DNA of 64,000 nucleotides. Source: Acytostelium subglobosum LB1. Taxonomy: Eukaryota > Evosea > Eumycetozoa > Acytosteliales > Acytosteliaceae. A program made the position numbers and the translations under genes. How positions within the stretch are numbered: position 1 is the stretch's first letter; every line of letters starts with the position of its first letter. Shown piece after piece: positions 1-64,000 of this stretch. Below the pieces are notes generated by a model. The model saw only the letters and a program-made list of their open reading frames with translations. It was not told the DNA's origin and ran no database searches. Location of the stretch: contig NW_012236530.1 of NCBI RefSeq assembly GCF_000787575.1, forward strand, positions 1,308,734 to 1,372,733, in the 5' to 3' direction.

Positions 1-421
1 TTGGCACGGTAGCTCTCTGGCAGCTGGTCCAGTGGTGTAAGCGATGGGTCGCGGATCTGGGGGATGTTCATCTTCTTGAAGACGTCTGTGGCGTACTGTT
101 GCAGGCCACCGATCTTGATGGCGCCCTCCTCGGTCGAGGCCAGGTTGCAGCCACCCTCACATAGGTTGGACACGGGACACACCATACCACAGGTCAGACC
201 AACGGGGTTGTCTGAGAAGATAGCCTTGGCAGCGCCGTAATAGTTCTTTGTGGCGATTGAAGAGATGAATGACTTTACATCAAGTTGTGTTGGGCAAGAC
301 TTTTGGCAAGGTGCATCAGCGCACTTCAAACATCTCTGTGCCTCAAACAATGCACCTCTCTCTGTCAAAGTAGTTGGCTTCACATCGCTAAAGTCATTCT
401 TTAGTTCACATGCCTTTTAGT

Positions 422-454
<33 letters not shown>

Positions 455-666
455 AGAGTTAGTGAAGTAAACAAATTGATTGATCATGAGATACTTACAG
501 TCTTGCAACGCTCATTCTTCTTCCAATGCTCTTTGTCTTTCTTGCTGACTACTGTTGGCTTGAATGTGGCAAACTTGTTGACGGTGGGATGAAGGTTAAG
601 AATGCCTTCGATATCATTGACAGCTGAAACATCGCCGCCAGGGTAATGATGTCCACTTTCCATCAT
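1..666 (-). CDS. pyd1: Dihydropyrimidine dehydrogenase, N-terminal part (runs off left edge)
   Basis: Two exons are visible, complement(499..666) and complement(1..413), separated by an 85-bp intron with a GTAAGT donor and CAAT repeats in the sense strand. The spliced product matches the start of NADP-dependent dihydropyrimidine dehydrogenase, which reduces uracil and thymine in the first step of pyrimidine catabolism in the cytosol. Residues C84, C87, C92 and C96 ([15 protein letters not shown]) are ligands of the first N-terminal Fe4S4 clusters, and [16 protein letters not shown] supplies the next set, followed by [13 protein letters not shown] as in animal enzymes. The start is the ATG at 666 (a second Met follows directly). 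The FAD, NADPH, FMN and C-terminal Fe-S parts lie outside the window, so completeness cannot be judged. Family assignment is very secure. Confidence 0.95.
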
Positions 667-1686
667 GTTATTATTTTTATCTTGTAGTTTGATTGATTAA
701 TTGAATGAATGAATATAAGTATAAATAATATATATATTGTTATAAGTAAGAATGAATGAATCTGCAGTTTGTTGAATGAGCTTGAGTCAGTCAGTCGATG
801 GATGAAGATGGGTAGTGTGATGAGCACAAGGTGTGCTTGTTTGCCTTACTTACTTAACACAATTGTGTGGAAGAGTGAGGGTTGTGTGTGGATTGGTAAG
901 GTTTGGTGTTACAGTGAAAGGTCACCACCTCTAAATAATGCTCAAGATAAGATTGATCACCAGCTCATTCAATTTGGTCACAAATTATATTTGCAAAAAT
1001 GGTGAAGTGTTTAGTTGCATTGTTTTGTGGGGTTCAGACCTTAGATATTTTGGGATTTGAAGTTCTGAAATTACCTCTCTTTATAATCTATTCATCCCAT
1101 TCGTTCGTCCTCGTCCAATCATCAGTTCAACAATATTATGTTAATCATCATCATCTATTCAATCTAACAAGCTATCATCCTATCACTCTTTTTGTATTTG
1201 TTCGAACCCATTCTGTGTTTTAAAAACATATGACCAAGTGTAAATAATAGTTGTTGATATATATATATATTTATTTATATTGATCAATATATATATATAT
1301 ATAAATTATTTGTGTAAATGTAGACTTGTCTAGACTGCATTCTGTATCCAGAGTCGACTTCATCTTGTTCGAATAAGTTATCGACATGTGCAGGAAAACA
1401 AAATGCATTGGTGGGTTTACGTCAACATTGTTTTTGGGGTTATGCAAAGATTGACTTGGCTTGCTTGGTATCCTATCCCAAACAAACAAAGTCTTGGCAG
1501 GAATGAATGATTGACTTACTCACGCACCACAAGTACTAGTATCCCAAAACATCATACTACTCTACGACTCTCACTACTACTACTACTACTACTACTTGTA
1601 CACTAATATCACTCAATCACTCAATCAATCATTCAATCAAACATATCAATCATATCAATCATATCAATCAATCAAACAAACATATA
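667..1686. other. Intergenic region, divergent promoters of pyd1 and the Furry-like gene
   Basis: About 1 kb of AT-rich DNA between two divergently transcribed genes. It holds an AT microsatellite palindrome centred on TTGATCAA near 1257-1304, a CTA/ACT triplet run near 1571-1595, and CAAT-type tetranucleotides just before the 1687 start. Short open frames at 769-1223 have no recognisable similarity and look like chance. Confidence 0.6.
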
Positions 1687-4600
1687 ATGAACGGAGGCAA
1701 TGAATATGCTCCGTTCAATAGGGATCATAGACAGAGTGTATCGTACTCAACAGAACAAGGTCAACAGGCAGTACAACAGAATGTTCTGAGAGAGGTGTAT
1801 AAACAATTCGAGTTGTTGCTGTTGAAGAAGAAGGCAGGTGACCAAAAGGTCACGCTGCGTCAGGGTCTGCTCGTGTCAATACCTCAGGTGGAGAAGGTGT
1901 CCTCGATGAACAGCGTGCAGGTGACACATCAGCTCGAGGTCATGTCCAATGTGCTGGTCAAGATCTCGTCCGAGAGTCTGCACGCCGTGTGCGAGGTGCT
2001 GATCAAGATGTGCGACACCTACCTCGACGACCCCTACAACATGGTCAGTCAGAGCGACAAGAAGGGCAAGATCGAGCTGCCCTCCTACGCCAAGGATGAC
2101 ATCGAGTCCGACCTCGAGATCGTCCTGGCCCACTCCACATCTGACTCACTCTCTGGCCACGTGCTCACCACAACCCTCACGCGTGAACAGCAGCAACAGG
2201 GCGCGACGACACCTACCTTGTTGTCCCCTCCCACGCCAAACACTCATACTCACAGTCACAGTCATAGTCACTCATTATCATCATCATCGTCACATGGATC
2301 ATTGGGCATGTACTCGAGTAGCAACAACTTGTTGTCGTCGCCACCAGGCTCTGGCGCTGCATCTGCGGCCGCCACACACTCACCTGCGGCTGAAGTTGAA
2401 CAACCAAAGCAGGAGTACACATACCAGGCACTGCAGCCATTCAATACATACGCACAAGTGTCGGACGACACGCCTCTGTACCATCTGCTCAACACACTGT
2501 ATCTCATACTTTCGTCGCATGCGCCGACGCGCGACGACACCGAGCTGGATGCTCGATCACAGCTCGCCACGCTGCCACCCAAGGTCATCACATTCTTCTT
2601 CAATCTTCTGCAGTTCACACAGTCACCTCGCATAAGGTACCGCGCTGCATCATGTCTCCAGGTGATCTCGCTGGCTTCGCTCGACACCATCTCGCAGCTG
2701 TTCATCACGCGCCTTCAATCTGCGCGCAATGATGACTTTTACCGCGAGTACTCAACGTTCCAGCGCGCGGCCAAGTACCTCGAGTTTGGCTTTTGTCGCG
2801 CCAACCAGGCCGACGGCACTTCACAATACTTTGCAAAGATGCTCATTGAGATGGAGAAAGCGTCACGTGCCGTCTTCATGCAGGCCATCCTCTTTACAAT
2901 AATGCGAGCATGGCCGCGCATGTTTTCCAACCCGCTGTCACGTGCACGAGTGCCCGCGCCATTCTGGAACGTCGCGACCAAGATCTATGAGCTAGTGCTC
3001 AAGTGGACCAAGAAGTCCAAGCTCAAGCAGCTGTGCGTACGCACATTGGCCATCATGTGCTGTGCGTCCGAGGATGTGGTCCTGGCGCGCAGCGGCGATC
3101 TACTATCACTCATTGGCAACTCACTCAAGGAGACCAAGACTAAGCGACCATATCTCGAAGCGCTGGTCACACACTTTAATGGACTCAAAGGTCTGTTTGG
3201 AAGCGAGGCCAAGGCACCCTTCTATCAAGCACAGGTCGAGATGATTCTGCCATTCATCTTGCCAAAGAAATCATCACCAAGTGATCTCGTCCTCCTTCTC
3301 GAGGTCCTTCTCTCCATGGGACGCTTCAGTCTCAGCATTGTCGTCTCCAAGTACATCCTCGGAGTACTCGCGCCATCAATGCCTGGCAAGCCACCCGAGT
3401 ACAGTCTAGAGAGCAAGGCTGTCGTGCTCAAGGTATGTTCATTGTTTGATTGAGTGATTGAATGATCATGGACTAACTTCATCTTTCCATTCATTAGATG
3501 TTGAGCTCATTGAACACAGAGTTCCCAGAGGCAATGCGAGCATATGACAGGACATTGTGGCAGACTTTGGACGTTGTGTTCTCAACATACGATGGAGACA
3601 GCACACCGATGAAGTACATTCTGCTGAACTTCCCATCGCTGTGCTCACCCGAGTCTCAAAAGGACATTGGCGACAAGATTACAAAGTGGACATGGCATTT
3701 GGATGGCGAGGTCGCAATGATGGCCACGATCGGCATCGTCAAGTACCTGTTCAATCAACCACAGCAGACATTCCCATCGATCCTCTTCCAGATGCTGACT
3801 TACATCACCAACTACTTTGGCGAGATTGCCTCACTGTCCAAGGTGGTCAAGAACATATGCATGGTAATTGAGGAGTTCATCGCGCTGCACTACCTGCCCA
3901 ATGGCGAACGCAAGTGCTCGCCACAAATCGAGCCCACCATGTGGAAGAACCTGCGCGAGACGTCCGAGGGTGTTGCGCTGTACCTACTATCGTCCAACGT
4001 CACATCTCTCTGGCCACAAGTGCTCGAGTTCATTCAGTTGACAGGCCACGAGATCTTCCGCGAGATTGACCGCGCTGACAATGTGGCTTACCTGGCGGAC
4101 TACCTTCCACACCGCACGTTCTCGTCCCTTCCATCCAAGCCGCCTCACTTGGACCTGGACAGCGTGGAGTACAACTGCTTCGACACACTCATCCCTGCAC
4201 TCAACCCCGACCTGGCCTACTTCTTGCAGATACACAATGGCAACCTGCAGGGCAGCGTCAACTGGGCATGGACCCGTCTGAGGAAGCGCTGGCACCCCAA
4301 GAGCCAACCGATTGGTTGGAAGAACAACCTGGCCTTTCTACTGCTATCGCTGCGTCTCAATACACAGTCGCCCGAGATCACAGCCGTCGAGGACCAGCTG
4401 CTGACCGAGGTAATGACATCATACTTCCAGGAGCGCGAGGGCAAGACTGGCGAGGAGATGAGCTACATGATCTCTGAGCTATCACGCTACATCCATCAAT
4501 CGTGCTACGATACTGTATTCCGCTTCGTCGAGCAGGAGCGTGGACGCGACCTCAAGAAGAAGAAGAAGGAAGTCTTCTACGTCCAGGAGCACGTCATTGT

Positions 4601-7600
4601 CTATATCAGCCAGCTGTCTGCACGCATCACCGTTGCCGACTATGATGGCACCACATCGATACGTGCGGCACTGCGCGAGGTCACCTACTTCTGGATCACC
4701 AATGTACAGGTGTTCCAATCAATGCCAGCCATCGTGCGCAATCACTGTGCCAACCTATTCAAACATTTCCTCGCGCTAGACAGCAAGAGCACCATCCCCA
4801 AAAGCGAGATCTCGCTCAACAAGGCCTCCTACACCAAATTGATCTTCCTCTGTTTGCAAAGGTATGTATGAAGCTTGGGTCTCTCACTCAATCACTTAAT
4901 CACTAACCCAATCAATCAATCGGATAGCTTATCACTTGGCGCAATGACCAATGAGGACACGATTGAAGGAGAGTTGGAGTTGAACATTCAGAGGGCATTC
5001 AACTTGCTTGTGTCCGAGTCATGCCTGGACGATTACAAATTGGACATTGTTGGATTCTTGATCAAATGTCTTGGCTATGGCATCCACCTACACCAATTGA
5101 TTGCAGAATCCATGGCCATATTTTTAAGACGCACTCCAAGCTACCTCGACGAGTTCATCGAGCGCAGCTTTGATAACGAGAAGCAACAGCTTGCCTCATT
5201 CACCTTCCTCCGCGCCTTAGTAATCAACTTTACACAACACTACTCGAGCTGGGCTCACGACTGTCCTCCCGAGAGGCTGTAAGTATCCATCGCGGATCAT
5301 TCCTGATCGCATGTGCAATGACTAACCCATCACAACACACTTCTAGCGTGCACCTATGTCTATTCCACATGGTATCGAGTAACGCTGAGGCGAGGAAGCT
5401 GGCGTGCACATTGTCAAACACACTGGGCCAGCAGTCGGAGGATGGACAGTTCATGTTGTTCAACTCACATCAGCTCACGATTCCCACGGAGAGCGTACCA
5501 AACTATGTGTACAGTCGCATGGCATTGCTCTACTCCAACTCAATCAGCAACAAGTATCCATGGATGACACCACTGCTCTTTGAGGAGGCCGATCGTCAGT
5601 TCCAACATCTCCCATTCAATCACAAACAGTTGCAACTTACTCTCTTGGCACCATGGGCGCGCAATTTCTACTGGGTGGTGACAGGTGGCGAAGGCACCCT
5701 CACGGCCAAATCGCTCGAGAACATGTTGGACTCGTTGCTCAACATCTCCATCCAGGCGCGCACCAACCCCAACATGCACACTGCACTTGAGGTCCTCTGG
5801 AGCGAGCTAGCATCGTCTGGTGACAGCACTGGACCCACGGGCACTTACAACGTGTACAAGCGCGTGATTGACTTCTTGAAGGAGCGCTATCACTCGGAGA
5901 AGTTCCAGCCCGAGACCAAACACACGTGCAAGATGGCCATCTGCTTCATCTCTCGCCGCTCCAGCTCACACTGGACCTCTGTGATGGAGTACCTGATGAA
6001 GTCACTGCGACACTACAGTCTGTTGCCGCCATCACCTATCCAGTTCGTGCAGGAGTTCCTCAACAATGCTGAGAACCAGGCCAAGGACGAGCACATCTCG
6101 GCACGCTCCGAAGAAGCCTACATGTACTTCCTCGAGGACATGACTTTTGAGTTCCAGCTCAAGGACGTGCTGAGCATCCCCAAGCTCGTGCCCATGCTCC
6201 TTGTTAACGCCGTGCTCGTGTTTGGTCCGTTCAGTCGCACCGCCCAGCAGCACCAGAAGGAGCGCCCGCATACAGACAAGTCGATTGGCAAACGCATCGT
6301 GGATAACATACTCTACTCACTCGTGATCCAGCAGCCCACGATTGGCGATGACATCAAGGACGAGGCCATGCAGCTAGTGACCTCGGACTGGGTGACATGG
6401 CGCGAGAAGGAGCGCATTCAGTTCATTCGAGTGCTCCAGACCGCGTTGGGTGACAACATCATGGAGATGTGGGAGCAGATGGTACTGCAGCTGGCCATTC
6501 GCTGTAGCGACCTCCCCGTCTCACTATCTGCCTTCGACTGGTACCAAGACATCCGCACGACTATTGGCACGAAGAAGGACGGCATGGACGGCCTGCTCGG
6601 ACTGTGTTGCGGTCTTTGGCGCGCATGTATCATGGGTAACGTCGAGAAGATGTACAAGACACTGGGCGTGCTCAATGCGATTATTGCGAATGGCACACGA
6701 TGTATCAACTCAGACACATCATATTCAATCATTGTGCGACTGGGATCCATCCTTCTGCACACGTCCTATCTCTCGCAGTTCAACTCAGCGCTCACTCTAC
6801 TCAATCGCACCACCCACTCGCTGTCGGGAACACCCGCTCTCAAAGCCCGCATCACCGAGGAGATGATAGATATTCTTGGCGCGGGAATGAAGACCGAGCA
6901 AGTGGTCAATCGTGGCATCGGTCATCCACAGACCGCCTTGCTCACTTTATGGTTCGCCAAGGAGTGTGCACAGTTCTCCGAGCAGAGGAAACATCGCGTA
7001 CAGCCAAGCTCAATCATCACAACAGTTTTGCTCACAGCGAGCTGCATGGCATCTATGTCTCCACAGGACCCACTCACACTCGACTTTATGGACTACCTCT
7101 TGGACTCGCCCAGCCAGCAGCTCAATGCGCATCTCGACCTCTTGCATGAGCACTATCGCTTCGTGTCCAAGTCGATCAGTCAGCCACCCTGCACCACTGA
7201 GGAGTTCATCGGACTCATTTGCCAGCACTTCTACGAAGCTTTCGCAGACACCACGCCAGACCTTCTCTCCAATCTGATCCGCTCAGTCACTGAGCTAGTC
7301 ACATCATTGATGGACTCGAGCCGCGAGAAGGACGCTTCATTCCTGCTGTCATTCATCAAGGAGATGATCAAGATAATGTCTGGCTCATCGGCCATCATCC
7401 AGCCTACATACCTGGTCGAGTTCATCACGGTGATAATTGAGGTGTGCCAGCGCTCTTCGTCCGCATTCACACGTGCTAATGCTCAGAACTTGATCCCATT
7501 CATAATGGACAACCTGCCACCGGGATTGCAGGTTGGCGTGTTTGACTTTGTCAAGCCGTTCACCAATGGCTTCGATAGCTCTGTATCCTCAATGTTTGGA

Positions 7601-8806
7601 TTCCAGACCGAAGTGGACTCGGTCAGCAATCTGTATACATCGTTGTATCTCATCAACACGTATATCTTTGCCGTGCCCGCGGACTCTGCACTCAACATTC
7701 AGATGAAGCGCATACTGGAAACATTCCACAAGGATAGACAATCATCGAGTATACTACCAACGATTACCACACCATTCACTCCCACGATAAAGAGGAAGCA
7801 TAACGTACCAGCTGCGACCACACCTACCAAGCCCGCATTGGTATCCAATGAGACGTCCAAGGCTGTCTACACGCCACCACCTCCCTCTCAACCAGTGCAA
7901 CAACCGGTTCAGCAACAGGCGCCAGTTCAGCTTCCACCTCAGCCCAAGCAGGCACCGCCTCAAACTCCACCCGTTGTCCAACAACCACCTCCTCCACAAC
8001 CATCTCAACCTCCAACCTTGCCACAAAAGCCATCAGGTTCATTGTTGTTCAAGAAGCCGCCACCTCCAACTCATGCTCCTCCACCTCCTACATCACAGCC
8101 ACCACAGCCTCAGCCTCAGCAGCAGGCTCCACCTCCAACTCCCCAGGTTGTTGTCCAAACTCCACCGCCAACAACTCAACCAACTCCACCATCTGGAGCC
8201 GGTGGCTCTGCATTCTTTAAGAAGCCACCACCTCCAGCTATTAGAAGAGAATCATCAGGGCTCTCTCCTCAGACTCAATCACCTCCGATCACCTCCACAA
8301 CACCACTACAGACATCAACAACACCGAGCACACCATCACCTCCAGTATCCTCGCCATCACCAATGAGACCACCATCAGGACCTCCACCTCAACCAGGACA
8401 CAGAAGAGAGCCATCAAACTCTGGCCAGCCCCTGCCTCCACCACCAGCTCAGCAACAGCAACAACAACCTCAACAGCCTCCAGCCTTACCTCCAAAGACC
8501 ACACCATTGTTTGCTGCGCCACCCAACCGACCACCTCCACAACCAGGATCAGGACATCAGAGGACACCATCAAACACCTCTGGTGCTGCACCACCAGAGC
8601 AGCAGCAGCAACAATCAACTCNNNNNNNNNNNNNNNNNNNNNNNNNNNNNNNNNNNNNNNNNNNNNNNNNNNNNNNNNNNNNNNNNNNNNNNNNNNNNNN
8701 NNNNNNNNNNNNNNNNNNNNNACAGGCAGCCGCACCTGGAGTCGGTGGACCACCCGCTGTTCCGCCAAAGAGAACCAAGCCAACCTCCACATTGCAACCG
8801 CAATAA
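1687..8806 (+). CDS. Furry/Mor2/PAG1-like cell-morphogenesis protein, 2,306 residues
   Basis: Four exons: 1687..3432, 3498..4861, 4928..5278, 5347..8806; all junctions are GT-AG and keep frame. Residues about 260-1990 are an alpha-helical HEAT/ARM-like solenoid. Several blocks line up by eye with human FRY in the same order: an EMEKASRAVFMQAIL region with the following LKWTKKSKLKQLCVRTLA, and late in the solenoid a block with FADTTPDLLSNLIRSVTELV, like the F.DTT..L...L.EL stretch of FRY. Furry-family proteins are scaffolds for NDR/LATS kinases in polarity and morphogenesis; that role here is inference. After residue 2,020 the protein becomes Pro/Gln-rich with polyproline, PALPPK-type SH3 ligands and repeated FKKPPPP and RxPSN units. 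That tail is interrupted by a 100-N gap (8622-8721) whose real size is unknown. The gene ends 37 bp before the convergent neighbour. Confidence 0.65.
8622..8721. other. Assembly gap (100 N) inside a coding exon
   Basis: Exactly 100 N inside the Gln/Pro-rich C-terminal tail of the Furry-like gene, just after an AGC/CAA run. The same frame stays open on both sides. The round number suggests a placeholder, so tail length is not known. Confidence 0.95.
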
Positions 8807-8843
8807 TATAAGATCTTTGTAATAATAATAGCACAGCAATGCA

Positions 8844-10654
8844 CTATCGATTAATTGAAGACTTTGGCATTCGTCGTGCCATGCGTAACTTGGTCATGAG
8901 TAGGTCTACGTCATCGAATGCGTCGAGACATTCCAAATATGTACTCTGCGTTGGATTACCAACCAAACAGATATTGCTAACTGCATCGGCGTCATAACTC
9001 GATGTGCTAAAGTAATCATACACTGCGAAGCCAAAGCGATTGAGGTTGAAGTATTGCGCCAACTCGTTAAGTACCTGTCCATCAATGATTGTAGACTGAT
9101 GGATGGAAGGGCAGTCTTAGTACATGATTGATTGATGGGTCATAGCATCAACGTTTCCCAATGCTTACCTGCACGTCATAGACATTGTTGAAGTTGTATT
9201 CCAATGTCCAATTGGTATGATTAAGTAGGTTGGAGAAGTAGATGTCTGTGTAGTAGGTGTCAAACGTTTGGATGTTCAGATAGTCATCAGCAGAGAATAC
9301 TTTGAATGATGGATTGTTATCGTAGACTGGTGATATTGCCGATCCGACAAATATGGGCATATATGGATTGACCGTGCTTGGTGGCTGGGGGTTGGTAGCA
9401 GGTTGATCATAAGCTGGTGCTCTAATCTGATCTCTATGAATATGTCCAAAGAATCCCGCCTTGATGATTGAGTTGTACTAAGGAGTGGGTCGCGAGCGAG
9501 GTCGTTAGTCCTGGATTGTGGACGGCAAAGCAACAAACACACTTACATTGGAAAGAGTTTGATAGAATGTAAGGATATACGGCTCGTACCATTGCTCGAG
9601 CTGATAGAATGGATCCAGGCCAGGGTAGATGTGTCCGATGATGTAGACAGAGTTGTTGATGGATTGGGCAATGTCCAGCTGATCTTCAAGCCATGCAAAC
9701 TGTCCACAGGGATCAGTGTCAGTGAGTGGATCTCGATCTTGATTTACAGAGTATAGTATGGTGTTGATGGTTATTACTGTGAGACCATCAATTGGTGTGA
9801 CGGCCATTGCTCCCATCTGAAGGAAGCTGGACACTTGGTCCTGAGGTATCCAAGGACTCCACACCTGTGACAAGAATTGAAGCTTACTATCACTGCACGT
9901 GACATTGTAGTCTGGGAAGACATCATTGTTTCCAATCGATGGAATGAATGGTATGTTTGGCAACAATGATTGTACCATCTTGGCAAAGATCGTATGAGAT
10001 TGAATCCATTGATCCATTGGCATAGAGTGTCCAACGCTATCTCCTGTACTACATGTTATGTGCGTGCGTATGACGTTGACCGTTAGCTTGTGGCATTGTA
10101 TAATTGATGTCTGTGTCCTGGACCTACTATATAATGAAGTTTGGTGTCGGGTTGATACTAGCCATTGCCTGCAAGCTATCAATGTGAACGAGGTATGTCA
10201 GTGAGTGAGGGGATGGGTGTGCAAGCGAGACGTCAAGCCATTCAATCCATGTTCACATACGTTGAGTTGAATAGTTCAAGATTGGTATCACATCCATAAC
10301 GACCAAATAGTCCACTATGAGTTATCTTCTCCTGTGTTACTGGTCGTCCATGGTGATCGTCCTCCTCTTCAATCATATCTTGAATCTCTTTACTCCTATA
10401 TCTATGTTTGTTTGATTGATTGAATTAGTGATTGAGTGATTGAGTGATTGAGTGATATGGTCAAGTACATACAGTTGAGGATCCATACAACGTGTAGATG
10501 AATTGTAATAGACAGAGTCTATGATTGAGTTATAGTGTACATCACTCAAGTGATGAAATATTGCATATTGAGCATTGACTGTAATACTTGTTGTTGACTG
10601 TTGTTGTATCAACAACAATATCAATAGTGATACAACTATAGTGTATAAGTACAT
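8844..10654 (-). CDS. Secreted acid-sphingomyelinase-like metallophosphoesterase
   Basis: Six exons: complement(10473..10654, 10261..10401, 10128..10175, 9547..10048, 9169..9477, 8844..9095), giving 477 residues. The N-terminus is a signal peptide (hydrophobic core at residues 5-16). Metal-site motifs appear in order: SDVHYN (D38, H40), TGDSVGH, GNNDVFPDYN, GHIYPG and GHIH, the layout of calcineurin-like phosphoesterases of the acid sphingomyelinase / SMPDL3 / endopolyphosphatase group. The FGRYGCDTN segment in exon 2 is also typical. The protein should be lysosomal or secreted and hydrolyse phosphodiester or polyphosphate bonds; the substrate cannot be told. GNND rather than GNHE/GNHD is closer to the endopolyphosphatase side. 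The 48-bp third exon was placed by motif continuity (NFIIYTGDSVGH). Several N-glycosylation sequons fit an extracytosolic protein. Confidence 0.85.
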
Positions 10655-11373
10655 TATTGTTGTTATTATTGTTTCCCTTCACTTCCTCACTTTCTCGTAT
10701 CCAATCACAATCAAGCATGAACAAGCACCATGGCGACCTTAATGTACAGTCGAGTGATGCATTGTGTTCACTTTATTTTTTTGAACCCAGAGGACGGGTT
10801 TCGTTTGGTTTCCAAGCCCTTTGTGATGATAACTGTGATGCAGAAGCATGACTTTAACATTATCCATTATCACTATCACATCATACTATTGATAAATAAT
10901 CTCTTTGTGTTTGACATTGTTCATCTCAACCTAACATAGAGTCCAACACGCTTGATTTATGATTGATTAATTAGATCATTATTCCAATCTGCGCACTTTT
11001 GGTTAACTATGGTCCAGACCCTTCACACAATACCATTCGTATTCTCAACACACACAATGATTAATCACACGAACATTTGAATCTGTTCATTTGGTGGGGT
11101 GATCAACAGCTAAATCCGTTGAAACTAATTAGTATTTGAATTTGAAATTTGAATTTTGAAAAGTGCGCCTAAAATATAATTGATAAATCCTAATGATGAG
11201 TGTGAGAGTTCAAAAAACAACGCGATCTACCCCTCGAGTGTTGTTCAAACATCATTACTTCAGCTGCATCAACCAACCATTCAAACATTTCAAAGCAATA
11301 ACAACAACTATCAACCAAACACATACACTTGTATAACTCTTTACAAATCTATCTCACTATCTCTTAATTAATA
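10655..11373. other. Divergent intergenic region upstream of H2B
   Basis: 719 bp between the phosphodiesterase and the first H2B gene. It contains CCAAT-type motifs (10981-10989) and a perfect 10-bp inverted repeat listed separately. Short open frames at 10657-10939 have no recognisable similarity. Confidence 0.6.
10991..11168. repeat. 10-bp inverted repeat GCGCACTTTT / AAAAGTGCGC in the H2B upstream region
   Basis: Arms are at 10991-11000 and 11159-11168, 158 bp apart, perfectly complementary. The 3' arm is 205 bp before the H2B ATG. The spacing is too long for a simple hairpin, so paired protein-binding sites are likelier. Function is inference. Confidence 0.55.
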
Positions 11374-11856
11374 ATGCCAAGCAAGAAGAACACTGAAGGA
11401 GCACCAGCTGCCGCCGCCACCAAGAAGACCGCCGCCGAGGCAAAGGCCACCACCCCAAAGGTTGCCAAGACCAAGACTGCCTCTGCTGATGGAGAGAAGA
11501 AGAAGAAGAAGAAGAAGTCTGACTACTCCTCCTTCTCCACCTACATCCACAAGATTCTCAAGACCCTCACCCAGAATTCTGTCTCTGGTGGCACTGAGAA
11601 GAAGATCACCATGTCTGCCAAGTCCATGGCCGTCATGAACTCCTTCGTGTACGACATCTTTGAGAGAATCGCCACCGAAGCCGGTCTCCTCGCCAGAAAG
11701 AAGAAGAGAATGACTCTCCACTCCAGAGACATCCAGGTCGCCGTCCGTATCATTTTGACCGGTGAGCTCGCCAAGCACGCCATCGTCCAGGGTATGACTG
11801 CTGTCTCCAAGTACAACCCAGCTGCCAACGAGTCTGCCATCTCTGGTGGTCACTAA
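11374..11856 (+). CDS. H2B: Histone H2B
   Basis: Intronless, 160 residues. The N-terminal tail (about 50 residues) is Lys/Ala-rich and ends in a run of seven lysines. The histone fold follows: SFSTYIHKILKTL (alpha 1), SMAVMNSFVYDIFERIATEAG (alpha 2), MTLHSRDIQVAVRIIL (alpha 3) and GELAKHAIVQGMTAVSKYN (C-terminal helix). It packages DNA in nucleosomes with H2A. Compared with animal H2B the loop between alpha 1 and alpha 2 carries about nine extra residues (around SVSGGTEKK). Codons are strongly biased to C/G-ending forms such as AAG, GCC, ATC, as expected for an abundant protein, unlike the second H2B downstream. A histone-type stem-loop lies 54 nt after the stop. This looks like the main S-phase H2B gene. 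Confidence 0.97.
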   Translation: MPSKKNTEGAPAAAATKKTAAEAKATTPKVAKTKTASADGEKKKKKKKSDYSSFSTYIHKILKTLTQNSVSGGTEKKITMSAKSMAVMNSFVYDIFERIATEAGLLARKKKRMTLHSRDIQVAVRIILTGELAKHAIVQGMTAVSKYNPAANESAISGGH

Positions 11857-11909
11857 ATCTACAAATCAACATGTGCTCCATTGTCCTATGATGGTTGTTA
11901 TTGTCTAAA

Positions 11910-11925
11910 GGTGTTTTTTAACACC
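11910..11925 (+). ncRNA. Histone 3'-UTR stem-loop
   Basis: After the H2B stop the sequence AAA-GGTGTT-TTTT-AACACC forms a perfect 6-bp stem with a 4-nt loop, the exact dimensions of the metazoan histone mRNA element (6-bp stem, 4-nt U-rich loop, GG/CC at the base, A-rich 5' flank). In metazoans this binds SLBP and directs 3' processing instead of polyadenylation. Stem position 4 is G rather than the usual pyrimidine. No clear downstream purine-rich U7 site is seen. Confidence 0.7.
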
Positions 11926-12015
11926 ATACTATCGCGGAACTTCTATCTGTCATTATCACCAATATCCATCCATCCATCCACCCATCACTTTCACTATGTG
12001 TGATCCAATCTGGTA

Positions 12016-12330
12016 TCATTTATTGTGAATAGTCTTCTTGGTCTCGTTGTCCTGAGCCTTCCTTGTGAACAACTCGATCCTCTTGTATTCTACATAGGGA
12101 TGTGTCTCAAGGGCTCCAACAAAAATGTCGCCAATGTTGATGGCAGCATTCTCATCTCTATCCATCCATAAAGTACCACACTTGGGGGCATCTCAGCTGT
12201 TTCCAGGGGAGTCTAGCTGCACCTGTCTCATTAGACACATGTCGACTCATTCGAAAGGTGAATGGTTTGCCATCTACCTTACTACATCTACATCCACACG
12301 TCATTAACCAAACTTCAATCATTGACTTTC
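12016..12330 (-). pseudogene. Relic of a Fanzor/TnpB-like transposon nuclease (C-terminal end)
   Basis: On the minus strand the peptide KCGTLWMDRDENAAINI is encoded near 12130-12195, followed by an open stretch to a stop at 12016. The layout Cys pair - W - RD-x-NAA-x-NI is the hallmark of the C-terminal zinc ribbon and last RuvC motif of TnpB (IS605/IS607) and its eukaryotic relatives, the Fanzor proteins. Upstream frames hold a CRCSKVDGK segment that could be the first half of the zinc ribbon, but reading continuity is lost and no N-terminal part is present. It sits between the two H2B genes and is probably a dead fragment of a DNA transposon. These proteins are RNA-guided nucleases when intact; nothing here suggests activity. 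Confidence 0.6.
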
Positions 12331-12518
12331 TATGATGTTTATAATGAATACCCAATTTGGTATTGCTCACCCTGTCAATCAATCTAGATTCTTGTAATGT
12401 TATTTACTTTGCATTCATTCATCTCAATATTCATTCATAAATATCCATACTCTATGAGTATACAAATACAAATAAATATTCAAACTCTCAAGTCCCTGAT
12501 ATCCCTCAGTTAATAATA

Positions 12519-13166
12519 ATGCCTCCAAAGAAGACGACGACCACCTATGTTGATGAAGTGGATATACCAATAGAAGAGGTAGAGGAAGTATCCATTACTT
12601 CTCGGGGGTCCAATGTATTGCCAACAGCAAAAAAGAGAGCGCCAACTAGTACCTCTTCTCCTCAACCTCGTGCTGCATCAAAGACAACAACACCAACACC
12701 AACACCTGCAGCAAAGAAAACTGCTGCTGGTGCAAAGAAGAAGCAACAACCTAAAAAGGTTGCCAAGACTAGTACAAAGGCGGGAACAGGATTGAAAAAG
12801 AAGACGAGGAGAAGAAAGAAGAAAATGACGTTCTCATTGTACATTCACAGGATACTCAAGACTTTGGTGGAGGCTACGAGACGTCGTTCAGGATTACGGG
12901 GTGCTGATGAGAAGAAGAGAGTTACAATATCAACAATGTCAATGGCGGTCATGAACTCATTTGTCTTTGACATCTTTGAGAGAATAGCTACTGAGGCTGG
13001 GCTACTGGCCAGAAAGAGAAAGAGAAAGACTCTCCACTCACGAGACATCCAAGTGGCAGTCCGTATCATCCTCTCTGGAGAACTTGCCAAACATGCAATC
13101 GTACAAGGAATGACAGCAGTATCCAAGTTCTACCCAGTATCAAATAATTCAAATCATGATCATTGA
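12519..13166 (+). CDS. Histone H2B variant with long N-terminal tail
   Basis: Intronless, 215 residues. The C-terminal 105 residues are a full H2B fold (TFSLYIHRILKTL, SMAVMNSFVFDIFERIATEAG, KTLHSRDIQVAVRIILSGE, AVSKFYP). The N-terminal tail is about 105 residues, twice that of the first H2B, with an acidic start (VDEVDIPIEEVEEV), a Ser/Thr/Pro-rich middle and Lys/Arg clusters. The alpha 1-alpha 2 loop is longer still and Arg-rich (EATRRRSGLRGADEKK). Codon use is AT-leaning and unbiased, and no histone stem-loop follows the stop, so a replication-independent, polyadenylated, perhaps developmental or germ-stage variant is inferred. It is a tandem duplicate of its neighbour that has diverged strongly outside the fold. 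Confidence 0.9.
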   Translation: MPPKKTTTTYVDEVDIPIEEVEEVSITSRGSNVLPTAKKRAPTSTSSPQPRAASKTTTPTPTPAAKKTAAGAKKKQQPKKVAKTSTKAGTGLKKKTRRRKKKMTFSLYIHRILKTLVEATRRRSGLRGADEKKRVTISTMSMAVMNSFVFDIFERIATEAGLLARKRKRKTLHSRDIQVAVRIILSGELAKHAIVQGMTAVSKFYPVSNNSNHDH

Positions 13167-13362
13167 TTGATCAATTGAGGTCCAACCCAAATACATCATT
13201 ATTACATGATAATTATTATACAATGACATAATCAGAAGTTTTAGTTATTTAAAGATATATTATTGTGAGATATATATGTTACCATTACAAGATATGACCC
13301 TGGGACATCACAAACCAAAATAGATACTGATATGGTAATTACCAAAGCAGTGAGGGATGTGA

Positions 13363-13701
13363 GTGGATCGGATGGACATGTATGGCGTAATTCATATGTC
13401 CAAAGAACATGGCAGCTACTTTGGAACATATGATCAGTTCAAACGAGGATTTGGTGCGATGGCCACAAAGAGAATCAAAGAATACATACTTGTGCTGCCT
13501 GCTGATATCCGTCCTCTGGTTGAGGCAGAGTTGCCCACCACACTCAAGGACAACCTCTTTGGGGTGATGCCACAGCACATCATTGTTGTCCAGCAGGCCA
13601 ATGGGCAAGCGAGACCCTTTACAAAGATGGAGATTGTTTTGTGTCCTGTGTTTGTGAGGTCAAGAGAGACAGAGACACAACAAACGTGTGGGTGTGTTTG
13701 A
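13363..13701 (+). CDS. Hypothetical protein or gene fragment, 112 residues
   Basis: A single open frame with coding-like composition in its middle (GYFGTY-like start, KRGFGAMATKRIKEYILVLP, LPTTLKDNLFGVMPQHIIVV). I do not recognise the family. The codons between 13420 and 13630 resemble real local genes, whereas the ends look like spacer, which suggests a fragment of a larger gene or an exon whose partners I could not find. Flanking DNA (13167-13362 and 13702-14160) is AT-rich, with CAAT repeats at 14100-14150 just before the next gene. Treat as doubtful. Confidence 0.3.
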   Translation: MDRMDMYGVIHMSKEHGSYFGTYDQFKRGFGAMATKRIKEYILVLPADIRPLVEAELPTTLKDNLFGVMPQHIIVVQQANGQARPFTKMEIVLCPVFVRSRETETQQTCGCV

Positions 13702-14160
13702 ATTTCACTTCACTTGTAAGTATGAAAGCTAATGAGTGTGTGTCGATTGGTGGAGAGACAAATAACATTGTTAGTGAAACGGCGTGGGGATTGGTCAATG
13801 ACATAATCTAATCTAGAAATGTGAGTGGTGAGCTGTACTGACAATAGTCATACACATTACGATACATGGTATATATGGCACAAGCATCATGATTACTTAC
13901 CATCACAAGCCATACTATATACACTTTTGGAGCATCATAGTGGCGTACAGACACTGTCACCAACAACTTCAACTATCCATCATAATGACGCCTTTGGAAT
14001 AATAAGTCTTCATTGGACGTCTGTTAACAAAGGTATTTGAACAGCTGTCTTTCAACATCATTCAATGTCAATGTTAATCAAACATACTTAAATAATAACA
14101 ATCAATCAATCAATCAATCAATCTATTAAATCAATTAATCAATCAATCAATTAATAACAA

Positions 14161-15297
14161 ATGGAAGCTAAAGCAACTGAATCTGGTACATTGGAGCAGA
14201 GAGAGAAGATGATGGCATTCTTCAAGGTGATGGATTTGGCTGATGGACATATGCGTACTTCCGCCTTGACTGCTGCAACAAAGTTGGACGTGGCCAGTGC
14301 CTTCCAACCTGGCCAGAGATGTACAATTGAGGAGTTGGCCAAGAAGACCAACTGCAACCAACAGTATCTGTACCGTTTACTTCGTGCGTTGACCTCGATC
14401 GGATTCTTCAAGGAGGTGGAGACTGGAGTGTTTGAGCATACTCCAATGTCCGAGGCACTGATGTCCAGCCATATGCGTGATATTGTCATGATGTCTGGCT
14501 TGCGCTCAATGGTGGAGCCATTCTATGACCTGTCCGAGACCGTCAAGAATGGAAAGATCAACGAGGCTAAGGTGTTTGAGGGCCATCCAACCTACTGGGA
14601 CAGCCTCAGGACCAGACCAGAGGAGGAAGCCATCTTCAGCAGGGCCATGACGAGCTTCACTGTGACTTGTGCTCCTCAACTCGTCCAGATGGCCGACTAC
14701 AATCAGTTTGAGACTGTTTGTGATCTTGGTGGCTCCCAGGGTATCCTTCTCTCAGAGATCCTCAAGCAGTCGCCCAAGGTCAAGGTTGGTTTGAACTTTG
14801 ATCTACCATCAGTTATCAATCAGAACAAGAACAACCAAGCCCTGATCAAGACCCGTGATCCACGATTCCAGGAGGTGGAGGGATCATTCTTCACCAAGGT
14901 ACCTGAGGCCGATTGCTACACTCTCAAGAACATTCTTCATGATTGGGACAACAAAGCTGTCATTGAGATCCTCAAGACCGTCTCCAAGAGCATGAAGCCA
15001 ACTTCCAAGGTCTACGTCTATGACTTCCTCATGGCTGAGAAGTCCACTCCAGAGAATTCCTTTATCTCATGGCTTGACATCAGTTAGTACTCCAACTACC
15101 CAATCCACCTCAAGAATTAACAATTTAACTAACTTATCCTCTTACAACTTATTATAGAGATGATGGCACTCCTTAATGGTTTGGAGAGGAGCTTGGATGA
15201 TTGGAAGACTGTATCCAATGGATGTGGACTAAAGGTGGAGAAGGTGATCCCATCGCCAATGCCCCATGCTCCAACTCTGGTCATCTTTGGCAAGTGA
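14161..15297 (+). CDS. SAM-dependent O-methyltransferase (COMT-like)
   Basis: Two exons, 14161..15082 and 15158..15297, give 353 residues. The N-terminal third is the dimerisation winged helix of small-molecule O-methyltransferases (TIEELAKKTNCNQQYLYRLLRAL). The Rossmann part has the SAM loop VCDLGGSQG (about residues 188-196), the catalytic region LKNILHDWDNKAVIEILK with the general-base His, and the terminal LDIKMMALLNGLERS and HAPTLVIFGK elements completed by exon 2. Dictyostelids carry many paralogues; one, DmtA, methylates the last DIF-1 precursor, others act on polyketides. Which substrate this one uses cannot be read from sequence. The 5' leader is rich in CAATCAATCA. It converges on the kinase gene 196 bp downstream. 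Confidence 0.9.
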
Positions 15298-15493
15298 TTG
15301 GAATAGATCTCAAGATTCCTCCCTGGCCTTAGGTCGAGCATCCCATCCAACCACCCTATGAGGTAGTTTGTTTCAATTATCCATCCATTATCCACAATCA
15401 TAGTACCCTAATAAATAATAAAGTCTCTCTATTGTGTTGATCATTTCCAACATCATACGTTTCCATTTATTGATGGTGTGGCGTGGCGTGGCT

Positions 15494-18400
15494 TTAGAAT
15501 GGCACAAAGTTATTGAGTATGTTATCCTTCCTGATGTCCTGTTTCTTGAATCTCTCGGAAAGGATTTGCTTTCCTCTGTCAGCGCAGTTCAAGAACGAGT
15601 GTCTGAGCAGCATCTCTGGCACCGGTCTAACAAATGGATCAGTGTTGAGGCACAGATCGACAAAGTCAACAAGCTCACGGGACTATAGTTGAATGAATGG
15701 TAGGGTAGGTAGGGTAGGTCAGTGAGACATATTCAAGGATTGTGTCCACTACTGGATGTTATGGGATACTTACAAACTTTGATGGGTTGACCAGCTTGTA
15801 ACCAATGGTACCTGTGTAGAACATCGACTTCAATGATGTATCCTTGCCATAGGGCACGGTGCCCTCTGCTAGCTCGACTATCAGACAGCCCAAACTGAAT
15901 ATGTCCACCTGGGTGTCGTAGGGCTCGCGTCTGACGATCTCTGGCGCGATTCTGCCCATGGTACCACACATCCTGGTGCGACCACGACCAAGACTGTTGG
16001 TAGTTGCAAGACCAAAGTCTGCAATCTTTACCTTGCCACGGCGAGTTAGCAGGATGTTCCTGGACTTGATATCGCGGTGAATGATGCCCTGTGATCGGAG
16101 GTACACCAGACCCTCGAGCAACTGTTTGGTGATGTAGGCAATCAGTGGCTCTTCCAGTGGGTTGGGTGTTGTGGTGTGGCCAGGATTGCTCTTCCATTCG
16201 TCCTGGATGAGGTCTCTGACCGTTCCACCATCGCAGTACTCCATGATGATCCAAAGATGTCCCTTGCACAAGTAGGACTCGTAGTATGACACGACGTTGG
16301 GATGTTTACAATAGCTGTGTATATACAACTCGGGAATGATTGGACTACCCCTCTTTGTTCGCTCCATCAACACCTTGATCGCCACCTGTTTGTTATCCGA
16401 CTTCCTAACTGCATAGAATACATTTCCAAATGCACTATTGTTTGTTTGATAGATTGTTAGTAGGAGTTTGAGACGTTCAAGTGATTGATTGTATTTGAAC
16501 TTACCCTGTACCAAGCTTCATCTTCTCCTTGAATAGAAGTAGGGGATTGCCATTGGAGAATATGGACTCATCACATCTTGGAAGAGGAGGTGGACGTGGC
16601 ACTTGAGCACGCGCCATGGGTGGGATGAAGCGGGAGACAGTGACCATCTGTTGTTGTTGATCCTCCGTGCATGTTGGTATAACAGAGACAATGGCTCTTC
16701 GTGTGGGCTTGGTCGATGGCAATGTAAGTCTCCAATTACCAACTCTATTGCTTGATCCAAGTGTTATGCTACTGCCGCCACTTGTCGTTGTTGTTGTCGT
16801 ATTGTTGTTGTTACTGTTGCTGAGTGATAGACTGGATTTTGATCGCGACTGGAACCTCGCTGGCTTGTAACCTGTATAGGGAATAATCAGAGTTGACCCG
16901 CTGGGCGATCTGTGAATGGAAGGGATGATGAGCTGTACCTTCTTTATCTGTTCGGGTTCGGGCTCCTCGGGTTGTTGCTGTTCATGCTCTTGGCCAGGGA
17001 GCAGAGTGGTCATCCTGCGCTTGATTGACTCCTTGGTCTTCTTGTTGGATCTATAGTAGTTGGGAGGGATGGGCTGATTGGGTATGGTATCCTTGGTGAG
17101 GAAGTAGATGGAGTTCCAGGCGATCTCAAAGTTTTTCATGATCTCCTCTTCACTAAGGCCTGACATGCGTACATAGGCCTGCAGCTTGGGTGGCATGCTC
17201 TTGAGCGTCCTCTGCTGTGACAGGATGGACTCGGCGTCGTCACGCTGGAAGACAAAGCTCTCTACCTTTGACAGATGCTCCTTGAGCACGTCGAGAACCG
17301 GCTGGCCTTCGACCTCCTTGGCGCCACATAGAACTGAGAGCGTGTTGATGGCCTTGTACTGGATGGCCTGACGCGAGTTGAGGCACAGTGACACGATGCC
17401 CTCGAGTGAGGGCGTGGTTCCGCTGAGTACAAGACGGGAGAATGTGGAGAGATACTCGTCGACTGAGTGCAAGTCATCTTCCTCCTTCTCGGCAGCCTCC
17501 TCCTCGAGAAGCTTGATCGTCAGCTGGATGTCGAGTGCGCGTCCCCAGTTCTCGATGGCACGCGTCTTTTGCAGATCAGTGAGCTGCTCCTCAGTGAAGA
17601 CTGGCTCGAACAGATCGTTGAAGCACTGGCGGTATAGCTCGCAGGCTGTGGTGACCAGCGCGTAGACGGCACCGCGTGGGCCGCCAAACTGATTGAGTGT
17701 TACCAGGTGTCGGTGGTAGGCGGTCGCCAGGTGGTAGGTGGTGATGGGCGATGGGTAGATGTGATTACTGTACGCCAGCGACTGGATGGACTGTGTGTGC
17801 AGCATCTTCCAGAGGTCCTCTGTCTGGATGTTCTCCTCGTTGGACCACTCTGACATCAAGAACTGACACTTCATCCTCCTCGAGTACCTGCTCAGTGTGA
17901 TTCCCCACTTCCTCAGTGCCATCGCCATTGACTTTGTAATCGAAGGGTTGTCGGAAGGTTTAGTCTGTTGTTCCATTTGTCGTTGTAGTAATACTAATGC
18001 CTATTATTGATTGATTGAATGAGTGAGTGAGTGTGATTGAATGATTGAATGAGGTTACTTACTCGGTGGAACTTCTCACATGTCGCCTTGTACATTGGCA
18101 ACTCGAGGTAGGTGCATAGGATAAAGAGACAGTCGCCCCAGCGTATCCATAGAGCGGGGTCGGACCAGGGAGAGTTGGGATCATCGCTCGGGGTGATGGG
18201 AGGAGGCGCGGCGGGCAAGGAGACCGCGCGCATGAAGCGCTGAAGTGAGTTGACGCCGCCACCGTGTGCGTGACCGCCATCAGGGTTGGATACATTGTTG
18301 GAGATTGTCGATCGAGACAATGGTGTTTGTTTGGGATGTGGCTGTTTGCTATTGCGTTGCTGTTGTTGCTGTTGCGCTGTGGGCTGCACAGGCTTGGGTG

Positions 18401-20294
18401 GGTTGGCCGTGAAGCTGAGCAGCGTGGTGAGCGTGACGGTGGTTGGATAGCCACCGCTGGCGATCTGTAGGGCGTGCTGGTACTTGCTGCACACGTCAAA
18501 TAGGGGCTCGCGAAGCAGCATCGATTGAAGACCGTCGACGAATGGAGTGTTGGGCGGTTGCTGTGCTGACTGCGTGGGCATGGGGATGAGGTCCTCGTTC
18601 CAGTCCAGCAGACAGAGGTCCACAGTCTTGCCACCAAGCAACTCTTTGATCTTCTTGTGAATGAGTTTGGACCATTTGATCAGGGTTTCGACGTCCTTGG
18701 GGTTCTGATCCATCAGCAAACGATACTTGTACTCCAGACCAATGTCGACGAGCTGGTGTCGCGGATTGCCTGCGCTGACCGCGCTACACTCGCTGCCCAT
18801 CGACTGAATCGACATCTTCCTGCTCTGCTCCAATGCCATTGTCAGACTCTGTTCGTCCACGGGAATGGCCACAGGCTCGCGCGCCTCTGGCACCGCCAAA
18901 TCCGGCGACTCTGCCGCGGCAAAGTCCAGCTGTGAGTCTGTGTCCTTGGACTCAGTGATCGATGGCTCGACCTCAACATGATTGATTGTGAATGCCTGCG
19001 CTGCCGGTACCTCGAGGATGACCGCTGGCGTGGCAGGTGTCGTCTCTGGCGCAGCTGGTGTCTGTGTGGTTGCGAGCGAAAGAGATATCTTGGATGGCGC
19101 CAACAAGAATGGCTTCTCACGGACAAACACTATGTCCTCGCTTGGCTGGCTTTGTTGAGTAGCAACAGCGGCAGCTGGTGTGTGAGTGTGTACTGTCTCT
19201 GCCACGACCTTTGTTGTTTGCTCCTGTGGTGGCTCGCTCGTGAGACTCTGAATCAGCTGCTGCAGATCGTCCAGCTCCTCGGGCAGGGCCGGGCGCTTGA
19301 TGCGCAATGTAGACGTTCGCGACGTTGACAAAATGCTTGACTGGCTACTCGCGCGCTGCAACTCTGACTTGATGAATGAGTTTGTAATCTCCTCCTCGAG
19401 CTTGGACAGCTCTTCCAGCTCCTTGTCCACGGACTTTGACTTGGGAATCTTGCCTGTGCCGATGGGGATGTTTGTGTGGTTGGCGTTGAGGTTGGCGGGC
19501 GTGACCGTGCCCGACTTGTTTGAAGAGCCAATTGACGGCGAAGAGCTCAGCTGATTCATAATGTTGGGCGAGCTGCCTGATGACAACTGTATGTCGCCCG
19601 TGTCCAAGTCGTTGGTGCTGTCACTATCATCGTCGTCATCATCATTATTGTTGTTGTGGCTTGTTGTATGTGTTGTAGTGGTCGTAGTAGTAGCCGTGCC
19701 CTTTAGCATTGCCTTGGATGACGCGGATGTAGCCATTGGTTTGAATGTGTTCATCATTGTACGAGTGTAGGCTGCCACCTCTGAGTCATAGTCGTCGTCC
19801 TCATCCTCATCGTCATCATCATCAAAGTAATCATCATAGTCATCATACTCCTCGCGCAACTCACTGAATGAATAGCTACTCGACAGATGCATATGTTGTT
19901 GGTTATGGCTGCCGGGAGCAGTCTGTGGCGTCGATGGTTGTTGCTGTTGTTGTTGTGCTACAACTTGTTGCTCTTCGTATGGATGAATGATATGACCGTC
20001 ATGGTCGAATAGTAGGTCGTTGGCACTGACGTTGACTTGGTAGCGCTTTGAATAACGCTCACGTATATTATCTCGTAGACTGTCGCCTCCTCCACCTTTG
20101 CTATTCATACTGATACTTCGATCGAGATCATCATTGTCGATGCCCTCGGACTTTGACCTGCCACGACTTGACTTTGATCTATTTTGCAACAACATAGACA
20201 TGGCCTGTATCGAGGACTCCACATCCTCGTCATATAGTTGTTGTTGTTGTTGTTGATCTCTACTCAATCCATTTGTGCTGCCATTGTTGTCCAT
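15494..20294 (-). CDS. Large STE-group protein kinase, kinase domain at C-terminus (1,525 residues)
   Basis: Four exons: complement(18063..20294, 16505..18000, 15774..16434, 15494..15682), all in phase. Residues 1-520 are low complexity (Gln, Ser/Thr, an Asp/Glu run near 170, Pro/Ala stretches) with short Glu-rich coils. Residues about 530-930 look like a helical TPR-type solenoid (DPALWIRWGDCLFILCTYLE, KFHRALVLLQRQME). A Glu/Ser/Thr linker follows, then the kinase domain from about 1,235: glycine loop GTGAFGNV, VAIK, HRDIKSRN, DFG, and an unusual GRIAPE in place of the PYWMAPE of Ste20 kinases, ending with the final Arg (DPFVRP) in the last exon. All catalytic residues are present, so an active enzyme is expected. 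It recalls the STE-type mkc kinases of Dictyostelium, but that placement is from memory and uncertain. Pathway unknown. Confidence 0.85.
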
Positions 20295-20346
20295 GGTCTA
20301 TCTTATGAATAAATATATATATATATATATATGTTATGTTTGTATA

Positions 20347-20377
<31 letters not shown>

Positions 20378-21529
20378 ATCTGTGACCAAGTTGGAAATGG
20401 ACTAAGTCAGGTGAGCGACTTCTGTTTGTGTGTGGTGTGTGTGTGAATGAATGAATGAGGTCGAAGCCTCGGGAAACGGAAGATCTGTGTTTGGGTCCTT
20501 GACTTCTATTTATGTGAGTGTGAGTGTGTGAGTGTGTGAGTGTGTGAGTGTGATTGATAAATCTAAGATATAAGATATCTGTGATCTGTGTATATGTGTG
20601 TGTGTGTGTACGAAAAGGTGAATGGTTAATGAAGATTAATCTTTGATGAGCCTGTCACTAATTCACTCAAGGATCTATGTGGTCATCAATTGAATTAGTA
20701 AAGGATATTTATTGATTTTTTATTATTAAATGACTTTGGGAGCTCCCCTTCATCGTTGTTAGGTTTTGTGATGACGAGGGGAGAGGTCACAACCCCCCTC
20801 CTTCACTCTGAGACTCGAGAACTCACTTGGTTTTGGTGTCGCGAGCTTATCAACTTTCGAGATAAGCACTCCCCCCCGTTTGGTTGTATGATTGATTGAT
20901 TGGTCAGGTGAGGGCAAGGGTTTGTTTGATTGTCGTCAACATTAAATTGTCAACAAATAAAGTTGACGACATGTGTCCAGGCATGTTATGTGATTAGTTT
21001 GGTGGACGAGGGAAAGATAGACAAACGAATGGCCGACCAGGGCCAGCAGGACTTGTTTAACATTACATTTATTGAGGTGATATGAAGGACAGGATGGATG
21101 GATGGATGGATGTTGAAGTTATACTACAATCTCAACAAAGTAAAGTTGACTTTGTCTTTGAGCATGGATGGATGGATTGATGGATTGGTCGTTAAGAAAG
21201 AGAGTTGAGATGAGATGGTGGAGTGGAGGGAGTCTTCGGGTAAGGCTAGTACTATATATATCCTAAGGTGTAAGTTGATTGATTGACTGATTGATTGACT
21301 GATTGGGTGTTGTTGTAAATATATATATAATATATATAATAATTATAATAATATAATATAAATATAAAAAAGGAAAGGATCGACTGGAGTGGCTAGACAT
21401 GGACAGAGGGATGACGACGATCAGGGACGGTACAGGTGCGACTACACCCGACCGGCCGGTCGGGACCATCCCCCACCACGACCCATGCAATGCACCATCA
21501 CACACAAACAGACCTGAAGCCTAAACACT
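20295..21529. other. Intergenic region with TG, TA and TGGA microsatellites
   Basis: 1.2 kb between two minus-strand kinase genes. Contains (TA)n at 20308-20331, several TG/TGTGAG runs to 20610, TGGA repeats near 21092-21111, and ATTGATTG runs at 20889-20900 and 21279-21305, i.e. CAAT in the sense of the flanking genes. No RNA gene or coding signal recognised. Confidence 0.6.
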
Positions 21530-25105
<3,576 letters not shown>

Positions 25106-27622
25106 GATTTGTTTGATTCGTGATTGACTGGACTGACTACTGGACTGGACTGACTGGCTTTGTTGTCTAGTAATATATATATATAAAGTTGATTGATTGA
25201 TAATATGTCGGCCTGCTCTTTTAAAAATACACTGATTATGTTATAATGATTGATTGAGTTGATGTTGATATTGATGCTGATGTTGATACTGTATTGAGGC
25301 AAGGTGAGCTGTACCAAGATGTTAATACACAGAGCGATATTGGCGCTTTAGATTTGATTGATTGATGTGTTTGATTTGAATGATTGAATGATTGATTGGC
25401 GCGTATTGGTATTACTACAATGATTCTGTGCAATCGCAAAACATGTTATTGATTGATATTGACAACAGATAGATAGATAGAGGAGGGATATATACTAATA
25501 CAAACACACAAACAACAAACAAATATTATAATGTATGAGTGAGAGTGTGAGAGTGAGGAGTGACGTCCGGCTTGATGGCTTGAAAGACAGACAAAGAGTG
25601 AATGATGTTAGATTAGAGTGTATGAGTGAGAATGAGTGTTAGTGAGAGTGAGAATGGGTAGCCAGCTGGGCTGCCTGCCGGCTTTGTGTGATGGGGGTTG
25701 GTTGTGTGTGGCGTGTGTGTGTGCCCAGAGCAGGCAGTTGGGCTTCTTCTTCTCGCTCATTCAACAACACTCATAAGTAAAACACAAACACACACAATAC
25801 AAATTAAAAAAATTCATTCATTCATTTTGTGTGTGGTGTTGGTAGTGTGAGTGAGGGAATTCAATTGATGTGATTGATTGATGATGGTGTTCGTGTGTGT
25901 GTGTGTGTGTGTGTGTTTGAGATGAGGATGATGGTGTCAGGTGTGAATACGACATAGATCGATCAATCGATAAATGAATATTGTTGTTGGTAATCAATTA
26001 TAATCCAACACCTGAATCTAGATGATGACTTTGAGTGAATATGCGTAATGAGTGAGAGGATTGATGATGTCTTTGCCAAACTAGGTCAAGTTATCAGTTT
26101 GGTTGATGATCATTTCCACGACGCCAACGCCACCAACAACTGCTTTAATGGTCAACCGACAGGACAAGTGTTCCGCAAGTGCCCTCTGAGTTTCCAATGA
26201 ACATTTATCACCTCACTGTCATCCATCCCACATCCATCAAGCATCGTCTTCGGTCGTGAGTTTATGTTTTGTGTGTGTTCAAGGATCAAGTATGATTGAT
26301 TGAGTTTGTCGAAGTTGTTGGTGCTTCCTCTGCTTCTGTTTCTGTTGTTTTTGTTGTTGTTGTTGTTGTTCACCATGGTGACTTTACCTAACTAGCCTGA
26401 ACTGAAGGGCCTGTGATGAAGGACCTTTGTAATAAATAAGTAGAATGAAGGAATGAATGAATAAATGTCTGATCAGAATACTTTTGGTTGCCCTTGAAGA
26501 TGGGATCAGTGGAAGAGACCTAGTCCTAGGAAACACACACACTCAACAAGTTGTTGATTTTACATCATCCATCTCACAGTTCCCTCATCCATCCGATTGG
26601 ACTAAGTCCTGAAAAACAACCACATAGCCATCCCATCAAATCAAATCAAACACAAGACCAAACAAACAAACAAACAATTATTTATTTGAAATTGAATCGA
26701 GATGGTTTGTTTTGTGATCGTTGTCGATGTTCATTCTGAATTGATGTCGATTTAAACAACTTGAAGTTAGTAAATCAACATCTTCAATCTTGAGGAATGA
26801 AGACAATCCTTTGATGTTCATTCATTCATTCATTCAACATCATCTCCGTAGTTATAACAAATAATATCATAGTATCTAACAAAGTTATATTTGTTGTTTT
26901 GGAATGAACAGTCAATGACATCTCAGCCAAAGTTCAATCAAACACCCTTCCAATCGATCGACTCTTGGTGTTTGGGAGGGAGCAAACTTTTTATTTTTCA
27001 TCAGATAATCACATTGGTATTCTTGCTAAGATAATAATTCACAAACATAATTCACGTTATTAATAAATTATTCTATACTCTGGACTCTATCTTATTTATA
27101 TATCTAGATTGAATGATACTTTAAAATGATACTTCATTCAATCAATTTTTTAAATACATCAAGAAATTATCTATCTCGATGTATCTTGGTCGGATGAACA
27201 TTTGGAATGGTCTAACCAATTGGATTAAATTACTCAAGTAGTAGAGATCTAATCCTTAATAAAGTAGACAGTTTCAAAATTCCTTGAGATAAAGAATTAT
27301 AATGAACAATTTTTTTTTTATTGGCCCTTATTCGTTGTTAATAATATCTCATAAAAATTCACCTATTAATGTACTCTAATATGATACCTATTGATCACCT
27401 GATGACTGTTGGAATTATATTTACAACTCCTGGAATAGTCAGTGAAAGAGTGTGAGGGTNNNNNNNNNNNNNNNNNNNNNNNNNNNNNNNNNNNNNNNNN
27501 NNNNNNNNNNNNNNNNNNNNNNNNNNNNNNNNNNNNNNNNNNNNNNNNNNNNNNNNNNNTCTACGCACATCACTCACCATTTATTCAATCATTATCTAGT
27601 TGGATTCATTCATTCAAAGACA
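25106..27622. other. Long AT-rich spacer without recognisable genes
   Basis: 2.5 kb between the SLK-like and piggyBac-like genes. Holds TG runs (25890-25918), ATTG tetranucleotides, a GTT run near 26340-26372 and an inverted repeat with arms CAAACACC (26939-26946) and GGTGTTTG (26967-26974). From about 26,980 the DNA turns very AT-rich, and it is broken by a 100-N gap at 27460. A 74-codon minus frame at 26152-26376 is Asn-rich through the GTT run and is not convincing. Confidence 0.55.
27460..27559. other. Assembly gap (100 N)
   Basis: Exactly 100 N, 63 bp upstream of the piggyBac-like start codon, so the promoter and possible 5' terminal repeat of that gene are partly missing. Confidence 0.95.
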
Positions 27623-28966
27623 ATGTCACAGAAAAGGAAAGATATAGAATCGAACGAAGAGGATAAACCAGAGAAGAAGAAGAAAAAACCTTCATGTGCA
27701 ATCCCAGGAGGGTTTCCAGAGTATGTGTTTTGATATGATAATGATGCTCTCAAACATGTTCATTAACATTTTACTAGGTACCCTGTCCTGCAGGAGGTTC
27801 TCAAGAGATATAGTTGGACCACGATCAAGGACCCCATATTCACACCCAAGTACGAACCTCATCTACCATCATGGAAGAACATTCCAACGTCAGTGAATCC
27901 AATTGACTACTTCAAGTGCATGGTTAATCAAAAGTTGGTAGATAGGATGCTTTATGACTCGAACAAACTCGATCAATTTCAGAATGCAGCCAAGCTACAA
28001 TCAAAGGAAGTCTACACATACATTGGGTTGATACTAGTCAGCGTTGTTATGGGAATCTCCAACCACCCGGACCTCTTCTCCCATGGAGAGTACTCGTATA
28101 CATATCCTGGGAAGGGTGAGGCCATGGGCAAGGACCGGTTCAGCGTCATCCACCCTCACTTGACAATCAACCTGGAGAAGATGAGAAGCATCCTCGAGAC
28201 CAACTTCCTACATCACCTGTCGCCAGGCACTTTTCTTACCATTGATGAGTCAAGGATCAAAGCAAAACCAACAATGCATGCTGGCCTCAGTTACAACAAG
28301 GAGAAGCCAGAGAAGTGGGCGTTTGAAATCAACACTATTGGTGACACAGATACACGTTATTTGCTTGGGATGATGCCATCAAAGGAGGCGACAGGAGAGA
28401 TAGCTTTGGCCCAATTGATTGAGAAGATGCCACTCGATAAAGACAAACACTACCACCTCACTGCTGACAGCAAGTTCTCAAACTTTGCTCAACTCAAGAG
28501 ACTCAAACTTATTGGCATCGAAGCAACTCTCTGTATTAAAAAGGGCAGACTGCCCTCAGAGGTCTACAAGGTTGGAATAGCTAATTGTTTGCCTCCAGGT
28601 CTCTCCAGGTTTGCTACACAGGAAGGCATAATTGCTGCAGCTTACCACAACAAGAAAATAATCCAGCTCGCGACAACCTTCTTCGATGTCCAGGAATCTC
28701 CAGAGAGAAGGTTACAATCTGAACGACAGGATATACTAGATTTGTATGACGACACCAAGAGAGGTCTTGATCAGTTCAACCAACTTGCAACTTACTTCTG
28801 GCATGACCATCCCCATTCCTCACAACAACAGAGTCAACAACTTGGATACATTTCCTATGCCCTTACCAACTCCTATATTATGTATACAAGGAATGTCAAA
28901 GATCCAATGTCTCATCGTAACTATGTCAAGTCGATCGCAAAGAGTCTGCTTGTCAAGAATGAATGA
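27623..28966 (+). CDS. PiggyBac transposase-derived protein (428 residues), candidate domesticated gene
   Basis: Two exons, 27623..27720 and 27778..28966, joined in frame by a 57-bp GT-AG intron. The N-terminus has a basic nuclear-localisation-like run (KKKKKK near residue 20). The rest is a DDE_Tnp_1_7 (piggyBac) catalytic core: FLTIDESRIKAK (D189), LTADSKFSNFAQLK (D263) and KRGLDQFNQLATYF (D364). Spacings of 74 and 101 residues compare with 78 and 101 for D268/D346/D447 of the moth enzyme. All three acidic residues are present. The protein stops about 65 residues after the last Asp and lacks the Cys-rich DNA-binding tail of piggyBac. I found no TTAA-flanked CCC-type terminal repeats, though a gap hides part of the left flank. 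The open frame and an intron suggest host use, but a recently arrived transposon is not excluded. Confidence 0.85.
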
Positions 28967-29723
28967 CATTCTTCTGAATGACGTGCATATGTCACACCCA
29001 TTGGGAATGAGTGGGTGTGAGTAATAACTTAGGTTTCATTTTCTCAATTGACACTAATCATTGTTGTAAGATTGATAAATTACTATAACTTCAATCTTAT
29101 GATCTGATAAACACATCCAAGATAATATTAGAAGGTGTAGGTGGTATTTGAAGTTGTTTGAATACTCCTTATATAATTTAATTATACTGGAACCCAATAA
29201 TAAATATCTCTATCAAACTTCATTCTAGATTGATTACAATAGTCTTTAACTACTTTTAATCTCTGATTTATTGATAAATATTACAATTTATTTAGACAAT
29301 ATTGTCACTGGTTAAGATATTATTTGAATTAATTCACTACTTTACATTATTTCACATATTCACACAGTGATACAATATCCTAAGGTAGATATCAATACGA
29401 ATCAATAATAGAGAGCAAAGGATAGAACATTTCTCAATCACTCCATTCTTCTCTATCTCTTTAAAATCAATCACTTTAATGTAGTTGATCCAACGGTACC
29501 CTTGCAAAATATACTCCACCACCCAGGCACGAGGGGTCGACCAAACTCGCATTCCTAACCACGATAGTATTGCGAATGGTGTGTGTTTGAATGGTCCAGT
29601 GACGCGTCGTGGAAGGGCGCGATGGACCAACCATCCTTATGAACTTGAGTCCATGTCATGAACATAACTAATTAACTTATTATACAATAATAATAATAAT
29701 AACTTTCATTGAACATTTATACC
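28967..29723. other. AT-rich intergenic region with a short GC-rich patch
   Basis: Mostly AT-rich with the hairpin above. A GC-rich patch at 29500-29632 stands out and contains a 7-bp inverted repeat TGGTCCA/TGGACCA (29593-29599 and 29624-29630). It could be a small structured RNA or a gene remnant; I could not match it to either. A TATA-poor stretch precedes the start at 29724. Confidence 0.45.
28992..29020. repeat. Hairpin TCACACCCA / TGGGTGTGA after the piggyBac-like gene
   Basis: Perfect 9-bp arms (28992-29000, 29012-29020) with an 11-nt loop, 26 bp after the stop codon. It may be a 3'-UTR structure or a subterminal repeat of the transposon; the sequence does not decide. Confidence 0.5.
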
Positions 29724-32700
29724 ATGTCACTGAATATAAATATAATGGACACGGATGTGGACAACATTGAGACTAATGTTGAGCCTGCTGCAGTTGCTGA
29801 GGTCGAGGGACAGGGTACATTGGTTGACCCTTCAGCATCCATAGTAATCAACTCTGTGGATGATATCAAACATGTCATACTGACATCCAAGCTCACACTG
29901 ACTCTGGCCAATCGTATCTTCAACTCACCTCTGAAAGATGAGTTTATCGTAACCTACTTCATCCTGTTATCAACCTTGGGTATGTCATTCATTCATTCAT
30001 TCATTCATTCATTCATTCATTCATTCAATCAAGTCATGTGTCGTCCAACCAATACTAACTTTGTTACCATATTATATAGAGCTACATTCAACTGCCAAGG
30101 TATCATTCCTAACATGTGTTATACAGAATAGTCAATATGAGTTGGCCAGGACATTGCTGGACACTCATAAGTTCACATTCGTTGAGATACTAAAGTGTCT
30201 AAAGGTCTTGGATTCAAAGCGTGCATTGAAGGTGTATAAGAAGAAGCTAGAGTCAATGGTGTCCAAGTACACCGAGCGTAAAGATCGTCTGACCAAGGCC
30301 TCAGACGAGTATCTGGCCAAGAAGGCACTTGATGATGCCGAGAAGAAGAAGCCCAAGAATGACTCCAAGAAAGACTCCAAGACTGAGTCCAAGGAAGACT
30401 CAAACAACATCAACGACGATGAGAACAACAACAACAATAATGTAAATAGTGTTAGAGGAAGAGGTGCCCGTGGTGGACGTGGCGGACGTGGCGCTAGAGG
30501 TGGAAGGCCAAGTGCTCCTGTGATGGCAGTGACTGAGGATGCTCCAGAGCTTGATAAGAAGATGAATAAGAAGGTGAGAGAGATGCAGTTTGAGCAGAGG
30601 TATCAGAGCTCAAAGAGATTCATGGAGAGTAAGATTACAGAGTTGGAGCAGTACCAGTGCAAGGGAAGCCTGTGTGGCTCCGTGACCAAGTTGTTCAAAC
30701 GTTGGTTCCAGACCGTGCCTGTCAAGACACTGGAGTTCTTTGCACTCGGTCAACCAAAGGAGACGTGGAGGGAGATTGCCAACCTGCTGCATCTGGCCCC
30801 ATCCGACTTCAAGCTGCCCTGGTTCTTGGAGTTCATGTTTGGCAAGCCCGCACCAGAGAGCACTTCAGTGCGCGCCTTTGACGACGCCAAGGCCCTCCTC
30901 GAGGCTGGCAGGCCCGTGGTCTACGGAAATCTGATATCCATCTTCAAGCCACCCTACTCATTCTTGCGCAAGCGGCTTGGCGACTTGTTCACCGACTCAC
31001 TCAAGGTAAAGGTGGCCACCTATGAGGACCTGTCCACTGTGCTCTGGTGGTATCACGAGTTCAAGGATGTCCATGGCATTGATGACATGATCGTGCGTCG
31101 TCTGGCTGCACGCGAGCCACTAACATTGGCCTATGGCACACTGATTGAGAAGACCCTGTCGCTGACCAACTCGGCCGAGCACTCCAGAGTGTTCAATGCC
31201 CTGCTCAAGGCGTCCATGCAGCGCCTGTCGACCTTCTCCAACAGGTTCTCGCTGCCACCGCCCATCGCCACATTTGGCGATCGCTCAGGCTCGATGGAGG
31301 TTGCCATCCGTCTGTCCACGATCATTGGATACCTGGTCACCAACCTCACGCCCAACTCCACACTGTCCTTCTTCAATACCGAGACCATGAATGCGCCCAT
31401 CACGCCATCGTCCATTGAGAAGCTGTTCAAGCTGACTGATGTCGTCACGGCTGATGGTGGCACGGCCAATGCCGTGGCGCTCAAGCCATTCCTCGATTCC
31501 AAGACACCACTCAAATACATTGTGATGGTGACGGACGAGGAGGAGAATGAGGATGTAGATGGCATGAGGTTCGCCGAGATGTTTTCCAGGTACAAGAAGG
31601 AGGTGGCACCTGACTGCAAGGTCATCTTCATCTCGTTCCTTCAACCTAATCAGCGTGGTCACATGGTCTCTGACCTCGAGGACAACTACAACATCGAGCC
31701 CATCCAGTTCGTCCTCGATGGTGGCAAGCCCGACGTCACCAAGATCGATCACATGTTAACTTCACTAGCTTGTGAGTCGCCAATGTTCACATGTAAGTAA
31801 CACTTAAACGATCAATCAATTAATCAATCAATTAGACAAACATACTAACTTATGCATCCTCTCTCACATTAGCCCAACTGGAGTTGTTGTGTAAGGTTAT
31901 GTCATTGTTTGGAACAGAGTTCTTTGTCAAGTATCTGAATGCCAACTCATCAAAGTTGTTGACTTATGGACTCAACTCTGAGATTGAGGTCATGATCCTG
32001 AAGCATCTGCTTCAGTTCTACATGAAGAAACTGCCCAAGGACAAGGACAACACGTTGTCTCACTTTAGTGGCAGAGTGTTCAATGAGGACAACTGCATCA
32101 AGATGATCAGCGCACATCTCAAGAGCCTGGTGGACGTGTCCAAGCAAGCTGGTCTGGACACCCTGGTGTCCTTTGTTGAGGACGCAGTCAAGACGTTCAA
32201 CTCGTTGGAGAGGAAGAAGTCGGTCGAGTTCCTATCCAGTGTGTTTGAGACGCTCGACCAGGACTACTTCATCAAGAAGGTCGATCTGCCCAGCCACACC
32301 GGCGACGACCACGATAAGATCGACGCCAACAATCTTGCCACAGACCCAATGGCCTTCAAGGACAGGCTTTGCCAGGGTGAGCTGTCCATCCCCGAGATCG
32401 TCACGTTGCTCAACAACAAGAACACAAAGGACAAGTTCATCTCTGTCTATCTGATGCTGCTCAACAACATCGAACTGACGTCCAAGGTCAAGATGAATAC
32501 ACTGTGCGCTGCGCTTGAGTGCAAGATGACCAGCTTTGCTCAGTTGATCCTGTACAATAAGAAGTACAGCTTCAAGGAGGTGTCCAAGGCCATCCAGATA
32601 CTGGACTCCAAGAGACAGATCAGTCAACTCGAGAAAAAGATGCTCAGTGCTCAGAAGAAGCATGACGACAGGAAGGCCAGGTTGGAGAAGGAGTCCAATG

Positions 32701-35700
32701 ATTATCACGAGAAGATCAAGGCTGATCCAAACAACAACAATGCCACTACCACGACCACAACTAAGACCACTACCTCTGCCAAGGCCAAGCCCACAGGCAA
32801 GTTCAAGGGCAAAGGCAAGGGCAAGAGTCCAGGCAAGGGTCCAGGCAAGGGAAAGGGTCCAACCAAAGGCAAGGGCAAGGGCAAGGAGGACAATGCGGCC
32901 AAGGTAGTTGGAGACGAGGTCAAAAGTGAGCCAGAGACAGAGCCAGCACCAAAGGACAAGAAGTTGTCGCCATGGGAGAAGAAGCAACGTGAGCAGAAGT
33001 TTGAGAACAACTTTGAGGCGAGCATCAAGTTGTTGCAGAGCAGGATCGATCAGTTGAAGAAGTATCAGTTCAATGGTAGTTTGAGCGGAAACGTCATCAA
33101 GATATTCAAACGCTGGTTGAAGACATTCCCCGAGAAGACGCTGGAGTACTTTGCTCTGGGCCAGCCCAAGGAGATTTGGAAGGAGATGGCCAACCTCCTC
33201 CATCTGTCGCCCAAGGACATGCAGGCCGACTGGTTCTTGCCCTCGGTCTACAACTCACCCCACACGGGCGAGGTCATCAATGCGTTTGCCCCAGAGGAGC
33301 TGCCCATGGACACGCTGCTCGAGTTGATCGCCAAGTACAAGCCATCGTACTCATACGTCAGGAAGAGAATACCAAAGGACCTGTTCACTGACGAGCTCAG
33401 GTTGATTGTGGCCGGCTATGAAGAGTTGACCACTGTCCTCTGGTGGTACCACGAGCTGGCCAGCTTTGACGTCGACTCTCTGGTCGCCAGACGTCTGGCC
33501 AACAACGAGCTGGGCCAGATGTCGCTGGGAACACTGCTGGAGAAGGCAATGTACTTCCAGCATCAGGGCATCCCGCTGTTCAACGACATCATGCCAATCA
33601 TCAGGAATGCACTCAAGGTGTTCTCGTCCAAGATCGCACTGCCCCCACCCCTGATGACACTGGGCGATGCCTCAGCAAGCATGGACGTGGCCATTAGGTT
33701 GTCCACGATCATCTCGTCACTGGTCACCAGTTTGACGGACAACGCTTCGTTGAGGTTCTTCAATCACGCGCCGCTCTGGGCACCAATCGATCCGACCTCT
33801 CTCACAGAGGTGTTCAACGTGTCCAACATCATCCAGGGTTCGGGTTCGACGTCGCCCGCTGCTGGACTCTACCCCGTGTTCGAGGCCAACCAGGAGCTGC
33901 AGTACCTGGTGCTGGTGACCGACGAGGAGGAGAACTCGCTGTACAAAGGATACAACTTCTTGACTCTGTACAAGGAGTATGTGGCCAAGGTGGCACCCAA
34001 CTGCAAGCTGGTGTTTGTGTCCTTCCTTCAGACCAATGAGGAGGGCCAGATGATGCAAGAGTTTGAGCAGGAGGGCATCAAGCCACTGCAATTCAAGCTG
34101 GACAAGACGCGACCCGACGCCACTAAGATCGACGACCTCATCACCACGCTCTCGTGCCAGAGCGACAGCTTCCTGCACCAGGTCACCGCCTTTGAGACCA
34201 TGATCAATCTCTGTGGCGAGAAGTACTTCTACAAGTACGTTGGCAAGGGCGAGGGATACTTTGTCGAGTCCTTCACATTCCAGACGCTCATGCATATGCT
34301 GAGCATGGTATCACTGTATGTCAGTGGTCAGATGGAGGAGGAGCAGGAGGGAGAGGACACTGGCCTGCAGGCCGCTCTGGACTTGGCCATCTCGACCCGC
34401 CAGTTCAAGGTGGTCACACAAGACATCTTGGACAAGATTAAGAGGTTCGCCAAGAAGTGTGGCTACAGCACACTCCACGACGCCATCCTCGACATTGATA
34501 CGACCGTCATCAATGCTCCCCTGAACGACTACCAGATGATCGAGTCGTTTGTCACCAAGGTTGACATCCTCAGTAAGAACCCAGAGTTGTTTGCCAAGGA
34601 GAAGGTAGAGTCGCCCGCACCAAACCTCCTGCTCAAGCCACCCGTCGATGCGGATATGAGCAAGGTGCGCGCTCGCGAGTATGGTGAGCTCAATGAGTAC
34701 GACATCAATATGCTGTTTGGATACCTGGACGAAATTGGATCACTCAAGAGCTGCTCTGGGGTCAGCAAGCTATGGCGCCAGTGCTCCCTGAACCCCAAGC
34801 ATTGGACGCGATTCATGAACGCCCGTGACATCCGTCAGCTCGACCTCGTGTTCCTGGTGGACGACACTGGCTCAATGGGCAGTGAGATCAACCAGGTCAA
34901 GACCACCATCAACGAGATCGTCGACGAGATCGTGTCGCTTGGATCGATCGAGGTGCGTGTGGGCATGGTCTTCTACAATGATCACACTGGTGGATCAAAG
35001 GATTCGGTGGCCAAGGTGTTTGACTTCACCACAGACATACCCGAGCTGCGCAACAAGCTCTCGGCGGTGCAGGTGAATGGTGGCAACGACTTCCCCGAGG
35101 CACTGGCAGACGGCATGGCGGCCGTGGGCGAACTCAGCTTTGCACGCTCATCGACCAAGGTGTGCATTCTCATTGGTGACGCCCCACCACACGGCTTCTG
35201 CACCAAGCAAGAGGACTACTTCCCCGAGGGCTGTCCATGTGGCAAGGATGTGATCTCGTCGACCAGGGACTTGGTGAGCCGCGGAGTGACCTTCTACTCT
35301 GTGGTGTGTCGCTTTGAGAACACGACCTACCAGGTGTTCTCGGCCATCTCTGACATGTCAGAGGGTCGCTGTGTCACACTGCAGGACGCCACACAGCTCA
35401 AGGATATCATCACTGGATCGGCCAAGGAGTCCATCCTGCTCGACATGGTGGCCAATGAGGTGCTGAAGGAGTGTGAGTACTGGCGACAAAAGGTGACGTC
35501 CTGCACCAGAGAGGAGGCCATCTACCGTGCGTCATATTCCTTGCGTGCCAAGGGTGTGCGAGTGCCACAGTTGAGAGCTCTGGCCAAGAACCAACAGCCA
35601 AAGGATCATATTTATCGCTCGATACTCAAGTCCAAGAATCATACAGAGTACAAGGTCAATGTGATCAAGGCCAAGAACTCAATACCAACCAAAGAGCCAA

Positions 35701-35816
35701 AGATTGGCAAGGCCGCATCTGTCACCACCGTCGACAGTGACTCATCCAAGCTTGAAGAATGTCTGATCAGCATTGACAATGTAAGGAAGATCGCCAAGAA
35801 GCATCACTTTTTGTAA
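29724..35816 (+). CDS. Giant triple-vWA protein with tandem Ro60-like modules and F-box-like motif (1,970 residues)
   Basis: Exons 29724..29979, 30080..31792 and 31873..35816, in phase. The protein is built of two homologous modules. Module A (about 60-690) and module B (about 770-1440) each have a helical region with an xLDSKR motif, a coiled segment, a basic linker, a second helical region (KLFKRWFQTVPVKTLEFFAL / KIFKRWLKTFPEKTLEYFAL; LGQPKE.W.E.ANLLHL in both) and a vWA domain. MIDAS motifs are DRSGSM (486) and DASASM (1255), each followed by MVTDEEEN or LVTDEEEN. The linker is RGG-rich in A and KGKG-rich in B. The vWA resembles that of Ro60/TROVE proteins (VDVSASM, GGT, FTDNE); relation is inference. 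At about 1595-1640 is an F-box-like motif, then a third vWA (DDTGSMGS at 1654) of the alpha-kinase/hemicentin type (GDAPPHG). A role in an RNA-protein complex or ubiquitin ligase is possible, not shown. Confidence 0.88.
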
Positions 35817-35847
35817 TTAGATAATAAAGATATTTCCAATCAATCAT

Positions 35848-37708
35848 TCAATAAATTAAACTTTGTTTATTGTGTATTACCCATCGCCATGGCCCAACAC
35901 AATGTCCATCTGACATGTCCAGATCGTCACCCAATCTTCTAAAGTTATCGGAGACTCCCTCCAAGTCGTCAACGGACTTCATTAGTTCTACAAGGTATGA
36001 CTCCAACTTTGATCGAGGTATGAATCCAGAGCCCTTAATCTTTTGATTTAACACAAGTGACCAATGATGATCAAACCTCTCTATGATCCTCAACTTGCGA
36101 AGGTGATACATGTATACCTGACAAATTTCCAACACATTGGTTATGTTGAAGAGTTTGAAAATGTGAGCGGGGTCATGATCAAATAATCTGATCATGATTT
36201 GTAGGATTGAGAGTCGAGGCATGCCATCAGGGAGTGTGAGTCGATATGGTATCCTTAGACGTTGGAGTGATGATGGGAATGATTCCAATGGCAATACTGT
36301 GGTGAATTCGTGTCCAAAGTAGAGTGTGCGCACAGACGATGGAATCACACCTGGCGCAATATATTGTTTGAACGATAGTCCAAACTTGAGTGATGTTAAA
36401 GATGGTGGAAGCACGGATGTATCCAACACTTGATTGAACGATACTCCAAATACAATCTTGGTAACACTTGATGGGATGTCACCAACATTCAACACCCAAT
36501 TGAATTGGGTTGGGAACAACAATGTGATCAAGTCGTCTGGCAACACGCCCGTCATTGATTGATTGAATTCATCTGATTGAATGAACTTCAAGTAAAGGTC
36601 CATGCCATGGTGATGCTTGGCCAACTTGAATCTTCGATAGAATATGTTAATCTGGGTCAATGTGGATGGAAGACGAGTCGATAGTTGTTGATTGGGATAA
36701 GTCCCAAAAAATCCATGGAGTGATTCCAGTGATGAAGGGAGTGCGAATCCATTGGGTATCTTGTCATACATTATTAATGACTTGATTGAGTCGGGGAGCA
36801 GTCCCGGTTTCTTTGGTCCCGAACCACTATATTCCAACTTAATAACAGATGACGGGATGGTTCCAGGTACAACCGATTCTACAAACTCAATAAGAAGACC
36901 GAGATCAGTCACAGATGATGGAATGATACCAGGTTGCAATGTCTGATCATCAAGATACTCTAGTGATAGTGTTTTAACTGATGATGGAATGAATCCAACT
37001 GGACATGATTTGTTGATTGATGTATCCAACTTGGTAACAGAGTCTGGGATTGTTCCGACAACATGTTGATGTTGTTGGTCAAGTACGACATAATATTTTA
37101 GATAAGTGACTGATGAAGGTATTGATCCAATTGTCAAAGGATGATTATAGTATGCACTGAATAACAATGTCTTTACAGAGTCTGGTATCATTCCTGATGT
37201 CAATTGATGATTGAATCCTCCTAGATCTATGAACTCTACTGTATTTGGGATGTCACCAACAGATATCGTTTGATTAAACCATTGTGAGAAGAATAGATAC
37301 TTAATGTTCACACTTGGAATAGTTCCAAAGTTCTCTCGAACAACAAAGTATGAACCAGGTTTAACATTGCTTTCAACTATGATCATTTGATTGATTGATT
37401 GATTGATGTCAGAATGTGAGTAGAATGACTCCAAGATGATACATACCATAATCTTTAAGATGATGGATCACTAATTGATGTGTGAATGATTGTAGACCAT
37501 AATGTTGTTTAGTGCCATCGATGAATAGGAATTGATTGAATGATGGATGAAGATATAATCTAAGATAGCTATCTCTATGTTTAAACAAATATGAACAAGT
37601 CAATGCCAATGATATACATGAGTAAATATCACGTACATGTTCAACAATATGTCTCAACAACAAATGTGGAATATTCTCCAAGTATGATGATGATGATGTC
37701 ATTGTCAT
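35848..37708 (-). CDS. FNIP repeat-containing protein (596 residues)
   Basis: Two exons, complement(37447..37708) and complement(35848..37376). Exon 1 encodes an F-box-like start (SYLENIPHLLLRHIVEHVRDIYS, then SLALTCSYLF). Exon 2 encodes about 15 degenerate FNIP units of roughly 22 residues, each with an IPSSVxxLxFG / FNQxLxxGxIP pattern, between residues 100 and 455, followed by a helical C-terminal region of about 140 residues. FNIP repeats are LRR-like and hugely expanded in dictyostelids; individual functions are unknown, and the F-box-like start suggests substrate choice in SCF-type ubiquitin ligases (inference). It converges on the triple-vWA gene with only 31 bp between stop codons and is divergent from fidgetin-like 1. 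Confidence 0.9.
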
Positions 37709-37864
37709 TATTTGTTTGTTTACTTGTGATCACCAGAACAAAGAATAATCAAACTTGGACGTCTACACCCACATGTTAATAAATTCCTCGAAACTCAGTT
37801 TTCATCGCAAGTCATTCTTACTCCCATGTGGACATTGACAATGTGACATAGAGATAATATAACA
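37709..37864. promoter_or_regulatory. 156-bp bidirectional promoter region
   Basis: Shared by the FNIP gene (minus) and the fidgetin-like gene (plus). It includes TTTGTTTGTTTA at 37709-37722. No canonical TATA box is evident. Confidence 0.5.
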
Positions 37865-40118
37865 ATGCAAGGAGACACAATATACAAGATGGACTTTGGT
37901 AATAATAGTGTGAACAACTACTTTGATATTAGTTGTGACTCATTCTTGGGCATGCACTACTTTCAAAGGAATCAATTGGAGCTTGATAAGTCATTGGCTG
38001 AACAAGAACTACAGATAACAGCTAATACTGCGACGACAATGACAACGACAACGACCAATGATCAATCTGACACATCATCGACTTCATCAAAATCATCATC
38101 AACCTCATCAACATCATCATCACTGGCATTACCTTTCATTCTTAGACAGATACGACATTTGGAATGTTTATTGCTCACTTGTGATCTGAAGGGATGTGGC
38201 AATCCTCCACCTATTAGGACATCAAGTCCCAATGCATCGGGTCATCTGCCCAACAGTAATGAGTTGAGGAATGGTCTAAACAGACAGATATGCAGAGATA
38301 TGCTACGAGACTACTATCAATTGTTTGATCGAGAGATGAACCGAATCACGCCCATACCCACGCCGCCAGCCAACCTACCTCAACTACTTGGTGAGCTCAA
38401 TGAGCAAACTCTCATGGCATCACTCAAAGACATCGAACAACTGCTGCCGCCCAACCGAACCACAAGAGCCGACCGTGATCGTGAGAAGGAGAGGATCAAG
38501 CAGCAGCAACAACTTCAACAACAACAACAGGCTAGCATGGCAACTTCAATGGACACATCATCATTCACAAGGTCAAACTCTGGACCCCAACAACAAACAA
38601 GCGCGACACTCTCTGGCTTCAGCGACACGTACACATCACCTCCTAATCAGTTCAGACAAGCTCCACAGACTCAACAACAACCTCAAACTCAAGCGAAGCA
38701 ATTAAACTTCCAACAACAAGCACAGCCACAAGTTCAAACACAATCAATGGACTTGGACGAGGACCAACCACCTGACAACCCATTCAAGTCGGCAAAGGTG
38801 CAGCTGATAGAGAATCAAGAGAAAAAGAACAAACAACAGCAACAGATGAATCAGAGGAGGCCTTTGCCAACAACAAGTGCAGCGCCAGCAAAGACAAACG
38901 CGGGCAAGGTGATTGGCATCAAGAGGAAAGGCTTCATTGCCCCATACAAACAGGACGACGATGACGAGTACACCACTCAAGCACCACCAGACGATATTGT
39001 ACAGCAGCCATCCAAGAAGACAAACAACAAGCCAGCAGCGGGGACTGGGGCAAAGCCAGCGGCAGGACAGCAGCAACAGGGCAAGAAGGACGACGAGAGT
39101 AATCCGGGTGGCATAACAAACGTCAATGGAGTGCAGCTGGATGACGAGCGTCTGCGAAACGTTGAGCCACGCATGCTGGAGCTGATATGCAATGAGATCC
39201 TGGACAAGAAGCAGACAACATCGTGGAATGATATTGCTGGGCTTCAGGACGTGAAGAAGCAGATCAAGGAGATTGCCACGCTGCCCCTTCTGCGTCCAGA
39301 CATCTTCAAGGGTCTGCGCAACCCACCCAAAGGCATCCTATTGTTTGGACCACCGGGCACTGGCAAGACCATGATTGGCAAGGCCATTGCCAACGATGTC
39401 AACGCCACATTCTTCAGTATATCAGCAAGTTCATTGACAAGCAAATGGGTAAGTCATTCATCGTCGCGAGGCCATCGCCCAACATATCATCATTCATTAA
39501 CTCACTCACTCATTCAACCTCAAGATTGGAGATGGAGAGAAGATGGTTAGGGCATTGTTCGCGGTGGCTAGGTGTTACTTGCCATCGATTATATTCATTG
39601 ATGAGATTGATTCATTGTTGACTCAGCGATCTGATGGTGAGAATGAAGCGAGCCGAAGGATAAAGACAGAGTTCTTGGTGCAATGGGATGGTGTGTCATG
39701 CAATGCCGAGGACAGGATGTTGCTGATAGGCGCCACCAATCGTCCAGAGGAGTTGGACGAGGCCGCCCGTAGACGACTTGTCAAACGACTCTACATCCCA
39801 TTGCCAGAGTACATTGCTCGCTACCAACTCATCCAACATCTAGTATCCAAAGAGCACAATGAAATGACAGAAGACGATATACAACGCGTGGCTGAGAAGA
39901 CTGAAGGTTACTCTGGTTCCGATTTGAAAGCACTGTGTACTGAAGCCGCAATGGAGAGTATCAGATCCATAACAGACATTGAAACTACATCACTAGATGA
40001 CATTCCACCAATCACTGTCAAAGACTTCCTCGAGGCCGTAAACAAGATGAAACCAAGTGTAGCACAAAGTGAGCTCAAATCATACATTGCATGGAACAAA
40101 GAGTTTGGTGGACGTTGA
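37865..40118 (+). CDS. fignl1: Fidgetin-like protein 1, AAA ATPase (725 residues)
   Basis: Exons 37865..39448 and 39525..40118, joined in phase. The N-terminal 400 residues are Gln/Thr/Ser-rich with short helical blocks. The C-terminal meiotic-clade AAA domain has [16 protein letters not shown], Walker [10 protein letters not shown] (about 494-502), Walker [13 protein letters not shown], sensor 1 [11 protein letters not shown], arginine finger [15 protein letters not shown], sensor 2 [15 protein letters not shown], and the Vps4-type C-terminal helix. The AARRRxxKRxYIPLP block is diagnostic for fidgetin/FIGNL1 over spastin and katanin. FIGNL1 disassembles RAD51 filaments in homologous recombination and can bind microtubules; which applies here is inferred from orthology. 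Confidence 0.92.
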
Positions 40119-40450
40119 TCATCAATCATTCAGTCAATCAGTCAATCAGTCAATCAGTCATTCATGCATGGACTTGGATTCATTCAAACAGTTTCATCAG
40201 TAGACCACACACAAGTTCGCGAACCAGGTCATTGCCACTCATATTCGTTGAAATTGTCGATTCAGCACCACATCAAACAAAACTCTCACTTCATGTCAAA
40301 TCAAGAAAAGAGGAGGAAAGGTCATTAGTTGATATTAATAAATTAATGAACTTATCCAAGCAATTTAATCAATCATTCAATCAATCAATCAATCAAATAA
40401 TCAATCATACAAATAATAACTTTAAACTTTAAACTTATATTACATTAATC
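40119..40450. other. Intergenic region between fignl1 and the vWA gene
   Basis: 332 bp; CAGT/CAAT tetranucleotides at 40130-40162 and 40368-40410. No other feature seen. Confidence 0.6.
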
Positions 40451-42277
40451 ATGAACGCCTGTAGTAAATATGGATACATTGGAGCTGATGAGTATGAGGA
40501 CATGGAGATAGATGTCGCTCAAACAAATAATCTATTCGCTGATGACAATACTACCAACAATAACAATAATAATAACAATAAGAATGCTATGTTGGAGAAG
40601 AAGCGTGTAAGAAAGACAACAATAAATGTATTAAATATAAAGTTGGGTACTTTGTCAAACAATCCTATTGTGGCCACTGGTGACCCTCTACATTGCGCTG
40701 GCTGCAAGGTGATCTTCAGCAACATCAACAACTTTAAGGATGTGCTTTCCAGTGATGGCAAGTCTTACCCAAGCATTCCAACCGGTGGCGGAGTGGCCAA
40801 TGGCAAGTGGACCTGCGAGTTCTGTGGCGAGCTGACCGACTTCAACATGGTCGAGGAGGAGATCCCCAAGAGCAACATCATCGACTACATCCTCGAGCCA
40901 GCGCCCATCACCACCACAACCGTCAGCAACAACAACAATGAGAAGACAGTCAACCCAGACAGCTCCTACGTGGTCTTCTGTATCGACGTCAGTGGCAGCA
41001 TGGACAGCATCGTCGAGGGCAAGAAGTCACGTATCGCATGCGTGTTGCACGGCATTGTCGAGCAGATCAACATGCTCGAGGAGACCGCCCCCAACAGACG
41101 TGTGGCCATCGTCACCTTTAACGGCTCCGTCAGCAGCTTTGGAGACGGCACCAGCGACAAGATCATTAGATTCGACGGTAACGCCTACACCACCATCGCC
41201 CAGATCGTCGAGCGTGGTGCCGCCGCTGTTATTGAGAACTGTGTGTCCAAGGCCAAGTTTGCCCTGCAGAAGAAGATCCTCTCGCTAGATGCCAACGGAG
41301 GCACTGCACTCGGACCAGCCATCGCCTACTGTGTCGGACTGACCGCCAGCGTTCCAGGCTCCAAGATCGTGCTTGCCACAGACGGCGCCAGCAACGTTGG
41401 CATTGGATCGGTTGAGGGCAGAGATTCTGGAAACTCATCCCAGTTCTACGAGGAGCTGGGCGCCATCGCACAGAAGAACGGCACGACCATCTCGGTCCTG
41501 ACGATTAAGGGCACAGACACCAAGCTCGAGATGATTGGCAAGCTGGCCGACATGACCAACGGTGAGGTAGAGATTGTCGACCCACTAAAGATCACCAGCG
41601 AGCTCAAGTCAGTCCTCTCCTTGCCAACCATCGCCACCAACGTCACCATCTCGGTCAAGCTGCACAAGGGTCTCTACATCACTGACCCCTCTGACCTCAA
41701 GCTGGACCAGAACTACATCACCAAGTACATTGGCAACGTCAACGAGGAGACCATGGTCACTTACGAGTATGGAAAGATCGAGAACAAGGTCATCGACACA
41801 TCGCTCAAGTCTCTGCCCTTCCAGCTGCAGATCACCTACACCACGATGAAGGGCATGAAGTGTGTGCGTGTCATGACCATGACACAGGAGATCACCACCA
41901 AGCAGGAGGTGGCCGAGGAGCATGCTGATGTCGAGGTGCTTGGCATTAACATGGTGCAGACATCCTCCAAGATGGCATCGGGTGGTGACTACACCTCGTC
42001 ACGTTTCCACAACATGTCCAAGAACAATCATATGAAGAAGGTCCTTGTCACCAAGTCCAAGTCGCCAAGTGTTCAGCAGCAGGGCGATACCTTGTCTGCT
42101 CCATCGTCAAACAACTACATCCAACAGTATGACTCGGCTCAAGTCTGGACTGCACAGGCACAGAAGTTTGAGACCACCGTTGCGCCAGTCCAGTCTGCGC
42201 CACAGAAGAAGAACGACGAGACAAGCAACGTACTATTCCAGATGAAGCAGATGAGTTCGAACAGAGCCAGAAAGTAA
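40451..42277 (+). CDS. Sec23-like vWA protein with zinc finger, related to circularly permuted Ras proteins (608 residues)
   Basis: Intronless. After an Asn-rich N-terminus comes a treble-clef zinc ribbon (CAGC about 78-81, CEFC about 123-126), then a vWA domain with a complete MIDAS: FCIDVSGSMDS (about 179-184), later GGTALGPAI and LATDGASN. A beta-sandwich-like region (about 400-500) and a disordered Gln/Lys tail follow. This zinc ribbon + vWA + beta-sandwich order is that of Sec23/Sec24, and a similar block is fused to a permuted Ras GTPase in dictyostelid CPRas proteins; here no GTPase motif is present. Codon bias (AAG, GCC, GTC, ATC) suggests high expression. Substrate or complex unknown. 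A second vWA-encoding gene lies 4.6 kb upstream but the domains belong to different subfamilies. Confidence 0.8.
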   Translation: MNACSKYGYIGADEYEDMEIDVAQTNNLFADDNTTNNNNNNNNKNAMLEKKRVRKTTINVLNIKLGTLSNNPIVATGDPLHCAGCKVIFSNINNFKDVLSSDGKSYPSIPTGGGVANGKWTCEFCGELTDFNMVEEEIPKSNIIDYILEPAPITTTTVSNNNNEKTVNPDSSYVVFCIDVSGSMDSIVEGKKSRIACVLHGIVEQINMLEETAPNRRVAIVTFNGSVSSFGDGTSDKIIRFDGNAYTTIAQIVERGAAAVIENCVSKAKFALQKKILSLDANGGTALGPAIAYCVGLTASVPGSKIVLATDGASNVGIGSVEGRDSGNSSQFYEELGAIAQKNGTTISVLTIKGTDTKLEMIGKLADMTNGEVEIVDPLKITSELKSVLSLPTIATNVTISVKLHKGLYITDPSDLKLDQNYITKYIGNVNEETMVTYEYGKIENKVIDTSLKSLPFQLQITYTTMKGMKCVRVMTMTQEITTKQEVAEEHADVEVLGINMVQTSSKMASGGDYTSSRFHNMSKNNHMKKVLVTKSKSPSVQQQGDTLSAPSSNNYIQQYDSAQVWTAQAQKFETTVAPVQSAPQKKNDETSNVLFQMKQMSSNRARK

Positions 42278-42534
42278 ATAGGTCTGGTGATGTCGTGTAC
42301 TTGGGATCGCAGTCAGTGTAATCCTGCATAATCAAACTTGGTGTAAATTAAATAATAAATGATTTTAATCACAAAAACGAATCATGATCACTCCCAAAGA
42401 TCTGATTGATCACACACTTCAGTGCACTCACTTACACTCAATCAATCAAACACACACACACACTTATACAAATACTTGTTTCAAAGGCCTCGCCCACACT
42501 GCCTTTCGCACAAGCATCCAACTCAACACATAGT

Positions 42535-43947
42535 ATGAAGAGGACTACCACGTCAAAGGACAATGTCAATGTCCAGGCCACTGGCGCGCAAGACATTGCC
42601 AACAGCGCGGGCCTCACAGAGAGACAGAGACAGGAGCTGGCCGACTTGAAGAAGGTCCATCCAGCCAACGAGTTTGGCGGCGCGTGCGGCACGCCGTTCA
42701 TGATCTTCCTGCTGCCCGTGCTGGTCTACTGGCTGTGGGTGTCGATCGAGTTCAACCAGGGCTACCTGTTGCTGCCCACCGAGCTGTCGGTGAACGGCGT
42801 CGCGCAGGTAATCACCACGCTCTACGACTCGGTCACCACCTACGCCCGCCCCACCTGGCGCGCCGCCTCCATCTACTTTTCCTGGTTCCTATTCCAGGTC
42901 GTGCTGCAGGTGGTCGTGCCCGGTCGCGTCGCCCTGGGCACTCCGCTGCCCGGCGGCAAGCGCCTGCCCTACACGCTGAACGGCTGGCGCTGTTTCTGGA
43001 TCACCATGGCCACAGTCTTTGGCGCTGTCGCCGGCGGCTACGTCGACGCCACGCTGCTCTACGACAACTTTGGCAGCATCCTGTCAGTCATCAACATTTG
43101 GGCGCTGGTGTTCACGTGCCTGCTCAAGATTCACGCCGTGCTCAAGGACGAGGAGGAGCGCATGTCGGGCCACTTCTTCTACGACTTCTGGATGGGTTTT
43201 GCGCGCAACCCACGCATCGGTTCGTTCGACCTCAAGCTGTTCTGCGAGTCGCGTCCCGGCCTCGCGCTGTGGGCTCTCAACAACCTGTCGATCGCCGCCA
43301 AGCAGTACGAGCAGTTTGGCTTCATCCCCCTGTCCACCGCCATGGTGTGCTGCTTCCACTTCTGGTACGTGGCCGACTTCCACTACAACGAGGAGGCCAT
43401 CCTCACGACCATGGACATCGTCTCGGAGAAGTTTGGCTACATGCTGGTGTACGGCGACCTCGCCTGGGTGCCCTTCACCTACTGTCTCCAGTGCTACTAC
43501 ATCCTCAAGCACGTCGACAGCAATGGCGCGCCCATCTCGATCTCACTGGGCTTTGCCGCGCTCGTTCTCGCAATCAAGATGTTTGGCTGGTGGCTGTTCC
43601 GCTGGGCCAACAGCCAGAAGCACGAGTTCCGTCGCCATCCCGAGGCGCCCATCTGGGGCAAGCGTGCCGAGTACATCTCGACCAAGCGTGGCACCAAGCT
43701 GCTCACCAGCGGCTTCTGGGGCATTGCGCGCCATCTCAACTACACGGGCGACATCATCTGTGCCTGGGCCTGGTGTCTGCCCTGTCTGTTCGACTCGCCC
43801 GCGCCCTACTTCTACGGCGCCTACTTCACCATTCTCGAGCTGCACCGATGCCATCGCGATCACCTGGCCTGCGTCGAGAAGTATGGCGATGACTGGAAGG
43901 AATACTGTCGTCGTGTTCCCTACGTCTTCATCCCCTACCTATTCTAA
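42535..43947 (+). CDS. erg24: Delta(14)-sterol reductase (470 residues)
   Basis: Intronless; the first ATG of the frame is at 42535. A hydrophilic N-terminus of about 45 residues precedes eight to ten membrane helices. Family signatures: NPRIGSFDLKLFCESRPGL, NEEAILTTMDIVSEKFGYML, DLAWVPFTYCLQ, LLTSGFWGIARHLNYTGD and the C-terminal KYGDDWKEYCRRVPYVFIPYLF with NADPH-binding residues. The SFDLKxFCExRPG block and MDI...GFM match Erg24/TM7SF2/LBR over DHCR7, although RHLNYTGD and HRCHRD are DHCR7-like. The enzyme reduces the C14-C15 double bond after lanosterol/cycloartenol demethylation in the endoplasmic reticulum. The coding sequence has the highest G+C of the window (third positions almost all C or G). 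Confidence 0.9.
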   Translation: MKRTTTSKDNVNVQATGAQDIANSAGLTERQRQELADLKKVHPANEFGGACGTPFMIFLLPVLVYWLWVSIEFNQGYLLLPTELSVNGVAQVITTLYDSVTTYARPTWRAASIYFSWFLFQVVLQVVVPGRVALGTPLPGGKRLPYTLNGWRCFWITMATVFGAVAGGYVDATLLYDNFGSILSVINIWALVFTCLLKIHAVLKDEEERMSGHFFYDFWMGFARNPRIGSFDLKLFCESRPGLALWALNNLSIAAKQYEQFGFIPLSTAMVCCFHFWYVADFHYNEEAILTTMDIVSEKFGYMLVYGDLAWVPFTYCLQCYYILKHVDSNGAPISISLGFAALVLAIKMFGWWLFRWANSQKHEFRRHPEAPIWGKRAEYISTKRGTKLLTSGFWGIARHLNYTGDIICAWAWCLPCLFDSPAPYFYGAYFTILELHRCHRDHLACVEKYGDDWKEYCRRVPYVFIPYLF

Positions 43948-44320
43948 ACGTCCTTCCGACCAATACACTTTCCGATCATCATTAATCTTTCTATTCCCTT
44001 TGAGGGCACGAAGATTGATTTATTGATCGGACCCTTACCCACCCTCACAGCGTCTGGCGCTGTATTGGCCAATGGACCTCATTAAAATAGGCGACTCTGG
44101 GCAACGTGCGAAGAAGATAGCTATCGATTATATATAATTGTGTTGACAACAATGCCATTTCTGTTCCTTCTCTCAGGATGCTTCTTGGGGGAGTTGATCG
44201 ATCTGAAGCTATTGATGCTGCTTCTCGTCCTATTGTCTTGTGAATTCATTCTGTTGTAGTGGTTGTTCATCTGCCGCCAATGCGGGTTCTATAGTAATGT
44301 CCTCTGTCTTGAAGAGTGAG

Positions 44321-44397
<77 letters not shown>

Positions 44398-44500
44398 CAC
44401 NNNNNNNNNNNNNNNNNNNNNNNNNNNNNNNNNNNNNNNNNNNNNNNNNNNNNNNNNNNNNNNNNNNNNNNNNNNNNNNNNNNNNNNNNNNNNNNNNNNN

Positions 44501-44551
<51 letters not shown>

Positions 44552-44552
44552 T
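43948..44552. other. Intergenic region with small hairpin, GAT microsatellite and gap
   Basis: Downstream of erg24, a 5-bp hairpin CAGCG-TCTGG-CGCTG lies at 44049-44063. The rest up to 44320 shows no gene; the GAT repeat and N gap follow. Confidence 0.5.
44321..44549. repeat. (GAT)n microsatellite interrupted by a 100-N gap
   Basis: About 25 GAT units at 44321-44396 and 16 units at 44501-44549, with N at 44401-44500. The assembly probably broke because the repeat is long. It lies just 3' of the small SAP-like gene and is not coding. Confidence 0.95.
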
Positions 44553-45086
44553 TCATCTATGCATGTGGATGAATTTCGCCAACTCATCTCGCTTTTGCTC
44601 AATATAATGTGGATGAACAATACCATAATGGGTCAGAATAGCGTTGACATTATTGAGATTGATCGTCAACAAGTCGAGCCTGGTAGCTGGAAAGTTGGGA
44701 GGTGGAACATTGGCGGCATTGTGAAAAGGGATAAGGACATCATTGTCATGCACCGCTAATGAATTGTTATCTCTAGCGTGCTGATTGTGAATCATTGAAT
44801 CGAGTCTATTTGTAATAGGTGCGATGGCTGCAGCAAACCAGGCGGGTTGTTCGTTATCATAATGATTGTTGATAGTCTTTGTCTCCCAATTGGAGAGTCT
44901 CACCAGATCAGCATCTGATACTATAGTATTGCTGGGATTTGAATCAGGTCTTTGTCGCTTGATTTTGAGATTGTATACTATTGCCATTGCAGCCTCTGCC
45001 TCATCAGGATGCTGTGTATCAGCATGAGGTGGTGGAGCATGATAGTGATTGAGGATATTTGCTGATAAAGGTGGAAATGGATTCAT
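44553..45086 (-). CDS. Small SAP-like domain protein (177 residues)
   Basis: Intronless; first ATG at 45086. A Pro/His/Ala-rich N-terminus and a helical middle (WFAAAIAPITNRLDSMIHNQ) lead to a C-terminal block with PPPNFPATRLDLLTINLNNV, NAILTHYGI and KRDELAKFIHMH. The order FPAT - L..L.....NA.L..YG - KR..LA.FI is a helix-loop-helix like a SAP motif, and I know the same layout from uncharacterised small proteins expanded in fungi (from memory). No catalytic residues are seen; nucleic-acid binding is a guess. It is head-to-head with the next gene, 131 bp between start codons, and its stop is followed immediately by the GAT microsatellite. Confidence 0.65.
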   Translation of the reverse strand: MNPFPPLSANILNHYHAPPPHADTQHPDEAEAAMAIVYNLKIKRQRPDSNPSNTIVSDADLVRLSNWETKTINNHYDNEQPAWFAAAIAPITNRLDSMIHNQHARDNNSLAVHDNDVLIPFHNAANVPPPNFPATRLDLLTINLNNVNAILTHYGIVHPHYIEQKRDELAKFIHMHR

Positions 45087-45217
45087 TGTTGACAAAAGAG
45101 ATAGTAATTGTTCTATTGGAATGGGCAAATAATATACCAAAGTGTTCGCCTTTTTTATTTAACTTTGTAGATATTCACTTGTTTGAGGATATTGTATTAT
45201 GTAATTTATTATTCATA

Positions 45218-46684
45218 ATGAACATATTAATATTGTCATCAATAGTTAGATTGTTACGCACTTCAGATGATGTGGACAAGAGTTGGTCAAGATCACTGTC
45301 ATTGGTCAATTGGTCATTTCATTCGATGATCAGATCATTGAACTCACAACTTATTATCAATGTTGGTGCTCAATCTAAATGTGATCATGATGATCAATTG
45401 AATACAAGACAAGATGACTATGATGATATTGTTATGATTGATTCTCTATTCGATGTCACTCAACATCTCGACACAAAGTACTCACTTCATCAATCACAAC
45501 AAATCAACTCGATCATCTTTCAAGGTGTTGATAATTCATATGACGATCAAGTCAAATGTCCTACAATCAAGGCATCATACCCTGCTCATTCACTCGAACA
45601 AAAGAAGATTGACATCAAGACAATGATTCAATCACTCACATCTCGATCACTGAATACCTCAGTTACAGTTGGCTTCAAGAGAGTGTTTGCTGGACAAGTG
45701 GTCCAACTCATTGATCGTTATGCATTGGATCCTCAATCAATCGATTCACTGGTGGTCAATCATCTCTATCCTATACCGTTCCAAAGTATGATTGAACGAC
45801 TTCCACACAACAATCAACTCAAGACACTTGACCTCAGAGTGATGAATCCAAGTATGTGCTGTCACAGAAACCACATCAAGAGTACAAAGAGGTGGATGGA
45901 GACAATGAGCAGAGAGTTGTTTGGTCGCTGTACCAACGTCACATCACTGTCCATCTATGATGAGTGTACGGCGTACAATGGATATGCCATGTATATGATT
46001 GTTCAATCACGTGAGTTCTTTGGTCACCTGGATAAACTAAATCATTTGGAATCACTCTCATTTCGTCTGTTACCAGAATGTAGCGACCATGATCATTATC
46101 ATGATGAGAACACACTCCATGAGAGAGAAGGTCAATGGTTCCTAGAGTCGCTCACATCGTTCATTCGAGGACATCCAACACTCTACACATTTAACTTTGC
46201 CGATTGTTTACCGAAGCCAATGCCCATGCCCAAAAAGTCTACACAAGAAACGGTTGGACGTGGAAGTGGAGGTGGACGTGGACGTGGAGTGCAAATGGAT
46301 CCCGCCCCAGAGTACCTACCAATTCTAGAGTACCTGCTCACCGATCACACATGTCAAGTACAGCGCCTATCACTGAATATCTCTCTGGATATTAGGATGC
46401 CCCAGATTGGACGAAGCATTGACACATTAATATTGACAAGGGCCCCACCGACAGACAACAATATCGAAGAATCAGAGGAGGACGACATCTCGATGATCCG
46501 CGATCTCAGGAAAATGGTCACCAACACTCTTGACCTCTCACACTTTCACGTTGTGTACCATCAATCCAAGGAAGACCTCGCAACAGAGGACTTTGGACGG
46601 TTCATTGGCGACGTCTACATTCCTCCTATTATCTATTTCGCACAAGATCACAAAGATTTTTTTATAATGACCACAAGTTGTTAG
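45218..46684 (+). CDS. F-box-like dictyostelid protein of unknown function (488 residues)
   Basis: Intronless. With the ATG at 45218 the protein begins with an F-box-like motif (MNILILSSIVRLLRTSDDVD, then SLSLVNWSFHSMI). The frame stays open upstream to 45077, but that part is AT-rich and would overlap the start of the divergent gene. The body is irregular, with LRR-like short lines (LKTLDLRVMNP, NVTSLSIYDEC, LESLSFRLL, YTFNFADC, VQRLSLNISL) and one Gly/Arg patch near 395-405. This resembles the many dictyostelid F-box/LRR-like proteins that are substrate adaptors by inference only. No specific family recognised. Confidence 0.7.
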   Translation: MNILILSSIVRLLRTSDDVDKSWSRSLSLVNWSFHSMIRSLNSQLIINVGAQSKCDHDDQLNTRQDDYDDIVMIDSLFDVTQHLDTKYSLHQSQQINSIIFQGVDNSYDDQVKCPTIKASYPAHSLEQKKIDIKTMIQSLTSRSLNTSVTVGFKRVFAGQVVQLIDRYALDPQSIDSLVVNHLYPIPFQSMIERLPHNNQLKTLDLRVMNPSMCCHRNHIKSTKRWMETMSRELFGRCTNVTSLSIYDECTAYNGYAMYMIVQSREFFGHLDKLNHLESLSFRLLPECSDHDHYHDENTLHEREGQWFLESLTSFIRGHPTLYTFNFADCLPKPMPMPKKSTQETVGRGSGGGRGRGVQMDPAPEYLPILEYLLTDHTCQVQRLSLNISLDIRMPQIGRSIDTLILTRAPPTDNNIEESEEDDISMIRDLRKMVTNTLDLSHFHVVYHQSKEDLATEDFGRFIGDVYIPPIIYFAQDHKDFFIMTTSC

Positions 46685-47051
46685 TATATCAGGATGTGGC
46701 GAAGAATGGTTTCCACTTAAGCCAAATAAAGAGTGAGATTTGTGGTTCCAATTATGATCGGGACAGATGTTGGGGTGAGGGAAAATCATGATTATTGGTT
46801 GACTTGAATCTTGAAGAATAATGGTTCTAGGGAGTCAGAATACTGATTGAAGGGGCAACCGACTCCAGTCTTCGAAAACTGACTAACCTAGAATCCAAAG
46901 TCATAGCAATTTAGATTGGATAGACCCAATCCCGCTTGGAAAAAATTATAAATAGCTTGTAATTAAATTAATTACCAATATCATATTCAAATCTTGAAAT
47001 AATACAAATATTTTATAAAATCTATTAATACAATATCTACATATATCCAAG
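46685..47051. other. Intergenic region upstream of the Cys-rich secreted gene
   Basis: 367 bp, AT-rich, with a canonical TATA box (separate entry). Nothing else recognised. Confidence 0.6.
46947..46955 (+). promoter_or_regulatory. TATA box TATAAATAG
   Basis: Consensus TATA box 96 bp before the ATG at 47052. The same nine bases occur upstream of the convergent Cys-rich gene. Confidence 0.65.
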
Positions 47052-47597
47052 ATGATTAAATTTAATTCTAAAGAGTTCAAAGTAGTAATTTTGGTAATAC
47101 TTTTCTTCCAAGCTTCAATAGGTGAAGAGATCAAAGGTTGGAGGGTCCTGTCAGAGGACGATGCCAACAACTTGGCAAATGATTTCATTTCCAATACTGG
47201 AATGGTCACCGGTCAAGGCTGGGGAACATGCGCTTTCAAGTGTTTCGGAGCAATGGTGACTATTGTTGGATGTGGTTATTGTGCTTGGACTGGAGCCTGT
47301 GCTGCTACACCCCCAATTGGAGCCTCCTGTATCGTTGCCAGTTACAACATGTATAACTACTGTGTGGATGCCTGCAACAACAACTTTGGAGACCTTAGCA
47401 AGATGGATGGTCCCAACTTCTTGTGTGCCGCTGCTGAAGTTGCCGATCGCATTGGTGGAGACATCGGTGGAGGAGAATGGAATTGGTCTGGTGAGGCCCA
47501 TGGTTACATTAATAACAACTGCAGGGTGCACCATGGCTGTGGTGCTGCCAATCCAGAGTGTTGTCCAAGACTAAATGGCCGTATTGTATGTGGATAA
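47052..47597 (+). CDS. Secreted Cys-rich protein with halocin-C8-like core (181 residues)
   Basis: Intronless. Signal peptide with hydrophobic core VVILVILFFQASIG (about residues 11-24). The mature part has 16 cysteines. Residues about 55-115 alternate Cys with Gly, Ala and hydrophobics (TCAFKCFG, GCGYCAWTGACAATPPIGA, SCIVASYNMYNYCVDAC). That spacing, including P-[IV]-[AG]-x-SC-[IL]-x7-[VY]C, recalls the archaeal halocin C8 antimicrobial core; the match is by eye and weak. The C-terminal half is Gly/Asn-rich with CRVHHGCG and PECCPR. Expected to be secreted and disulfide-bonded. Alternative: one of many dictyostelid lineage-specific extracellular Cys-rich proteins with a matrix or prey-digestion role. 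It converges on another secreted Cys-rich gene 85 bp away. Confidence 0.8.
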   Translation: MIKFNSKEFKVVILVILFFQASIGEEIKGWRVLSEDDANNLANDFISNTGMVTGQGWGTCAFKCFGAMVTIVGCGYCAWTGACAATPPIGASCIVASYNMYNYCVDACNNNFGDLSKMDGPNFLCAAAEVADRIGGDIGGGEWNWSGEAHGYINNNCRVHHGCGAANPECCPRLNGRIVCG

Positions 47598-47682
47598 TCA
47601 ATTATCTGCTCAAACAAATAAATATCAATCTCTTGATCACCCTCATCCTTAAGATACTGTGAATTCATTCAATGAATGATGT

Positions 47683-48048
47683 TTATTGGAGAGCGCCCAA
47701 GGTCTGAGGCTCGATGGTGTAGTACCTTTGTCTCTCACAGGTGCCACAACACCTGGTAGGTGGATTGGATGGGATGTAGACGAAAGGTGCCTCACAATCA
47801 CTTGGCTTAATACTGCATTGAACACTTCCACACCTGTTATAGGGACGACAGACAGGACAACATAGTCTTCTTCCACTTGGAATGTATTCGTTACCATTGC
47901 TTCTACAAAGATCGGCGTCCACCTCTGGACACATCATCATTGGACAAATCAAATTCTCCTCAAGTTGTTCCTCGGTTTCAGCTTGTGATATCTGGGTAAT
48001 GTAGGTGAGCAACAAGATTGCCATAATAAAGATCGTTAATCTATTCAT
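47683..48048 (-). CDS. Secreted Cys-rich protein with two VWC-like repeats (121 residues)
   Basis: Intronless. Signal peptide (IFIMAILLLTYITQISQA). The mature protein holds two matching modules: C-x4-C-x6-C-x14-CC-x2-C near residues 36-67 and C-x4-C-x6-C near 74-110 ending P-x-RCCGTC. The CC-x2-C ending is like von Willebrand C or related small disulfide modules. It is probably extracellular; function unknown. TATA box at 48112-48120. Convergent with the Cys-rich gene at 47052-47597 and with a similar promoter, so the pair may be expressed together. Confidence 0.82.
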   Translation of the reverse strand: MNRLTIFIMAILLLTYITQISQAETEEQLEENLICPMMMCPEVDADLCRSNGNEYIPSGRRLCCPVCRPYNRCGSVQCSIKPSDCEAPFVYIPSNPPTRCCGTCERQRYYTIEPQTLGALQ

Positions 48049-49331
48049 TATTAATATTATTATTAACTGTAAATATAAGTATAAGTATAAATAATAGAGT
48101 AAATTTGATGGCTATTTATATTGACATTTAGGATAGTGATGTACGTACGTCAGAGGTAAATACTTATTGGACCGAAGTGGTGGAGTATTGATCAACACAC
48201 CTTCACACTATTCAATCAATAACAGGTGTGGTTCTACCGGTCACTCATTCATGTAATGTTGATTGTTAGGTTGAATAGTTGTGTTGTGCTGACATTTAAG
48301 AGTTAGTAATAACAATCGGTCAACCTATCGGGAATCCTAACGATGGAATTAAATGTCCCTTCTGTCCAAGGGTGTTTTGTTTGTTGCCGGATTGAATCGT
48401 ATTAAGAATAAAAGTTATAATGAACTTAGAACATGTATGTGTCCAATCACCAGGAGTCTGAACCAAGACTGTGATTGATTGTAGTTGGCCAACTCATTCA
48501 ACTTAGATGGATAGTTGAATTCCTGTCCTATTTTCATACTCCACTCCAAGGCTACCCATTCTCCCTTCTCCATGCAATCACCAATACCTGGATTCTTGCA
48601 TTGGACATGTATCACCCAATTCACAATGAAAGAGAGGACACAATCTAAGCATCGAGATCCTCGCTACCTACCAATCATCCTCTCTCTATCTCTCTTCTCT
48701 CTCCTATAATCCAATCAGTCAAACACTTGAATTATCATTGATCAATTCATCATCATGAATAAACATAAAGAATAAATATCTGTTGTATGTATTTGTTTGT
48801 GTGTTGAACAATGAATAAATAAATGAATGTAGTAGAGATTGTAGTTGGAATTCAATTCAAAGCAAGACACAGCTCAACACTGCCACCTAGACTGTGGGAG
48901 ACATAAAGAGATAATAATAAAATTAAAAATAATACAAATAAGGTGTTTGATTATTATGTGTGTTTGAGAGAGTGTGTGAGCTCACAACTTCCCTTGCTAC
49001 TTCACATCATTTCACCTCACTTCACTTCTTTACTTTACTTTACTTTACATTACTCACCGCAGCATTAGCCACCTCAGCAGCAGCAACAACAACAACAACA
49101 ACAGAAATAGATTGATAGATAGATAGCAACTACAGAAATAGTTTGACTGTCAACTAATCAAATCATTATTATTTAACATCCCGACAGACACTGTTTCAAC
49201 AACAACAATCTCACCGTATATTACAGTGCACTTCATTGCATTCTCGATCATAATCTAGTCGACCTACCCCTTGTATTCGAACTCAACTCATTCAATCACT
49301 CACCTTTACACAATAACATATCATATCAATA
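48049..49331. other. Intergenic region between the Cys-rich gene and rab6
   Basis: 1.28 kb. Pyrimidine-rich stretches (TTTACTTTACTTTAC near 49029-49050) and AACAAC runs (49083-49105) near the rab6 side. Open frames at 48415-48709 on both strands have no recognisable similarity. Confidence 0.55.
48112..48120 (-). promoter_or_regulatory. TATA box TATAAATAG
   Basis: Identical to the box at 46947-46955, here 64 bp upstream of the ATG at 48048 on the minus strand. Confidence 0.65.
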
Positions 49332-50263
<932 letters not shown>

Positions 50264-51534
50264 GCCTCAACCAACAACTAGTAGTTGTTAGTTGTTGTTG
50301 TTGAGTGACAGGCGGCAGAGTGTCGACATGTCCCGCTGTGTACCAGCAGAAGAGGTGGCTGGTGGATGGTAGGGTCGTGCTAGAGATAACTCTGCTCCTG
50401 CGCGCGCCAAGCAGGAATCCCCCAAGGTCCAACAGTAATTAAACACAGACAGTCTTATGCACTAACTATCCAACTAACCGTTGACGACTCGACTTTCAGA
50501 CTGACTGGCTGGCATCCTTGATCATTTGATCCATCACACCTAGTGACATCATGATCACCTTGCACTTGGGGAGATCCCCCATTGACGACAAACAGATACT
50601 CGCTTCAGCAGGACCTTATATTGGGAACCCATTGATGATGTGTGGATAGATAGATAGATAGTTGTTGACAACGAGTAGCACTCTATCTCATGGGCTGGGC
50701 AGTGTGTGGCAAGCCATGTCGATCGACTCACCGCCAGTCATAGGAATGGGCTGGGCTGAGCTGGCCTGGTTGGGTCTTCAACGACCAAACGATTGTCTAG
50801 CTTATGAGAAGCTAGATGTACTTGATGGTTCATTCCAGTCGACTCTACCTGGACTCAGTGATGTTCAAACTGCCAATGATTGGTTGATTGACCAACAACC
50901 GCAACACAACACATATTGTTGAACATCCGTCGAGCGTCATATGACCCTCGATCATCGCTTACAATGTACAAGCCTTTGATCCGCAATTGTATCAGCAAAG
51001 AGTTGGAAGGTGTGAGGGCCAGCACGCGATCCAGGATCATTATTGGGGAATTTTCAATCAACTCCACTACTCTTGCAAGGCGAAATTTGTGAACAGACAC
51101 CTAAGAGGCCCTCTGACTTGTCATGAAGGGGCGGGCCATCCCAGCCCAACCAACTCATATAGTTGTCCCCACCTACCCCTGTATACACTCATCTACCTAC
51201 CCATACTTGGACCGTGTACTTGTAAGTAAGTAACTAACTAGGTTTGATCAATCATGTACATGTATACGACCCATGACCAAACAGGACGATACAGATATTT
51301 GCGAAATGATGTTGGTTGAAGTGGACGTAGTCGAGGATTCAAGGAACATGATGTTTGGTATAGGCCCAACCAGATTACAATATCTGATCTGGCTTCCAAA
51401 CATTGTCGCGCTCAATCCATGAAGTATGTTTGATTAAGTGTATGAGACTAATCGAGTATTTATAACAACCCTGGAAGGTTTGTATTATTCATTAACTTAA
51501 CTTAACTTATATACACTTTACAAACATATAAAGA
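50264..51534. other. Intergenic region between rab6 and the discoidin-domain gene
   Basis: 1.27 kb, less AT-rich than other spacers (50640-51200). Open frames on both strands are short and match nothing I know; a decayed gene is possible. A TATA element lies near the right end. Confidence 0.45.
51457..51465 (+). promoter_or_regulatory. TATA box TATTTATAA
   Basis: 70 bp upstream of the ATG of the secreted discoidin-domain gene. Confidence 0.5.
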
Positions 51535-52124
51535 ATGAACACTGTTCGCTCTGCTATCCTTTTGCTCGTCCTCCTTGGCGTCGCCATGGCCCAGCCAGCC
51601 AACGTCGTCCCAGCCCTCTACAATGGAATGGTTTTCCTGAGATCCTCCCAGGACTACAACGCCGAACACGGAGTCGCCAACTCTGTTATGAACAGAGTCC
51701 CAGGTCAAGGTGCCGGATGCGTATGTACCCATAATACTATAGTCAATCCACCATACTTTGAAACTAACCACTTCATTTACCTCCCATTACATTCTTACAG
51801 TGGGCACCATACTCAATGAACACTAACCAATGGATTATGGCCAGCTCCATCACCCCATTCGGTGTCAAGGGAATTGCCATCCAAGGTAGATACGACTACG
51901 ACCAGTGGGTAACATCATTCCAGATTCACTACTCGCTCGACGGCATTAACTGGACCCAGATGTACAACGGTGGCAGCACCACCTTCTACGGAAACTCCGA
52001 CAGAAACACCCCAGTCTACATCAACTTCCCATCGACCATCACCGTCCGCAACATCCTCATCAAGCCATTGACCTGGTACGGAGGTATCGCCCTCAGATGG
52101 GAGGTCTTCATTCCATTCTTCTAA
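51535..52124 (+). CDS. Secreted single discoidin (F5/8 type C) domain protein (169 residues)
   Basis: Exons 51535..51720 and 51801..52124. A clear signal peptide (SAILLLVLLGVAMA, cleavage near A19) precedes one discoidin domain of about 145 residues. It matches the N-terminal domain of discoidin I and II: NTNQWIMASSITPFGVKGIA, GRYDYDQWVTSFQIHYSLDG, NWTQMYNGG, DRNTPVYINF, LTWYGGIALRWEVF. The canonical discoidins have a second, H-type lectin domain and no signal peptide; both differ here. A carbohydrate- or surface-binding extracellular protein is likely. Strong codon bias suggests high expression. The next gene starts only 47 bp after its stop. Confidence 0.93.
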
Positions 52125-52171
52125 ATACTTCCATATTGAAGTTGGACACAATAAACTTAGTAGTTACACCC

Positions 52172-53668
52172 ATGGTTGACATACCAACTATTGATCCTAA
52201 GATGGTTAGGCGAGTGATGGAAACTAGTTTGTTGTCAGCTGATCAGTTTCCAAAATGTCAGCTGATCAAAATAATGTCATGTGATGTGTCAGATGAGCAC
52301 TTTCGCCTCGAGAAAACAGATACAAAGATAGAGATACAAGTGATGTCTGGGAATGTTAGAAGTGCATTCAGGTCAGTATACACCTTTGGTGGCAAGATCA
52401 ACTGGTTCCCAGGCCACATGATCAAGGCTGCCAAACAACTCAGAGAGAGTATCAACAAAGTTGATGTAGTTCTAGAGATACGTGATGCTCGTGTATGTAT
52501 AATGATGATGATGTAGACGATGATTGTAGACGACACTAACAATGACACAATGAAGGCACCGATATCATCTGGAAATCCACTATTATATGATATATTGAAG
52601 CAATGGAAGGATCAGGATGGACTCAAGTCACACTTTATAGTCTTTAACAAGGCAGATCTGTCTAATCACAATCTTCAGAGTCGTATCAAGAGTCATTTTG
52701 AACAGTCATCAACATCATCGTCATCATTGCCATTGTCACCATCAGAGCTCAATCATCAGGTTAGAGTTGCATTCACTCAGTCGTCATCCAAACAGAACTC
52801 GGCTGCCACACAACATTCATCACATCCGCGTCATCCCTATCAAGTCATCAAGCAATCTGTACAGTATCACAACGACATGCTCTCCAAACTACAACAATCA
52901 AACGCCACACCTGCATCGGCTGCGCCCGTCAGCACTTCATGGATCGATCCCAGCAAGCTGAAGCGAGAGATCAACATGCTGGTGATAGGCGTGCCCAATG
53001 TGGGCAAGAGTTCACTGATCAACGCGATACGCACGGCTTGCAAGCTGACCAAGGCGGCCAAGACTGGCGCGCTACCTGGTGTCACTCGCCAGTTCAGTGG
53101 GTTCCGAGTGTCGGACGACCCTCCCGCATTCCTCGTCGACACGCCCGGCATCATGATACCGGGTGTTCAGGAGGACAACGAACGTGCGCTTAAGCTCGCA
53201 TTGATTGGCGCCATTTCAGAGAAGGGAGTGTCCAACCAAGACGTTGCGGACTACCTCCTGTTCAAGCTGAATCAACTGAACAACACAACCTATGTCAAGC
53301 TGCTGGACATTCCCGATGGACAACCAACAGACAGGATATCAGAGCTGTTGGAACATGTATGTCGACATCAAAAGTTCTACCAGACATCCAAGACTGGCGA
53401 TGCTACACCAACTCAATCATCTAGACATTCATCGAGACAATCATCACCAAGACAACAACAACAACATGTTGAACAACAGCAGCCTCTTCAGCATTATGAC
53501 TTTGAACAAGCATCAAGGTACTTTATCAACATGTATCGCAATGGCAAGTTTGGCAACTTCTGTTTGGACAAGATATCCGATGGATCTGTGGCAGCAGCGG
53601 CTACCACGACCACTCCATTGACTGGCGACAGCAATAGTGAACAGAAACAGGAAATAACACCGGCTTAG
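52172..53668 (+). CDS. mtg1: Mtg1/RbgA-type circularly permuted GTPase (477 residues)
   Basis: Exons 52172..52492 and 52556..53668. The GTPase motifs occur in permuted order: G4 FNKAD first, then G1 GVPNVGKSS (about residue 250), G2 region PGVTRQ and G3 DTPG. The entry motif INWFPGHMIKAAKQL and the helix-rich tail (ASRYFINMYRNGKFGNFCLD) are those of Mtg1, which assembles the mitochondrial large ribosomal subunit. Low-complexity Ser/His/Gln inserts lie between G4 and G1 and near 400. The ATG at 52172 gives about 70 residues before the conserved region, enough for a targeting peptide. The frame is also open upstream through an ATG at 52097 inside the end of the discoidin gene. Confidence 0.92.
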
Positions 53669-53927
53669 TTATGTTCTTATGTATATGTATCGTTGGGGTT
53701 ACCATCGTTGTATCCTGTTTTATTAAGATGGATGGATGTGAAAGGGTCTGCTTGAGTAGCAGTGTGGCGTTGGAAGGAGGAGTTGGAGTTGGAGTTTGAG
53801 TTGGAGTTGCGTTGGAGGAGGGATGTTGGAAGTAGGAGTGTTGCTCGCGCGCTTGTTAAAGTTGATGTGTATGTGTGATTGATGCGCTTGATTGATTAAA
53901 ATAATGTACGAATGAACATTCCGAGCT

Positions 53928-55564
53928 TTAGAGCTTTGGACCAGCGGCGAGGACCTCAGCTGGGGCCTTATCTTGGTACTTCTTGAAGTTCTCAATGAAG
54001 AGACCAGACAGCTTGTGCAGGGTCTGAGTGTACTTCTCCTTGTCGGACCAGGTGTTGGCTGGCATGAGGATCTCAGCTGGCACGCCTGGGCAGGACTGTG
54101 GCACGTGGAGACCAAAGACGTCCATTGGGGTGGTTGGAACCTTCTCCAGCTCGCCAGAGTGGATGGCGTCGATGATGGCACGGGTGTATGACAGACGGAT
54201 ACGCGAGCCAATGCCGTAGGAACCTCCGGTCCAACCGGTGTTGATGAGCCAGGCGGTGGCGTTGTGGTTTCTGAGCTTCTCGGCAAGCATCTCGGCGTAC
54301 TTGGTTGGATGCCATACGATGAATGGCTCACCGTAGCATGAGGAGAAGGTGGCGGTTGGCTCGGTGACTCCGACCTCGGTACCGGCAACCTTGGCGGTGT
54401 AACCCTGGATGAAGTGGTACATGACCTGCTGGGGAGTCAGCTTGGACACGGGTGGCAGAATACCAAAGGCGTCACAGGTGAGCATGATGATGTTCTTTGG
54501 ATGGTTGTTGGACATGGCTGGGAACTTGGTGTTGGGGATGAACTCCAGTGGGTAGGCGCAACGGGTGTTCTCGGTGATGGACACATCGTGGTAGTCGACC
54601 TTTCTGGTGATTGGGTTGTAGACAACGTTCTCGAGGACGGCACCAAAGCGGATGGCGTCAAAGATCTCGGGCTCCTTCTCGCGCGACAGGTCGATGCACT
54701 TGGCGTAGCAACCACCCTCGATGTTGAACACTCCGGTCTCGGTCCAGACGTGCTCGTCGTCTCCAATGAGGAAACGGTGTGGGTCGGCAGAGAGTGTGGT
54801 CTTGCCAGTGCCAGAGAGACCAAAGAACAAGGTGACGTCTCCAGACTTGCCCTCGTTACAGCTAGAGTGCAGTGGCAGCACTCCGTTCTTGGGCATCAAG
54901 TACATCATGATGGTGAGGATTCCCTTCTTCATCTCACCGGCGTACTGGGTGCCGAGGATGACCATCTCACGACGCTTAAAGTCCAGCGAGACACTGGTGG
55001 CGGACGACATGCCCTTGGTGTAACGGTTGGCTGGGAACTGACCAGCGTTGTAAATGGTGTAGTCGGGCTCGCCAAAGTTCTTGAGCTCCTCCTTGGTGGG
55101 GCGGATCAACATGTTGTTCATGAAGAGGGCGTGGTAGGCGAGGGTGCAAATCACTCTGACCTTGATGCGGTACTTGGGGTCCCAGCCGGCAAAGCCGTCG
55201 ATGACGTACAGCTTGTCCTGGGTGTTCAGGTAGTCGATGGCACGCTCACGGTTGATCATGAACGACAGGTCGTCAAGGGCAATGTTGACCGGTCCCCACC
55301 AGATGTCGTTGAAGCTGTCGGCCTCGCTGACGATTCTCTTGTCCTTTGGGCATCTGCCAGTCTTGGCGCCGGATCTCGTGATCAGAGCACCGGTGCTTGT
55401 AATAGCTGAACCAGTCTCAAAGGCCAAGGCCTGCTCGTAAAGCACTGGCACTGGTGGGTTATGGAAGATAGTGTTGGCCTTTGTAAAGTGCTCGTCAAGG
55501 TGCAAGCTGTCGACTTGTGCATCTGTTTGTTTGAAAGAGAGATAAGAAGAAGAAGAATGGTTAG

Positions 55565-55599
<35 letters not shown>

Positions 55600-55719
55600 G
55601 CTCGTTGTATACATACCAAGAGAGTCGGCATGGGTGTGACCTGGGGAGGAGGGTGGTGGGACGTCGGCGGTAGAGGCCTGGAGGGACTTGGCGATGGATT
55701 CCTTGGCTTGTTGATTCAT
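53928..55719 (-). CDS. pckA: Phosphoenolpyruvate carboxykinase, ATP-dependent (565 residues)
   Basis: Exons complement(55617..55719) and complement(53928..55522), with a 94-bp intron full of CAAT (sense). The product is a full ATP-type [42 protein letters not shown], the active-site and P-loop segment [37 protein letters not shown], and the tail. It converts oxaloacetate and ATP to PEP and CO2, the gateway to gluconeogenesis in starving amoebae, in the cytosol. The N-terminal exon adds a Ser/Pro-rich leader of 34 residues. High codon bias. Convergent with mtg1, 259 bp apart. Confidence 0.97.
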
Positions 55720-58700
55720 GGCTTAAGGTAGTAACTAATGAAGTATAGTAGTAGTAATAATATAACTATTTGTTGATGAAGTGATAGACACAACAAATTG
55801 AACAATGATGATGTGTGAGTGGTGTGGATGCAGTAAGTACTGACTTGTTAATATCAGATACTGCGTGGCTGACCAATTGGGAAGGAAGGGAAGTCAGTGA
55901 GTGTGTGTATGGGGAGACCTCGTCTGTCTTCGTTTAATTTACGCTCATGCACTCATTCATTCATTCACTCACTTCAATAGCATCGGGTTTTTGAAATTTA
56001 CTTTCATGAACACATACTTCACTACAAGCTCGTTAGTCCTTTCCTTTTTTATAATTTTGACAATTTCTTTGGTATTTTTTTCGAGGTCCCCGAATGCACC
56101 TCAATAGTTCAAATGTGGGGTTCGGGGTCATCCCTTTCCACTCTTGTCCCATGTTCGGGCATTGGCAGCACCTTATCATTTACTCAGTGTCAACAACTGT
56201 GTTGTCCGTATCCCATTTCCATCCCCATCCCTTGAACTCTGCATCATCATACTCCCAAGTAGGTGCAATTATTTGGGAACTCTCAAGTTTAATTGATTTC
56301 AAGTGCAAAGAAGGTTATCTCTGTCTCTCATGATGTGCAAAACCTACCTTGGTTAATATCATCACCGAGCCGGATCCAGAATCCGAATGTCCAGTTAATC
56401 AATCAATCGACCAATCAATCAATCAATCAATCAATCAATTCAATAATCAATCAATGAGAACTAAGTTATCCCTTTACATTTATCTATGTACATCAGATTA
56501 GAAAACTAACGAATGAACTTGAACTTAGAGTCCAACTCTACGATGGGACAACTAAAGTTGAAAAGTGATGACTTTGTTATGGCCATCATGTGCCACTCTT
56601 AAAGATTGTCTGTCGACCTTTCGTTGGAAACCCAGGGAAAGAATGAGAAGGTACCTTCTACATTTGGTCCGATGGTCGTTCAATGAAGGATCTGGTATAA
56701 TCTTTAAGTAAAGTACATCATGAGCCACAAGTGACCCAAACAATGCCTGATCAACAGGACCAAAGTTTCATAGCATTCATTGATTGATTGATGGATGGCC
56801 GATGAATTGGGCACGTGAGTTTTAAACAGGGCAGCCAGTCAAATCGTCAGAATGGCTCCTCATCTTTCAAGGATACGAGATATCATTCAAACCGTCGTCG
56901 GTATTGCAATGACTTGTTGTGCCTCGCCATCTCATGTCATTCCATGCCTCGCAATGGCCTTGCCACGGCCAGCCTATCCTCCGTTTCTTGCTAAGAGTGT
57001 GGTTCTAAACCACAAGGTGTCCAAAGCAAGAATAGATGATGGAGATATCTCCAAAGATGTCTCAAGACATGGTATTTATGTGTACTTGACTTTGTTTAGA
57101 GTCCAAACGGTCGAGCTGAATCACCTAGGGTGACCGACTTCGACTGGTGATCCACTCAACACAACTGCCCTGAAGCGCAGTGCACTGCTCAACCCTAACC
57201 TCCCGCGTCAATGCCAATGCGGTCCTCCGCCCCCACCCAAGATGATGGGTCAATCACAGATAATCCATCTATTTATTTATTTACCTCGAGATATCTAACA
57301 CTTTTTTTTTTAGCTCCCCCCAAGCCCTCATTCTAGATCAATCCATGAAGTTGGTTGTTTGAGTCCTTGGTGGTCCACCATCAATGACCACACAAAACAC
57401 ATACACATTTAATTATTTATGTGTTTTGTGGTTGGTGATGCAGTTGATTATTAATTATTTTATGTTACGATTGACGCAACCCGTGAAGGACAAAATGAAA
57501 AATATCTGGTCTGTGCAGAAGCCGCGGCCTGCCATGGATTGGCCACTCAATTGATCAATGTACGGAACGGCCATGCACGCGACGTGATATATTTTATATA
57601 TATCGTCATCTGTCCTATGCGTTGCTCTGTTCAGTGCAACAAACCTACCAAGTTGGACGCATTTCGCTGTCGCCTTAACCAATCCGGTGCGGAGAGCTAC
57701 TAGGATCGCTACCATCACCACATCCAAAAACAACCCGGGCAGGCCGGCCTAAACGAGCCCTCAACAAGTGTCCAATCCATCGACCTGGCCATCATCTCAC
57801 TGGCCAGATCATCCTCAGATGGCAGTGATCCAACCCACCATCTGTAGTGGGCCTTGTTCCCGACCAAACGGTTTAGAACAGGCCGGGCCTTGCTTTGAAT
57901 GATCAACTACTGATCTTTGGTTGTTTGTTTGTTTGGCTGTTGGTTTGCTTGCTTGTTGATGATGGTACATCGGATCTGATGTGTCAACCACTTGTATAAA
58001 GGTTGCTTTGAGCAGGAATCCGCATTACTTACTTTAGTTAACTCAACTTACATTCTTTGCTTGCCTTACAACAACCACCAACAACAACTAAGTTATTATT
58101 ATTTATTCAGATACCGTCATATCATACCCTTATTATCTCTGTCTCTTATTCTTATCTCTTTTACTTAAGGTAATTAGGTTAATAACAACTATGCACTCCA
58201 TCTCCTCCACCTCAACTTCACCTTCATCCGCATCCACATCCACATCAGTCCAGTCTTGTCCAATCCATTAACACAACATTGATTTGGTATCCTTTGTTGG
58301 CAAGTCAATCTTTGCCCAACAAGGTAATTAAATCGTTGCATTAATGTATATATTAGTTGTACACTACCTACTTTGTACTGTTGTTGTCGTTGATCACAAC
58401 ACACACTCACACATTCAATCAATCAATCAATCAAGTTAATCACTCAATCTCCACCTCTTAACTCATTGTTAAGTGTGATGTCTTTGTTCTTATGAGTGAA
58501 TGTGTGTGCTTGTTCTCTGTTCTGTATTGAGTTTGTGAGCAAACGAATGTGATGGGTGAGTGTGGACACACAATCACATCACTTCTCCGCAACACACCCC
58601 TCAATCACATTCAATCACCCACCATCTACTACTACTACTACTTAGGACAACACACACTCAATTAATAATGATCAACAGTAAGACACACCCAAGAGTGATG

Positions 58701-61652
58701 ACCACTCCATTTATTCGATCACCATCCAACCAACTCTCTCTCACTTATATATTTATAACATGTTCATCGAACAACCCGGCATTCCCATTCATTCTGCATC
58801 CATCACCTTGGAATGATTGATTGATTGATTGATTGATTTAGTGTTCATCCACATACATAGTCGTCATCACCAAATTGTGTGAGTGAGACAGACTGACAGA
58901 CAGTGTCCTCCAACTCACTCACTCAATCAACAACATCAACATTTATATCTATTACCTCTACAACCCTCAACACGCACCCACACACAATACACTTCTCTCG
59001 ACGTCTCGCATCTCTCCCATCACTTCCAGTGATCAGTCTTGAGTGATGCGCGTGTGATTGAGTGTGGTGTCGTTTGTGTTGGAGAGTGATTGACACTTGT
59101 CCAGACGGCCCCTCCCATGCCATGCCATCCATTGTATGCAATACAACCACTCGTTTGTCCATATGCTTGACATAAGTGGAAGTAGTAGCAGAAGTTAGTA
59201 TAGTATATGCCAAATTTATACTATCGTTGTTGGGAGGACAGTCTATAATTGTTTGTTTTGTTATGTTTTATTGAGTGATTGATTCATTTAAGTTGTCTTT
59301 GGTGTTTGTGTTGTAATTGTTGTTGAAACTCCAGCCAGAGCAATCCAACGCAAATATCATCAACTTCATCATCATCATCATCATCACCTTAACATCATCA
59401 TCACTATCCAAGTTAAACAATAAGTTTTATAACTTATTACTTATCCTATTTATTTATTTATTTATTATTTATTTATTTATTAATTAATTACCATTAAGTT
59501 CCTTTATTTATTATTTATTATTTATTATTTATTATTTAACATTTTCTCCCTGTTGTATCACAATCCAATCACCAATCAACAAAATCATTCGCCAATCATT
59601 CAATCCATCCAATCAATCAATCACACCCACATCAATTATCATAATTCTACGCACCAAATCTATAAATCCATCTGTCTTCTTTTGTGTCGTTTCCGGGGGG
59701 TCAACCATCAGCTCGCAACAAGGACTCGAAGCGGTCCACATACCCAAGCCCCATTCCCTATATTTATCTCAAACTGCGAAGTCAAGATATTGAAGATAGG
59801 CCGCGTACTCATCCATCCGTCCCCATTTCTTAAACCAAACCTCTCCCCTTGTCTCAGTGTAACTGCAGCCAATCAACAGACGACCATCATCTTCATTCTA
59901 GAGCACTTCACTCATATCGATCAATTGTTTGTTTGCACCGCTACTCAATCCATTGGATAAGAACCCTCGCATCTGGTCCAGCCAAGCCAACTACATCAGA
60001 GACATCTAATCACTCTCACCCAAAGTCATCACTTTACTCGAAAGACCATAAGAGGTAAATATAGATATAGCCAACGACTTAGTCGTTCGGTAGTACAATA
60101 CATCACCCATCTACCATCAACTTCCACCACATCCTCATCCACATCCAAGCAAACAAACACTTCCCCATCCCATCACCCAACTTGAAATGTTAATTAATTA
60201 ACATGGCGAGAGTGCACGCTATACATCCGCGGATCGTCGTTGAGCTTTTGGCTTGGGTCCCTGAGAAGGCTGATTGGCCCCCAAAAAAAGCCTCATCTGC
60301 CCAGGGCCCACACCCCAACCCATCACCAAAATTCACCCGAAAACACAAATCACTCAACTCGATCAGAACCACGCCCCACCAATCAAACATACGCGACTTG
60401 TACCATGCTATGCTCCACCATCATTCATGCCATCACCCGCACTCCACGTCTGTCCTTACATCGTCATCCTTGTGATTTATGATAAAGTGATTGCGACGGC
60501 CGGACCTTTGGCCCACTGATCGCCAATCACTACAAATTAATTAAGGATATCTCCCCGCAAAGATAGCCTTGAATAGATCACCCCAATCAGGACCTCTCAA
60601 ATCTCAACCGTTGATTGAACCCTTGTGTACTTGTGTGTTGTGTTGTTTGTTCGACGAATGACCATAGCCGTCCCGACTCCACATCGCTCGACGACGGCTA
60701 CATCCATGTCGCGCCCTCCATTCTATTTAAATATTAATATTTTTGTTGTTGGCGCTGTCAAGGATGCGCGCTCGGTCCTAACTGTTGTGGAACCAGCGCC
60801 CACCGTTTGGCATGAGGTGGTAGCGATGCTCAACACAACAAAGCCTCGCTTAAGCTCGACCTGATCAAGCTGTATTGTATGCTTGAACAACATTACTTGA
60901 TTCATTCATTCATAATTCTTTCATTCATCAGTCAATCATTAATTACTTGTTGTCAACAGATCTATTCCCTATTTCAAATCACTATCTCATATATCACCAT
61001 CACTCAACACACCACACAATCAAGAGTCTCAATCAATTAATTAATCAATCAGTCCAGAAGAAGGAAGCCCAACACACACCCTAGTACACACACTGTTGTT
61101 GATCAATCAATCACAATCACAATCACACACAACTACCACACACACATAACACATACACCCTTTCAGGCAAAACGCCCCATTTGAGGCCTACACAACCATC
61201 AGAGGAGCGTGTCCTTTCCACAAGTCGCTGATATACATCTTCCAACTCGAGTTGTGTGTGTTTCCATTCATCCAACAACCTAAGGTTCAACCTTGGCCGG
61301 ATGCCAATAGCTCCACCTATCCTTCATATATCCCAATTCATCTGATTGATTGATTGATTGCCACACCAACAAATCATTCATTCAATTTCACCCATATATA
61401 TACATCATCCATCTCTTTCCACTTCCACCTTCCACATCCACCCAACCTGCTCGCTTGCCTACAGACATCCCCCTACCCCATCTCTTCAAATTAATTAACA
61501 TAACATATTAGTTAGTCCAGACAGTCAGTCAGTCAGTCAGACCTATATTCCAGTCAATCAATCCAAGTCCAGTCCACGACCAACTTGCCAGTCTACTTCC
61601 AACAACACTACATTATCAAACACATATACACCAACCAACCAATCTACCAACC
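55720..61652. other. Nearly 6 kb without a recognisable protein gene
   Basis: Contains CAAT runs (56398-56445, 58415-58435), ATTG runs (58815-58838, 61345-61360), a TTTA-rich block (59445-59540), TCATCA (59365-59385) and long CA/CAC-rich stretches from 61000. Open frames at 56094-57133, 57455-57906 and 60190-60905 are short and match nothing I know. A TATA motif sits at 57995. The right 3.6 kb may be the long regulatory region and leader of the gene at 61653. A small RNA gene could be hidden here; I see none. Confidence 0.5.
57995..58001 (+). promoter_or_regulatory. Candidate TATA box TATAAAG
   Basis: TATAAAG followed by pyrimidine/AAC-rich leader-like DNA to 58190, where an ATG opens a 25-codon Ser/Thr-rich frame (58191-58268). 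It may mark a transcript start, coding or not. Confidence 0.3.
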
Positions 61653-63001
61653 ATGGAAATATTACCTCAGAACAGTTACCTCTACCATCTGGCACCTGGC
61701 GCAGGCTCTAGCCTGAAGCTGCAACACCTGGCGGCCAACCCTTTCACTACGACATCGGCCGGCTCGTCATTTGGCGCCGCTTCCGTCACCTCGTCTCCAT
61801 CTAAATCGTTTAGCAACAACAGCAACTCTACATCGACCACGCCAACGTCCAACTCACCATCGCCCTCGCCCAACTCAATGATCTCGGCCAACATGACCTG
61901 GAGAAAATGCTGCACCAATTCCTCTTGTCTACTTTGCACCAAGGGCACTCCCAAGTGCCTGTGCATGAACCACCCCTCGTGGACATTGATCCTTCGCGTC
62001 GTCTTCTTCGCGCTGGCCAAGATCCACCCAGACAAGGAGTACTTCAACTTAAAGAAGGAGGTGTACGTCTACCTCAACGACCATTGGGAGATCCTCTCGC
62101 CAACTCAGGCTCAGTCCGCCAACTGGAAGCGCCAAGTCCAGGACGCTCTGTCACACTCCCGTTTCTTCCGCTCGGGTCGCCACACACTCCGCTGCAATGG
62201 ATACTGGCAACTGAAGATCCTTTGCAACCCATGGACCTACAACAGCTCCAAGCAGTTTGAGGCACTCCGTTTCGAAGACATCCAGCCACACTCTCCATAC
62301 TCCCCATCCTTCCTCTCATCACAATCATCCTCTCCAGTCCTGTCCTCTGAGATCCCCTGGAGGTTTGAGACCATCTCCTTCGCTTCCTCTCCCAGAGATA
62401 GTATGTATCATCACACTAGTTCGATGCACTCAATCAATCAATCAAATGTCTAATATATATACAACTTCCAGACAAATATGTAACAGTAGATAAGATGGAC
62501 ATTAAGAAACTGCTAAGCTGCAACAACTCTGACTCTGACATTGAGCAGGAATACGAAGTGTCCTCGCCTCTGAGTTCAGAGAGTGGCGCCAGCAGCAGTG
62601 GTGGTAGCACAGTCCACGCCATCGCTCATTTCAACGCCAACGCCAACTACAACATCAACGCCCATCACGCAATCCAGCCACAACAATACAACGCATCGTC
62701 ATCATCATCATCGTCGCCAAGCAACACATTCAGCACACCAAGCAACTTTAAATTCATCAACAGTGCCAGCAGTGCCAACAAGAAGCCACGTCTCGACCAT
62801 GGCTCATCACCATCATCGTCTCCACGTGTGGCCGACGCACACTTCTTGGCCAACCTGTCCAGTCTGCCCTGCACGCTGCCCCTGCAACTGCACCAGCTGC
62901 CGTCCAAATCACCACTGTCCAAGGGTGACCGTCACGACTTTGACGAGATAGTGTCCTCCAAGATACACCAGATGAAGTCTATCCTCAACTGTACAGACTA
63001 G
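61653..63001 (+). CDS. Candidate winged-helix transcription regulator (425 residues)
   Basis: Exons 61653..62400 and 62472..63001. Residues 25-80 are Ser/Thr/Asn/Pro-rich. Residues about 84-103 form a Cys cluster (CC...C..C.....C.C). A compact conserved-looking domain follows (about 105-195): HPSWTLILRVVFFALAKIHP, FNLKKEVYVYLNDHWEIL, NWKRQVQDALSHSRFF, TLRCNGYWQLK. The pattern of three helices and a C-terminal wing with G-x-W is that of a winged-helix fold. The C-terminal half is disordered, with Ser runs and a basic KKPRLD nuclear-localisation-like site. DNA binding is inferred; I do not recognise the orthologue. The long upstream region fits a developmental regulator. Confidence 0.7.
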
Positions 63002-64000
63002 AGTGGGAGACCCATCAATCCATCCATCATCCACCATTGTTCGACCATCCAACCATTCATACATACACAACCAACACCAACAATGTCGCGTCAAACTTCC
63101 AGCTTCCACATATACTTCAACAAGCTGGACAAGTTCATATACACCTATATACTCCATCCATCATACATATACTTATATTTATATTATATATATACATATA
63201 CATATACATATATATTACCTATATACTCTATTTATTAGTAACCATCAATCAACATAATCAATCAAACATACACATCAATCACATCAATCACATCCATCTT
63301 GGGTTGTCAATTAATAATAATTAATTGACTTGTGGCCTGATTTGGAATTTACCAATAGTAGTAGATAACTAGCCTATCCCCATGACAACCGTAACCATCA
63401 TAATTATTTATTTGATGCTTATACATGTAAATAAATAAGCTCCAATCAATCATATATAGCATTTAAAACATACTTCCTCATATCATGATCAGACTCTCCA
63501 TTCATTGATTATACTAACTCATTCATTCTCCTCATCTATCTGGATATGGATGGATGGATTGATTGTTGTTGGAAGACATCCATCTCCGGTCGATTTTCGT
63601 TGAAGGCTGGACCTCTGATTTTCACGTGAACCACCCTTTTTGTTTGAAAGTGCAACACACAATCCATCTGGAAGGCCTTCCAATGGACCATCACTAGGCT
63701 AAGGTCCAAAATATAAACAAAAACTTTCCTATTACATAGACAATTAATCAAACAAACAAACAGACCAAACAAACAAACTACCAAACAATCAAACAATCAA
63801 ACAATCAAACAATCAACATCCAACCAATCGATCAATAATTCATGGTAGCACTTTCATCGTGATACCTTAATTAACACACACAACACTACTTTCCCCCACT
63901 CCCCCACCACACACTCACAACTGATTGCCCCACTCCACACGATCAATCTACCTCATACACAAGTTAGGGCGATCAATCAGTCAGCGCAATCAGTCTTTCA
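63002..64000. other. Intergenic region at right edge
   Basis: AT-rich, with TATATACATA repeats (63158-63218) that are probably the 3' UTR of the preceding gene, CAAACAAT repeats (63745-63815) and no gene seen before the window ends. Confidence 0.6.

What the first reader, a model, noticed from the sequence alone, without database searches (positions are those of the whole stretch)
29724..35816. A protein built from two tandem helical + basic linker + Ro60-like vWA modules
Halves A and B of one open gene align along about 650 residues: xLDSKR, coiled coil, basic linker, KLFKRW/KIFKRW, LGQPKE.W.E.ANLLHL, SxVRKR-like, VLWWYHE, LPPP, MIDAS, TDEEEN and the KIDxxxxxL end. The vWA blocks (D-x-S-x-S, GGT/GST, TDEEEN, YKKEVAPDCK or YVAKVAPNCK) resemble Ro60/TEP1 TROVE partners, which bind small RNAs or vaults. 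A duplicated TROVE-like module in one chain would be a new RNP architecture.
Basis: partly seen in the sequence, partly recalled or inferred. Interest (0 to 1): 0.75.

Follow-up and report, generated by a model that had tools for sequence, protein, structure and literature searches.

The report
Twin Ro60-like rings with F-box
One social-amoeba gene encodes a chain with two tandem copies of a unit predicted to fold like the RNA-binding protein Ro60, followed by a weak F-box match and a third von Willebrand A domain, so it likely links RNA or RNA-protein recognition to ubiquitin tagging.

The parts
29724..29979 (+). exon 1 (aa 1-85), start of module A
   Evidence: GT-AG splice that restores the A-B correspondence
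30080..31792 (+). exon 2, most of module A
31873..35816 (+). exon 3: end of module A, all of module B, F-box-like, third vWA, stop codon
30229..30552 (+). arm and basic low-complexity linker of module A (approximate ends)
30553..31257 (+). TROVE-like helical core of module A (approximate ends)
   Evidence: aligns to module B; not folded itself
30790..30792 (+). His323 codon of module A, in the LLHLAP motif
31258..31776 (+). vWA domain of module A with DRSGS / T / TDEEEN (approximate ends)
32379..32726 (+). N-terminal helices of module B (model residues 1-116)
   Evidence: AlphaFold2
32727..32969 (+). mostly disordered basic linker of module B (model residues 117-197)
   Evidence: pLDDT under 50 at model residues 129-173 and 178-180
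32970..33638 (+). TROVE-like helical core of module B (model residues 198-420)
33201..33203 (+). His1100 codon of module B, in the LLHLSP motif
33639..34166 (+). vWA domain of module B with DASAS / T / TDEEEN
34716..34814 (+). F-box-like segment (18.8 bits, cut-off 24.3)
   Evidence: relatives
34842..35411 (+). third vWA domain, VWA / VWA_4 type
   Evidence: Pfam PF00092 1.2e-11, PF25106 9.2e-10

Best explanation
The gene encodes one chain with two tandem helical-plus-vWA modules predicted to fold like Ro60, an F-box-like segment and a third vWA, and it likely serves as a two-headed receptor of an SCF-type ubiquitin ligase that would grip RNA or RNA-protein particles. Each module is predicted to be a TROVE-like helical part closed by a vWA domain whose MIDAS residues are intact in the sequence. 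RNA, possibly misfolded or small non-coding RNA, would bind there and near an invariant histidine that seems to match Ro60 His187 (inferred from sequence register only). The F-box-like segment would recruit Skp1-cullin (inferred). The third vWA would hold a partner or substrate (inferred). The paired modules would raise avidity or bridge two RNAs or RNPs (speculation).
Against: The window's own F-box match is below Pfam's cut-off (18.8 against 24.3 bits). 76 of 95 relatives have no precomputed Pfam domain. P0005, the single-module D. discoideum protein, showed no E3 domain. 28 of 31 bacterial stretches showed no E1-like gene by tblastn. No Y RNA (RF00019) match in the genome, though only 50 of 3,491 candidates were scored. 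Foldseek TM-scores are modest (0.33-0.40 by query length, rmsd 6.5-10.4 A). Helical-only profile comparison with TROVE gave E 0.032 (1 of 40 shuffles as good), while the reversed control gave 0.0076. Nothing here tests RNA binding or ligase activity.
Confidence: 0.42

Rival explanations
1. The modules are Ro60-shaped but bind proteins, not RNA: helical part and MIDAS vWA recognise protein substrates of the ligase, as vWA domains do elsewhere.
For: MIDAS residues in 87 of 87 rows; Pfam TROVE does not match; the third vWA has no RNA link; a vWFA/VIT protein (Vwa1) co-purifies with an F-box protein in Dictyostelium (PMC10539598, passages).
Against: The predicted fold resembles Ro60 over the helical part too, not only the vWA; the LLH histidine is invariant and may fall in the register of Ro60 His187; phrog_850, named RNA-binding protein, matches the vWA part of P0024, L006, L007 and P0092, though not the window module.
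Confidence: 0.3
2. It is an RNP scaffold or chaperone like Ro60 or TEP1, without ubiquitin function; the F-box-like stretch is a helical spacer.
For: F-box below cut-off in the window protein; 76 of 95 relatives have no precomputed domain; the genome has a separate true TROVE gene of TEP1 type.
Against: Recurrent RING, U-box, F-box and UBA partners; F-box-like over the cut-off in P0001, a B-type relative.
Confidence: 0.17
3. It is an immune or stress sensor: Ro60-like modules detect foreign RNA and trigger a ubiquitin or other response.
For: A giant-virus protein with a close structural match (Indivirus); TerD fusions in this family (P0085) and among TROVE proteins (P0185, P0189, P0198); the E1-like neighbour in L007 matches E1-E2 models of PADLOC.
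Against: PADLOC has no match to the module itself at E 0.001; no expression or infection data.
Confidence: 0.1
4. A and B are separate genes or a misassembly.
For: In Tieghemostelium A-type (P0009) and B-type (P0001) are separate predicted proteins.
Against: The end of A and all of B share one open exon; two other predicted proteins have the tandem.
Confidence: 0.01

Closest known systems
Ro60 / Rsr (TROVE plus vWA, PDB 1yvp, 9nen, 2nvo)
   Different: Only 10-15% identity in those rows; no Pfam TROVE match; two modules in one chain; long basic linker in each; F-box-like and VWA_4 added; RNA binding unknown.
TEP1 (telomerase protein component 1; TROVE, vWA, NACHT, WD40; domain list partly recalled)
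   Same: TROVE-then-vWA order; the vWA of TROVE proteins aligns by hhalign at 96.6%.
   Different: No NACHT or WD40 Pfam match here; a separate TEP1-like gene is in the same genome.
F-box proteins of SCF ligases, and Vwa1/FbxwD of Dictyostelium (PMC10539598, passages)
   Same: F-box-like segment beside a vWA domain.
   Different: Vwa1 is a VIT-vWFA protein and its F-box partner is a separate protein; here they would be one chain, and the F-box match is weak.
RGLG RING ligases (vWA plus RING)
   Same: vWA with an E3 domain; the RGLG2 vWA is a Foldseek row (rank 24).
   Different: No Ro60-like helical part; copine-type vWA (recalled).

Membership tests
Ro60/TROVE superfamily | helical repeat part joined to a C-terminal vWA | tested here: met
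   By prediction only: module B model, VIA-align ranks 1-10 all Ro60/TROVE. Module A by homology to B.
Ro60/TROVE superfamily | match to Pfam TROVE PF05731 | tested here: not met
   No match in the window protein at E 1 (P0096), nor in 23 relatives scanned at E 0.1 or 1; not among the 25 commonest families of 65 members (91 families, 25 shown), so at most 1 of 65.
Ro60/TROVE superfamily | Ro60-type vWA with MIDAS DxSxS..T..D | tested here: met
   MIDAS residues in 87 of 87 rows; PF25045 vWA_Ro60 in 11 of 65 members at E up to 10, best 4.7e-7 (P0092, over cut-off); hhalign 96.6%.
Ro60/TROVE superfamily | Y RNA-contacting histidine (Ro60 His187) | tested here: inconclusive
   LLH histidine in 86 of 86 rows; register to TROVE and Ro60, but the helical-only score of this family was not above the reversed control. 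H187S lacks Y RNA binding per PMC11277228 (passage).
Ro60/TROVE superfamily | binds Y RNA or misfolded RNA | not testable with these tools
   RF00019 search of the genome: no match, 50 of 3,491 candidates scored; dictyostelid Y RNAs may be too divergent.
F-box proteins | F-box over Pfam cut-off | tested here: not met
   PF12937 18.8 bits (17.9 in P0096) against 24.3; P0097 21.4, P0098 21.7, P0001 24.4, P0011 31.1, P0013 20.3.
F-box proteins | Skp1 binding | not testable with these tools
   needs a pull-down
VWA_4 vWA domains | PF25106 over cut-off | tested here: met
   38.8 bits, cut-off 27.
TEP1 | NACHT and WD40 after TROVE-vWA | tested here: not met
   No such Pfam match at E 1 in the window protein or in P0096, P0097, P0098.

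The most novel reading that the evidence does not exclude
An ancient class of RNA-sensing ubiquitin ligases, not described in the papers that I could search: a Ro60-like module is the RNA or RNP receptor, and RING, U-box or F-box partners supply the tagging. The window gene is its two-headed form, and bacterial relatives near E1-like and VWA_4 genes are its forerunners.
Probability: 0.3. Interest if true: 0.88.

Novelty: new variant of a known kind. Interest (0 to 1): 0.62.

Why it matters
Ro60 takes part in small-RNA quality control and is an autoantigen (PMC11277228, abstract). A separate, mostly eukaryotic family with its predicted fold, not matched by Pfam's TROVE model and joined repeatedly to ubiquitin-ligase parts, would connect RNA surveillance directly to protein tagging. 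DDB_G0276681 in Dictyostelium discoideum is a ready single-module laboratory test case, and molluscs, amphioxus and echinoderms have single-module relatives.

Tried and rejected
Pfam, NCBIfam and PDB sequence searches of the module gave nothing useful. Helical-only hhalign against TROVE: E 0.032 for this family with 1 of 40 shuffles as good, and the reversed TROVE profile scored better (0.0076), so I do not use it as evidence; the bacterial group scored 27.3 against a shuffled best of 21.4 (0 of 40) and 13.7 reversed, suggestive only. The VIA-align list of the longer model showed vWA matches to the C-terminus (no Ro60 among the 50 rows shown), though Foldseek ranks 1-10 of that model were already Ro60/TROVE; module B was then folded alone. 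Three viral-contig scans found no relative, although one giant-virus protein appears in BFVD. A genome-contig scan with P0012 found nothing. No Y RNA match. 'Separate genes' was rejected (open exon; other tandem proteins). That E1/JAB neighbours are general in bacteria was rejected: 3 of 31 and 1 of 31 stretches. PMC7159879 holds 'trove' only in a reference title.

Limits and rows dropped: the homologue searches scored only the 7,996 and 7,988 candidates sharing most words, so their counts are lower bounds. The first tree used 41 of 84 motif-bearing rows; the second 21 rows, after 17 proteins without the expected motif (many of the RING and U-box ones, and P0010) had dropped out. Of the places found I fetched 31 stretches from 28 genomes, several cut short by contig ends; G229, G232, G244:C39 and G309:C591 were not fetched. 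Neighbours were sought by tblastn with the L007, L011 and window proteins only, with no chance control. Of the 31, 25 gave the motif and 24 entered the bacterial profile. One search shows 25 of 91 families.

Full report
Gene and observation. The window lies in a genome (G000, 30.7 Mb). The gene's protein is 100% identical over aa 245-1560 to Acytostelium subglobosum LB1 SAMD00019534_013090 (P0096), named only 'hypothetical protein', so the genome is taken to be that species. Exons 29724-29979, 30080-31792 and 31873-35816 give 1,970 residues. Modules A and B align at 43.3% identity over 455 columns, E 4.8e-125; 50 shuffles of B reached at most 24.3 bits against 382. The basic linkers are similar in kind (net charge +8 over 113 residues and +15 over 117) but do not align. 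The intron 31793-31872 lies inside module A, so the run from the end of A through B is one open exon.

After module B come an F-box-like segment (PF12937, 18.8 bits, cut-off 24.3) and a third vWA (PF00092 1.2e-11, PF25106 VWA_4 9.2e-10). The F-box match is below the cut-off here and in the tandem relatives P0097 (21.4) and P0098 (21.7), just over it in the B-type Tieghemostelium protein P0001 (24.4) and above it in P0011 (31.1).

A possible RNA-contact residue. The motif ANLLHL(S/A)P occurs in A (His323) and B (His1100); its histidine is present in 86 of 86 rows with a residue there. hhalign places it opposite KQLIR-x-VHI in TROVE proteins, with the bacterial motif LLHVKP between, and the TROVE profile aligns to KDLLRLSHIKP of the Ro60 chain 1yvp, where counting from residue 169 makes the histidine 187. 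PMC11277228 (passage) states that the H187S mutant lacks mouse Y RNA 3 binding. The register is an inference: the helical-only score of this family did not beat the reversed control.

Relatives. One search found 95 proteins with E up to 8e-22 among the 7,996 candidates scored: dictyostelids, molluscs (Haliotis, Aplysia, Bulinus), amphioxus, echinoderms, a nemertean, algae, protists and metagenomes. By precomputed Pfam, 11 of 95 carry RING or U-box (P0012, P0015, P0016, P0019, P0020, P0022, P0025, P0029, P0030, P0048, P0063), P0011 an F-box, P0040 UBA, P0042 and P0043 MLLE, P0085 TerD; 76 of 95 have none. One search adds P0013, with the same module-F-box-vWA order (F-box-like 20.3 bits, below cut-off), and P0021 with a partial, weak U-box match. 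E3 domains sit at either end of the module (C-terminal in P0012 and P0015, N-terminal in P0022 and P0030), which suggests several independent fusions (inference).

History of the tandem. In the trees dictyostelid modules form an A-type clade (both genes of this genome, DDB_G0276681, P0009, P0097_1, P0098_1) and a B-type clade (P0001, P0097_2, P0098_2, this gene), with ultrafast bootstrap 99-100 and SH-aLRT 97-99, and dictyostelids separate from the outside rows at 100/100; P0001 and P0009 are only, and the RING/U-box rows that lack the motif are in neither. B has the F-box-vWA end also seen in P0011 and P0013. So A and B seem to have split before these dictyostelids diverged; Tieghemostelium has them as separate proteins and three predicted proteins have them fused. 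Whether fusion or fission came first is open. In this genome a further A-type gene lies at G000:C41.

Bacteria and viruses. One search found six bacterial loci: L006 (a Deltaproteobacteria MAG) encodes a family-type protein (E 8e-67), and L007-L011 (Planctomycetota, Armatimonadetes) a more distant group; a profile of 24 such bacterial proteins aligns with the window family at 99.7%, E 7e-27 over 318 columns. The distant group was found in 4 of 199 genomes of the phylum of L007, 24 of 95 of its family and 3 of 19 of the class of L011. Of 31 stretches fetched, 3 hold an E1-like ThiF gene and the same unnamed gene on the same strand (L072, L078, L081; in L081 next to it and with Prok-JAB), and 2 (L073, L082) hold directly downstream a VWA_4 gene related to the C-terminal vWA of the window protein (E 4e-30 and 8e-26). 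Both are minorities and no chance control was run. BFVD holds a close structural match in Indivirus ILV1 (E 1.5e-27, TM 0.68/0.77); three scans of viral contigs found none.

Mechanism. I commit to a ligase receptor: the two Ro60-like modules grip RNA or RNPs, the F-box-like segment recruits SCF, the third vWA binds a partner. Shown: tandem architecture, MIDAS conservation, domain fusions in relatives. Predicted: the fold. Inferred: RNA binding, Skp1 binding, ubiquitin transfer. Against: weak F-box here, no known E3 domain in most relatives, no Y RNA found.

Literature. Ten searches showed no paper, in the listings, abstract starts or passages that I saw, that describes this family; one search listed 12 of 3,863 papers, and the library lacks most subscription journals. 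Passages were seen of PMC11277228, PMC10539598, PMC7159879, PMC7824862 and PMC12881547; other papers only as listings.

Noticed in passing
window 27767-28966 (+): Open frame with a full-length DDE_Tnp_1_7 (piggyBac-like, name recalled) transposase domain, E 3.5e-30, just upstream of the gene.
   Followed up: partly
window 35848-37467 (-): FNIP-repeat protein (E 2.5e-54, 7 stretches) downstream on the opposite strand.
   Followed up: partly
window 37847-39550 (+): Frame with the start of an AAA ATPase domain after a long low-complexity stretch.
   Followed up: no
L001/L002 (G000:C40:307076-308183): The genome also has a true TROVE protein (E 1.4e-51) of TEP1 type, with an RGG-rich start and a vWA whose MIDAS looks degenerate by eye.
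   Followed up: partly
L006:2863-4704: A bacterial MAG gene encodes the eukaryote-type module, followed by a gene that looks kinase-like by eye; the same genome also has the planctomycete-type gene.
   Followed up: partly
BFVD A0A1V0SE27 (Indivirus ILV1): A giant virus protein matches the module model over most of its length.
   Followed up: no
P0085; P0185, P0189, P0198: TerD is fused both to a member of this family and to three TROVE proteins.
   Followed up: no
L072:2096-3082, L078:2709-3635, L081:1772-2797: An unnamed bacterial protein without a Pfam match (L007 and L072 copies scanned) lies upstream of the E1-like gene in all three stretches.
   Followed up: no
window 58001-64000: Strong negative GC skew (-0.32 to -0.38) over 6 kb.
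   Followed up: no
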